Virus record (IMG/VR): IMGVR_UViG_3300042469_000548
Coordinates: 1 to 41,274 of that record
Strand: one strand, 5' to 3'
Source: a virus
Length of the DNA stretch: 41,274 nt
A model generated the notes under the pieces. It did no database searches, was not told the origin of the DNA, and saw only the letters and a list, made by a program, of their open reading frames with translations. Below, piece after piece: positions 1-41,274 of the stretch (position 1 is the first letter of the stretch; every line of letters begins with the position of its first letter). The translations under genes and the position numbers were made by a program.

Positions 1-127
1 CCAATAAAACACTTTATCAGAAATATTTATACCATTCTTGATAAATGTTTCGTCGAATGCTTGTCCTGTAAGATGTTGAGATACTTTAGCACCTTTTACG
101 GCATCATTTACTCTTTTGCAACGGTAA
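1..127. repeat. Terminal direct repeat, left copy (circular overlap)
   Basis: These 127 bases are identical to 41148-41274. The endolysin frame continues without interruption across the join, so the window is a circular or circularly permuted molecule with the overlap written twice. The length of 127 equals a common maximum assembler k-mer, so this is more likely an assembly overlap than a packaged terminal repeat. Confidence 0.95.
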
Positions 128-306
128 GCACAAGTAGGGGAAAAACTGCCAAATTTTGCCCTAATAGGCTCTGCTACTCTTTGTGCTAACAAAGTAAGAT
201 TATGCACAATGTCCTCACTCGGGTTAAACTGCTCCATAATTCCGAGCCTTTTTGCAGTCTCAGAACTTGTAAACTCTTGTATAGTGAAATGGTCTGATAT
301 GTTCAT
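1..306 (-). CDS. Endolysin, peptidase M15 family (N-terminal 102 codons; continues at 41147)
   Basis: Zinc-dependent peptidoglycan peptidase of the M15 (D-Ala-D-Ala carboxypeptidase-like) family. Joining this part to 41147-40956 gives 165 residues. The N-terminus resembles family members (DHFTIQEFTSSETA, residues 5-18). The zinc motif HxxGxAxD is present as H78-L-T-G-Q-A-F-D85, and the second histidine motif is PNWLH at 123-127. There is no signal peptide, so a holin is expected to release it. The ATG at 304-306 follows the stop of the holin-like gene by one base, which suggests coupled translation in a lysis cassette. The family call is confident; the exact bond cleaved cannot be told from sequence. 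Confidence 0.88.
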   Translation of the reverse strand, partial: MNISDHFTIQEFTSSETAKRLGIMEQFNPSEDIVHNLTLLAQRVAEPIRAKFGSFSPTCAYRCKRVNDAVKGAKVSQHLTGQAFDETFIKNGINISDKVFYW

Positions 307-307
307 G

Positions 308-631
308 TTATTGTTTATTGTTTCGTGTCGCTGTTCCAAAAATATCCGCAATAACATTTAAGACATCTAAACTTTTATTTGTTACTGCAACATTCGTATT
401 TATCTCAGAAATCATTTTTAATAATTCCTTTTGATTGCTATTTAATTCTTTAATATGCTCAATATCAGCTTTTTTTAATTCTTCTATGTCTATTTTTTGG
501 GCTTTTAATTCGTCTTTAATTTGTGTCATAAAAGTTTCAACAATACCTTTAAAAGTATAATATCCCCCTGCCATCATAACCAAAGAAATAAACAACCCAC
601 CAACACTAATTGCAAAAGACCACTCATTCAT
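308..631 (-). CDS. Holin-like small membrane protein
   Basis: 107 residues. A single hydrophobic segment lies at about residues 5-25 and is rich in Gly, Val, Ile and Met. A long charged stretch follows (about 30-80, Lys/Glu/Asp/Ile rich) that looks like a coiled coil. Size, single membrane span and position one base upstream of the M15 endolysin fit a holin or another lysis-assisting membrane protein. The ATG at 629-631 was chosen; an upstream TTG at 664 would overlap a terminator stem and is unlikely. Function is inferred mainly from context. It could instead be a regulator of lysis. Confidence 0.55.
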   Translation of the reverse strand: MNEWSFAISVGGLFISLVMMAGGYYTFKGIVETFMTQIKDELKAQKIDIEELKKADIEHIKELNSNQKELLKMISEINTNVAVTNKSLDVLNVIADIFGTATRNNKQ

Positions 632-663
632 AACTATACTAATAAATTTTTCACTAAAATACA

Positions 664-700
664 AAAAAATACGTACCTAATTGTTAGGTACGTATTTTTT
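664..700 (-). terminator. Perfect 17-bp hairpin, bidirectional terminator
   Basis: Arms 664-680 and 684-700 are perfectly complementary around a 3-nt loop (TTG). A-runs at the outer left and T-runs at the outer right make it a terminator in both directions. It lies between the gene ending at 728 and the holin-like gene, so lysis genes would be expressed by readthrough or from an unseen promoter. Confidence 0.85.
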
Positions 701-727
701 AATAGGTCAGGTTATAAGGTAATAGAG

Positions 728-1120
728 TTATTCTGCTGTAGTTTCTAGAATAGGAATTAAAATTCCATCAAAAACAGCTAATTGATCTTCTGTCAATCCT
801 TCTGGAGTTGATAACATCGGATTAAATTCAAATTCAAGCTCTGTAACTTGAATAGCTTTCAAAGCTTTCATACACGCTTTTTGATTTTCTTTCGTAAAAA
901 GATAACCGCCTTTCTCGTCTCTGATAATGTTTCCTTTTTCATCAACAGAACAAAAATCCACTCTCAAATCCTCTGCTTGTTCATTGAATTTGTCAGTAGC
1001 AATTTTATTCGCTTCTGTAACTCTTTTCAAAAACTTATCAAAAGTAAATTTTAGCTTAGAATCTTCAAGTTTTTCACCTGCTTTAATAACCTCATTGATA
1101 CGGTCTATTGATAATTTCAT
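728..1120 (-). CDS. Hypothetical phage protein (DUF1617-like overall look)
   Basis: 130 residues, acidic, no membrane span and no catalytic motif. The N-terminal part (MKLSIDRINEVIKAGEKL) is helical and charged. A central region is rich in Asp and Glu with a DEKGN...DEKGG repeat-like segment (about 60-71), and the C-terminus ends in LTEDQLAVFDGILIPILE. The general plan recalls DUF1617-type phage proteins found near tail genes, but that is a weak resemblance. It is the last gene before the strong terminator at 664-700 and starts one base after the upstream gene's stop. Function unknown. Confidence 0.7.
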   Translation of the reverse strand: MKLSIDRINEVIKAGEKLEDSKLKFTFDKFLKRVTEANKIATDKFNEQAEDLRVDFCSVDEKGNIIRDEKGGYLFTKENQKACMKALKAIQVTELEFEFNPMLSTPEGLTEDQLAVFDGILIPILETTAE

Positions 1121-1121
1121 G

Positions 1122-1508
1122 TTAGTTTGTTTTTTGTGAATCTAAATTTAATATATTGAACGCATTTAAGCAATGATTTTTTTCTTTAAATGCCAAATCT
1201 AAAACACCACTAAACCATAACCCAAAATTATTAATATTATTTGTTGCTATTAAATGACCTATACTAGCAGAAATGGTAGTAAATTGTTTATTAAATAAAT
1301 TAGGTTTACTTTGGTCAATTATTACCAAATCACGTATCAAATCCCCATTAATATTGCCCATAATATCGATATTTATAGCTATATGGTACAAAATGTCGAA
1401 CTGTCTCCTTTGATCAAACCTATTACGCAAAAGCGAATAAATAAAGAATATTGGGAGCAATAACGCCCCCAATATCAAAGCCACTAATAAAAGCGTGTAA
1501 TATCTCAT
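1122..1508 (-). CDS. Hypothetical protein with N-terminal membrane anchor
   Basis: 128 residues. A strong hydrophobic helix covers about residues 4-27 (LLLVALILGALLLPIFFIYS), followed by a basic stop-transfer stretch (LLRNRFDQRRQ), then a soluble domain of about 90 residues with no recognised motif. It may be anchored in the inner membrane with the body in the cytoplasm. The ATG at 1506-1508 overlaps the upstream stop by 4 bases (ATGA), so translation is probably coupled. Being downstream of the fibre genes and upstream of lysis, it may belong to either module. Function unknown. Confidence 0.65.
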   Translation of the reverse strand: MRYYTLLLVALILGALLLPIFFIYSLLRNRFDQRRQFDILYHIAINIDIMGNINGDLIRDLVIIDQSKPNLFNKQFTTISASIGHLIATNNINNFGLWFSGVLDLAFKEKNHCLNAFNILNLDSQKTN

Positions 1509-1987
1509 AACTGAATATTAGCCCAATAATGATTAACTAAATCAAGTCTTTCAAAGCCTTGTTCAATCAAGTATCTATCGTTTACGTCAACATTAACCAT
1601 CAAGTTAAGCCAGTAATCCACCTCAGTTATTACTGCTTCGGGATTATCGATAAATTCAGGTTCTTCACCACCTTCAATATAATCAGGATTATGGATTTGT
1701 TTTGGTACTTTTTCACCCTCTGAATTAAACCATATATCATTTTTTAACTGGTAAATAGTAGGTTGTATTTTGTCGATAATATCATTCAAACACCAAGCCA
1801 AATCTATTTTTAATGATAAAGCATTGATTGCAATAATTGGATTTACATTAATATTTTCACCTACTTTAAAGCCGTCTAAATCATAGGTTTGAAAACCTTT
1901 ACATATTGCGTAAACTTCATACTCTGTGCTAGATTTAGAGTAACTAGGGACATTTACAAGCTTCTTTTTTATTATAAATGGTATCAT
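1505..1987 (-). CDS. Hypothetical protein downstream of tail fibre
   Basis: 160 residues, soluble, acidic in the second half, with a Pro/Glu-rich loop (NPDYIEGGEEPEFIDNP, about 100-116) and aromatic residues near the C-terminus. No known domain is recognised. The start overlaps the fibre gene's stop as TAATG and its stop overlaps the next start, so it is part of a tight chain of coupled late genes. Genes directly after a fibre are sometimes fibre chaperones or small baseplate components, but nothing in the sequence proves this. Confidence 0.65.
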   Translation of the reverse strand: MIPFIIKKKLVNVPSYSKSSTEYEVYAICKGFQTYDLDGFKVGENINVNPIIAINALSLKIDLAWCLNDIIDKIQPTIYQLKNDIWFNSEGEKVPKQIHNPDYIEGGEEPEFIDNPEAVITEVDYWLNLMVNVDVNDRYLIEQGFERLDLVNHYWANIQL

Positions 1988-3540
1988 TATCTTAAGCGTT
2001 TAGTTAAAATATCAATGTTGTGAGTAGTTGCCCCTGCTAAAGTTGTGCTAAATGTCACAGCCGTACCAGAATCGCATCTAATACTAGCTACATACGTTTT
2101 TGATGTTTGAGTAGCAAAATAATTAGGCTCTATTACGTGAGTAGTTGCAACCCCTGCATTTGTATAATTAATTTGAAAACCAGTTACCCACAAGCTAGAA
2201 CCAGAAGCGTATTCAACTGTAATTACTAATTCATATAAGCCTGTAGCACTTGCCGTAAATAGTGATTGAGTGGTATATGCCGTTGTTCTTGCTGTAACAC
2301 TAAAGTCATTTATTATAGGAGCAACGCCCATTGATACGGTTGTAATCCCTGCATAAGTTGTAATTTTAGCAGAACCAGTTAGATTAATATTCCCCCCAAA
2401 ATCACTAAGTGCTAATCCAGTGTGCTTTATAAAATACCTGTTCGAATTGGTATTATTCAAAGCACTTGACAAGAATATTATCTCTTGAGTATGTGTTGTT
2501 GTTGTCGGGTCGAAATGAATACCCCTATAACTAGAGCCAGCAGAAACAGACCCTAATGTTCCGAAAATTCTAAGGGCATTAGTTATGCCTGAATTATTCC
2601 CTTTTCCTGCGGATAAACTAAAAATATTTAAGTCTCCAGAAGTTGCGATATGATTTCCTGAAAATGATACTGATCCACCATTACCCGTAGCTACTGAGAA
2701 TGCGTTATTATTAATTACAAATGACGTTGCCGTACTGCTGGTAAAGTTTAATTGATTAGGTGATGATATAGTAGAGCCTGCAATACCAACAAAGCCGACG
2801 TTAAACTTACCAGCTCCTTTTACAATGACATCAATTCCAATATTACCATCGCTTCCAACTGCTTCAATTTTCGGGTTTGCCCCTGCTATTGAATTAGTTA
2901 ATTGTGCATAATTAACTGCACTTGCTACACCATTAAATCGAACGACTGGTAAACTTCTTACAATTGCATCGAATGTATTTGAATCTGTTGTGCCTATTAC
3001 ATTACCAACACCAGTATTTCCACCTGTAAGCCATGAACCCGTAAGAGATGTTAAGTAAGTATTAGAATCTCTCGACCCGTCCGCTTTTAAGAACTGTGAA
3101 GAAGTACCACCTAGATAGATAAAGCCACCACCGTCCGCAATAACACTTCCTAAGAATTGAGCATTATTCCCGTTTATCTTGCCTTGTATACCTACTCCGC
3201 CAGTAACAACCAATGCCCCTGTTGTTGTAGATGTTGATACTGTTGCATTAGTTAAAGCAATTGCAATATTTGAAGTTGCCCCCCTACCTGTTACCGTTTG
3301 AAGCGTATCAACCTCAGCAGTTAAGTAAGGCACATTTGATGCACTTGTAACTAAGCCTTTAGCATTTACAGTTACATTGTTAAACGTGCCTATATTGCTG
3401 TTAACCGTTGCAAGTGTAGCAATTACAGAACCCGTTCCCGAAGCTGTAACGTCACCAGTTAAGGCGGTAATTCCACCGCCACCACCACCGCCACCGCCAA
3501 CTACGGTAACATTGTTTATTTTTTTTGCGTACTTTGCCAT
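1987..3540 (-). CDS. Tail fibre protein with polyglycine linker
   Basis: 517 residues, low in charge and very rich in Gly, Thr, Ser, Ala and Val, as in trimeric beta-helical fibres. A basic N-terminus (AKYAKKINNV) is followed by a run of nine Gly (about 15-23), then LTGDVTASGTGSVIATL, a pattern common in phage fibres. A region with FLKADGSRDSNTYL resembles the short repeats of tail collar and fibre shafts. The C-terminal 120 residues look like a compact beta-sandwich receptor-binding tip. Probably contacts the host surface. It is the last of three consecutive fibre-type genes. Confidence 0.8.
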   Translation of the reverse strand: MAKYAKKINNVTVVGGGGGGGGGITALTGDVTASGTGSVIATLATVNSNIGTFNNVTVNAKGLVTSASNVPYLTAEVDTLQTVTGRGATSNIAIALTNATVSTSTTTGALVVTGGVGIQGKINGNNAQFLGSVIADGGGFIYLGGTSSQFLKADGSRDSNTYLTSLTGSWLTGGNTGVGNVIGTTDSNTFDAIVRSLPVVRFNGVASAVNYAQLTNSIAGANPKIEAVGSDGNIGIDVIVKGAGKFNVGFVGIAGSTISSPNQLNFTSSTATSFVINNNAFSVATGNGGSVSFSGNHIATSGDLNIFSLSAGKGNNSGITNALRIFGTLGSVSAGSSYRGIHFDPTTTTHTQEIIFLSSALNNTNSNRYFIKHTGLALSDFGGNINLTGSAKITTYAGITTVSMGVAPIINDFSVTARTTAYTTQSLFTASATGLYELVITVEYASGSSLWVTGFQINYTNAGVATTHVIEPNYFATQTSKTYVASIRCDSGTAVTFSTTLAGATTHNIDILTKRLR

Positions 3541-3546
3541 AATTTA

Positions 3547-5337
3547 TTAAATATCTTCTACCCAGTTAACAGCTACTGCGCAAGTTCCTGCTGTTGTAGC
3601 TTTCATTGCAAAAGTAAGCGTTTCAGTTGGACTTATGAATATATCAAGGTCTGCTAAATTTATGTATTGATTATTTAATCTTGCAACCGTTGTATTAAAC
3701 AATACCGTACCGCCCGTAATTGTTGTTCCTGCAATATCTACAGATGCTATACTCTGCCCGTTAGTAATTGTAACACCTTGATTGGCTGTTGTTCCATTTA
3801 TTGTATTGAATGCAGGTGTACCACCTAAAGTAGTGTTTAAAATTACTTGTAAGGTTGCTACACCGTTACCACCATCGTAAGCAATTGATACGCCTTTTAT
3901 GCGAATTTGCCCCCTATTTGATACTGTATTGTAAGTAGTTGCATTTCTAAGAGTTAAAATATTTGTAAGCGTTGTAATCGTTGCTTTACTGTTATCAGTC
4001 GCATTTTTTGCACCTAACGTCTTTATATCACCTTCAACAAATAAAGCACCACTACCAGTTTTTAAAACAACATTTGAAGTATTAGAAGTATTGGCAACTC
4101 TCCAAAGTAAATTTAATGACGGGTTTGCAAGGTTTGTTACAGTGTTTGTGTTAGGGTATTTTAAAATGTGAACTAAAGTAAATTCGCCATCTGTGTTATG
4201 TTCTATGTAATAATATACACACCCAAAACCTAAATACTGATATTTAATTTGTGCTACATTCCCCTTTGTTGGGTCTAAAAGCATCCCACTAGGGTTAGAA
4301 CTCGAAGCTGTTCCGTCTAATGTGTCAACATTCCAAGACGATTGATTTACAAATGTTTCAGAATTATTGTTTATGTGGAATAAACCAAAATCAACACCAT
4401 TATAACCAAAACAAAACCCATCCGTTAAGCTTGCATTTCCTAAACCAGCGTATTGTTTACTGTTTGCCACACCTGCACTAAACAACATTGTAAAGCGACC
4501 CATTGCCCCCTGACCAGCCCTATACTTTAAATAACGTCTTGAAATCAATTGAGCAGAACTTGAAGCACTCGCACCCGTTGCAACGCTTAATAAACTGTTT
4601 GCAGTTGTTGCTGTTCCTGTTCCTGTTACGGCTGTAGTCATAACCTGAGTATTTATTCCGTACTCGAAGCTTATTTGAGCCACAGGTGTAGGCATTGCCA
4701 TTAACAACTCATTAAATGCTGTTTTTGGATTTTCAACCGCTGTTTTTAAGTTTCCGTTTTCATCAACTCCAACAAACTTAAACATACCGCCGTCAGTTTG
4801 TCCTACAATAACGCTTTTAGTTGTAGTTGCATCTGAATCTGTCGCAGGTGTAGAAGTTAAAGGGCTGTTTAACTGGTCAAAATTGCCATAATAAGTATAA
4901 AGACGTAAGAATGTTTGATTTGAACCACTATTGTTAGTAAATCTTACCCTAAAATAACGACTTGCCTTAATTGCTTTATGAACTTCCTGAATATTTGCTG
5001 AAACGGCAAAACCAGCAGAGGGGAATGTTTCAAAATTTATTCCGTCTACTGAAAAATCAAAATATAATATGCCGCTTTGGTCTGTTTTACAAACTACAAA
5101 AACATCAGGGAAATGATTTTGTTCAGCAGTTCCCGTAAACGTAGAACCGTTATTTAAAGCGATTATACTAGTATTTAAAGTACTTTGTACGCCTTTTTCG
5201 GTGTTTTCTCTTACGTCTAATTGCGTAGCTTCCAAAGATAACAAGTCAATTTTTGCTTCTTGTTCTATGGATAGCGTAAATGGTGAACTGTTTGCGTTCG
5301 TTGCTTGACCGTTCGGATTTGGAGGTGTATAACTCAT
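3547..5337 (-). CDS. Tail fibre or baseplate structural protein
   Basis: 596 residues, soluble, rich in Thr, Asn, Ser and Gly. The N-terminal 160 residues include FPDVFVVCKTDQSGILYFDF and ASRYFRVRFTNNSGSNQTFLRLY, a beta-sandwich pattern like galactose-binding or carbohydrate-binding modules used by receptor-binding proteins. The middle region (about 220-430) has aromatic-rich strands, and the C-terminal half repeats TGG/TTI turns. It lies between two other fibre-type genes with 4-6 base gaps, so it is a virion component of the distal tail. The receptor cannot be told from sequence. Confidence 0.7.
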   Translation of the reverse strand: MSYTPPNPNGQATNANSSPFTLSIEQEAKIDLLSLEATQLDVRENTEKGVQSTLNTSIIALNNGSTFTGTAEQNHFPDVFVVCKTDQSGILYFDFSVDGINFETFPSAGFAVSANIQEVHKAIKASRYFRVRFTNNSGSNQTFLRLYTYYGNFDQLNSPLTSTPATDSDATTTKSVIVGQTDGGMFKFVGVDENGNLKTAVENPKTAFNELLMAMPTPVAQISFEYGINTQVMTTAVTGTGTATTANSLLSVATGASASSSAQLISRRYLKYRAGQGAMGRFTMLFSAGVANSKQYAGLGNASLTDGFCFGYNGVDFGLFHINNNSETFVNQSSWNVDTLDGTASSSNPSGMLLDPTKGNVAQIKYQYLGFGCVYYYIEHNTDGEFTLVHILKYPNTNTVTNLANPSLNLLWRVANTSNTSNVVLKTGSGALFVEGDIKTLGAKNATDNSKATITTLTNILTLRNATTYNTVSNRGQIRIKGVSIAYDGGNGVATLQVILNTTLGGTPAFNTINGTTANQGVTITNGQSIASVDIAGTTITGGTVLFNTTVARLNNQYINLADLDIFISPTETLTFAMKATTAGTCAVAVNWVEDI

Positions 5338-5341
5338 TTTC

Positions 5342-6760
5342 TTATCTTATTAACCAATTAGAACCATTTGATATGAAATCTAAACTTTGGTAAGCCAAAG
5401 CCATAACTATAGAAGTACTTCCGTTTATGGTTTGTCCGCCTGTTGTATTTATCGTAGTTGTTCCACTTTCTAAAGTTACCGTATATTTATTATTATTACT
5501 AACAGCGGTTGGTAATGTTAGCGTATTTGTTCCCGTGCAATTTTGTACGTAATCGGTTAAAACTGCACTTCCTAAAGTAGCCGTTACGCCTGCTCTGTTT
5601 TCAATTAAACGATTAATTCCAGCCGTAACCGTTGGAGGTGTTAAAGTAACCTCTATATATGTTGATTCTGGATTAAAGAATAAATCCGTTGCACTTTCAG
5701 CCGTACCAACGTAACGAATAAATATCCCCTCTGTATCTGGAATTGCAGATTCTAAAACAATTGCACCCGAAGCCCCTACACAATAACGCTCGCCAACTGT
5801 AAGCCCTGAGCTTGTTACATTTCCCGTAATTTGTGCGCTACCTGTTGCATTAGCTAATATAGTTTGTAATACATATCTTAATTCTGTACTTACTTTTGTT
5901 TCATCTAAGTAGTCAGCTTTCCAGTACTTCCCATCGTTTTTTAAGTACACTAAGTCACCAGCTACTAGGTTCTCGCCTGCTGTTATGGTTTCAGTTGAAC
6001 TGTTTGCAATGTCGCTTAACATTGCGAATGTTTCAGTAGTTAATATCCCTTTATTAGTTGGGAGTAAAAAAGTAGTTGCAAAAGTAGTACCTTGATAAAC
6101 TAAACCACCATTAATAAGCCTTGTTATTTCACTTAGTGACGTTTCGTTAATTGTAAGCCCTATTTTTGATAATACAGCATTTTGAGTAGTACCAATTACG
6201 CTAACGCTTAAGCTAGATAATTGAGCATAAGTAGCACTTATTGTGGTAGTTGTTAATCCTGTACTATTGGTAATACCAAACCCGTTTTGATTTATTGACG
6301 CTGTTGAACCAGTATAAGGAACAAAACCGCTTAAATCAATAGCATTTATTTGACCTTGCAAGTTAGAAAAAGCCCCTAAAACGCTATCAGTTGCAGATAT
6401 TACCGTATTTGTAAAAGTTGGCAACCCTGTTAATAAAGAACCCCTTACGTCGGATTGAAAGTCGCTTAAAGATTTATCCCCTCTAAAGTATTGTGCGGCT
6501 GTTCCTGTAGGCAATAAACCGCTTATCGAATCATCAACATATTTTTTATGTACAAAAGCTTTATCATCAACTAAAGTAATTAATGTTGTATAACCTGTTT
6601 CGGATTGCATTAATAAACCGCCAGTCACACGGTTTAAGTATGAATCGGCTATGTTAATCAATACACCATTTAAAATAGTTCCAGTAATTAACTGACTACT
6701 ATTTTGAAATATATTTGTGTTTATATCGGTCTTAACCGCAGGCGTTGAAATAACACTCAT
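5342..6760 (-). CDS. Tail fibre protein
   Basis: 472 residues. The segment GTAAQYFRGDKSLSDFQSDV (about 86-105) is a motif frequent in phage tail fibres just after the attachment region, and SGFVPYTGSTASINQNGFGI is a typical fibre-shaft segment. The central part is Ser/Thr/Leu-rich with heptad-like ILS patterns. The C-terminus is a small beta-rich head (about 370-472) with TLTLPTAVSNNNKYTVTLE. The start overlaps the preceding tail gene by 29 bases in another frame. Probably a trimeric side or central fibre used in adsorption. Confidence 0.78.
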   Translation of the reverse strand: MSVISTPAVKTDINTNIFQNSSQLITGTILNGVLINIADSYLNRVTGGLLMQSETGYTTLITLVDDKAFVHKKYVDDSISGLLPTGTAAQYFRGDKSLSDFQSDVRGSLLTGLPTFTNTVISATDSVLGAFSNLQGQINAIDLSGFVPYTGSTASINQNGFGITNSTGLTTTTISATYAQLSSLSVSVIGTTQNAVLSKIGLTINETSLSEITRLINGGLVYQGTTFATTFLLPTNKGILTTETFAMLSDIANSSTETITAGENLVAGDLVYLKNDGKYWKADYLDETKVSTELRYVLQTILANATGSAQITGNVTSSGLTVGERYCVGASGAIVLESAIPDTEGIFIRYVGTAESATDLFFNPESTYIEVTLTPPTVTAGINRLIENRAGVTATLGSAVLTDYVQNCTGTNTLTLPTAVSNNNKYTVTLESGTTTINTTGGQTINGSTSIVMALAYQSLDFISNGSNWLIR

Positions 6761-7229
6761 TAGAACGGTATTTTAATTTGAATGAGATACTAAATAAATC
6801 TTGTGATACATCAAAACCATGTGATCCTATTTCAGCTTTTGAAATACTTTGGCTATCGTTATCTATATCGTTTAATTCAATGTTTGAATATTTTAAGAAA
6901 TAAGCTGTTAAGTAATCTTTTACAATGCTTTTTTTAGCCATTACAAACATAATTATCGACGCTTCAATTAAATATGTAGTTGTTTTCCCTCCTGATTTTT
7001 CTTGTGTGAAGTTTTCAGATTTACACTTGAAATAAAATGAAGAATCAAAAGCATCATCAAAACAAACACGTTGTCCTTTTTCGTCATAATTAACTGTTTC
7101 TAGCTTGTTAAACTCTTTTTTATTGGCATAGCGAACTAATCCATAACTAAATGAAGTAATACCCTTATCTTTAAGGTTTGCGTCAATTTCGCATCTTATA
7201 ACATCTAGTTTATCACTTAAAATACTCAT
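6732..7229 (-). CDS. Tail terminator or completion-type protein (putative)
   Basis: 165 residues, mixed alpha/beta, no membrane span. N-terminal MSILSDKLDVIRCEID looks like the opening helix of small head-tail connector or tail terminator proteins. Its place directly after an HK97 gp10-like gene and before fibre genes fits a tail terminator, though no diagnostic motif is present. It overlaps the upstream gene by 17 bases and the downstream gene by 29 bases. The long 3' overlap leaves a C-terminus (NECYFNACG) that may be an extension created by the overlap. Confidence 0.6.
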   Translation of the reverse strand: MSILSDKLDVIRCEIDANLKDKGITSFSYGLVRYANKKEFNKLETVNYDEKGQRVCFDDAFDSSFYFKCKSENFTQEKSGGKTTTYLIEASIIMFVMAKKSIVKDYLTAYFLKYSNIELNDIDNDSQSISKAEIGSHGFDVSQDLFSISFKLKYRSNECYFNACG

Positions 7230-7626
7230 CTAATCCGTTTTGAATTTCGTTATTAATATCGTTTAACTCTTCATTTGAAAGCTGAAATATTACTCCGAAT
7301 CTTTCTTCATTCCAATCTGCTTTTTGTCCTTCTTTATCCGAACTAAAACCGACTACATAATCTTTTCCTAAAGGTGAAAAAGTGAAAGAATCCATCATTT
7401 CACCGCTGTAAGTTAAATCAATAAACTGTACTTGTCTACCTTCTTTTAATCTTTGTTGAGCCCAACTTTTAGAATAAGTACCTATACTTTTTTCATTTGA
7501 ATCTAAGCCTTGATTTTGTACCCTTTGAGAAATTAAAGCAACCGAATTCAAGCAGGCTATACGGGCTATCTTGTCGGGTAATTCATCAAAGTTTATTTGT
7601 TCGTCACGAACTACAGTAACAGGCAT
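7213..7626 (-). CDS. HK97 gp10-like tail completion or virion morphogenesis protein (putative)
   Basis: 137 residues. The central part, with YSKSWAQQRLKEGRQ followed by DLTYSGEMMDSFTF and GFSSDKEGQKADWNEERFG, resembles the HK97-gp10 / virion morphogenesis fold: a helix with a basic cluster, then a beta-strand block ending in a fold around FGVIFQLS. Such proteins sit at the head-tail joint or complete the tail. It overlaps the following gene by 17 bases and follows the 347-residue gene by 3 bases. The family call is by pattern and context. Confidence 0.6.
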   Translation of the reverse strand: MPVTVVRDEQINFDELPDKIARIACLNSVALISQRVQNQGLDSNEKSIGTYSKSWAQQRLKEGRQVQFIDLTYSGEMMDSFTFSPLGKDYVVGFSSDKEGQKADWNEERFGVIFQLSNEELNDINNEIQNGLDEYFK

Positions 7627-7629
7627 ATT

Positions 7630-8673
7630 TTAAGGCATTATTCCACCGTAAGTAATATTCTCTTTAGATTCACAATTAAAGCATTCCCCTTCACCATTTA
7701 AAGGTATAGATTCAATTGCTCTTGTTAATGCTTTTTTGTATTCACTTTCAAATTCATCTTTCAAAAACGCTGTACCTTCTGGATTTGAAACTGTAAATAC
7801 ATTTACGTTTGGGCTTGCTAATTTTTGCTTTAACATTTCAGATGCTTCTAAGTAAGTTAAAGCGTTTGCAAACCTAGCTTTATTTTCACATAAATACTGA
7901 TAAGCAGAACAACAGATATCCATCTTGAAACCGACACCAAAACCCAAACCGCTTCTTTGAACGGTGTAAATATTAACAGGTTGCGCAGTTTCTAAAGTAG
8001 CAGCATTATACATGAATATTCCAGTACGTCCAGCGTAATAATTAGTACAATACACACATTGTAAATCTGAATCGTACCATCCGTAAAAACTTTCTTCTGT
8101 TTGAATTGTATCTATTTGACTGCAATCTACACCAAAAAAAGCTTCAAATATTTTATATCTTAAATTGAAAGTTTCATTTACTTCAATTTCATTGAGTCCG
8201 CTTTGTAAGGTAATTGATCTAGATAGAATTTCTTTCCCATCGTTCAAATCGTAACCTTTTAAAAATGTTGTAACAGTAGCCCCGTTATTATAGAAATAAA
8301 GCGTATGTATTCTTAATTCTGAATACTTTGATTGTGGCATTTGAACGTATACACCTCTATACTGATTTGAAGCTGGTATATTAGTTAATTGCCCGTATGT
8401 CGGTTGTAGTCGATTTGTTTGGCAAATAATCTCATTGAATTTTACAAATTCAGAAAGTTCATGTACAATATCCTCTTCTAATCTTACAAAAGACCTTTTT
8501 TGCACTTTATCGAATACATTTTTAAATGTACCCTCTTCGCCAATGGCTATTTTTTGAGCCAATTCTGTGTACATTCCTGCAAGGTCATTTATGTACATTC
8601 CAGAAACTGATTCAGGCTGTGAACAATGTTCGATCCCTACGAGATTATAAAGGCAATGGTCAGTAACATTCAT
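7630..8673 (-). CDS. Hypothetical virion-associated protein (head-tail region)
   Basis: 347 residues, soluble, Cys-containing (C7, C18 and a cluster MDICCSAYQYLCENKARF in the C-terminal third). The final part, with CFNCESKENITYGG, has a CxxC pair that might bind metal. No known domain is recognised. It lies between the tail tube candidate and the gp10-like gene, the usual place for head-tail adaptors or a tail-tube-associated protein. It is the first gene after a terminator hairpin at 8689-8707, which may reduce its expression relative to the capsid and tube genes. Confidence 0.6.
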   Translation of the reverse strand: MNVTDHCLYNLVGIEHCSQPESVSGMYINDLAGMYTELAQKIAIGEEGTFKNVFDKVQKRSFVRLEEDIVHELSEFVKFNEIICQTNRLQPTYGQLTNIPASNQYRGVYVQMPQSKYSELRIHTLYFYNNGATVTTFLKGYDLNDGKEILSRSITLQSGLNEIEVNETFNLRYKIFEAFFGVDCSQIDTIQTEESFYGWYDSDLQCVYCTNYYAGRTGIFMYNAATLETAQPVNIYTVQRSGLGFGVGFKMDICCSAYQYLCENKARFANALTYLEASEMLKQKLASPNVNVFTVSNPEGTAFLKDEFESEYKKALTRAIESIPLNGEGECFNCESKENITYGGIMP

Positions 8674-8688
8674 ATATTTAAACTAAAA

Positions 8689-8707
8689 AGGGGCTTTTTA
8701 CACCCCT
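8689..8707 (-). terminator. Intrinsic terminator downstream of tail tube gene
   Basis: AGGGG (8689-8693) pairs with CCCCT (8703-8707). On the minus strand the stem is followed by a T-run (TTTTT). The stem is short, so termination is probably partial. Confidence 0.55.
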
Positions 8708-8729
8708 AATTAAACAAAACAAACAACAA

Positions 8730-9569
8730 TTAAGCTTCTACAATTAAAGTAATATTTACTTCGCCTTGCATACCACAAGCATTTTCCGCAATAATTGGAA
8801 TAGCTAAACCAGCCGTTACAACCGCAGTAGTACCACTAATAATAATCAATTGACCGCTTACAGATAATGTCACACCGCTTGGTAATGTTGCAGTAGTTGA
8901 AACAGAATATAGGTCTTCACCTGTATCTAATGACATACTGAAAGCTTCTGTAGCCTGTGCTGTGATTACGTCACCAACTGCTGTAGCTGTACCGCTTACA
9001 ACCTCCCATTCCAACAAATCATCACGTTCGAATAATGCTTGGCAAAGTTCTAATAAGTCAGGAGTAGAATCGAAAGGGATTGCGGTATTTTTGTAACTCC
9101 ATGTAATTGTGATATTACCTTCAATGAAAGTATTTATATCATCAGTAATAGGAGTTTTTGCGTCTACTGTCAAAGACACAGTTGAAGCAACTACCCAACC
9201 CTTATTTGACGTGAAGTAAATAGGGTAATAACCGATTGAAGATTCTTGAAAATCATTCCAAAATTCAACTTGACCAGTAATATCAAAATCAGTAGCGACA
9301 ATAGTGTGAAGCTTAGATAAAATACGTGTAGGCTGTTTTCCTGCACCTTTACCCGTTGAACTTGCACCACCATCATAAGTAGCGTTTGTATTTCTGAAAA
9401 TAACAGCGTTACACGCTTTCTCAGCTTGCAATAGCTGAGGTTCTAAAGCCAAAGCCGTATTAATCGTAGTACCTTTTTTAACAAAAGCAATATGAATGAT
9501 ACGGTTAGGCTCTTCCGTTGGGCAATCATTGCACGCACGGTTTGCAACTTGTGAGCATCCAAATAACAT
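8730..9569 (-). CDS. Major tail tube protein with Ig-like C-terminal domain (putative)
   Basis: 279 residues. It starts with a Cys-containing leader (CSQVANRACNDCP, residues 5-17). The body to about residue 175 is a beta-rich domain with GQVEFWNDFQES and a GYYPIYFTSNKGWV stretch. The last about 90 residues, with SVSTTATLPSGVTLSVSG and LIIISGTTAVVTAG, look like a putative Ig fold of the kind appended to phage tail tube proteins. Its place after the capsid gene and its bracketing by terminators fit a highly expressed virion protein. The tail tube assignment is inferred; a decoration protein is the main alternative. Confidence 0.6.
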   Translation of the reverse strand: MLFGCSQVANRACNDCPTEEPNRIIHIAFVKKGTTINTALALEPQLLQAEKACNAVIFRNTNATYDGGASSTGKGAGKQPTRILSKLHTIVATDFDITGQVEFWNDFQESSIGYYPIYFTSNKGWVVASTVSLTVDAKTPITDDINTFIEGNITITWSYKNTAIPFDSTPDLLELCQALFERDDLLEWEVVSGTATAVGDVITAQATEAFSMSLDTGEDLYSVSTTATLPSGVTLSVSGQLIIISGTTAVVTAGLAIPIIAENACGMQGEVNITLIVEA

Positions 9570-9582
9570 ATATTTTTATTTA

Positions 9583-9608
9583 AAAGAGGGGCTATTAAAC
9601 CCCTCTTT
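9583..9608 (-). terminator. Intrinsic terminator downstream of major capsid gene
   Basis: Nine-base arms AAAGAGGGG (9583-9591) and CCCCTCTTT (9600-9608) around an 8-nt loop. On the minus strand the stem is followed by a T/A-rich tract. It lies 8 bases past the capsid stop codon. Confidence 0.75.
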
Positions 9609-9616
9609 GATTAAAA

Positions 9617-10720
9617 TTAAACCGCTGTAGCAATCGCATTAAATGCGCCATTCACTTCATAAAGTGCATCTGTTGCACTAAATTCAGTAAGAGGAGAAAC
9701 CCAAACATCGAAGTGTAAGCCTACAATCATTTCGTAGTACTCACCGCATTCATTTGGTAAGATACGAACATCGTAAACTAAGCCTGGTACAAACGGATCC
9801 ATCATTGTCCCTCTTTCCATTGTACCAATTGGACGACTGAATTTACCAACATACTCATTGTATGATGCAAATTGAACAGAACCCGGCATGAACATACCGA
9901 AGTTGTTAGCACCACCCAAAATAGTACCAGCGTTTAAATCAGAATAAAATTTATATCCTGCTGCTGCATTCATTGCTGAAATATCAACCCCAGCAGAGTT
10001 GCAACATCCGTAACCCATTGACTGAGTAGCAAGGTACATGTTACCATTTCCGAAAACTAAAGGCGTTCCACGGAAAGTAGATTGCATAACTTCCTGACGG
10101 AAAGTATTGAAACCTGCTGGTATAACACCGCCAGACTCTAAGCCAGTTGTTGCAGTTGTTCTATAAACAGGAAATGACTTTGTAACCGCTCCGCCTTTCC
10201 ATTTACCAACCTTAGCAGCGTATTGAGTAATACAAGCGTCATTGATTGATTGACGCAAAGAATCAATGTCTAACATAAATTCTGTTACGACTTCTCTCAT
10301 TGCTTGCAATGCTGTTGCTTGACCTGCTGCGTTGTTTGATTGACCAAAGCGAACCCAATCAGAGTGAGAAGAACAAAGAACTCTTAAAGCTTCTTCTGAC
10401 ACTTTGAAAGACTGCTCTCTGTACAATGTTGTATTGAAAGTTTCTTCTAAGTATGGTCTTTCTACACCGTTACCGCATGATTTTGCAGTTTCAACACTTG
10501 CAGGAGTAGAACGAACTTTGTGAGCTACACGAACGGGGCGAGGTTGCCCAGGCTCTACAGTGCCGTTATCAGTGATTACAGAACCGTCTCTACGGTTTGC
10601 AGGGTCAAACATTGCCTGTAAGAAACCGACAGGGGTTACTAATTCGGCTTGTTGTGGATTAATTTCGTTTAATCCAACTAAGAGGGCTGGACATGCAGCA
10701 CCTGTTTGAGTAATTGCCAT
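9617..10720 (-). CDS. Major capsid protein
   Basis: 367 residues, no membrane span, balanced composition. It directly follows the coiled-coil scaffold gene, and its size and order (portal, head morphogenesis, scaffold, this gene, tail tube) fit a major capsid protein. Visible segments include a long helix with QAMREVVTEFMLDIDSLRQS (about 140-159), like the spine helix of HK97-fold capsids, and a C-terminal part with GLVYDVRILPNECGEYYEMI. The gene is bracketed by strong hairpin terminators at 10739-10768 and 9583-9608, consistent with separate control of expression. Specific family not recognised. Confidence 0.8.
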   Translation of the reverse strand: MAITQTGAACPALLVGLNEINPQQAELVTPVGFLQAMFDPANRRDGSVITDNGTVEPGQPRPVRVAHKVRSTPASVETAKSCGNGVERPYLEETFNTTLYREQSFKVSEEALRVLCSSHSDWVRFGQSNNAAGQATALQAMREVVTEFMLDIDSLRQSINDACITQYAAKVGKWKGGAVTKSFPVYRTTATTGLESGGVIPAGFNTFRQEVMQSTFRGTPLVFGNGNMYLATQSMGYGCCNSAGVDISAMNAAAGYKFYSDLNAGTILGGANNFGMFMPGSVQFASYNEYVGKFSRPIGTMERGTMMDPFVPGLVYDVRILPNECGEYYEMIVGLHFDVWVSPLTEFSATDALYEVNGAFNAIATAV

Positions 10721-10738
10721 TGTTTATTGAGAATTAAA

Positions 10739-10768
10739 AAAGGCTAAAGAGTTTAGTCTTTAGCCTTT
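10739..10768 (-). terminator. Strong intrinsic terminator between scaffold and capsid genes
   Basis: Perfect 12-bp arms AAAGGCTAAAGA (10739-10750) and TCTTTAGCCTTT (10757-10768) around a 6-nt loop. The minus-strand transcript continues into a T-run. It lies upstream of the capsid start codon, so capsid expression needs readthrough, processing or a promoter not seen here. Confidence 0.8.
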
Positions 10769-10789
10769 CAATATAACAATAACAATTTT

Positions 10790-11659
10790 TTATTTTTGGT
10801 TTGCTAACTGGTCAGCCAAAGCCCTTTCAAACGCCTTTTGGGTTATTGGGTTTTTGTGAGTAGCATTTCCGCCTGTATTAGATGGCAGACCAGTAGTTGT
10901 AATTGTTGGCGTTGCTGTTTGTGGTGTACTTACAGCCAAATATTTTGAGTTAGAATAGATATCTTCCTCTATGTCTTCAAAGGTAATATTTTTATTATTA
11001 CGTTGTGCATAAAGTTCAGGATTTTTTTTACTCTTAATAACTTTATTTCCGTTTTCATTTACGATTTCCCATTCATTTTGTTGCAAATGCTTGTCAAGTT
11101 TTGCTTTGAAAATGGTCAATCTGTCTTCTTTATCGATTGAATCGCTCCAGTTTTTAGACAAAACACGAGATTCGATGAAAGAATCAATTTCTTTTTGAGT
11201 GTATTCTTTGCGCAATTCATTGATTTGTTTTGTGCTTAACTCCTCAATTTCTGAAACTTTTTTGCGCTCAATCTCAATCTCAGCCGTAAGCCTTTTTACG
11301 GCTTCGGAATCGTTTGATTGCGTTTTAGACGTAAGTAAGTCAAAAGCGGAATTTCTACGGTCTGTATAGTTCCTGTTTTCAAATACTTTGTCTATTTCTT
11401 CTTTTGAAAATCCTTTAGACTTTAATTGCTTTTCTAAGTTTTGATCTAATGAAGAAATGTAAGTATTAAGATAATGATCTTTTAAAGCTGAATTGTTTTT
11501 TGCATCCTTTTCAGTGAATAGGTTGGTATCAACTACACCCGCCACATTATCGGGAATTTCAAAGTCCAAAGCGTCTAATCCTTCGATTGCGTCAATTTCA
11601 GATTTTTCAATACCAGCCTTTTTTAGTACTGAAATAATAAAATTCTTACCTTTTGCCAT
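10790..11659 (-). CDS. Capsid scaffolding protein (putative)
   Basis: 289 residues from the ATG at 11657-11659; the frame is open further upstream but overlaps the preceding gene. The centre (about 120-165) is a charged coiled coil (SEAVKRLTAEIEIERKKVSE and onward). The C-terminus has a Thr/Pro-rich flexible part (TPQTATPTITTTGLPSNTGG) and a short helix ending in ALADQLANQK, as in gp20-like scaffolds whose tail binds the capsid protein. Position immediately upstream of the capsid gene supports the call. No protease domain is seen, so removal of scaffold must rely on another route. Confidence 0.72.
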   Translation of the reverse strand: MAKGKNFIISVLKKAGIEKSEIDAIEGLDALDFEIPDNVAGVVDTNLFTEKDAKNNSALKDHYLNTYISSLDQNLEKQLKSKGFSKEEIDKVFENRNYTDRRNSAFDLLTSKTQSNDSEAVKRLTAEIEIERKKVSEIEELSTKQINELRKEYTQKEIDSFIESRVLSKNWSDSIDKEDRLTIFKAKLDKHLQQNEWEIVNENGNKVIKSKKNPELYAQRNNKNITFEDIEEDIYSNSKYLAVSTPQTATPTITTTGLPSNTGGNATHKNPITQKAFERALADQLANQK

Positions 11660-11691
11660 GTGTTTAATTGTTGTTTGTTTTGTTTGTTTGT

Positions 11692-11922
11692 TTACGCTAA
11701 TACAAAATTTCTGAATGCAGGCATTCTTTGCTCTTTTGGCAGTGTCATTTGAGTATCTGCAAGAAACTGAGAAATCCAACGCTCTGTAACAATAAAGTCG
11801 TCACCTGCTGCATTTAATTTTCTATCAATTACCTTTACCATACCTTCCGCACCTGCTGGTATTTTTTCAATCTTTGTGTTTTCCGCCTTCTTATCTAAAG
11901 GCAATTCTTTTGCTTCTGCCAT
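11692..11922 (-). CDS. Small hypothetical protein upstream of scaffold
   Basis: 76 residues, soluble, Lys/Glu-rich N-terminus and a compact C-terminal half (VTERWISQFLADTQM). No domain is recognised. Phages often encode a small protein here, but its role is not evident. Its start is 70 bases from the divergent lipoprotein gene, and the spacing to the scaffold start is 32 bases. Confidence 0.6.
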   Translation of the reverse strand: MAEAKELPLDKKAENTKIEKIPAGAEGMVKVIDRKLNAAGDDFIVTERWISQFLADTQMTLPKEQRMPAFRNFVLA

Positions 11923-11992
11923 TTTTTTAAAGTTTTTATGTACAATTAAAATTTAATTACGTAATTTACTATAAACTAAACAAAAAAACATT

Positions 11993-12379
11993 ATGAAAGC
12001 TTTATTTATCCATATTATTTTTATCACATTGTTGTTTTCATGCAAAAAACAAGATGATATAAACCCATCAAAACAAACTTTATCCTTTATAGTTCAAATA
12101 GATGAACAAGCTTCGCAGGCTTTAGATTGTCGTAAATTATGCTACTTTGCAGATAATGACAAATCAAAAGTTGATACTCTAAAATTCTGTAATGTTGGAT
12201 TAAATACATTTAGAGTTACGATTCAAGCAAACACGTCTATTGAGTTTTTTATGTCTGGTAAATCAAATTTGATTGCTACTAAAATTACAAAGCTTAACGG
12301 ATTGACTCAATTAAATTTAAAACATGTTTCCGCTTCTGTTTATTCTGCTGAAATTGCACACGTTAAATCTATTTATTAG
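11993..12379 (+). CDS. Lipoprotein on the opposite strand of the late operon (moron-like)
   Basis: 128 residues. It has a clear type II signal peptide: short basic start (MK), hydrophobic core and lipobox LLFSC with the lipidated Cys at 17. The next residues, KKQDD, resemble the acidic export signals that place lipoproteins on the cell surface in Bacteroidota. The rest is beta-rich without a known domain. It is the only plus-strand gene in the roughly 30-kb late block and converges with the head morphogenesis gene (11-base overlap). Phage lipoproteins of this kind can block receptors and prevent superinfection; here that is an inference. No clear promoter is seen upstream beyond a weak TAATTTAC. 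Confidence 0.75.
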   Translation: MKALFIHIIFITLLFSCKKQDDINPSKQTLSFIVQIDEQASQALDCRKLCYFADNDKSKVDTLKFCNVGLNTFRVTIQANTSIEFFMSGKSNLIATKITKLNGLTQLNLKHVSASVYSAEIAHVKSIY

Positions 12380-13211
12380 AATATTTATTGTAGATGCTTT
12401 CTGATACAGGAATTAGAGAGTGTCTACAGTTCCAACCGCCTAAGTTTACAAATATATTTATTTCGTTTGTGCCTGCTATTTTACCGCTCCAATCGCCCTG
12501 ATTACCCCACTTTTGTACTTGTTCTTTTGTGAAGTACTTTCCGTGCTTTGCTTGACAAAAAGAACGGGTATCGCTTATAGCCGTACCACGATATAAGTAA
12601 TGCTTTAATCCTAAATCATCGCTTACAGTATTCATATATTGTCTTGAATACTGCCTTATCGCATCACTAGAAACCTGTGAAATATATCTCTTAATTGTTG
12701 GTTGTGATATTAGTTCAACTTTTAAGAACGCTTTCAATTCACTTATAGAAGTTCCAGAACTAACTTGCTTTTGTATACCTTCGATTAAAGGCTGTTTGAA
12801 ATTGCTATCTATACCACTACCTAAAAGACTATCTACAGTTGTGAAAACGTTTGATTGAGATATTTGTTTATAAACTATTTCGTTACGTTCGTAATTATCT
12901 AGTATTGAAACAAAGTAATCATCAATAAGTTTTGATGTGCTTGTATAGTCTTTTAGATAGTCTTTAACCGCCTTCGAATAGTCTCCTTTGAAATACTGGT
13001 CAATCTTTGGCTTTATCGCTTGTATAGCTTTTAGATTCTCGATTGAATTTAAAACCGTTCCAATATTATTACGCTTTAACGCTTCAATGTCTCCAATTAT
13101 TTCATCATACAAACCATTAGAAGCATCTATTGCAGACGCTTCCATTTTCTTGCTTGCATCCTCTAAAGTCTCCTCTAAAGTGTCTAATATTTTAGATTGT
13201 TTGTTTTCCAT
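12369..13211 (-). CDS. Head morphogenesis protein (SPP1 gp7 / Mu F-like minor head protein)
   Basis: 280 residues. The N-terminal 150 residues are helical and charged. The C-terminal part has the family pattern SDAIRQYSRQYMN, then YRGTAISDTRSFCQAKHGK, then NLGGWNCRHSLIPVS with paired Cys and His. Proteins of this family bind the portal and enter the capsid as minor head proteins. The ATG lies within the 3' end of the -1 portal extension (20-base overlap) and follows the portal gene, as in many tailed phages. Its 3' end overlaps the plus-strand lipoprotein gene by 11 bases. Confidence 0.82.
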   Translation of the reverse strand: MENKQSKILDTLEETLEDASKKMEASAIDASNGLYDEIIGDIEALKRNNIGTVLNSIENLKAIQAIKPKIDQYFKGDYSKAVKDYLKDYTSTSKLIDDYFVSILDNYERNEIVYKQISQSNVFTTVDSLLGSGIDSNFKQPLIEGIQKQVSSGTSISELKAFLKVELISQPTIKRYISQVSSDAIRQYSRQYMNTVSDDLGLKHYLYRGTAISDTRSFCQAKHGKYFTKEQVQKWGNQGDWSGKIAGTNEINIFVNLGGWNCRHSLIPVSESIYNKYSNK

Positions 13212-13416
13212 TAATGCGTGGATTACCTAATATTTTACGGGCTGTTGCTTCATTAAATCCAAATATTTCATAAAGCAAAGATATAGCAGCGTTGTAATCT
13301 GTTATGCCTTCTGCTACTGATGCTTGTATTTCTAAAATACCCTGTACACCACCTACAGAACCTTTTAATTTTGCTTTTGCTTCTGCTTCTATATCTACTG
13401 GTGTATCTATTTGCCC
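13192..13416 (-). CDS. Portal C-terminal extension in the -1 frame (frameshift product)
   Basis: The portal frame ends at 13407 just after a run of eight G on the minus strand (13421-13414). Slipping back one base at this run opens a frame of 74 codons with no ATG of its own, ending at 13192 within the start of the head morphogenesis gene. The encoded segment (EAEAKAKLKGSVGGVQGILE and onward) is a well-formed helical domain with coding character. It is best read as the C-terminus of the portal, reached by -1 frameshifting or by a homopolymer length change. A sequencing or assembly error in the G-run would give the same picture. Confidence 0.65.
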   Translation of the reverse strand, partial: GQIDTPVDIEAEAKAKLKGSVGGVQGILEIQASVAEGITDYNAAISLLYEIFGFNEATARKILGNPRINGKQTI

Positions 13417-15224
13417 CCCCCAATATTCATGCCATCATTTCCAACTATTGGAATAAGTGAAGCCGTATTCTGAGTATTGATACTTTCAGCTAAAGTATAA
13501 ATAATTCTTTTTTGATCAATGTATTGCAAATCTAAGAAATTAGGCACTGTTTGAATCGCTTCATTTATCAAACTTGTAATTTGACAAGAAACAATAAACT
13601 GAGTTTTAGTGCATGCCCCCGAACTCATTTCAAGTACCTTTTCGTCACTTGTTTTGTTTGGCATCGGGTCAAGTTGCAAAGTCAACTCATTAACTTTATG
13701 CTGAGGGCTGTTTTTCCCAAACTCTTTTTGAGACAATGAAATATACAACTGATTAAGCATTGAACTTGGAGCACCTGCATCCTTAGCTGTTTTTATGTTG
13801 CTCATCAAAGCATCAGCATAAACAACATCGAATTCACTAGGTATCTGAACTGTTGGCAAATTATCAAAACGTATAGCACCTTGATAACCGTATCTTAATT
13901 CGTTTACAAAGAATATAATCGGGTTAATGATATTATTACCTAAGTGATTAGCAATAATAGATAAGAACCCGTTCAATTCCTGTCTATCGTACATTTTAGC
14001 AATACCAGAGTTAACCGCTGGTTCTTGCATTAACCATTCAAAATTAAACGCTGCTAAACCGTCTTGTATATCTTGTTTGTACTCTTGTTTTAAATATTCA
14101 ATACTTTTTATGTCTCTATTGATGTAACCCATTGGCGGAATAGGCACGGAAACAGAATCATTCATACCTGTTTTTTGTGCTACCTTAATAAGCTTATTAC
14201 CAAATGGGGTTTTATTGGTAATCATACCAGTACCACCGCAAGTATTACAAGCAACATCATAAGGCTGTTTAGTACTACTCATTTTCTGAATAGTTCCTTT
14301 ACCTTTACAGACCTTGCATTCAGTATCTTGAATTTCCCATCTGTCAGGATGTAAGTGCAAAACCATGTTTACTTGGTGATCTGAATATCTTCGAACCGCT
14401 TCGTTAAACATTGGAACGCATCCCTGAAAAAAAGACTCGTTTAAACGTTCTTTGATAGTAAACTCTTTAATCACACCACCAGACTGGACGCATGGCATGT
14501 ATTTATTCCCTTCTTTATCAACTACGCTAAAAGGGAATATTTCAATAGTAAATGTGTTTTTCTCATACTCCCCTGTTTGGGTAATTATCGAATATGATTC
14601 ATTATCTACTGCAATTAAAATTTTGCCTTTATGTACGTATTTATCCCCTTCTTTTACTTCGCTTTTTTCTTCTTGTTCTGCTACGAAAAGTACGTTTTCT
14701 TCATAGTAATAAATATCATCACTTTCGTAAAAAAACGGATAAGGGCGTACTAGTTCGGTATCATCTAAAGGATTGTTTTTTGGCAAAGGTAAAACAGCTA
14801 AAACGCTGTTAGGGTCTGCAAGCATCCTATCAACAAAAAAGCTAAAAGTCCAATTTGTTAAGGAGTCGAAAAACGGGAATGATTCTAAAATATAATCCTG
14901 CAAAGTAGCTTTATTTTTGCTAATTCCTTTTTGTTCTGGAAAGTCAATTTTAAAACCCTCTGCTTGATTAATTTTCTTTACAACATTTGAAGACTTTTCC
15001 CAATATGTTTTTGTAACAGGCTCATAAACTGCACGTCTATACTCTTTGTAAATTGGCAATTCGTTTGGTCTTGCCGTTTCGTCAATGAGCTTATATGGAT
15101 AGTCACCACAAGCGTGTATTTCTAAAACCTCTGCTATTTCGTCGGCTTCTTTTTTAAACTTTGAATAAGGAATATCTTTTTTATCCTTTGCTAAAAAAGG
15201 CTTTATTATTTCTTCTGTTAACAT
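13407..15224 (-). CDS. Portal protein
   Basis: 605 residues in the zero frame, about 677 if the -1 extension is added. It starts 7 bases inside the previous gene. The size, the fold-like succession of helices and strands, and the following head morphogenesis, scaffold and capsid genes identify a portal. An unusual insert carries two CxxCxGxG units (C303/C306 and C326/C329) like a DnaJ-type zinc finger, probably a loop or clip decoration. The C-terminal part has helices such as NFLDLQYIDQKRIIYTLAES. The portal forms the dodecameric DNA channel bound by the terminase. Confidence 0.82.
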   Translation of the reverse strand: MLTEEIIKPFLAKDKKDIPYSKFKKEADEIAEVLEIHACGDYPYKLIDETARPNELPIYKEYRRAVYEPVTKTYWEKSSNVVKKINQAEGFKIDFPEQKGISKNKATLQDYILESFPFFDSLTNWTFSFFVDRMLADPNSVLAVLPLPKNNPLDDTELVRPYPFFYESDDIYYYEENVLFVAEQEEKSEVKEGDKYVHKGKILIAVDNESYSIITQTGEYEKNTFTIEIFPFSVVDKEGNKYMPCVQSGGVIKEFTIKERLNESFFQGCVPMFNEAVRRYSDHQVNMVLHLHPDRWEIQDTECKVCKGKGTIQKMSSTKQPYDVACNTCGGTGMITNKTPFGNKLIKVAQKTGMNDSVSVPIPPMGYINRDIKSIEYLKQEYKQDIQDGLAAFNFEWLMQEPAVNSGIAKMYDRQELNGFLSIIANHLGNNIINPIIFFVNELRYGYQGAIRFDNLPTVQIPSEFDVVYADALMSNIKTAKDAGAPSSMLNQLYISLSQKEFGKNSPQHKVNELTLQLDPMPNKTSDEKVLEMSSGACTKTQFIVSCQITSLINEAIQTVPNFLDLQYIDQKRIIYTLAESINTQNTASLIPIVGNDGMNIGGGK

Positions 15225-15679
15225 GATAAATTAGTCTTATTATATCCTTGTTCGTAAATTTTTACCTTAGCCATAGTTAGATTAATCTGATTAGGGTCGA
15301 GACGTTCATCACGTTCGTAAGAACCTTGTCCTGAATACTCTATACTATCAATTTTGAATGTTTGATGTTTACACGCAATACTTAAAGCGTCATGTATTTT
15401 ATCATCAAAATATCCTGTTTGCAAGTCGAATGTTTTATCAATTTTTACATTGTTATTTTGAAATACACCGTTTGTCTGTCTGTAAATCTTTTCGTTTACA
15501 ACATTCTGAGGGTTTAATATATTCAAGTCTAAACGTACTTTTTGGGTCGGATTACCAAGTAAATAATAATCATACCCGAAAGCGTTCGTACTTGCCGTAT
15601 ATTCAACAATAGCAGTATTACAAGCCATTTTTTGGCTTATAATACTGAATGTATTTGATAAAGCGATTACTTTGCTCAT
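15218..15679 (-). CDS. Hypothetical protein between tail and portal genes
   Basis: 153 residues, beta-rich, no membrane span. The N-terminus, SKVIALSNTFSIISQKMACN, is followed by Tyr/Asn-rich strands (AFGYDYYLLGN). No domain is recognised. It overlaps the portal start by 7 bases and lies 2 bases after the upstream gene, so it is translated in the same chain. A minor tail or head-tail component is possible; the sequence gives no function. Confidence 0.6.
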   Translation of the reverse strand: MSKVIALSNTFSIISQKMACNTAIVEYTASTNAFGYDYYLLGNPTQKVRLDLNILNPQNVVNEKIYRQTNGVFQNNNVKIDKTFDLQTGYFDDKIHDALSIACKHQTFKIDSIEYSGQGSYERDERLDPNQINLTMAKVKIYEQGYNKTNLSC

Positions 15680-15681
15680 TA

Positions 15682-16167
15682 CTATACTTTTTCTACGATG
15701 TAAACTTTAACATCTCCCAAAGGATAAGTTACACCTGTAGTATCCCATCCGTTAGTTTTTACTGTCATAAAAACAAGGTCTAAACCTGATTCATTACAGA
15801 TAAACTGAGTGTTCTGGATTCCAGAAGCAACTAAAGCAGATACTGTAAATGATACAATATTACTTATAGATATATCTACCCCTGTTAAAGTAAATCCAGT
15901 GTCATAGTTAGGGTCAATAATTGATATTGCTGTGGCGTCAAATACTTTATATTTTAAATTAAACGTATCATTTGTTTGTACCCCTAATGAATAGTCATCT
16001 TCCCATGCTCCAAAGAAATCACTTGAGCTTGTTTTTTTAAATACTTGCCCTACAGAACCGCCAATGAACTTATTAACTGCTTGAATTACTGCATTCATTC
16101 GAGTAATTGCAACACTCCATTTGTCTCCAGTTGGTGGTGGGCTTGGGTTTATTGTTGTTAGTGCCAT
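15682..16167 (-). CDS. Hypothetical tail-region protein
   Basis: 161 residues from the ATG at 16165-16167. A TTG at 16197 would add ten residues but overlaps the upstream gene, so the ATG is preferred. The N-terminus is a proline-rich linker (NPSPPPTGDKW), then a helix (RMNAVIQAVNKFIGGSVGQ) and beta-rich C-terminal half. The pattern of a short linker, helix and beta domain is common in baseplate or fibre-attachment proteins. No known family is recognised. Confidence 0.6.
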   Translation of the reverse strand: MALTTINPSPPPTGDKWSVAITRMNAVIQAVNKFIGGSVGQVFKKTSSSDFFGAWEDDYSLGVQTNDTFNLKYKVFDATAISIIDPNYDTGFTLTGVDISISNIVSFTVSALVASGIQNTQFICNESGLDLVFMTVKTNGWDTTGVTYPLGDVKVYIVEKV

Positions 16168-16172
16168 AATTA

Positions 16173-17183
16173 TTAATAGAAATCGTTTACGTAACAATTA
16201 AGTGTTTCAGCAAAATATACTTCATCTAAGTCGAAAACATAAGAATTTTCATATAGTGAGCAATCTGCATTTGTGATTAGTTCAATAGTTTGAGTAAATT
16301 CATTGCATTGAGAATCAATAACTATAACATCATAAATACCGTTTTGCAAATCCTCATAATCTCCTGAAACTTGGAAAGTTAAACCGCCATCAATTGAATA
16401 TTTATACGGGCTTGTTCCGCTTGTAGGTGTTAAGGTAATAGTTCCGTCAATATTTCCAACTGTTGTATTGGAGTAATCAACTGTAACAAGTAAATCAGTT
16501 GTGCTATTACTAAAACCAAATTGATAATCTCCTTGATTGATATGTGGTATTGTAACATTGCAAACAAGCTGATAACTGTCTGGATACCCGCTTTGCGTAA
16601 TAGTACCAGCACTTTGAATGAACTTACCACCTTGATAAATACCTATTTGTAAGTTAGAATCAAGTTCATAATTTGAAATTAATCCTATGTCATCAGGATT
16701 TACAATAAATGTAAATGTATCAGAAACTAAAGCAGGTAATTTATAATATTCGTCATCATTTTCGCAAAGTTGATTATTGCAAAATTCTGTACACTCGTTA
16801 ATAAACGATCTGCAATAATCAACTGATTCAAACCTAAAGAAGTTACCAGAATTAAGGTTTAATGTTTCTTTTTCAATGCAATAATCAATTACAACATCCG
16901 TACAATCACCATTTAAAGGAGGTGCAAAAGTTAAAGTAACCGTTTGAAACCCTTCAATTTCAATAATTATTTGATTGTATTTTTTGTTAATTGCTTCAAG
17001 AATAACTTTTCCGTCTGAATCAGTCTCCCCCGTATCTGTTATTTTATTGTTACATAACGATATAACATAAGCGCCCTCTATTGGATTGCCGTTTTTATCT
17101 GTAACAATTATACATATACTACCAGCACTTCCAACCTCAAAGGAGAAATCAAATGATAAATCAAAAGAACCTAGTATTAACAT
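16173..17183 (-). CDS. Tail protein with Ig-like and SprB-like repeats
   Basis: 336 residues. About residues 19-85 (SICIIVTDKNGNPIEGAYV onward) match the CarboxypepD-regulatory Ig-like fold. About residues 225-305 (ITLTPTSGTSPYKYSIDGG, then GDYEDLQNGIYDVIVIDSQC) match the SprB repeat, a module of flavobacterial gliding adhesins, in which the phrase SPYKYSIDGG is characteristic. Several Cys occur in the middle (CTEFCNNQLC). It shares one base with the tail hub gene's stop, so it is a distal tail protein, plausibly involved in binding the cell surface. Sharing a host adhesin module is notable. Confidence 0.72.
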   Translation of the reverse strand: MLILGSFDLSFDFSFEVGSAGSICIIVTDKNGNPIEGAYVISLCNNKITDTGETDSDGKVILEAINKKYNQIIIEIEGFQTVTLTFAPPLNGDCTDVVIDYCIEKETLNLNSGNFFRFESVDYCRSFINECTEFCNNQLCENDDEYYKLPALVSDTFTFIVNPDDIGLISNYELDSNLQIGIYQGGKFIQSAGTITQSGYPDSYQLVCNVTIPHINQGDYQFGFSNSTTDLLVTVDYSNTTVGNIDGTITLTPTSGTSPYKYSIDGGLTFQVSGDYEDLQNGIYDVIVIDSQCNEFTQTIELITNADCSLYENSYVFDLDEVYFAETLNCYVNDFY

Positions 17184-19438
17184 TATTCGAAAGCTCTAAT
17201 TAGTTTGAAGTTGCACTCTCCGCCTGATTCATTTGGAGTAAATTTAAGTTCTTTAATGAATCCTTTTTCAATTTCTGAATCATTACAAGAATATTGTATA
17301 ACTCCCTTTGTATTTGCTAAAATACTAATAAATTCCGAAAAACTCACAGGATATTTAAAATCAATGTATTCAGGGATAAATAAAGGCGTTTTTTGTGCAA
17401 TATTATACGGTGGATATGCGTTTTGGTTAGGAGCTAACACATTAAACGGGTCATTCTCTTGATGTAAACCGCTTGTACTATCTATTAAAGTACTTGTAAG
17501 TAAAGTTTCAAGTAAATAATTTGCTTCGCCACTTTGAAAACTAATATCTACAGTCGGAGTTTTCCAAATACCAGCACAAACATACTTAAACCAATATGCA
17601 AAACGTCTAAATGGAGAGTAACGCAAATTATAACACGTATCAGGTGATAGTACATTGTTTACAGTCGTAAAGTTTTCATTACGTTCCGAAACCGTACCGG
17701 CTAGATAACTTTGAGTGCTTCCATCAGTCGAATATTTATCGCTTGTTACTGTATTTCTGTTAGTCGCAATAATAAAATTATCATTATCCGTTTCATACTC
17801 TGTAGTTGGGTTTGCTGAAAATTGAACCCGTCTAGTATACTCTAATATGTAACCGCTTGTAATGAATTTTGATAACTTACTAAAGCTGTTTTTGATTGTT
17901 TTTAGTGGTGAATACCAATTATTTACAGCGTTAAACTCATCTCGTCCATTGCTTTGACCTTGGTTAAGATTCCACTTTTCAGAACCTAATGAAATATTGC
18001 TGAAATACAAATCATTTGCTACAGACCGTTGTAATCCGTCTACATTTAAAGCTGAGAATATAACCGTATTTTTATCATAGAAATACTCTTTTCCTTCTAC
18101 TTCTAGTCTAAATAAACTACCATCTGAAACGATTTGACAACCGATATTATGCAAGGCATCTAATGAACTAAATAATTCTGAAAACTTACAAATTATTGGT
18201 AACTTTTGATTATTACCGTCTAGCATGTTACGGATATTAAGCCCATTTGTAACTGCTCCCCATGATTCAATACCATTCGAAGAATAAGCATAAGGGGCTG
18301 AATTAGTACGACCGTATATTTGTGAACGTAAAATATCATTTTGCCCTGTTATTGACTCTGTTACACGTGCTAATGTTTCAAATATCAAATTTGCTTTTGC
18401 TGTGCTTGGTGTTTGTAAAGTGTCCTGTGAAATCTCGCAATTTAAAGTTGCGTAATCGCTTGTAATAGTCAATTCAACTGAACTTGCAAGCGGAGACGTA
18501 AGGAAACCAGAGAAATAAATAATAACTCTTTGTCCTGCGTTAAATGTACCTGTGTTTGAATATGAAATACTTACGTTTTGAGTATAATTTGAATCACTTG
18601 AATATGGTACATCATTTGTTTGCAAAACTATTGCAGAATCCAGTGAGCCGTCACCATTATAAACATGCAAACGTGTCTCATATCTTATTGTAGTAGAAAA
18701 TGGTGAACCTAAAGAAACAGAAACGATATTAAAATCAAAATCAGCTTCAATATTTACATTAAATTCACCGTTTTCCTGTATTTCAATCAAAGATCCACTA
18801 TTAAATATACTACTTGGTGAAGTAATTAAATAAGGTGTTGCGCTAATTACTGAAAATGATTCTAGTATTTCACTTACAACATTCTGAAAAGCTATATTAA
18901 CCCCGTAAGCATTTGCAGTAGTCCAGTTGAAAGGTGGGTAAACGTATGGATTTATACTGTCGTCTGGTTTATCCCACTTAGATAATTTTAGAATATTTTT
19001 ACTATGCAATCCCAATTCTAAGCTTGGAATAGTTGACAATGTTTGCCCATCTAAACCGATATTTGAATCTAAATTTATTGGCGTGTCTAAACGGTTTTTA
19101 AATAGCCTAGAAATGCTCTTGTCCTCAAAGTTAAGCTTTACTTCACCTTCACTATAAGAGTAAGTAGATAGGTTTAAAAAGCCATTGAATAGAGTTGTAT
19201 AAGTATCTTGACATAAGTATTCAATTAAGAATAAAGCTTCTCCATCTACACCATATTGATCGTAAATAGACTTTAATAATTGTGCACCACTATTCCAAAA
19301 TACCAATGCAGTAGAAAATATATTCTCTAAACCGTGGTAATTTTCAGAACGCATAACAGTAATTTCTACAGAATCCCAATTAGTTGGTTCTTCTACTTCG
19401 ATACCGTTTATTTTAAATCTATATCTTAAAGTAGTCAT
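17183..19438 (-). CDS. Tail hub / distal tail (baseplate) protein
   Basis: 751 residues, the second largest tail gene, directly downstream of the tape measure (20-base overlap), where the tail hub or Dit/Tal-type protein is normally encoded. The N-terminal region is beta-rich (YRFKINGIEVEEPTNWDSVE, then GFLNLSTYSYSEGEVKLNF), like hub proteins, and the C-terminus has GGECNFKLIRAFE. No lytic enzyme motif is seen, so it is probably a structural hub rather than a tail lysin. The assignment rests on size, composition and neighbours. Confidence 0.65.
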   Translation of the reverse strand: MTTLRYRFKINGIEVEEPTNWDSVEITVMRSENYHGLENIFSTALVFWNSGAQLLKSIYDQYGVDGEALFLIEYLCQDTYTTLFNGFLNLSTYSYSEGEVKLNFEDKSISRLFKNRLDTPINLDSNIGLDGQTLSTIPSLELGLHSKNILKLSKWDKPDDSINPYVYPPFNWTTANAYGVNIAFQNVVSEILESFSVISATPYLITSPSSIFNSGSLIEIQENGEFNVNIEADFDFNIVSVSLGSPFSTTIRYETRLHVYNGDGSLDSAIVLQTNDVPYSSDSNYTQNVSISYSNTGTFNAGQRVIIYFSGFLTSPLASSVELTITSDYATLNCEISQDTLQTPSTAKANLIFETLARVTESITGQNDILRSQIYGRTNSAPYAYSSNGIESWGAVTNGLNIRNMLDGNNQKLPIICKFSELFSSLDALHNIGCQIVSDGSLFRLEVEGKEYFYDKNTVIFSALNVDGLQRSVANDLYFSNISLGSEKWNLNQGQSNGRDEFNAVNNWYSPLKTIKNSFSKLSKFITSGYILEYTRRVQFSANPTTEYETDNDNFIIATNRNTVTSDKYSTDGSTQSYLAGTVSERNENFTTVNNVLSPDTCYNLRYSPFRRFAYWFKYVCAGIWKTPTVDISFQSGEANYLLETLLTSTLIDSTSGLHQENDPFNVLAPNQNAYPPYNIAQKTPLFIPEYIDFKYPVSFSEFISILANTKGVIQYSCNDSEIEKGFIKELKFTPNESGGECNFKLIRAFE

Positions 19439-22073
19439 TAGTTATTTGCGTTTCGGATTGTGTATTTACAATAGTTTTTTTGAATCCCCTTTCGGTCAAT
19501 TCTATATGAATCTCTGGACGGTTTTTAATTTCTTTTCTTAAATCCTTAAATATGTTTTTCATTTCTGAAAGTTCCTCTTTAAACTTATCATTACCATTTA
19601 AAGCCCTTTCATATTGTCTATGGTTTAAGGCGAAATCATTAGCCAATTTAGGGCTTATATTTTGAACGTTATCAAGTAATTTACCATAAGTATTAGAAAC
19701 CTCTGTAGTATGTACTCTTTCGCCTGGTCTTAATATTGCTGTTACTGTATCGCTTCCAGTGTCTACACCCTCAACTTTGCGAGTACCAAATTTATATTTA
19801 GGTGGTTTTTGAGAATTAACCCTATTAGCTTGTGCTAAACCTAAAGCAATAACCCCAACCGTTAAAGGTATTGCAAAAGCCCCACCAATTGCAATCGTTT
19901 TAGATACTGCTTGAGCCGTATTTATTGCAATATTAAACAATGCCTGTTGTTTATCAGCTTCAAATTGTTTTTGACGCTGTACTTTTAATAAAGCAGAATA
20001 CTTAGCTTCAATTTGTGCTTTTGCTTGTGCGTTATCACCTGCACGTTTTAAATCTTCTTCTCTCTGTGCATTTATCGAGTCTGTTTCTTGTTTAATCTTA
20101 TCAGAACGAAATTCGAAACCTTCTTTAATAAAATCTAAAGCAAGTTTTGAAGCTATTTTTTCAGCTTCTTTTCTTTGTTCTGCTTGTTTTTTTGCGTCTG
20201 CTGTTATTTTATCTTGTATTTCTTTAGCGTTTTGTGCGTCTAATTCATACAATGCTTTTTTATCATCAACTAATTTTTGCTCAATAGTTGTGCGCTCTTC
20301 TGTACTTAGATTTGCAATTTCTAGTTTTTGTTGATCTAATTCAATTGCTCTTACAATTTCATCACGTGCAAATTCTTTTTGAATAGCTGTGATTTGTTTT
20401 TGTTTTTGCTCCTCTGTACCAATTACTGATTGTAATTTTTCAAGCTGTACATTGTCGTAAATTACTTTCTCTTGTTTTGCTGAATCTTCAAGTGTCTTTA
20501 ACTCTAAAGTCTTTTGTTTTTCAATTCTTTCAAGCCTATCTTTTTCTAGCTTTTCTGCATACTCTGTATCGTATTTGTAAAGTTCTGCATAGTATTCTTG
20601 ACGCTGTACTATAAGTTCTTTGTCAATTTCTTTCGAATTTCTACCAAACTTTTTATACAAATCGTCTCTTTTCTGTAAGTAATCTAATTGAATACCTATG
20701 ATATAATCTTGTTTGCGTCCTTCTGCTTTAGCTTCTCTTATTGCTAATTGTTCAGCTTTATTAAGATTATTTAAAGCATTATTAAACGCCTTATTTTGTG
20801 CGTCAATACGTGCTTTTGTTTGCTTTTCTGATTCGTCCTTTATAACGGGCGTTAAGTCTTTTTCAAACTTTTCGTATTGCTTTAATCTCTCTTTAGCAAG
20901 TTCAATTCTTACTTTCGCTTGATTAATTTCAAGCTGTTTTGTTTCAGAAATTGCACCACGTATAAATTTTTCTGAGTCTATTAACTCTTGCTTTTTCTTA
21001 ATATATCTTTCTTCACTTGCAATAAGTTGCTCAATTGCTTGCTTATCTGCGTCAAGTGCTGATATATTTCTTTTCTTTTCTAAACTTGCAGAAAGGTTGT
21101 CAAATTTCATTTTTGCAAACTCTGATTGTTTGCTTAACTCTTTTAATCCTGACTCTTTTTCTAATTGCTCTTTAGATTTTATTGCATAAGTAATTACTTT
21201 TAATATTGAATCTATAGCACTAACAGACCACGCAATAATACCGCTTTCTGAGTTCCCTAATGTGATTAATAATTGGTCGTAACTATCCCCTAAGTTTGAA
21301 ATTTGCCCCGTTAAGGTTTGAGATATTGCAGCGGTTGAACCTGTTACGCCTTCTAAATCTCCAAGACCTAAAATATACTTTTGAACTTCTGCGGTAGTAT
21401 TTTTTACCTCTGTTGTTACGCCTTTAAAAGTAAATGCTGTTGTATCACCGTTTTTCTTTGCAGTTATACCAAACTCCTTTAACCTCTCATTTTCCCCACT
21501 GAATGCGTCTAGTGCTGCTTCTGTTAATTGGTCAATAGATTTTCCCGTAAAGTTAGCAATATCAGCAAGTTTTAACATCTCAGTTTTAGTAAGATTTAAA
21601 CCTCTGTTAGCGAACTTAATATAAGTTTCTGTTAGTTGTTGAACTGAAAAGTTAGTCTTAGACGCTGTATCCGCAATCATTTGCATCGCAATATCAGCAG
21701 ATTGTTGTGAGCCTAAAGAATTTGTTAAAACAGCTCTATACTTTTGAAACTCACCAGTAAGATTTATGATTTGTTTTTGAAAGTCGATTAGTGAGGACAA
21801 AGCAAATGCCCCTGCAACCATAGCACCCAAGCCTTTTAAGCCATTACTAAAAGTAGAAGTTGATTTGCTTATGTTATCAACTTCTTTTGCTGATTGCTTA
21901 GACTCTTTTTGTATTGTATCGTTTGTTTTCTTAGCCTGTGCATCGGCTTGCTTCATAGCATCAACAAGTTGTTGCTCCTCAGCAGTTAGTTGCTCTGTTG
22001 CTACCTTAGCACTCTTTAAACCGCTTGTATCGCTAGTATAAACAATCTTTACATTCTGTACCGCTGTACTCAT
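19419..22073 (-). CDS. Tail tape measure protein
   Basis: 884 residues. The N-terminal half contains the tape measure core, with helices such as GEFQKYRAVLTNSLGSQQSAD and SVQQLTETYIKFANRGLNLT around residues 110-165. A long charged coiled coil rich in Lys, Glu and Ala fills about 320-690. Hydrophobic helices near 735-770 (ALFNIAINTAQAVSKTIAIG) are typical of tape measures that insert into the membrane. The ATG overlaps the stop of the -1 extension as TAATG. It sets tail length; about 884 residues would give roughly a 130-nm tail, using the usual 0.15 nm per residue. Confidence 0.9.
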   Translation of the reverse strand: MSTAVQNVKIVYTSDTSGLKSAKVATEQLTAEEQQLVDAMKQADAQAKKTNDTIQKESKQSAKEVDNISKSTSTFSNGLKGLGAMVAGAFALSSLIDFQKQIINLTGEFQKYRAVLTNSLGSQQSADIAMQMIADTASKTNFSVQQLTETYIKFANRGLNLTKTEMLKLADIANFTGKSIDQLTEAALDAFSGENERLKEFGITAKKNGDTTAFTFKGVTTEVKNTTAEVQKYILGLGDLEGVTGSTAAISQTLTGQISNLGDSYDQLLITLGNSESGIIAWSVSAIDSILKVITYAIKSKEQLEKESGLKELSKQSEFAKMKFDNLSASLEKKRNISALDADKQAIEQLIASEERYIKKKQELIDSEKFIRGAISETKQLEINQAKVRIELAKERLKQYEKFEKDLTPVIKDESEKQTKARIDAQNKAFNNALNNLNKAEQLAIREAKAEGRKQDYIIGIQLDYLQKRDDLYKKFGRNSKEIDKELIVQRQEYYAELYKYDTEYAEKLEKDRLERIEKQKTLELKTLEDSAKQEKVIYDNVQLEKLQSVIGTEEQKQKQITAIQKEFARDEIVRAIELDQQKLEIANLSTEERTTIEQKLVDDKKALYELDAQNAKEIQDKITADAKKQAEQRKEAEKIASKLALDFIKEGFEFRSDKIKQETDSINAQREEDLKRAGDNAQAKAQIEAKYSALLKVQRQKQFEADKQQALFNIAINTAQAVSKTIAIGGAFAIPLTVGVIALGLAQANRVNSQKPPKYKFGTRKVEGVDTGSDTVTAILRPGERVHTTEVSNTYGKLLDNVQNISPKLANDFALNHRQYERALNGNDKFKEELSEMKNIFKDLRKEIKNRPEIHIELTERGFKKTIVNTQSETQITNDYFKI

Positions 22074-22357
22074 TATTTTTCACTTAATTTTTTCAAATGT
22101 TTGTTTACAGCGTCGATATGCTCATAGAATTCAAGCGTACCCAATTTACTTATACTTTCTCGACCAACTCCTGCAATATTTTGATTTGCGTAGAAAGCTT
22201 TAAATCCAATCCATTGTTTATATTTCCCGATTGAATAGTCGATAAAAGAGTGTTTAACTGGCTCTTTAGTTCTACGTTTTCCGCCTTGAAATAAGTCTGG
22301 AAAAATCCCTCGTATGCTTTGAAAGAGGGTAGTAAATCTTTCATGTGAGCGGATAAA
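22073..22357 (-). CDS. Tail assembly chaperone -1 frameshift extension
   Basis: Reading back one base at a run of nine T on the minus strand (22363-22355) opens a 94-codon frame with no internal stop. It ends in TAA at 22075-22073 exactly at the tape measure start (TAATG). There is no ATG start for it. The product, with a helix-rich tail (YKQWIGFKAFYANQN, then GVGRESISKLGTLEFYEHID), looks coded rather than random. This is the classic position of the frameshifted form of phage tail assembly chaperones, as in lambda G/GT. Confidence 0.7.
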   Translation of the reverse strand, partial: FIRSHERFTTLFQSIRGIFPDLFQGGKRRTKEPVKHSFIDYSIGKYKQWIGFKAFYANQNIAGVGRESISKLGTLEFYEHIDAVNKHLKKLSEK

Positions 22358-22797
22358 AAAAAAGAATCGAAAGTTTTATTTTCTATCCAGTGTTTTATTT
22401 TACGCTCATTATATTCGTGGTCATATTCGTAAGCGTTTTCATTAGCATCAAAGTAATAGATTGAAGCTAATTTGTACAACATCGTAATATTGTGAATATT
22501 TTTCATGCGCTCTTCAAGCATCGAAACGTCACTAACAACCCCTACAAGGTCGCCTTTGTTGCACTTAATTCTAATTGAAGCTATAAGGCTTTCAAGGTAT
22601 AACCTATCAACACGCCACTCCATAGAATCGTATACTTCTTGTGCTGCATGCGCTCGCTCAATAGGTATTTTAAAATCATTCGTAAAAGCAAAATAGTCTA
22701 CACCTCCAGAAGTAAAGCAATGTTCTATCGTATGCCCTTCTTTTAAACGGAATGACTTTTTGTATAGAAATGGGAATAGTTTGGATAATAAACTCAT
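22150..22797 (-). CDS. Tail assembly chaperone-like protein (short form)
   Basis: 215 residues in the zero frame, helical and charged, with no known domain. The gene lies directly upstream of the tape measure, where lambda G/GT-type chaperones are encoded in almost all siphoviruses. A T TTT TTT slippery heptamer lies after residue 141. Slipping -1 there gives a long form of 241 residues, sharing the first 147 with the short form. The assignment rests on position and the hidden frame. In lambda the two forms act in a fixed ratio with the tape measure to build the tail. Confidence 0.65.
   Translation of the reverse strand: MSLLSKLFPFLYKKSFRLKEGHTIEHCFTSGGVDYFAFTNDFKIPIERAHAAQEVYDSMEWRVDRLYLESLIASIRIKCNKGDLVGVVSDVSMLEERMKNIHNITMLYKLASIYYFDANENAYEYDHEYNERKIKHWIENKTFDSFFLSAHMKDLLPSFKAYEGFFQTYFKAENVELKSQLNTLLSTIQSGNINNGLDLKLSTQIKILQELVEKV
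22355..22363 (-). other. Slippery site for -1 frameshift (T9)
   Basis: Nine T on the minus strand read as TCT TTT TTT TTA in the zero frame, giving a perfect X XXY YYZ-type T TTT TTT heptamer. The -1 frame stays open for 94 codons downstream, to the tape measure start. No stimulating structure was identified. Confidence 0.6.
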
Positions 22798-22800
22798 GTG

Positions 22801-22899
22801 TTATAAATATAGCGATGCACATACAAATAGTATAATATTTGATACAATAATACCAAATAATGAACCAAGCCAAAAACTGTAATTTGAAAATATACTCAT
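22801..22899 (-). CDS. Small single-span membrane protein (32 aa)
   Basis: 32 residues (MSIFSNYSFWLGSLFGIIVS then NIILFVCASLYL). It is almost entirely one hydrophobic helix. The ATG overlaps the stop of the upstream membrane gene as ATGA, which is strong evidence for coupled translation. It ends 3 bases before the chaperone-like gene. A role in the membrane is likely, but nothing more specific can be said. Confidence 0.55.
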   Translation of the reverse strand: MSIFSNYSFWLGSLFGIIVSNIILFVCASLYL

Positions 22900-23177
22900 A
22901 AATCTTTTAGTTTGGTTGTAAGTAAAATAGTAAAGTAATTAACCCCTAATCCTAAAGGTATTAGTAATAGTTTCATGTGAAACAAAGCCATGAAGGCTAT
23001 ACAAACCCATGTACCAAAGCAGAATACACAACCGCCTAAAGGTTTAAAAAGCCAAACAGGTAGATTGTTTAGTATTAATTCGTAATACTTTCCAAATATC
23101 ATACCTTCATTCATGCAGTCATCTAAGAAACATGAAAGAAGTCCAGTACAGATACAAAGTAATATTAGTTGATTCAT
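22896..23177 (-). CDS. Small membrane protein with CxxC motif
   Basis: 93 residues with three likely membrane spans: about 2-18 (QLILLCICTGLLSCFL), 48-66 and 68-88. The second span includes GGCVFCFGTW, a CxxC in a hydrophobic context as in DUF1360-type membrane proteins. Start and stop both overlap neighbours (TAATG with the 21-residue peptide gene, ATGA with the 32-residue gene). Such proteins occur in late phage operons of Bacteroidota; the function is unknown. Confidence 0.65.
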   Translation of the reverse strand: MNQLILLCICTGLLSCFLDDCMNEGMIFGKYYELILNNLPVWLFKPLGGCVFCFGTWVCIAFMALFHMKLLLIPLGLGVNYFTILLTTKLKDL

Positions 23178-23242
23178 TACTTCTTTGTTGGTTTACCACG
23201 CTTAGAACCGCAATTGCAGGCTTTACACTTGTATTCTTGCAT
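23177..23242 (-). CDS. 21-residue Cys-rich basic peptide (putative)
   Basis: 21 residues: MQEYKCKACNCGSKRG then KPTKK. It has three Cys in a CxxCxC pattern and a strongly basic tail, like half of a zinc ribbon. The stop overlaps the next ATG (TAATG) and the start lies in the end of the 114-residue gene. The tight coupling argues that it is translated, but the length leaves doubt. Confidence 0.42.
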   Translation of the reverse strand: MQEYKCKACNCGSKRGKPTKK

Positions 23243-23567
23243 CTGTCTCATTTGTTTGTATGTTTTCTACTTTAAATAATAATTTACCGTATGTTTTATT
23301 GTTTTCTGTAATTACGAAATTTTCAAAAAACAAGAAATAAACTCTTGAAAACGAATTAAAGAAACCGCTTGGTATTTTAGTTAAATCAACTATTGTTGTA
23401 CCTAAATCGTCTATTTCAATTTCAATAAAGTATTCATTACCAAATAAGTCTTGAATAGTTAATCTATCGCTTGTATTTGGTACTAAGCCTATTATAGTTA
23501 AAGTTTCGAAACATTGCGCAATTTTTTGGCAATTGTCTAAAACTGGCTCACAACAAGTATTATTCAT
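23223..23567 (-). CDS. Hypothetical protein downstream of TerL
   Basis: 114 residues, with a Cys cluster at the N-terminus (MNNTCCEPVLDNCQKIAQCF) and a beta-rich body with alternating hydrophobic residues (LFGNEYFIEIEIDDLGTTIV). No domain is recognised. It starts 43 bases after TerL's stop and ends in a chain of overlapping small genes. The beta-strand pattern could fit a head or tail decoration protein, but this is only a guess. Confidence 0.6.
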   Translation of the reverse strand: MNNTCCEPVLDNCQKIAQCFETLTIIGLVPNTSDRLTIQDLFGNEYFIEIEIDDLGTTIVDLTKIPSGFFNSFSRVYFLFFENFVITENNKTYGKLLFKVENIQTNETDARIQV

Positions 23568-23610
23568 AATGCAATTTAAAACTTATTCGTCAAATGTAAT
23601 ACTAATTTTG

Positions 23611-24918
23611 TTATTCATTTTTAATATTCAATAAAGAAATCTTATCCCTGTGATGTGCGTTAAAATGGTATCTAAGAGGATCTAAATGGTGAGTCCTTTC
23701 TGGATTTTTCTTTTTATATGTATCCATAGACCCCCTATCATCAACCTCAACTGCTAATAAGTCATTGTGTAACTCTACACATTCAGTAGAAATATTAATA
23801 GTATAGTGCTTAAATAATAAGTTTGTTAATATACGGCTGTTTAAATGAGAAGGATTCGCAGCAGGAACAAAGAAATGCCTTTCATAAGAAAGATTTAATA
23901 AAGAACGCAACATGTCGTAAGCAGACTCATTTCCGCTTGTAAGAGCCGATTGAGCACGTCCAGAAGCATCGCCATTTATAAATAACTCGTGACCTTTCCA
24001 ATCCTCATAAATCATTTCACATAGCATTTGTAAATCATACCCTTTAAAATGATATTCCCTAAGTACATTAATAGTATCTGGCGAATGTGTTGGATTCTGA
24101 ATAGCTAAACACGTGTTTTGTATATTAAAATCCCAAGACAAAAACACATCATCATAAGGTGAATAAAGTTCTTTTGTTGTATATTTAAAATGAATATTTT
24201 TATTATAAGCCTTCGCAAATAGTTTATCAGGGTCATCGACACCCCACTCACCAAGTGCATAAATATTATAATGGTTTTCATCTACTTCTTTTAAATTCTC
24301 TAGCTGTTCTTTATCTATATCAGTTAAAAACCTATTATCCTTGTATGTAGTTCTAAAAACTGTCATGTTCTTAGAATACGATTGAGAATCAATTAATTTT
24401 GTTTTAATCCAGTGGTTTATATTAATTGGGTTAAACAGGAATATAATTTGTATTCCTTCAATACCCCTAGCACGTCTATTTAATTCTAAGAAATCATTAA
24501 AATCTAACTGAGAAGCTTCCTCAATTATTATTCGCTTGATTCCTACTATAGATTTTAATTTCTCTGGATCGTCAACACCTTTAAAAAGTATTCTATGACC
24601 CGTTTCTTTGTTTTCAATTTGTCTCTTAGCATTTGAGTATGTCCAATTGAAATTGTCTTCAATGTGATATTTTTTAGCAAGCGATTTCAAAAGAGAGTAA
24701 CACGAATCATAAATATCTGTCGCATGCTTACGTACAAAAAGAGTATCATAATTACAGTTTCCGTCAAGTTGTAATAATAATTCTAATTGATGCTGTGCTA
24801 CAGACTTTCCAGACCCAGCACCCCCATAATTCATGATAAAACGAGAATCCGCTTTCTTAATTTTATAAAAAAGAGAGTTAAATAATTTATGTCGATTTGT
24901 TACAAAGTCAAATTCCAA
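23611..24918 (-). CDS. terL: Terminase large subunit
   Basis: 435 residues. The ATPase domain has Walker A GGAGSGKS (32-39) and a Walker B/catalytic stretch IIIEEA (130-135). The C-terminal nuclease shows Asp residues in LSWDFNI (about 255), INGDASG (about 310) and HHLDPLRY (about 412). Together with the length this fits the PBSX/terminase_3 type. It cuts and pumps DNA into the capsid through the portal. It starts one base after the TerS stop, so the two are coupled. Confidence 0.93.
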   Translation of the reverse strand: MEFDFVTNRHKLFNSLFYKIKKADSRFIMNYGGAGSGKSVAQHQLELLLQLDGNCNYDTLFVRKHATDIYDSCYSLLKSLAKKYHIEDNFNWTYSNAKRQIENKETGHRILFKGVDDPEKLKSIVGIKRIIIEEASQLDFNDFLELNRRARGIEGIQIIFLFNPININHWIKTKLIDSQSYSKNMTVFRTTYKDNRFLTDIDKEQLENLKEVDENHYNIYALGEWGVDDPDKLFAKAYNKNIHFKYTTKELYSPYDDVFLSWDFNIQNTCLAIQNPTHSPDTINVLREYHFKGYDLQMLCEMIYEDWKGHELFINGDASGRAQSALTSGNESAYDMLRSLLNLSYERHFFVPAANPSHLNSRILTNLLFKHYTINISTECVELHNDLLAVEVDDRGSMDTYKKKNPERTHHLDPLRYHFNAHHRDKISLLNIKNE

Positions 24919-24919
24919 A

Positions 24920-25354
24920 TTATTCTTCTTCAGGTAATGAAACTATTGTTTTTGTTGTTGTTTCTTGGTTAACTTCTTTCTTGTCGGCTAAACCTTGAAT
25001 ACGTGCTACTAAATTAGAATTGAATGCGCCAACCATTGCGCCCTCAATCTGATTATTGTCAATTAGCTCCAATGCCCGTGTAGTGAGTGCAAAATGATTT
25101 TCATAACCAGGCTTATTTGAAGCATAATTTTTTAATGTTTCATAGGAAATTGAAGCATAAGCGCAAAGATTACCACGTGTTAATGGTGTTTGAGTAGGTA
25201 TGTAAATTATTTCACCCGCTCTATCTCCTGACCTTATTGCATCTGCTTTATTCCAGTATTGAGTTTTCATAAATTCGAAATAATTTACTAGAACTTGCTC
25301 CCACTCTTCTGGATTGTATGCTTTTTCTGATTTATTGAATGTCCTTAAATCCAT
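24920..25354 (-). CDS. terS: Terminase small subunit
   Basis: 144 residues. Helical throughout, with an N-terminal half containing YNPEEWEQVLVNYFEFMKTQ and a helix-turn-helix-like segment with LTRGNLCAYASISYETLKNY (about 58-77). The C-terminus is basic then acidic, as in small terminases that form rings on pac or cos DNA and hand it to TerL. Its position one base before terL fixes the assignment. A pac or cos site is expected near here, but none was recognised. Confidence 0.8.
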   Translation of the reverse strand: MDLRTFNKSEKAYNPEEWEQVLVNYFEFMKTQYWNKADAIRSGDRAGEIIYIPTQTPLTRGNLCAYASISYETLKNYASNKPGYENHFALTTRALELIDNNQIEGAMVGAFNSNLVARIQGLADKKEVNQETTTKTIVSLPEEE

Positions 25355-25362
25355 ATTACAAT

Positions 25363-25812
25363 TTACAAATATTTATTTTTATATGAATCATATATTTTAA
25401 AATGAGTTCCTTTTTTGGCTTCTTTTGCATCTTTTAATTTATCAAAGCTAAAATCTAAATGTATTATATTATAGCCTATTTTACTGCAAAAAATATACCT
25501 TAGTTTTTTATTTTTGTCATTTAAAATGATTGGCTCTGGTAATTCTTGGTAATATTCATAATCCATGTAACGAAACCACCTACTAACATACATTAATCCT
25601 TTTTTATCTTGAAAAAGAAAGTTTTTTAATCCAAGTTGTATATTTTCAAAATCTTCTATTTTTATTTTTATCCATCTTTCTTTTTCCAATTCCTTAATAG
25701 CTTGATCTATCAATATACCTAATTCAGTAGGGTTGGGTTGTGGTATTGTTTCGTCGCCACGTCTCCATTTATTGTAGGTTTTTAAACCTTGAATTATTTC
25801 ATCTTTACCCAT
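25363..25812 (-). CDS. Hypothetical phage protein upstream of terminase
   Basis: 149 residues, basic. The N-terminal part (LKTYNKWRRGDETIPQPNP, about 10-28, then a helix LGILIDQAIKELEKE) is a pattern seen in small phage proteins of unknown function. The C-terminal part is Lys/Tyr-rich with FKIYDSYKNKYL. It lies 8 bases before terS in the late operon. It overlaps the preceding gene's end by 19 bases in another frame. Confidence 0.6.
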   Translation of the reverse strand: MGKDEIIQGLKTYNKWRRGDETIPQPNPTELGILIDQAIKELEKERWIKIKIEDFENIQLGLKNFLFQDKKGLMYVSRWFRYMDYEYYQELPEPIILNDKNKKLRYIFCSKIGYNIIHLDFSFDKLKDAKEAKKGTHFKIYDSYKNKYL

Positions 25813-25967
25813 TGGATTCGATCTTTAGTAAAGTAATTATGTGCGACGTTATCCAGTTCAAACTCTTCTCCATTCCAGTACAGAACCGCTTTAGTGTTTT
25901 TTTTTCCGATCACAAAGTAAAAATCTTTTTCGGTTGGTTGTTCTGTTTCTAAGTCGATTACTTGCAT
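25794..25967 (-). CDS. Small hypothetical protein (57 aa)
   Basis: 57 residues, soluble (MQVIDLETEQPTEKDFYFVI, then a Trp-containing strand VLYWNGEEFEL). It resembles small DUF551-like phage proteins only in its short beta-rich plan. The reading frame includes an A9 run. Start and stop overlap neighbours by 10 and 19 bases, which supports translation in a dense chain. Function unknown. Confidence 0.5.
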   Translation of the reverse strand: MQVIDLETEQPTEKDFYFVIGKKNTKAVLYWNGEEFELDNVAHNYFTKDRIQWVKMK

Positions 25968-26056
25968 ATTTTTCTAGGTCTTAATATCCATTTTTTTTGA
26001 TTATGGTCAAAGTATTTGTTTGGGAAATACGTTATACCTGTGTATGGTGAGGTCAT
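25958..26056 (-). CDS. Small basic hypothetical protein (32 aa)
   Basis: 32 residues, basic C-terminus (KKWILRPRKICK), no known domain. The ATG overlaps the upstream stop as ATGA and the 3' end overlaps the next gene's start by 10 bases. The tight coupling is the main support. Confidence 0.42.
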   Translation of the reverse strand: MTSPYTGITYFPNKYFDHNQKKWILRPRKICK

Positions 26057-26211
26057 GTCAAGTATTCTTTGAGTTTATCTTTTACAAGTTCTTTTAACTC
26101 GCTTACTTTTGAACATGGCACTCTAAATGCTATTGTCGTAGTTGGTTCGTTGTATTTTGGTTTTGCTCCCGAACTTAATCGAGAGCCACCATGTTTTGAT
26201 TTAACTATCAT
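26053..26211 (-). CDS. Small protein, possible ribbon-helix-helix-like regulator
   Basis: 52 residues. After a Gly/Ser-rich start it shows KPKYNEPTTTIAFRVPCSK, then a helix VSELKELVKDKLKEYLT. The order of a short beta strand (TTTIAFRVP) and a helix recalls ribbon-helix-helix DNA-binding proteins, which bind as dimers through the strand, but it lacks a clear second helix. It ends in ATGA with the next gene. A small DNA-binding role is possible, not proven. Confidence 0.5.
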   Translation of the reverse strand: MIVKSKHGGSRLSSGAKPKYNEPTTTIAFRVPCSKVSELKELVKDKLKEYLT

Positions 26212-26386
26212 TTGTACAATTTTTACAAACAGGTTTTGCGTTTTTTGTTATTGAATAATTAGATTCGTCTACACAGAAAAACATATTTCTATATTTTTCT
26301 TTATTGTGACATATTGAACAATTAACAATATTATTTAATTGTTTTTCTGTTTTTATTTGTAGTTTAATTTTAGGATTACGCCCCAT
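26201..26386 (-). CDS. Small zinc-ribbon-like protein
   Basis: 61 residues from the ATG at 26384-26386; a TTG five codons upstream is an alternative but less likely start. Two CxxC pairs, CSIC and CKNC, about 30 residues apart suggest a zinc ribbon. The N-terminal part is basic (GRNPKIKLQIKTEKQ). Overlaps the preceding gene by 11 bases and the next by 11. It is probably a nucleic-acid-binding protein of an early or late regulatory type; function unknown. Confidence 0.52.
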   Translation of the reverse strand: MGRNPKIKLQIKTEKQLNNIVNCSICHNKEKYRNMFFCVDESNYSITKNAKPVCKNCTNDS

Positions 26387-26618
26387 AAAATGCACTTGCA
26401 AACTCTGAATCCATTTTTTCTAATTTATCAGAACATTCAGAATTCAAGAAAGAGAAAACAATAGTTTCTACAAGTTCGTCTGTATAAACAAAATGCCCCA
26501 TTGCTATTTCAATAGCTTCAAACATTGATTCCATACATCTATAATCACCTACAAGAGATAAAACATTAAATTTTAATGCTGTAACATTTGCTTCTGAGAT
26601 TAAATTAGTAGTTGTCAT
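26376..26618 (-). CDS. First gene of the late operon, hypothetical
   Basis: 80 residues, acidic, helical (MESMFEAIEIAMGHFVYTDE). It is the first gene downstream of the promoter at 26643-26673. Genes in this position sometimes regulate late expression, but no DNA-binding motif is visible. Function unknown. Confidence 0.6.
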   Translation of the reverse strand: MTTTNLISEANVTALKFNVLSLVGDYRCMESMFEAIEIAMGHFVYTDELVETIVFSFLNSECSDKLEKMDSEFASAFYGA

Positions 26619-26642
26619 TTTGTTTGTTTTTTAAGTACATAA

Positions 26643-26673
26643 CAAATATACGGCTTTATTTTGATTATGCAAA
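26643..26673 (-). promoter_or_regulatory. Bacteroidota-type promoter of the late operon
   Basis: On the minus strand: -33 TTTG (complement of CAAA at 26670-26673), 19-base spacer, -7 TATATTTG (complement of CAAATATA at 26643-26650). This matches the TTTG/TAnnTTTG consensus of the Bacteroidota primary sigma factor. It would drive 26618 downwards through the terminase and structural genes. Confidence 0.75.
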
Positions 26674-26725
26674 CTATTTCAAAATATCTTTTCAATTATT
26701 TCTTTAAATTCTTGTAAGGAGCGGA

Positions 26726-26965
26726 CTAGGTAGCTTTAGATATTATTGAATCAAAACCTAATGATATTAACTCTTTTCTTCTATATTCTTGTAATGGCTT
26801 TACTGTATCTTTCACCTCTTTAGATTCGATAAATAAAGGCTTTTCACCTTCTTTAAGGCATAATAAATCAGCTATCCCGTTTTTATTAGTTTTAATCAAG
26901 TTAATAACATAGTAACCTTTTTTTTCATATTCATTTATTAGTTTAGTTTGGTGTTTTGATGCCAT
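26726..26965 (-). CDS. Small VRR-NUC-like endonuclease
   Basis: 79 residues. It has the small VRR-NUC / Holliday-junction-resolvase-like core: an N-terminal helix with QTKLINEYEKKGYYVINL, then GIADLL and LFIESKEV, where D, E and K form the PD-(D/E)xK nuclease centre, followed by LQEYRRKEL. Phage versions cut branched DNA during replication or packaging. It overlaps the SF2 helicase by 23 bases, so the two are coupled. It ends in TAG. The family call is good; the substrate is inferred. Confidence 0.72.
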   Translation of the reverse strand: MASKHQTKLINEYEKKGYYVINLIKTNKNGIADLLCLKEGEKPLFIESKEVKDTVKPLQEYRRKELISLGFDSIISKAT

Positions 26966-28172
26966 AATCTTTTTTAAATAATTTATCTGAATAGTTTTTT
27001 TTGTCGTTTACTGATTGGTAAATCTTATCTGTTAGACTGTTTTTCTCAAAAATAAAATAAACATCATTTACTAATCTTTCTTTGATTGTTAGCCTATCAA
27101 TTGCTTGGATGAAGTTTGTTCCACTATACCCGAAATTATAGAAAACAAGTGCCTCAGCTTTGCTTAAATTAACACCTAAAGAGTTAGTATACTGCTGTCC
27201 TATGTATATTTTATCTGTTGTGTTGAACTCGTTTAAATCAGTCGTGTAATTTTCAAAAACTTCTTTTAACAAATTAAGTTCCTCAATGAAGTAATAGAAA
27301 ATGGCTATTTTTTTGTTTATAAATTTTGATTTTATAAACTCGGCTTTTGTTTTACTTAAAGTCATTGATTTACCGCTTTCAAACTTAATAGTACCGTTTT
27401 CTAATTGGTGTATTTTCTGCATTAATTTTACAGAAGTGTCTGCCAGTATAACCTCTTCAACCCCTTCAACTACTAAATCTTTTCTTAGTTTTGAAATCAA
27501 TCTATTGGTTTTTTCATCTTGATTAAAGTAAATAATATGCTTGTTTACTTTGGATGAAAACCCAGCTTCCTCTTGTGTGTATTTTACTAAATACGGCTCT
27601 ATTATTGGCAATATCTTATTATCTATACTTTCAGTATAATCATTAATTTCAAATGCTCCGATACGTTTTTTTGATATTTTAACGAAGTCCTTAGCCCATT
27701 TGTAAAATGTAGGATAGTTTTTAAATGGTGAGTAGTTAGAAATCCAAAATGAATGATACCATTGTGAACCGCTTTCTGTTGCTGGTGTTCCACTTAATGC
27801 AATTATTGGTAAATGTCCAAAACGTTTTTTTATATCCTTTGTTGTATTACTAGGTTTAGGAAATGCACCTACTCTGTGATTCTCATCACTAACAATAAGG
27901 TCGAATTTGTTATTTATAGTATGCAAGGATTCATTATTTATAACAGTTAAGGTAAATGTATATTCAAATGTATTATAATCGCTTATAACGCTTGAAATCG
28001 CTTTTTTCTTAGTGATAAATAAAACGTTCTTATAATCGCATATTTTGGCAATCTCTAAAGCTGTTAAAGTCTTTCCTGTACGTGGTTGCATCACTAAGTA
28101 AACAAACTTTTTTTGCTTAAGTATTTCAGCCCCTTTTATTGCGTTTTCTATTTGATATGGTCTAAGATTCAT
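26943..28172 (-). CDS. SF2 (DEAD/SNF2-type) helicase
   Basis: 409 residues. Q-motif-like start LRPYQ, Walker A QPRTGKT (29-35), motif II DENH (96-99) in place of DEAH, motif III SGTP (127-130) and a C-terminal motif VI region NFIQAIDRLTIK, where the usual Gly before Arg is Asp. Phages of this kind carry it next to the primase-helicase; it probably unwinds DNA in replication or recombination. It overlaps the primase-helicase by 11 bases and the nuclease by 23. Confidence 0.82.
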   Translation of the reverse strand: MNLRPYQIENAIKGAEILKQKKFVYLVMQPRTGKTLTALEIAKICDYKNVLFITKKKAISSVISDYNTFEYTFTLTVINNESLHTINNKFDLIVSDENHRVGAFPKPSNTTKDIKKRFGHLPIIALSGTPATESGSQWYHSFWISNYSPFKNYPTFYKWAKDFVKISKKRIGAFEINDYTESIDNKILPIIEPYLVKYTQEEAGFSSKVNKHIIYFNQDEKTNRLISKLRKDLVVEGVEEVILADTSVKLMQKIHQLENGTIKFESGKSMTLSKTKAEFIKSKFINKKIAIFYYFIEELNLLKEVFENYTTDLNEFNTTDKIYIGQQYTNSLGVNLSKAEALVFYNFGYSGTNFIQAIDRLTIKERLVNDVYFIFEKNSLTDKIYQSVNDKKNYSDKLFKKDYGIKTPN

Positions 28173-30453
28173 TTTTTGCGTCTTTTAAGTATTTATTAAC
28201 TAATTGCCTAGAAATCCCCAATATCTCAGCTATTTCAGATTTTTTAAAACTTGGATTTGTTTTAAATATTTCTATAGCTTGGTCTTTTTTACTTTTTGTT
28301 TCATTTGCTTTGATTACTTTTTTAACCTCGTTTTTTTCTATGGAGTCGTATTTTATCTTTTTAGACTCGTTTATAAAATAATCACTTAGTTTTTCAGCAT
28401 CTAGGATTGATTTTTTACTTATTTGCAAATAATCCTCCCCTGTTTGCATACTTTCTAAAATATTTAATATTAGCGAAAATCTTGTAATATAATCTTTTTG
28501 CTTTGGGAGCATTGATTTAAAATACTCGCTTTCATCATCACTATTTTGTAAGTCGGTTATTTTATTATAAATACGCTCCCATTCTTTTTTCGCTTCATCA
28601 CTAAATTTGCAAATATTAGGCTCAATTTCATCTGAAAGATTATATTTAACTAAATGTGTTTTAACTGTTTGGTACATATCTATAATAAAATCAGAATACC
28701 ATTGATATACTTCTTCTTTAATTTCGTTACTGTTATATTTTTCAATTTCTAAATGAGGGAAAACTAAAAGCATCCTATCAATAAAACCATTATCCTTATT
28801 TTCTTCTGTAAAAAATTGCGTTAATATGCTTGGTTGGATACCACCTAAAACGGGTATTACAGGACTTTCTACAAAAGAGTTTTTAGCGGTTTTTCTGTTA
28901 ACTGTTACGCCTTGATTTGACCATGAAGAAAGCCAAAATTCTAAATCAGAGCCTTGTCTATACTTGTTCATATCTTTGAACCAGCCAGCTAATTCATCTT
29001 TAAAAACGCCTATACTATTTTTATTCTCTTCATGTAGTTCAACCAATGCTTCAATAGTAACATCATTAACGATAAATTGCGTTTTTATAGGTTTTTTTAT
29101 AACCTCAGCATTTTCTTTTTCTTTTTTGTCTAATGCTTCATAAGCTTCATATTTACTCGATTGCTTTATGTACCTTTTTATTTCTTCATTGTTGATTTTC
29201 TTTAGTGGGAAAATAATATTATTGATAGACGGTGTTTTGCCAAGTCCTGCTTTCCCTACGCAAGCAATCCAAATATTTGCTGATGAGTACCATCCCCTTT
29301 TAACTTCTATCTTACAGCTATTCCCTATTATTACAGATAACAACCACAAAAAAGAAGCCCCCATAAATTCAATACTAGAATCTAAAGTTTGATTGCATTC
29401 AATCATATAATTCTGAACCTGTATAGGGAATATTTCAATAGGAAAGTTTAAATCTTTTAAGTCTTTTTTTATTGGTAAGTCTAATACATCAGGCTTAACA
29501 ACTACACGACTACCAAAACCCTGTTTGTATAAGTCACTTGTAGATAATGAAAAATTGTCATTATGATATTTTTTTGTGTATGCTGAAAAAGGTGAGTAAA
29601 GTTTTTCGTTATCGTAAATCGTACCTGTAGTAAACAAGTACATACAGTTTGAGTTTTTATAAACAAACCCTGACTTATCAGAAGTAGCCCCTATACGACG
29701 AATAATATATTTATCGGATAAGTTATCAACTATATCAAAATCATTGCCTATAATGTCAAATATGTTTGTTTTTTGGTTATAATCATCCCAAGGCGTTACA
29801 TCTCCAAATTGTAATTTTTTAGATTGCTTTTGTGGAATATCTAAGTTTTTGTTTTCTTCTTTATAATCATAATACAAAGAGCAATTAATAATTGCATCTC
29901 TATCTAACTCGCTAATTTCTTTTATGTTATGATATCCGTTTTCACTTATCTTATCATCATAAACAACAATATAACCACCTATTCCGCGAGTTTCTATAAT
30001 TGCTTCCGTATACCCTTTAAGCTTAGCAAGCTTAGTATTACCGCCTATTTTTTTACATCTATAAAGTATGTGGTAACCACCTGACAATGTTTTATAGATA
30101 ACTGTTTTTTTATCAAAATCTAAAATAGTTCTTCTTAAAAATGATATGTATTCATTCCAAAATTCATTTTGAAGTACTAAAGAAGGTAATACTTTTAAAT
30201 CAATGTCTATACATTCAACATCAAAAAAACCTGTACAAATACCTATTTTTTCAGTTTTTTTAATTTCTCTTTCTTTATTATCTCGGTCAATGTATGAACT
30301 ATCTATAATATTATAGTTTTTCTCTAATTGCTGTTTTGTTATTTGCTCGGTTTGGTATTTTTTCCATTGAGTATTAGGACGTTTGTTGTTACCTACAGTT
30401 ATGATACTAAAACCAGTATCTAAAAGTTTATTACAGTAGCTTAATGAGATCAT
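28162..30453 (-). CDS. Primase-polymerase / DUF3987-type helicase fusion, replication protein
   Basis: 763 residues. The N-terminal primase-polymerase (AEP) domain shows the metal-binding IDID (D83, D85) and the SGGYH motif (124-128). A central AAA-like DUF3987 helicase has Walker A GKAGLGKT (400-407). The C-terminus has a helix-turn-helix (KSEIAEILGISRQLVNKYLK). It should prime and unwind DNA at the phage origin. The ATG at 30451-30453 lies downstream of a structured leader and a promoter. It is the first gene of the replication operon. Confidence 0.82.
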   Translation of the reverse strand: MISLSYCNKLLDTGFSIITVGNNKRPNTQWKKYQTEQITKQQLEKNYNIIDSSYIDRDNKEREIKKTEKIGICTGFFDVECIDIDLKVLPSLVLQNEFWNEYISFLRRTILDFDKKTVIYKTLSGGYHILYRCKKIGGNTKLAKLKGYTEAIIETRGIGGYIVVYDDKISENGYHNIKEISELDRDAIINCSLYYDYKEENKNLDIPQKQSKKLQFGDVTPWDDYNQKTNIFDIIGNDFDIVDNLSDKYIIRRIGATSDKSGFVYKNSNCMYLFTTGTIYDNEKLYSPFSAYTKKYHNDNFSLSTSDLYKQGFGSRVVVKPDVLDLPIKKDLKDLNFPIEIFPIQVQNYMIECNQTLDSSIEFMGASFLWLLSVIIGNSCKIEVKRGWYSSANIWIACVGKAGLGKTPSINNIIFPLKKINNEEIKRYIKQSSKYEAYEALDKKEKENAEVIKKPIKTQFIVNDVTIEALVELHEENKNSIGVFKDELAGWFKDMNKYRQGSDLEFWLSSWSNQGVTVNRKTAKNSFVESPVIPVLGGIQPSILTQFFTEENKDNGFIDRMLLVFPHLEIEKYNSNEIKEEVYQWYSDFIIDMYQTVKTHLVKYNLSDEIEPNICKFSDEAKKEWERIYNKITDLQNSDDESEYFKSMLPKQKDYITRFSLILNILESMQTGEDYLQISKKSILDAEKLSDYFINESKKIKYDSIEKNEVKKVIKANETKSKKDQAIEIFKTNPSFKKSEIAEILGISRQLVNKYLKDAKNES

Positions 30454-30469
30454 AATTAATGTAAAATAA

Positions 30470-30558
30470 AAAACCCGAAATAAACGGGTAGCAGACCGCC
30501 TAATCGGGTTTTATCGGTTATCTTAAGTGTAACCAATATCTTATACTATTCCTGCTAC
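30470..30558 (-). promoter_or_regulatory. Structured leader with possible attenuator
   Basis: In the minus-strand transcript, an AAAACCCGA segment (30512-30504) can pair with TCGGGTTTT (30478-30470), 9 bp. Alternatively ACCCG (30489-30485) pairs with CGGGT (30477-30473), giving a short hairpin followed by T5-A-T4, i.e. a terminator. GTAGCAG (30488-30494) pairs with CTGCTAC (30552-30558), enclosing about 57 bases with a GGTTA/TAACC inner hairpin. The mutually exclusive folds suggest control of the replication operon by attenuation. The fold is inferred by eye. Confidence 0.45.
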
Positions 30559-30580
30559 AAAATAGTTTTTCATTACATTA

Positions 30581-30612
30581 CAAATATAGTTAATGAATAT
30601 TTAATAAACAAA
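30581..30612 (-). promoter_or_regulatory. Bacteroidota-type promoter of the replication operon
   Basis: Minus strand: -33 TTTG (30612-30609), 20-base spacer, -7 TATATTTG (30588-30581). It lies between the repeat cluster and the structured leader, so the repeats are upstream of the -33 box and could act as activator or repressor sites. Confidence 0.75.
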
Positions 30613-30635
30613 TACTCAAAATACTATATTAATTT

Positions 30636-30838
30636 GTAAACGGTTTACATTTCGTTTACAAAGGTGTTTACGTATAAAGTACAAATAAACATATCTATAT
30701 TTAGTATATTATATGTTATAATATTAAAATAGTACAATAATTTGTAAACGTTTACTGTTTACAAAAAAAAATATTTTTTTTCTTATACTTATTTTTTTAT
30801 ACTCTATTTGTAAACGGTGTTTACAGTTTACCGTTTAC
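30636..30838. repeat. Cluster of GTAAAC/GTTTAC inverted repeats (iteron-like)
   Basis: About ten hexamers in 203 bases: GTAAACGGTTTAC at 30636-30648, CGTTTAC at 30653-30659, GTTTACG at 30666-30672, the perfect palindrome GTAAACGTTTAC at 30744-30755, GTTTAC at 30757-30762, GTAAACGGTGTTTAC at 30810-30824, and a GTTTAC pair at 30826-30831 and 30833-30838. They lie just upstream of the replication promoter. An origin bound by an initiator, or an operator of a repressor, are both possible. Confidence 0.7.
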
Positions 30839-30898
30839 AAAAATATCCTAGCATAATTAATACACTAGAATATACGAATTTCGCCAATAATTACAAGC

Positions 30899-31189
30899 CT
30901 AAACGAGATAATTATTTTCTGTTAACTTCGGTCTATACTCCTTTTTAAAAGGTGACTTTTGTGGAATTATAAACTCATCCGCTTTCTTACGTTTCCTTGT
31001 TTTAGGTCGTATAGCGTGTATTTTAACAAGTTCTTTTCGCTTTTCGGCTAATCTCGGATTGCGTAAAAAAGCTTGATTGAATCCTAGCATTTCGCACGAT
31101 ACACTCAATGAGTATTTACCGTTTATAACTAAATCTTGTACCTTACTGTACATTTCGTCTAGTTGTTCTGTTGTGTATATTTTAGGCAT
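30899..31189 (-). CDS. Small helix-turn-helix-like hypothetical protein
   Basis: 96 residues, strongly basic in the second half (RPKTRKRKKADEF). The N-terminal part (YTTEQLDEMYSKVQDLVING, then YSLSVSCEMLGFNQAFL) has the spacing of a helix-turn-helix. It is encoded directly beside the GTAAAC repeat cluster and could bind it as an initiator or regulator, but that is an inference from position. It starts one base after the gene at 31191. Confidence 0.6.
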   Translation of the reverse strand: MPKIYTTEQLDEMYSKVQDLVINGKYSLSVSCEMLGFNQAFLRNPRLAEKRKELVKIHAIRPKTRKRKKADEFIIPQKSPFKKEYRPKLTENNYLV

Positions 31190-31190
31190 A

Positions 31191-31397
31191 TTAAATTTTA
31201 TTAAATAAACGTCTTACAATGTAACCTCTAATAATGCTTGCAATAAAGAAAACAAGCGTAATGATAATGTTTTGATTCAAACTAACTTCGATGTTTAAAA
31301 TCGGATAAATTACAATCTGAATCATAAAACTTGTAACTAATCCGATTACGGTTTGGGTTAAGCTCTCCATAAAGGAGAGCTTTTTTGTTTGTTTCAT
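31191..31397 (-). CDS. Small two-span membrane protein (DUF7220-like)
   Basis: 68 residues. Two hydrophobic helices (VIGLVTSFMIQIVIYPIL and NIIITLVFFIASIIRGYIV) with a conserved-looking end GYIVRRLFNKI, the signature pattern of a widespread small phage membrane family. The start overlaps the Dam-like gene's last base. A plus-strand terminator hairpin at 31360-31386 lies inside its first codons. Function unknown; the family is common in temperate and virulent phages. Confidence 0.72.
   Translation of the reverse strand: MKQTKKLSFMESLTQTVIGLVTSFMIQIVIYPILNIEVSLNQNIIITLVFFIASIIRGYIVRRLFNKI
31360..31386 (+). terminator. Plus-strand terminator inside the small membrane gene start
   Basis: AAGCTCTCC (31360-31368) and GGAGAGCTT (31374-31382), 9 bp with a 5-nt loop, followed by a T-run on the plus strand. 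It lies within codons 5-13 of the minus-strand gene. It may stop antisense transcription, or shape translation of the gene. Confidence 0.5.
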
Positions 31398-31996
31398 TAG
31401 AATAATGATGTTTGGTTAAATAATCCTTTTTCGTTCCAGAATATCTTTTCAATAGTCTTTTTTTTATTGTTGGTTGCTGATAAAGAACTTCTATGTTTAA
31501 AAGCGTTTACTTCTTTAAATGGTGTTTCATATTCTGAAATATAAACAGGATAAATACAATCAGAAGCCCACTTATAAAATGATTCATGGTCAAAACCGCC
31601 TTCTTTATATTCCCCTGTACCTTTGTAAGGAATATCGCAATATATGACAGGTTTTTTACCTTTAATTTCTACATTTTCATAAGAACTATTAGTTAACTGC
31701 AGGTTCTGCAGGTTCTGCAGGTTCTGAATTCTTGCTAAATGTTCAACTAATTCAATATTTTGAATTCTATTATCAATCAGTTTTGAACCGTTTTTTTTGA
31801 TATAATCACAAAACTTTATACGCCTTTGTTGAATGTCTTTAATATTTAATAAAGTAGGAATATCAATACCTATTTTATTCATACTATCTAAACAACCATT
31901 GACAATAAACTCATGCGCTAATTGTTTTATATTTTCAATATCTTGACCATATAAATAACCTTTTTCACTATTATTGCCAAAACTCCAGCACGTCAT
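31397..31996 (-). CDS. Dam-like DNA adenine methyltransferase, C-terminal part (after amber codon)
   Basis: 199 residues from the ATG at 31994-31996. It is in the same frame as the part encoded at 32069-32317, separated only by a TAG (32069-32071) and 24 sense codons. It carries the catalytic motif DIPY (a DPPY variant) in CDIPYKGTGEYKEGGFDHE, and WSFGNNSEKGYLYG typical of D12-class adenine methylases. A 9-bp triplicate repeat gives QNLQNLQNLQ near the middle. Alone it lacks the SAM-binding FGGGG part, so it is inactive unless the stop is read through or the two parts combine. Confidence 0.7.
   Translation of the reverse strand: MTCWSFGNNSEKGYLYGQDIENIKQLAHEFIVNGCLDSMNKIGIDIPTLLNIKDIQQRRIKFCDYIKKNGSKLIDNRIQNIELVEHLARIQNLQNLQNLQLTNSSYENVEIKGKKPVIYCDIPYKGTGEYKEGGFDHESFYKWASDCIYPVYISEYETPFKEVNAFKHRSSLSATNNKKKTIEKIFWNEKGLFNQTSLF
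31697..31726. repeat. Tandem 9-bp repeat in the Dam-like gene
   Basis: CTGCAGGTT three times (31697-31705, 31706-31714, 31715-31723) plus CTG. Being 9 bp it keeps the reading frame and adds NLQ residues when copy number changes. It may vary the target-recognition region. Confidence 0.8.
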
Positions 31997-32068
31997 TACG
32001 AAACCGCTATACCAATCAGCATCTTTATTTGATTTACTAATTTGATTTTTAAACTCCTCCCGTGTTAC

Positions 32069-32317
32069 CTATTCATAGAACTTAGGCTCAAGTGTTTTAT
32101 TATCCTTAAGGTATTTAACCAAAGAATAAATATGCTTGTTAAGCTCGTTATAGTGTACATTAAATCGATAGTCTTTAACTGCAGTAAATGATACAGAGCC
32201 ACCACCACCGAATAAGTCGTAAAAATCCGTAATATCAGGATGTCGCTGAGTGATGAAGTTTAGTATTTCTCCAGCAAGTTTTCGCTTACTACCCATGTAT
32301 GGAATGCCTAAACTCAT
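32069..32317 (-). CDS. Dam-like DNA adenine methyltransferase, N-terminal part (ends in amber codon)
   Basis: 82 residues. N-terminal GIPYMGSKRKLAGEILNF and SAM-binding DLFGGGGSVSF are hallmark motifs of D12-class (Dam-like) N6-adenine methyltransferases. The frame stops at TAG after LEPKFYE, then continues without a shift into residues VTREEF and the catalytic part at 31397-31996. Together they would make 306 residues, a normal length. This is a single nonsense change, a recoded stop, or a sequencing error. The methylase would protect phage DNA from restriction. Confidence 0.75.
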   Translation of the reverse strand: MSLGIPYMGSKRKLAGEILNFITQRHPDITDFYDLFGGGGSVSFTAVKDYRFNVHYNELNKHIYSLVKYLKDNKTLEPKFYE

Positions 32318-32318
32318 C

Positions 32319-32699
32319 CTATCTAAACGCTAAATATCCAAGTCCAGCGATTACAACAAAAGCGGTTACATAAGCAACTACTTTTTTAAACATAATATAA
32401 AAGTGATTTTCTTCGATGGGTGACGAAATCCAAATTAAACGACCCTGCATATTGAACGCTCTTAGAGTTACTTTTGTGCTCTCTAAGTAAGCGTATTCGG
32501 GTTCTATGATATTAATTATAATTTCGATTTTTTCGCCTTTTCTGTAGTGGCTGTCTTTCCAGAAATCAGTATCTCTTTTATACTCATTCAAGATACTTTC
32601 GAAAAATTCAGAGGTCGCATAAAACCTATCGTTTTTAATCTCGATTTTTTCTCCTATAATAGTGAGGTGTGTGTTAGTTAGCTGTACGGGTTGTGTCAT
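32319..32699 (-). CDS. Hypothetical protein with C-terminal membrane anchor
   Basis: 126 residues. The soluble N-terminal part is charged (KIEIKNDRFYATSEFFES), followed by a beta-rich stretch, and the C-terminus is one membrane span (VVAYVTAFVVIAGLGYLAFR). Overlaps the 31-residue peptide gene by 26 bases. No domain is recognised. A tail-anchored regulator or membrane protein is possible. Confidence 0.55.
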   Translation of the reverse strand: MTQPVQLTNTHLTIIGEKIEIKNDRFYATSEFFESILNEYKRDTDFWKDSHYRKGEKIEIIINIIEPEYAYLESTKVTLRAFNMQGRLIWISSPIEENHFYIMFKKVVAYVTAFVVIAGLGYLAFR

Positions 32700-32769
32700 T
32701 TCTGTAGTTTTTTAAAATAAATACTGCAATTACTGGAATGCTTGCGAAAATTAAAATAATTCCTATCAT
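32674..32769 (-). CDS. 31-residue membrane peptide (putative)
   Basis: 31 residues: a hydrophobic helix (GIILIFASIPVIAVFIL) and a short polar end. The ATG overlaps the stop of the XRE gene as ATGA and its 3' end lies in the next gene's start, so it is coupled to both. Translation is likely; function unknown. Confidence 0.45.
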   Translation of the reverse strand: MIGIILIFASIPVIAVFILKNYRNDTTRTAN

Positions 32770-32957
32770 GGGATTTCTGTTAGTTGGTTAACCGATACGT
32801 TTAAAGCGGTTGCAATCTTTATTAAAACGCATAAAGAAGGCTCATGTTCTTCTTTCTCAATCAAAGCTATGTATTGCCTTGTTACGCCTGATTTACTAGC
32901 AAGGGCGTATTTGGTTAGCCCCTGCTTTATTCTTAACTCTTTAATGTTATTTTTCAT
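32766..32957 (-). CDS. XRE-family (Cro/CI-like) transcriptional regulator
   Basis: 63 residues. A complete HTH_3 domain: KELRIKQGLTKYALASKSGV, then TRQYIALIEKEEHEPSL and a C-terminal helix with IATALNVSVNQLTEIP. It is just a DNA-binding domain with no protease-sensitive C-terminal half, so it is more like Cro than CI. It probably controls the promoter at 33121-33152 just upstream or the early plus-strand operon. It follows the 49-residue gene with an 11-base overlap. Confidence 0.85.
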   Translation of the reverse strand: MKNNIKELRIKQGLTKYALASKSGVTRQYIALIEKEEHEPSLCVLIKIATALNVSVNQLTEIP

Positions 32958-33096
32958 TAAACCACCTTTTTACAATTCCAAAACCTTTATAATCTTTATT
33001 TAAAAAACAATCAGATATTAATTCACTTGTAAAATCATTAGAAACATTTACTGTTATGCTTGTATTGTTTTCGAATGTTAGTGTAATTCTTTTCAT
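32947..33096 (-). CDS. Small hypothetical protein upstream of XRE regulator (49 aa)
   Basis: 49 residues, beta-rich (MKRITLTFENNTSITVNVSN), no known domain. First gene downstream of the promoter at 33121-33152, 3' end overlapping the XRE gene by 11 bases. Coupled expression with the regulator suggests a partner role, but nothing in the sequence proves it. Confidence 0.5.
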   Translation of the reverse strand: MKRITLTFENNTSITVNVSNDFTSELISDCFLNKDYKGFGIVKRWFNEK

Positions 33097-33120
33097 TAGT
33101 TCGTTTGTTTAAGTATGATA

Positions 33121-33152
33121 CAAATATAGTCTATTATACTTTACTAGTCAAA
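33121..33152 (-). promoter_or_regulatory. Bacteroidota-type promoter of the regulator operon
   Basis: Minus strand: -33 TTTG (33152-33149), 20-base spacer, -7 TATATTTG (33128-33121). Drives 33096 downwards: small protein, XRE regulator, membrane peptide, split Dam and on to 30899. Confidence 0.75.
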
Positions 33153-33177
33153 TATTTGTTACATTTATTTCAAAAAA

Positions 33178-33206
33178 AAAGTGAGAAATTTTTAAAGTCT
33201 CACTTT
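33178..33206 (-). terminator. Terminator of the 33830-33218 operon
   Basis: AAAGTGAGA (33178-33186) pairs with TCTCACTTT (33198-33206), 9 bp; on the minus strand it is followed by a run of T. It separates the small early genes from the regulator operon. Confidence 0.78.
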
Positions 33207-33217
33207 AAATGGTTGAT

Positions 33218-33415
33218 TTATAAATATTTACTAACTTCTTTTAGACCTTCTTTATTTGCAATAAATACGCTTTTAGCTTCGTTTTCTTTAGCTTCGTTGT
33301 ATTCTCGCAATAGTTGCTCACGTTGTCTCATGTTCTCAGCTATCTTATAGCGATAGTTTTCGTTTTCGGCATCTATACCTTTCATAATAACAAATAATTG
33401 CCTAGAATTTTTCAT
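33218..33415 (-). CDS. Small coiled-coil hypothetical protein
   Basis: 65 residues, Glu/Lys/Arg/Asn-rich, probably one long helix (ENENYRYKIAENMRQREQLL, then REYNEAKENEAKSVF). Last gene of its short operon, followed by the terminator at 33178-33206. Small helical early proteins of phages often bind host proteins, but the function is not visible. Confidence 0.55.
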   Translation of the reverse strand: MKNSRQLFVIMKGIDAENENYRYKIAENMRQREQLLREYNEAKENEAKSVFIANKEGLKEVSKYL

Positions 33416-33557
33416 AATCTACGGTTAACGGTTTAGAATCTTTTAGTTTGTAAGTTTGTTTGTATTCGCTTATCGGGTCGTGTCGCTGTAGTGTGTCGAT
33501 TAACAGCACGTATACGGATATGTACAGGAGTTTAAGGAATAATTTCATTGCTATCAT
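33402..33557 (-). CDS. Small membrane-anchored hypothetical protein (51 aa)
   Basis: 51 residues. The N-terminal half is a membrane span (KLFLKLLYISVYVLLI), the rest polar and basic. It overlaps the 65-residue gene by 14 bases and ends in TAG. A membrane-located early protein; function unknown. Confidence 0.5.
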   Translation of the reverse strand: MIAMKLFLKLLYISVYVLLIDTLQRHDPISEYKQTYKLKDSKPLTVDYEKF

Positions 33558-33560
33558 TTT

Positions 33561-33830
33561 TTAATGTTCCCAATCTTGAAAATATGGAGGTTCGTTTTTT
33601 TCCGCTTCGTCCTCGTCGTACTCTTCACGATCTTTTTTTAGACGCTTCCAAGCGTTCAGACACTTTTCAAGGTAAGATTTTTTTATAAAGCAATCGCCAT
33701 CATTTAATAATTTTTCAATTGCTTCTATCTCTTTGTTAATGTCGCTTAACTCGATTTCATGCGCTCCTATTGCATTTGGTAACTCTAATGCTTCTTCGGT
33801 TGCATGGTAGCCTTTTATTGTTTCAGTCAT
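33561..33830 (-). CDS. Hypothetical early protein
   Basis: 89 residues from the ATG at 33828-33830. A TTG at 33857 would add nine residues but overlaps a likely -7 box, so the ATG is preferred. The sequence (YHATEEALELPNAIGAHEIE, then KEIEAIEKLLNDGDCFIKKS and a charged C-terminus with DEDEAEKNE) is helical and acidic. No domain is recognised. First gene of the divergent early block opposite the plus-strand operon. Confidence 0.58.
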   Translation of the reverse strand: MTETIKGYHATEEALELPNAIGAHEIELSDINKEIEAIEKLLNDGDCFIKKSYLEKCLNAWKRLKKDREEYDEDEAEKNEPPYFQDWEH

Positions 33831-33854
33831 ATTCTTTTCGTTTGGTTTATATGA

Positions 33855-33862
33855 CAAATTTA
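33855..33862 (-). promoter_or_regulatory. Possible -7 box for the 33830 operon
   Basis: CAAATTTA on the plus strand is TAAATTTG on the minus strand, an exact TAnnTTTG box 25 bases before the ATG. No -33 TTG is seen at the right distance, so it is weaker than the others or needs an activator. Confidence 0.4.
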
Positions 33863-33910
33863 CAACTAAAATTATAATAAAAAAATATTTTAAAATAAAT
33901 TTATAATTAT

Positions 33911-33940
33911 TTGTATTTAATTAAAACGGTTGTATATTTG
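33911..33940 (+). promoter_or_regulatory. Bacteroidota-type promoter of the plus-strand operon
   Basis: -33 TTG at 33911-33913 (TTTG 33910-33913), 19-base spacer, -7 TATATTTG at 33933-33940. It is 20 bases upstream of the ATG at 33961 and divergent from the minus-strand early genes. Best-matching promoter of the window. Confidence 0.8.
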
Positions 33941-33960
33941 CTAAACAAAATCACTAACAA

Positions 33961-34110
33961 ATGGCAAAATCAGGACGCAAACCAATACCAGAAAACGAAA
34001 AGAAAAAACCTTTAACAGTAGTAAGATATTTCCACCCATCTATTATAGAAGAAAAAGGCGAAGAAATACTTGCTAAAATGAAAGAAGCAGTTAACAAAAT
34101 CAAAATTTAA
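33961..34110 (+). CDS. Small basic hypothetical protein (49 aa)
   Basis: 49 residues: MAKSGRKPIPENEKKKPLTV, then YFHPSIIEEKGEEILAKMKE. The GRKP-like basic start and the C-terminal helix give it the look of a small DNA-binding protein. It is the first gene of the plus operon, immediately downstream of the promoter. An early regulator is plausible; no family is recognised. Confidence 0.6.
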   Translation: MAKSGRKPIPENEKKKPLTVVRYFHPSIIEEKGEEILAKMKEAVNKIKI

Positions 34111-34114
34111 AATT

Positions 34115-34270
34115 ATGACAATCCTTACAACAATCAACGGCATTACCTTCTACGAAAAGAATGGTAACTGCTATTTCGGAAAAGACATTAACGGTAATAA
34201 CGAAATGTTAACCATAGACAACGCACCAGTATTTACTCCCAAAGAAATATGTTTTAAATATTTAGCGTAA
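34115..34270 (+). CDS. Small hypothetical protein at the entrance to the cassette array (51 aa)
   Basis: 51 residues, beta-rich (ILTTINGITFYEKNGNCYFG, then MLTIDNAPVFTPKEICFKYL). Its stop codon is the TAA of TAACG at 34268-34272, the left end of cassette junction A. It starts 4 bases after the previous stop. It resembles small beta-barrel phage proteins, but no family is recognised. Confidence 0.55.
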   Translation: MTILTTINGITFYEKNGNCYFGKDINGNNEMLTIDNAPVFTPKEICFKYLA

Positions 34271-34377
34271 CGTTTTGGGGCTTTTAACCACTGCACTAAC
34301 TTAGAAGCATAAAATTATGATTAACGAAAATTTTTCAAACGAAGCACAGAACCCCCCATTGCGTAAGACTGCTGTTA
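34268..34377 (+). repeat. Cassette junction A (imperfect palindrome, degenerate)
   Basis: Left end TAACGTTTTGGGG (34268-34280) overlaps the upstream stop codon. Right end (34352-34377) begins CCCCCCATTGCG and closes with CTGTTA, matching the right arms of junctions B-D in form. The middle part of the left arm is missing, so the two arms pair only at TAAC/GTTA and GGGG/CCCC. Length 110 bases. Confidence 0.5.
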
Positions 34378-34577
34378 TAAGCCGTTTTTCTTTATGGTGG
34401 ATTAGAACATTCAAAGTAATATCAAACCAAAGAGCAAAAGCAATCAGTTTAAAATGGTATAGAAATGTATTTGGTGATGAAATTAATCATCTGAATTGCA
34501 GGTCTATTTGGATTGACAAAAGAGGGAATAGATATAGAGTAAGTCATTTGGAGGGTGTTTCTGAAAATGGCTTATAA
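34317..34577 (+). CDS. Hypothetical protein, cassette gene 1
   Basis: 86 residues. The first about 20 residues are encoded inside junction A. The rest is basic and compact (ISLKWYRNVFGDEINHLNCR, then SIWIDKRGNRYRVSHLEG), with a strand pattern that looks like a small folded domain. The stop is the TAA that begins junction B. Function unknown. The core resembles a small phage domain with NVFGDEIN, but I cannot name a family. Confidence 0.55.
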   Translation: MINENFSNEAQNPPLRKTAVISRFSLWWIRTFKVISNQRAKAISLKWYRNVFGDEINHLNCRSIWIDKRGNRYRVSHLEGVSENGL

Positions 34578-34702
34578 CGTCCTGTGGCTTTGTCTTGTTG
34601 CCGATAAAATAAGACCTAATCTTTAAATTAAACACAATGAATACAAGTACAAAACCAACTGAAAATTTATCCGAATGTGGCAATAAGTCAAAACCACTGT
34701 TA
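34575..34702 (+). repeat. Cassette junction B (imperfect palindrome)
   Basis: Left arm 34575-34602: TAACG, then a 4-base extra segment relative to the right arm, then GTGGCTTTGTCTTGTTGCC. Right arm 34679-34702: GGCAATAAGTCAAAACCACT and GTTA. The two pair at 16 of 20 positions in the main block plus TAAC/GTTA. Length 128 bases, with the start codon of the next gene inside the loop. Confidence 0.7.
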
Positions 34703-34954
34703 GTGGTAGTTTTATTTGATAAATACGGGTTAGAATTAGAGAACGGAAGTATTATAAATATAAATCAAACAGTTAACGGGGAGAATTTATTCGTAATGTT
34801 AGATGTTAAAGAATTGGATTTAAGATATGGTTTTGAAATATCTTATAAATATCAATATGACGTTTTAAGTTTATTAGAGCCAAATAAATTAAACGGTGAT
34901 ATAGAATGGGAAATTGTCGGTAGTTTACATTCGTTTCTCGGAAATTACCGCTAA
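34637..34954 (+). CDS. Hypothetical protein, cassette gene 2
   Basis: 105 residues. The first about 22 residues (MNTSTKPTENLSECGNKSKP) come from junction B. The rest is beta-rich with alternating hydrophobic residues (LLVVVLFDKYGLELENGSII, then LDLRYGFEISYKYQYDVLSL). It may form a compact beta domain. The stop is the TAA of junction C. No family is recognised. As a whole it is a candidate mobile accessory gene. Confidence 0.5.
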   Translation: MNTSTKPTENLSECGNKSKPLLVVVLFDKYGLELENGSIININQTVNGENLFVMLDVKELDLRYGFEISYKYQYDVLSLLEPNKLNGDIEWEIVGSLHSFLGNYR

Positions 34955-35075
34955 CGCATACAGCCTTATTTAGTGTGGGCTTAAAAGCACTATGTACAAT
35001 TTAATTCTAAAGTTTATGAATAATTCTAAAGTTGATTTACCTACGATGCCCACATTGAATAAGGGTGGTGTTAGC
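34950..35075 (+). repeat. Cassette junction C (imperfect palindrome)
   Basis: Left arm 34950-34980 starts GCTAACG and ends CCTTATTTAGTGTGGGC. Right arm 35048-35075 begins GCCCACATTGAATAAGG and ends GTGTTAGC. They pair over about 24 of 28 positions, and the left arm has 3 extra bases after TAACG. The closing pair is GCTAAC/GTTAGC. Length 126 bases. The clearest of the four junctions. Confidence 0.78.
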
Positions 35076-35336
35076 AGAGGTAGATGTTATAGTAGAACTC
35101 ACGAAATGGTTCTCGAAATCAAAAAGACTCTTGAAGAAAGAGGAGAGTGTGGTGTAGGGTTAATGAAGGATGCAACCGATACACTAAAGAGATTGAAAGA
35201 CTTGGGTGTAAACGCAAAGGTCGAGCCTACATACAGAACGATGCCACCAATGATAAAAAGAAACGAACTTGGAGAGCCTATTGACTTGGTTTTAAATGAA
35301 CAAGTTCAAGTAGGGATGGTTTTCTATCTCTGCTAA
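34992..35336 (+). CDS. Hypothetical protein, cassette gene 3
   Basis: 114 residues. The first about 28 residues lie in junction C. The remainder (EMVLEIKKTLEERGECGVGL, then DLGVNAKVEPTYRTMPPMIK) has a helix, a Gly-rich turn and strands, and ends VGMVFYLC. No family is recognised. The stop codon is the TAA of junction D. A small enzyme or inhibitor is possible, but no catalytic motif is visible. Confidence 0.5.
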   Translation: MYNLILKFMNNSKVDLPTMPTLNKGGVSRGRCYSRTHEMVLEIKKTLEERGECGVGLMKDATDTLKRLKDLGVNAKVEPTYRTMPPMIKRNELGEPIDLVLNEQVQVGMVFYLC

Positions 35337-35458
35337 CGCCTACGGCTTGGCGAAGTGGGGGAATTTAACCCACAAAAGCCGATTAGAATTACTAATGTTC
35401 AATAACAGATAAAAGATGATAGAAAGCAGTCAGCCCCCATTTTGCCAAACCGATGTTG
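35332..35458 (+). repeat. Cassette junction D (imperfect palindrome)
   Basis: Left arm 35332-35361 starts GCTAACG and ends CGGCTTGGCGAAGTGGGGG. Right arm 35434-35458: CCCCCATTTTGCCAAACCGA then TGTTG. They pair at 16 of 19 positions in the main block; the left arm has 3 extra bases. Inside is a second hairpin: CGGCTT with AAGCCG, and GTGGG with CCCAC. Length 127 bases, enclosing the start codon of the methylase. Confidence 0.75.
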
Positions 35459-36234
35459 TGTTCAGTACGGTTTTAGAAGTGAACCGTATCTACAATGAGG
35501 ATTGTATGGAAACTTTAAAGCGTATTCCAAAAGGAAGTATTGATTTAATGCTTACCGATATTCCTTATGGCACAACTCAAAACGAATGGGATAACTTACC
35601 AAACTTAAACGAAATGTGGAATGAATGGGATAGAGTAATGTCAGAAAAAGGGTGCTGGATTTTTACTTGCTCACAACCTGCAACAAGTGAATTAGTATTA
35701 AGTAACAAAAAGTATTTTAAGTATAGTTTAGTTTGGGATAAAGTATTATCTACTGGACATTTAAACGCTAATATAATGCCATTAAGAAGGCACGAAGATA
35801 TTTTAGTTTTTAGTAGAGGAAAAACAATATACAACCCACAAAAGATAAAAAGAGATGTGGTAAGAATTGACAAAGGAAGTCAAAAACAAGTAGGTGGTGA
35901 TGGGAAAAGCTGTTATGGAAAGTTTACTTATGATGACAAATATTTAGAATATAGAGAGCCTACAAGCATTATTCAATTTAGCAATGCAGATAAAACGAAC
36001 CTTATACACCCAACTCAAAAGCCAATAGATATTTTTAGATACCTGATTAAGACCTACTCAAATGAAAATGATTTAGTATTTGATGGCTATATGGGAAGTG
36101 GCACAACTGCAATAGCTTGTATTGAAGAAAATAGAAGGTTTTTAGGTTCAGAACTAAACAAAGAATATTATGATAAAGCAATTAAACGAATTGAAATTAA
36201 GCAGTCGCAACCGTCATTGTTTGCAGGTCGGTAG
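35416..36234 (+). CDS. Beta-class DNA methyltransferase (N4-cytosine or N6-adenine)
   Basis: 272 residues. Catalytic motif IV is TDIPYG (about 47-52), a DPPY variant; the target-recognition region follows; then HPTQKP (about 198) and motif I as DGYMGSGTTA (about 226-235). Motif IV before motif I is the beta-class order. The real domain begins near VNRIYNEDCM (22-31), and the first about 20 residues are translated from junction D. A methylase gene at the end of the cassette array would protect phage DNA. Specificity cannot be told. Ends in TAG. Confidence 0.82.
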   Translation: MIESSQPPFCQTDVVFSTVLEVNRIYNEDCMETLKRIPKGSIDLMLTDIPYGTTQNEWDNLPNLNEMWNEWDRVMSEKGCWIFTCSQPATSELVLSNKKYFKYSLVWDKVLSTGHLNANIMPLRRHEDILVFSRGKTIYNPQKIKRDVVRIDKGSQKQVGGDGKSCYGKFTYDDKYLEYREPTSIIQFSNADKTNLIHPTQKPIDIFRYLIKTYSNENDLVFDGYMGSGTTAIACIEENRRFLGSELNKEYYDKAIKRIEIKQSQPSLFAGR

Positions 36235-36325
36235 TATTGCACACAACTAGCGTGTTGACGCAGTAAGTTTTTACAAACATATATAAATATTTGTAATTAA
36301 TGTAAATAATTGTTAATATTACATT

Positions 36326-36559
36326 ATGAAAGTAACAGCTATATATAAAATAGATGATAGTTATGTGATAGGTGACGATAAGAAAATTTATCGTTTGCCT
36401 TATAGTGAAGGTAAACGGTCATATAAATTAAAGCCTATAAAACAACATCGAAACGGTTTTTTTTTACATTTAGAATTCTTGGAAAAATCACAAATTAAGT
36501 ACGAATCAATAGAGCCTTATACGCTTATTGATGAATCAGAATCAGAGTACCCATTTTAA
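36326..36559 (+). CDS. Small hypothetical protein before recT
   Basis: 77 residues, basic, beta-rich (MKVTAIYKIDDSYVIGDDKK, then LKPIKQHRNGFFLHLEFLEK). It opens a new gene group after a 91-base gap and precedes recT by 20 bases. No domain is recognised. It may be a recombination or single-strand-DNA accessory protein by position, but this is only a guess. Confidence 0.58.
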   Translation: MKVTAIYKIDDSYVIGDDKKIYRLPYSEGKRSYKLKPIKQHRNGFFLHLEFLEKSQIKYESIEPYTLIDESESEYPF

Positions 36560-36579
36560 ACAATTTAAACCAAACTATT

Positions 36580-37461
36580 ATGAACACAGAAAACACACAA
36601 GTACAAAAACAACCGCTTACACAAAAAAGCCTTTTCGCTCGTCCAGATGTAACTCAAAAATTTACCGAAATGCTAGGTAAGAGGTCAACTTCATTCATTA
36701 CATCGGTACTTCAAATTACGGCATCTAATGATATGTTGAAAAATGCAGAACCAACAAGCGTTTATCAGGCTGCATGTATAGCGGCTACTTTAGATTTGCC
36801 TTTGAATAATAATCTAGGGTTTGCTTATATTGTTCCATTCAACAACCGTAAAAAAGGCATTGTAGAGGCTCAATTTCAACTAGGGTACAAAGGATTTATT
36901 CAGCTAGCGCAAAGGTCTGGACAGGTAAAAACAATAGGGGCAAATGCTATTTATGAAGGTCAAATAGTTTCATCAAATCCGCTTAGTGGTTATGTTTTTG
37001 ATTTTGAAACTCTGAAATCCGACAAGATAATAGGTTATGCTTCGCAATTTACTTTATTGAATGGTTTTGAATCAACAAAATACATGTCAATTGAAGAAAT
37101 TGAAAAGCATGCAAAACGCTTTTCACAAACTTATAAATCAGGTTATGGAATTTGGAAAGATGATTTTGAAAGCATGGCAATGAAAACAGTTCTAAAGCTT
37201 AATCTTTCAAAATACGCTCCTTTATCTGTTGAGATGCAAACCGCTTTAATTACAGATCAATCAGTAATTAAAAATTCTGATACATTAGATGTATCTTATA
37301 CAGACAATAGCGATTTAATTGTCCAATTACCAGTTTTGGAATTAGGTTCTAAAAACTTTGAAGGCTGTAAAAACGCATTAAGAACAGGTGACGCAACGAT
37401 TGAAGAAATTGAAATGCAATACGAACTAAGTGAAGAAATTAAAACTGAATTACTAAAGTAA
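36580..37461 (+). CDS. recT: RecT-family single-strand annealing recombinase
   Basis: 293 residues. The RecT core is evident: helical start with VTQKFTEMLGKRSTSFITSV, then LDLPLNNNLGFAYIVPFNNR, EAQFQLGYKGFIQLAQRSGQ (about 105-124) and IYEGQIVSSNPLSGYVFDFE. The acidic C-terminus after about residue 240 may be a regulatory tail. It anneals single-stranded ends made by the neighbouring YqaJ-type exonuclease. The two are one operon with a one-base stop/start overlap (TAATG). Confidence 0.9.
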   Translation: MNTENTQVQKQPLTQKSLFARPDVTQKFTEMLGKRSTSFITSVLQITASNDMLKNAEPTSVYQAACIAATLDLPLNNNLGFAYIVPFNNRKKGIVEAQFQLGYKGFIQLAQRSGQVKTIGANAIYEGQIVSSNPLSGYVFDFETLKSDKIIGYASQFTLLNGFESTKYMSIEEIEKHAKRFSQTYKSGYGIWKDDFESMAMKTVLKLNLSKYAPLSVEMQTALITDQSVIKNSDTLDVSYTDNSDLIVQLPVLELGSKNFEGCKNALRTGDATIEEIEMQYELSEEIKTELLK

Positions 37462-38216
37462 TGAAACAATTCAAGATAAGAGCTTCACAGGCTTCTAAAT
37501 TGATGGGTCGTATTGGTTTGACTGATATTCAAGAAGCTAAATTAATTGAGTTAACAGACCGTAATAACGGAATTGGTAAACCTTTGACCGATAAAATGAA
37601 AATAGAACTTTCGGGATTAGAGAAAATAAAATCTAATCCTGAATTGCCCGAAACTGCTATTTCATATTTAAAAGAATGGTACTCAGAGTCAAGGACAGGA
37701 GTAAATAAAGAGATTAATAACAAGCAAATAAACAAAGGTAATTATTGCGAAAATGAAGCTATTTCAGTAATTGCAGAGCGTTTAGATTTTGGATTCTTAA
37801 AAAAGAATACAAAGTTTTTTGAAGATAATTTCTTTTGTGGAACTCCCGATATTTTGAAAGAAAATACTGTTATTGATGCGAAATGTTCATGGGATTACGT
37901 GACATTCTTAGATTCAGTTACTAGTGATATTAATTATAGTTATTGGTGTCAACTTCAGGTATACATGCACTTAACAGGTAAGAAAAATGCTTCATTATGT
38001 TATGTACTTTTAAATACCCCTAGTGAAGTTAATTACGGTAATGAGGTTATTTGGTCACATATACCTATAAATGAGCGTTTCTATTCAATTCATTTTGAAT
38101 ATGATAGTAGTTTTATAACTGAATTAGAAAAGCGTGTTATAATGGCTCGCAAATGGCTAACAGAATATGACCAATTAGTTAAATCTAAACTTGGAATAAA
38201 TGAATCTAACTCTTAA
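37461..38216 (+). CDS. YqaJ-type (lambda Exo-like) exonuclease
   Basis: 251 residues. The nuclease core shows KGNYCENEAISVIAERL, then FCGTPDILKENTVIDAKCSW with the PD-(D/E)xK residues, and YWCQLQVYMHLTG, as in the YqaJ viral recombinase family. It degrades one strand of double-stranded ends to make substrates for RecT. Translation is coupled to recT by an overlapping TAATG. The stop is followed by CGG, giving TAACGG, similar to the cassette junction left arms, but no matching right arm is visible. Confidence 0.88.
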   Translation: MKQFKIRASQASKLMGRIGLTDIQEAKLIELTDRNNGIGKPLTDKMKIELSGLEKIKSNPELPETAISYLKEWYSESRTGVNKEINNKQINKGNYCENEAISVIAERLDFGFLKKNTKFFEDNFFCGTPDILKENTVIDAKCSWDYVTFLDSVTSDINYSYWCQLQVYMHLTGKKNASLCYVLLNTPSEVNYGNEVIWSHIPINERFYSIHFEYDSSFITELEKRVIMARKWLTEYDQLVKSKLGINESNS

Positions 38217-38321
38217 CGGCTTAGACTACTAGCAAGAAACTAGAGATAAACACATTCGTAACTCTGTCAAAAATCGAGAGTTGAAAGAAAAAAGCAAAAA
38301 AGAACTTAAAGAGAAGAAGAA

Positions 38322-38561
38322 ATGAACAACACAACAACCGACACGGCTACGGGCGTACATTTGCCTAAATTCACAGGCGTTTCGATTGTAAAATCAGTTC
38401 AGATAAGGGCTAGAATTGAAATTAACGGGGTAAAAATTATTCTTGGTAGTTTCAAAACTGAGCAAAAAGCACATGAATTTTATCTCATGGCAAAGAAACA
38501 CTATCACCTATTCGAAGGTGATAAAAAAGAGTTTATCAAGAAAATTAAAGAGTTAATTTAA
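38322..38561 (+). CDS. AP2-like small DNA-binding protein (putative)
   Basis: 79 residues. The C-terminal part RARIEINGVKIILGSFKTEQ, then KAHEFYLMAKKHY, resembles the AP2 DNA-binding domain: three strands with an LGSF turn and a helix. Such domains occur in phage proteins, alone or joined to HNH nucleases; here it stands alone. The N-terminal 25 residues are Thr/Ser-rich and probably flexible. It is preceded by a 105-base gap without a gene, in which I see no clear promoter. Confidence 0.65.
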   Translation: MNNTTTDTATGVHLPKFTGVSIVKSVQIRARIEINGVKIILGSFKTEQKAHEFYLMAKKHYHLFEGDKKEFIKKIKELI

Positions 38562-38596
38562 ACTAAAAATCTCGTCAATAAATGTTACAACACGCT

Positions 38597-38604
38597 TAAT
38601 TTTG
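38597..38604 (+). promoter_or_regulatory. Possible -7 box (TAATTTTG)
   Basis: Exact TAnnTTTG box in the gap before the gene at 38682, but without a -33 TTG at the expected distance. Low confidence. Confidence 0.3.
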
Positions 38605-38681
38605 ATACGAAAGTACAATATAGAGAATTATGACAGTGTAGCAGTTGATAGCTGGAGATTTTAAACCAAACTAAAAGATTT

Positions 38682-39167
38682 ATGACTAAACCAGACGAAA
38701 AAGAATTAAATGAGATTGTTGAAATAGGGGGCTTTCATATCAAAAAAGAAGGCTTGTATATTCATACTTTAGCACTCACAACGGCTACTATGTGCAATTC
38801 TCTTGTGAAAATGATTGATGAAATCAAAGGAGTTCATTCTCTTTGGACTACTAACTTAAAAAACACGCTACAAAAAGCAGAAATAGAAATACATAAAAGG
38901 CTTGATTTAATGGCAGATTCTCCAGAAATGTTGGAGAAAATGACAGATGCGGAAATAATTTGTAGCAAAGACATTCAAAATATTAGAAGCCGTATACATT
39001 CAGAACTTTACAAATTTTGTATAAGTACAGAAGAAGAAAGACTAAGAATGATTAATGAAGACAATAAGCGTCAAGCACTCGAAAAGATATTATTTGAAAA
39101 AATAAAATTAGCTACCTTTGAAGACTTAGAATTTATCAATATTAGTTTTAAAAAGCGTAAGAAATGA
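38682..39167 (+). CDS. Hypothetical helical protein
   Basis: 161 residues, Glu/Lys/Ile-rich and mostly helical. The first third has IGGFHIKKEGLYIHTLALTT, then long helices (KNTLQKAEIEIHKRLDLMAD), with a Cys near the middle. It ends in KKRKK. No domain is recognised; a coiled-coil protein with a DNA- or protein-binding tail is possible. The stop overlaps the next ATG as ATGA, so the two are coupled. Confidence 0.6.
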   Translation: MTKPDEKELNEIVEIGGFHIKKEGLYIHTLALTTATMCNSLVKMIDEIKGVHSLWTTNLKNTLQKAEIEIHKRLDLMADSPEMLEKMTDAEIICSKDIQNIRSRIHSELYKFCISTEEERLRMINEDNKRQALEKILFEKIKLATFEDLEFINISFKKRKK

Positions 39168-39331
39168 GTAAAAAAGACACAGAACAAGAAGAGCGTGATT
39201 TGCGTGGCTGGTTAGCAGACGAATTACCAATGAACGCACAAATTGGAAACACAACCAAAGGAGAAATTATTCAAAAACTTAAACAAATAATCGAAGAAAA
39301 TTCAAAACTAACCTACAAAATAGAAGAGTAA
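39164..39331 (+). CDS. Small acidic hypothetical protein (55 aa)
   Basis: 55 residues, rich in Glu and Lys: MSKKDTEQEERDLRGWLADE, then IIQKLKQIIEENSKLTYKIE. It looks like a helical hairpin. Last gene of the plus operon, ending 3 bases before the terminator at 39334-39359. Function unknown. Confidence 0.58.
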   Translation: MSKKDTEQEERDLRGWLADELPMNAQIGNTTKGEIIQKLKQIIEENSKLTYKIEE

Positions 39332-39333
39332 CA

Positions 39334-39359
39334 AAAAGCCCCTAATTAAAGGGGCTTTT
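39334..39359 (+). terminator. Bidirectional terminator closing the plus operon
   Basis: AAAAGCCCCT (39334-39343) and AGGGGCTTTT (39350-39359), 10 bp with a 6-nt loop; T-rich on the plus side and, by symmetry, on the minus side. It ends transcription from the converging plus and minus blocks. Confidence 0.85.
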
Positions 39360-39363
39360 CTTT

Positions 39364-39528
39364 TTAATTAAGCGGTGTTTTATGAATCTCAAACCCTTTG
39401 TAATTGATAGGGAAAGTCTTTCTACACATTGTATTATAATTTAATCCGTAATGGTCACAAAGCTTTTTTAAGTTCCCCCAAGTCTCAACAACTGGGGAAA
39501 CTATTACTATGATGTTATTTCGTTGCAT
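39364..39528 (-). CDS. Small phage protein (54 aa)
   Basis: 54 residues: IIVIVSPVVETWGNLKKLCD, then YGLNYNTMCRKTFPINYKGF. A plan with a helix-turn-helix-like NLKKLCDHYGLNYNTMCRK; similar small proteins occur in Bacteroidota phages. It is the last gene of the minus block before the shared terminator. A DNA-binding role is plausible but not shown. Confidence 0.55.
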   Translation of the reverse strand: MQRNNIIVIVSPVVETWGNLKKLCDHYGLNYNTMCRKTFPINYKGFEIHKTPLN

Positions 39529-39757
39529 GATTATTTAAAAACATTATTGATAAAATAATTTCATTATAAAAAATAACAATGAATTTTTCAAAAGTTCTTT
39601 CTCTTTTTTCAGAATTCATTTTTTTTAATCTTCTAATTATGCACCTATAAGAAGCCTTCGCTCTTTCGTCGTTTCTGTATATTAAAATCATAAACAACCT
39701 CTCTATGCTTCCGAGAGGTTGTTTATTTATTATATCATCTATTTTAAAGGTTTTCAT
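39515..39757 (-). CDS. Small basic hypothetical protein (80 aa)
   Basis: 80 residues from the ATG at 39755-39757; a TTG five codons upstream is an unlikely start. Basic, with a helical middle (NDERAKASYRCIIRRLKKMN) and a hydrophobic C-terminus (FIVIFYNEIILSIMFLNN) that may be a membrane span. It contains a 13-bp coding-embedded hairpin at 39691-39725. The start lies in the end of the upstream gene (14-base overlap). Confidence 0.52.
   Translation of the reverse strand: MKTFKIDDIINKQPLGSIERLFMILIYRNDERAKASYRCIIRRLKKMNSEKRERTFEKFIVIFYNEIILSIMFLNNHATK
39691..39725. terminator. Perfect 13-bp hairpin inside a coding region
   Basis: TAAACAACCTCTC (39691-39703) and GAGAGGTTGTTTA (39713-39725) are perfectly complementary around a 9-nt loop. 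The plus strand continues with a T-rich tract, so it can act as a second terminator for plus-strand readthrough. It also lies within minus-strand codons, so it may control translation of that gene. Confidence 0.5.
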
Positions 39758-39923
39758 TGGCAAATTTTGCAAATTCTCCAGCAGGCATTTTTTTAATCAA
39801 TAAAGAATTTATTCTGTCTGCAACAATAAAACCAGAATCAGAAACATCATCTTTTAAGGCTATTGCTGTTTTTTTTAATTCATCTAAAGTCATTGTTTCT
39901 AATTTTATAAGTAAATTTTTCAT
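39744..39923 (-). CDS. Small hypothetical protein (59 aa)
   Basis: 59 residues, acidic helical: MKNLLIKLETMTLDELKKTA, then GFIVADRINSLLIKKMPAGE. It is the first gene downstream of the promoter at 39954-39987 and overlaps the next gene by 14 bases. No domain is recognised. A small regulatory protein is possible. Confidence 0.58.
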   Translation of the reverse strand: MKNLLIKLETMTLDELKKTAIALKDDVSDSGFIVADRINSLLIKKMPAGEFAKFANENL

Positions 39924-39953
39924 ATTAGTTTGTGTTTGTTTGTTTTAACTATA

Positions 39954-39987
39954 CAAATATACGACTTATTTTGATATGTGTTACAAA
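39954..39987 (-). promoter_or_regulatory. Bacteroidota-type promoter of the 39923 operon
   Basis: Minus strand: -33 TTTG (39987-39984), 22-base spacer, -7 TATATTTG (39961-39954). Directs the three small genes 39923-39364. Confidence 0.65.
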
Positions 39988-40024
39988 AAAGTAAATTATT
40001 TTTAAAAATATTTTAGGCATAAAA

Positions 40025-40051
40025 AAATCCCTCCGAATATCAAAGGGATTT
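40025..40051 (-). terminator. Terminator at the end of the late/lysis operon
   Basis: AAATCCCT (40025-40032) and AGGGATTT (40044-40051), 8 bp. On the minus strand it is followed by a T-run. It lies about 30 bases past the last lysis gene. Confidence 0.8.
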
Positions 40052-40080
40052 AGTGCGAAAACCAAACTAATGTAAACACA

Positions 40081-40515
40081 TTATTTTTTTATTGCAATTC
40101 CAGTTCCTAATCCTAATCCATAACCAACGTAAAAACCTCTTTTAAACGCTCTCCTACGTCCTTTTTTATCTTTAGTAAGCGAATCTATTACTTTTGAATT
40201 ATCGTTGCTTAATTGTACGTATTTTTCAATCAAAATAGAATCTATACGTATAAGTGTATCTTGCTTTATTGCCAGCGTATAAACAGAATCGCATTTTAAA
40301 GTATCGTGTATAATCCTGTCTCGACCTTGTTTTAGAACAGTTTTCCATTTAACGACCTCAACTTTGGCAGTATCACGAAAAACGCTTATAACCTGTATAG
40401 TGTCGTGTAACACATCGTTATTAGCAACGGGGTGCTTATTCTCACACGAACGCACATTCACGACCATTATCACAATAATAACAGCTAAGACGAATAATAT
40501 TAGGTTATCTTTCAT
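40081..40515 (-). CDS. Spanin-like protein (putative i-spanin)
   Basis: 144 residues. An N-terminal membrane span (LILFVLAVIIVIMVVNV), then a periplasmic-looking helix-rich middle (HDTIQVISVFRDTAKVEVVK onward), and a C-terminal Gly-rich segment (GFYVGYGLGLGTGIAIKK) like a membrane-inserting or glycine-zipper end. Position last in the lysis operon and N-terminal anchor fit an inner-membrane spanin that disrupts the outer membrane. It overlaps the 68-residue gene by 11 bases. The spanin call is inferred from features and place. Confidence 0.5.
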   Translation of the reverse strand: MKDNLILFVLAVIIVIMVVNVRSCENKHPVANNDVLHDTIQVISVFRDTAKVEVVKWKTVLKQGRDRIIHDTLKCDSVYTLAIKQDTLIRIDSILIEKYVQLSNDNSKVIDSLTKDKKGRRRAFKRGFYVGYGLGLGTGIAIKK

Positions 40516-40711
40516 CTTCGTTGTAAATGCTTATAGTGTCTTCACCTGCTATAATAGTAACCTTATAAGGTAGGTTTTGACCGTTTGCCCTCATTCGTGT
40601 AATAGGTCGTTTATGATTTACTTTCATATAAACAAACCAACCGACAAGCGCAAAACCAACAAAAACCGATATATAAAATATCAATCTTAAGACATTAAGA
40701 TATTTGTTCAT
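40505..40711 (-). CDS. Small membrane protein in the lysis operon (68 aa)
   Basis: 68 residues from the ATG at 40709-40711; a TTG three codons upstream is less likely. A strong single span (LIFYISVFVGFALVGWFVYM, about 10-29), then a soluble C-terminal half (PYKVTIIAGEDTISIYN). The start lies within the end of the previous gene (17-base overlap). It could be a second holin-type or pinholin-like protein, or an accessory of the spanin. Confidence 0.5.
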   Translation of the reverse strand: MNKYLNVLRLIFYISVFVGFALVGWFVYMKVNHKRPITRMRANGQNLPYKVTIIAGEDTISIYNEDER

Positions 40712-40922
40712 CTTCTTCAAAGCTTATACATGAAATCAACTCATTTATAACAAACAAAGAAGCCGTTAAAATCATTGTTATTTGTTCCGACTGTGTGACA
40801 TAGCTAGAGACTAATAAAGTTCCTGACAATGCCTTAAATTGCGTTTGTATCTTTACAACTTCGGAACTGATCGGTTCAAAATAGTTGTAAATGCTAAATA
40901 CTATTTTCTTTCGTTTTTTCAT
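40695..40922 (-). CDS. Small protein of the lysis operon with a hydrophobic segment
   Basis: 75 residues. Basic start (MKKRKKIVFSIYNYFEPISS), a hydrophobic stretch near the end (ITMILTASLFVINELISC) and an acidic C-terminus (FEEDEQIS). It comes 33 bases after the endolysin stop. A lysis regulator or holin-like protein is possible. Confidence 0.5.
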   Translation of the reverse strand: MKKRKKIVFSIYNYFEPISSEVVKIQTQFKALSGTLLVSSYVTQSEQITMILTASLFVINELISCISFEEDEQIS

Positions 40923-40955
40923 TCTTATTTTACTTTTAAGCTTTAAAGTAAATTA

Positions 40956-41274
40956 CTAATATTTATGATTTACTTTGTGATATTTTTCTAAAACAGAACC
41001 GAAGTAATTAACGTATACGCCTTTTTTTAGTATGTAATACACTTCTTTTGGCTTGCCTTCCTCATAACCGATATGTAACCAGTTTGGGCAATCATTATCT
41101 CCAAACTCCCAAATCAATTTAGTAAATGGTACGTCTGATTGAATCAACCAATAAAACACTTTATCAGAAATATTTATACCATTCTTGATAAATGTTTCGT
41201 CGAATGCTTGTCCTGTAAGATGTTGAGATACTTTAGCACCTTTTACGGCATCATTTACTCTTTTGCAACGGTAA
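40956..41274 (-). CDS. Endolysin, peptidase M15 family (C-terminal part; starts at 306 across the join)
   Basis: The same gene as at 1-306, shown in its 3' part. Across the join 41147 is followed (minus strand) from position 1, and the frame stays open: codons 103-165 and the stop at 40956-40958. This part carries the zinc-ligand histidine of PNWLH (residue 127) and a conserved-looking C-terminal HIGYEEGKPKEVYY. The stretch 41148-41274 duplicates 1-127. No truncation is real: the split is only due to the linear window. Confidence 0.88.
   Translation of the reverse strand, partial: YRCKRVNDAVKGAKVSQHLTGQAFDETFIKNGINISDKVFYWLIQSDVPFTKLIWEFGDNDCPNWLHIGYEEGKPKEVYYILKKGVYVNYFGSVLEKYHKVNHKY
41148..41274. 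repeat. Terminal direct repeat, right copy
   Basis: Identical to 1-127. It marks circular closure of a 41,147-bp genome. Confidence 0.95.

Follow-up and report, generated by a model that had tools for sequence, protein, structure and literature searches.

Clusters of attC sites are already known from phages: Qi et al. 2023 (PMC9892861) describe attC clusters with methyltransferases in phages that include Polaribacter phage P12002L. According to the same source, one of the P12002L sites (P12002L_attC2) recombines with IntI1 in E. coli, and divergent attC directions were noted in this phage. The bottom strand of known attC sites has a G after the AAC of the R' box (PMC2727003), and the additional domain of IntI is described as needed for activity (PMC9668308, citing Messier and Roy; PMC8138268). 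The OTH-22-1 motif, found in several phyla, was proposed on computational grounds as a new form of attC (PMC8632094). For Bacteroidetes, IntegronFinder 2 reported one complete integron, in Salinibacter, and earlier only In0 (PMC9024848). In the literature, preprints not covered, we found no description of Bacteroidota-wide arrays with a XerA-like recombinase or of translated attC sites in phages.

Organization of the cassette array

The window analysed here, a 41,274-base virus record from IMG/VR, encodes phage replication, packaging and tail genes; the host of this phage is a member of the Bacteroidota. An earlier reading of the sequence alone (hereafter the sequence-only reading) had pointed to four neighbouring genes, each ending with the TAA of a TAACG motif. 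All four ORF ends agree with it: the motifs lie at 34268, 34575, 34952 and 35334, and each TAA is the stop of the upstream ORF (ends 34270, 34577, 34954 and 35336). Bit scores and E-values for the junctions in the following list refer to R1, a covariance model trained with junctions B, C and D among its sites and with junction A excluded.

34115..34270, plus strand: gene of 51 aa preceding the array, which shares its TAA stop codon with junction A; there is no junction on its left
34268..34376, plus strand: attC-like junction A, left arm partly deleted, from TAACG to GTT at 34374; R1 match 34260-34388, 38.5 bits, E=6e-8, outside the training set
34317..34577, plus strand: ORF of cassette 2, 86 aa; a 19-aa leader from junction A, then a phi17:2-like protein
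34374..34578, no strand assigned: example of cassette-end pairing, GTTATAAGCCGTTTT (34374) with AAAATGGCTTATAAC (34564), 14/15
34575..34701, plus strand: attC-like junction B, third-best plus-strand palindrome; R1 94.5 bits (in training set)
34637..34954, plus strand: ORF of cassette 3, 105 aa; start in the loop of B, 20-residue leader
34952..35072, plus strand: attC-like junction C, whose palindrome ranks first in the window; R1 88.5 bits (in training set)
34992..35336, plus strand: ORF of cassette 4, 114 aa; start in the loop of C, no relatives found
35334..35457, plus strand: attC-like junction D, 123-bp body; R1 115.3 bits (in training set)
35416..36234, plus strand: cassette 5, N6/N4 DNA methyltransferase (PF01555, E=5.5e-31) with predicted attC-encoded leader MIESSQPPFCQTD
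36244..36267, plus strand: attI-like array end, the YAAC box of the last cassette, then TAGCGTGTTGACGCAGTAAG

The phage had also been said to lack an integrase, and no tyrosine integrase was found (no PF00589 match anywhere in the record). With three strong sites and one damaged site the locus qualifies as a CALIN, which requires two or more attC sites without an integrase gene in the vicinity. The extent originally given, 34268-35458, contains the junctions but falls short of the whole feature, which continues to about 36267, since the final cassette is formed by the methylase gene and is bounded by the attI-like sequence.

A second DNA methyltransferase-like protein is encoded outside the array on the other strand (31397-31996, minus; phrog_56, E=6e-17), and genes for RecT and a phage exonuclease lie directly downstream of the array end (36580-38216, plus). 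Relatives of RecT and the exonuclease in viral contigs are just 36-56% identical and their RecT loci lack an R1 match, so that no empty-site comparison is available for the window phage. No close relative of the phage, array-bearing or array-free, was found among viral contigs, and hence cassette gain or loss in its own lineage has not been seen.

Structure and covariation of the junctions

When every TAAC..GTT pair across the 41 kb window was scored for arm pairing, the three top plus-strand scores belonged to C (16.6), D (14.5) and B (13.3), which are consecutive and all at gene ends; in dinucleotide shuffles, mean hits per whole window on both strands at or above these scores were 0.017, 0.2 and 0.8, respectively. 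Junction A was not detected by this palindrome scoring. Compared with the model it lacks about 17 nt of the left arm, which explains its poor pairing, and it is a damaged fourth copy. Four palindromic junctions had been inferred from the window alone, and for B, C and D the pairing bears this out, but A is recognized only by the model. Extra bases after TAACG stand on one side only and form an asymmetric unpaired spacer; the 3-4 extra left-arm bases noted earlier are indeed present in the alignment. Single-base bulges, among them the extrahelical G and T that attC sites conserve in the L'' arm, lie below the resolution of these alignments.

Aligned divergent sites have nothing in common except TAACG, GTT, short boxes and the stem. 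AACG and GTT are invariant in 27 aligned sites (AACG or TAACG being the search criterion for most of them), and the AAC/GTT pairs are kept in 97-101 of 101 chromosomal sites. In alignment A1 (27 sites) 84.9% of cells are paired, against 63.2% in shuffles. It should be noted that this covariation is partly circular, its sites having been picked in part by palindrome score; a model based on sequence only, R2, was therefore built. The 108 chromosomal sites that it collected without any use of structure, with structure mapping anchored on TAACG and GTTA, pair in 79.1% of cells versus 60.4% when shuffled and carry 387 double changes versus 166 in shuffles, while slid registers pair in 35-51%. A lack of covariation in homologous junctions had been set beforehand as a refuting outcome; covariation is present, also without structural selection.

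Further divergent attC-like sites are arrayed in viral contigs and in P12002S, the sister phage of P12002L; the R1 hits number five in P12002S (best E=2e-21) and three, all weak, in P12002L. R1 does not match the class 1 integron array pB12 even at E=10, which shows that the class is not merely canonical attC caught by a loose model, and the negative controls, 50 kb of E. coli K-12 and five RecT loci, gave no match at E=10. Rfam returned nothing at gathering threshold in the window and chance-level matches only in 34150-35550.

Breakpoints and spread of D-type bodies

The left-arm pattern of junction D occurs in 17 other viral contigs of IMG/VR and the right-arm pattern in 39 viral contigs, the two sets overlapping partly. 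The closest copies of the 123-bp body from other virus contigs are 96-99% identical, and identity begins at TAACG and ends at GTT, with differing or unrelated flanks on both sides. Among loci for which both flanks are available, 14 pairs share the downstream gene and differ in the upstream flank, and two pairs show the converse; given exchanges at both flanks, both edges of D are breakpoints, and the body usually moves together with its downstream gene. The prediction that gene blocks change at the junctions thus held in other phages, exactly at TAACG and GTT. With this and the covariation in support, the junctions are almost certainly mobile cassette junctions of the attC-like kind that had been proposed, although no excision or insertion has been observed.

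Within 85,000 bacterial and archaeal genomes the D left-arm pattern was found in two contigs only, one from F. fontis and one from a Chitinophagaceae MAG that carries phage-like genes. The latter contig (L036) has two attC-like groups on opposite strands, at 1753-2236 (minus) and 10232-14373 (plus). A blastn search with the D body against cultured phages gave no match. A repeat family without mobility was ruled out, as D bodies differ in their flanks on both sides.

Pairing of cassette ends and the array end

The ends of integron cassettes pair because both belong to one attC in the excised circle. In the arrays studied here, pairing joins the 13 nt beyond the GTT of a junction to the 13 nt that lie outside the YAAC of the following junction. 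Such R-box pairing reaches at least 11/13 in 19 of 29 same-cassette pairs, compared with 3 of 35 same-junction pairs and 4.6% at random; some of the non-pairing cassettes are explained by misses or miscalls of the first scan (CAACG for TAACG, a junction three bases off). In the window, the paired R boxes are those of 34374-34575, 34699-34952, 35070-35334 and 35455-36244. As in integron cassettes, this complementarity of the two ends is what would be predicted for a circular intermediate. A nearly fixed G.T (GCAGT versus ATTGC) recurs within otherwise well-paired R boxes and is perhaps a signal of strand or orientation.

On the reading favoured here, the junctions belong to a Bacteroidota class of attC about 125 nt long. 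Its sites have a G after the R' AAC and a GTT at the opposite end; the stem covaries and contains an unpaired spacer that is asymmetric, and R-box pairing reaches a length of about 13 nt.

In phage arrays, the YAAC that closes the last cassette is not followed by an attC body, and a shared sequence stands there instead, with a consensus of approximately T-N3-TTATA-N-ACGCAATAAA. CGCA[AG][TC] is present at 12 of 21 phage array ends versus 0.5% of background YAAC sites, and a scan by the array-end motif alone returned 17 viral loci, in several of which an attC cassette lies immediately upstream. In the window, the YAAC box at 36244 pairs in 11/13 positions with the cassette start at 35455, and the sequence that follows agrees with the consensus only partly. 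By analogy, this conserved phage array-end sequence may be described as attI-like. Loci L096, L100, L101, L103, L105 and L107 have the attI-like motif and no convincing upstream cassette; they are chance matches or empty landing sites.

Chromosomal arrays and the adjacent recombinase

Related arrays occur in bacterial chromosomes: R1 matches were obtained in 132 of 149 sampled Flavobacteriaceae genomes and 113 of 198 sampled Bacteroidota genomes, and F. fontis has dozens of attC-like sites in long one-strand arrays. At one end of the chromosomal arrays lies a tyrosine recombinase gene. Thirteen array loci were fetched because recombinase and attC were near each other; in all of them the recombinase has a constant side and strand relative to the array, and 142 of their 148 array ORFs share one orientation, pointing away from it. 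Nineteen of the 25 recombinases with a listed attC on the same contig are at most 20 kb from it, 16 of them in the usual layout; the layout differs at the remaining three (G012:C13, G017:C7 and G055:C4). The recombinase is present in 98 of 132 attC-positive versus 3 of 17 attC-negative genomes (Fisher p=9e-6), which leaves 34 attC-positive genomes without a recombinase match at E<=1e-40. In 11 of the 13 loci, a candidate attI with a pairing R box is located between the recombinase and the first cassette, at a distance of 25-112 bp from the stop codon of the recombinase, and ten of these 11 candidates contain TATA, against 5.5% of the background.

These data bear on an explanation that dispenses with a dedicated recombinase, in which the junctions are conserved linkers that let the phage's own homologous recombination shuffle modules and the palindromes are not recombinase sites. 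Such shuffling would account for the exchanges observed at both edges, the nearly identical phage D bodies would suffice for homologous exchange, and the phage does encode RecT and an exonuclease at 36580-38216; yet most junctions are alike in form only, with compensatory changes, the outer R boxes pair within the cassette and not within the junction, which linkers would not need, and a conserved attI-like motif marks the array ends while the related chromosomal arrays adjoin a recombinase. We consider the linker explanation improbable.

The array-side recombinases are not typical integron integrases. All eleven array-side proteins score below the cut-off of the integron integrase family TIGR02249 (181-213 bits, cut-off 265), and their best-scoring family is NF040815 (XerA-like; 189-233 bits, cut-off 220). 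The F. fontis recombinase has 18 residues where the IntI4 structure has 60, so that the IntI-specific domain around patch III is absent, and it aligns to XerA structures without a large gap. Most array-side recombinases are 347-402 aa long, with an N-terminal stretch outside the NF040815 model. With an integron-like layout and a missing IntI insert, the host platform works in the manner of an integron, yet does not pass one of the tests that define IntI integrons. That this XerA-like recombinase moves the cassettes is a reasonable inference, drawn from adjacency and co-occurrence only, and we favour it with some reserve.

The sites might instead be true attC moved by a conventional IntI from other bacteria. 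The eleven sub-threshold TIGR02249 scores, the reported great rarity of complete IntI integrons in Bacteroidetes (PMC9024848) and the absence of R1 matches from the class 1 array make this no less unlikely than the linkers, even though a P12002L attC recombines with IntI1 in E. coli (PMC9892861).

Polarity and probable translation of the junctions

In the chromosomal arrays the genes lie opposite the AACG strand, as in canonical integrons. Genes of the phage arrays lie on the AACG strand and point toward attI; with the bottom-strand AACG on their coding strand, phage arrays have the reverse polarity of canonical integrons. That the palindromes are RNA elements at gene boundaries, either terminators or translational regulators, can be set aside with little hesitation: they are hairpin-capable and sit between the stop and start of successive genes, but no Rfam family matches them, a transcript of the chromosomal arrays would carry the complement since the genes there are on the opposite strand, and breakpoints, R-box pairing and the array-end site would be left unexplained. 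RNA regulators and plain terminators were accordingly both considered and rejected.

At phage sites, an ORF starts in the loop in 32 of 50 cases, and a gene ends near TAACG in 38 of 50. The D leader, MIESSQPPFCQTD or a variant of it, is fused to N6/N4 methylases, C5 methylases, a Mom protein, a helicase-methylase and GIY-YIG proteins. D-type cassettes mostly hold DNA-modification genes, and this pool probably serves in evading host restriction. All three reading frames of the D right arm occur, each with an in-frame ATG. In L018, L019, L056, L058, L061 and L069 the gene downstream of the D-type body is in another frame, with its own in-frame ATG in each; the bodies of L019, L058 and L061 are one base shorter, as if indels fit the leader frame to the gene.

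In several cassettes the frame contains no ATG, GTG or TTG ahead of the conserved domain, and in L016 the first is codon 101 after the junction. No in-frame start appears until deep inside the conserved domain in L016, L022, L052, L055, L068 and the window ORF 34317-34577, which implies that these six depend on the attC start codon. The clearest case is cassette 2. Its homologue in Cellulophaga phage phi17:2 is annotated as 59 aa, with its own Met opposite window residue 23; the window has CGT at that position and no ATG, GTG or TTG after the junction before codon 78. Initiation inside attC is strongly implied by these start-less cassettes, and the attC-encoded leader is likely translated, an inference from reading frames made without any protein having been observed. 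Possible in-frame starts exist within the inserts of cassettes 3, 4 and 5, so a need for the leader is not demonstrated there. Past its 20-residue leader, starting at residue 26, cassette 3 shows weak similarity to a YopX protein (E=7e-3), and the cassette 4 protein has no relatives in viral contigs or phages.

Proposed mechanism and significance

The sequence-only reading correctly recognized attC-like cassettes and missed the cassette-end pairing, the starts inside junctions, the inversion, the attI-like end and the host arrays beside a recombinase. At the level of sequence, the case consists of recurring bodies with two-sided breakpoints, covariation, within-cassette R-box pairing, an array-end site and host arrays on the recombinase side. 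The locus is, in our judgement, likely to be an integrase-free, CALIN-like cassette cluster at an attI-like site, served by a XerA-like recombinase of the host and using attC as a portable translation start.

In the proposed mechanism, a host-encoded XerA-like tyrosine recombinase would move cassettes in circular form, excising them and inserting them at attI or attC with a folded single strand as its substrate, and in the phage cassettes would be inserted at the attI-like site (around 36244). The equivalent of the attC bottom strand would be the coding strand in phages. The attC loop would supply the start codon, the right arm would code for a leader, about 12-26 residues long and in frame with the cassette gene to which it is fused, and the first bases of attC would complete the TAA stop of the preceding gene.

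Phages and their hosts probably share one largely overlooked gene-swapping system. A more ambitious version, which the evidence favours only slightly, is that integron-like platforms with a XerA-like recombinase lacking the IntI domain exist across the phylum Bacteroidota, and that phages tap the same system with inverted, translated-attC cassettes, a start codon and leader peptide that move along with start-less and chiefly DNA-modification genes, and a landing site of their own. Integrons had been regarded as nearly absent in Bacteroidota (PMC9024848); should the arrays prove functional, standard tools overlook the cassette system of an entire phylum. Its recombinase would lack a domain held essential for recognition of folded attC, a requirement that is directly testable. 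A functional system would also let a phage plug in anti-restriction genes as ready-to-translate modules, and the shared cassette pool would explain gene turnover in Bacteroidota phages and chromosomes. As one attC body opens at least four unrelated protein families in frame, it would be a natural portable part combining start codon and leader.

Comparison with known systems

The phage array most resembles that of P12002L (PMC9892861), another integrase-free attC cluster in a Flavobacteriaceae phage with DNA methyltransferase cassettes. The accessible part of that paper reports no Bacteroidota attC class, translated attC, attI-like ends of this kind or host recombinase. The OTH-22-1 motif (PMC8632094) has a RYYYAAC end and a comparable structure, and might overlap with the present attC class. 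NF040815 bears the name "site-specific tyrosine recombinase/integron integrase", which is a family name and denotes no tested cassette function.

Sedentary chromosomal integrons (Vibrio, Xanthomonas, Treponema) show the same succession of recombinase, attI and one-strand cassette array, and their sites, like the present ones, have AAC/GTT boxes, a G after the R' AAC and an unpaired asymmetric spacer (PMC2727003). In the host arrays the recombinase gene points toward the array; IntI genes in reversed orientation have been described from Spirochaetota (PMC9668308). In contrast to sedentary integrons, the host recombinase is XerA-like and without the IntI-specific insert, R-box pairing extends to about 13 nt, and the phage genes are directed toward attI, with their starts inside attC. 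The features examined place the array among the CALINs, as a new form distinguished by its polarity, its apparently translated junctions and the associated recombinase.
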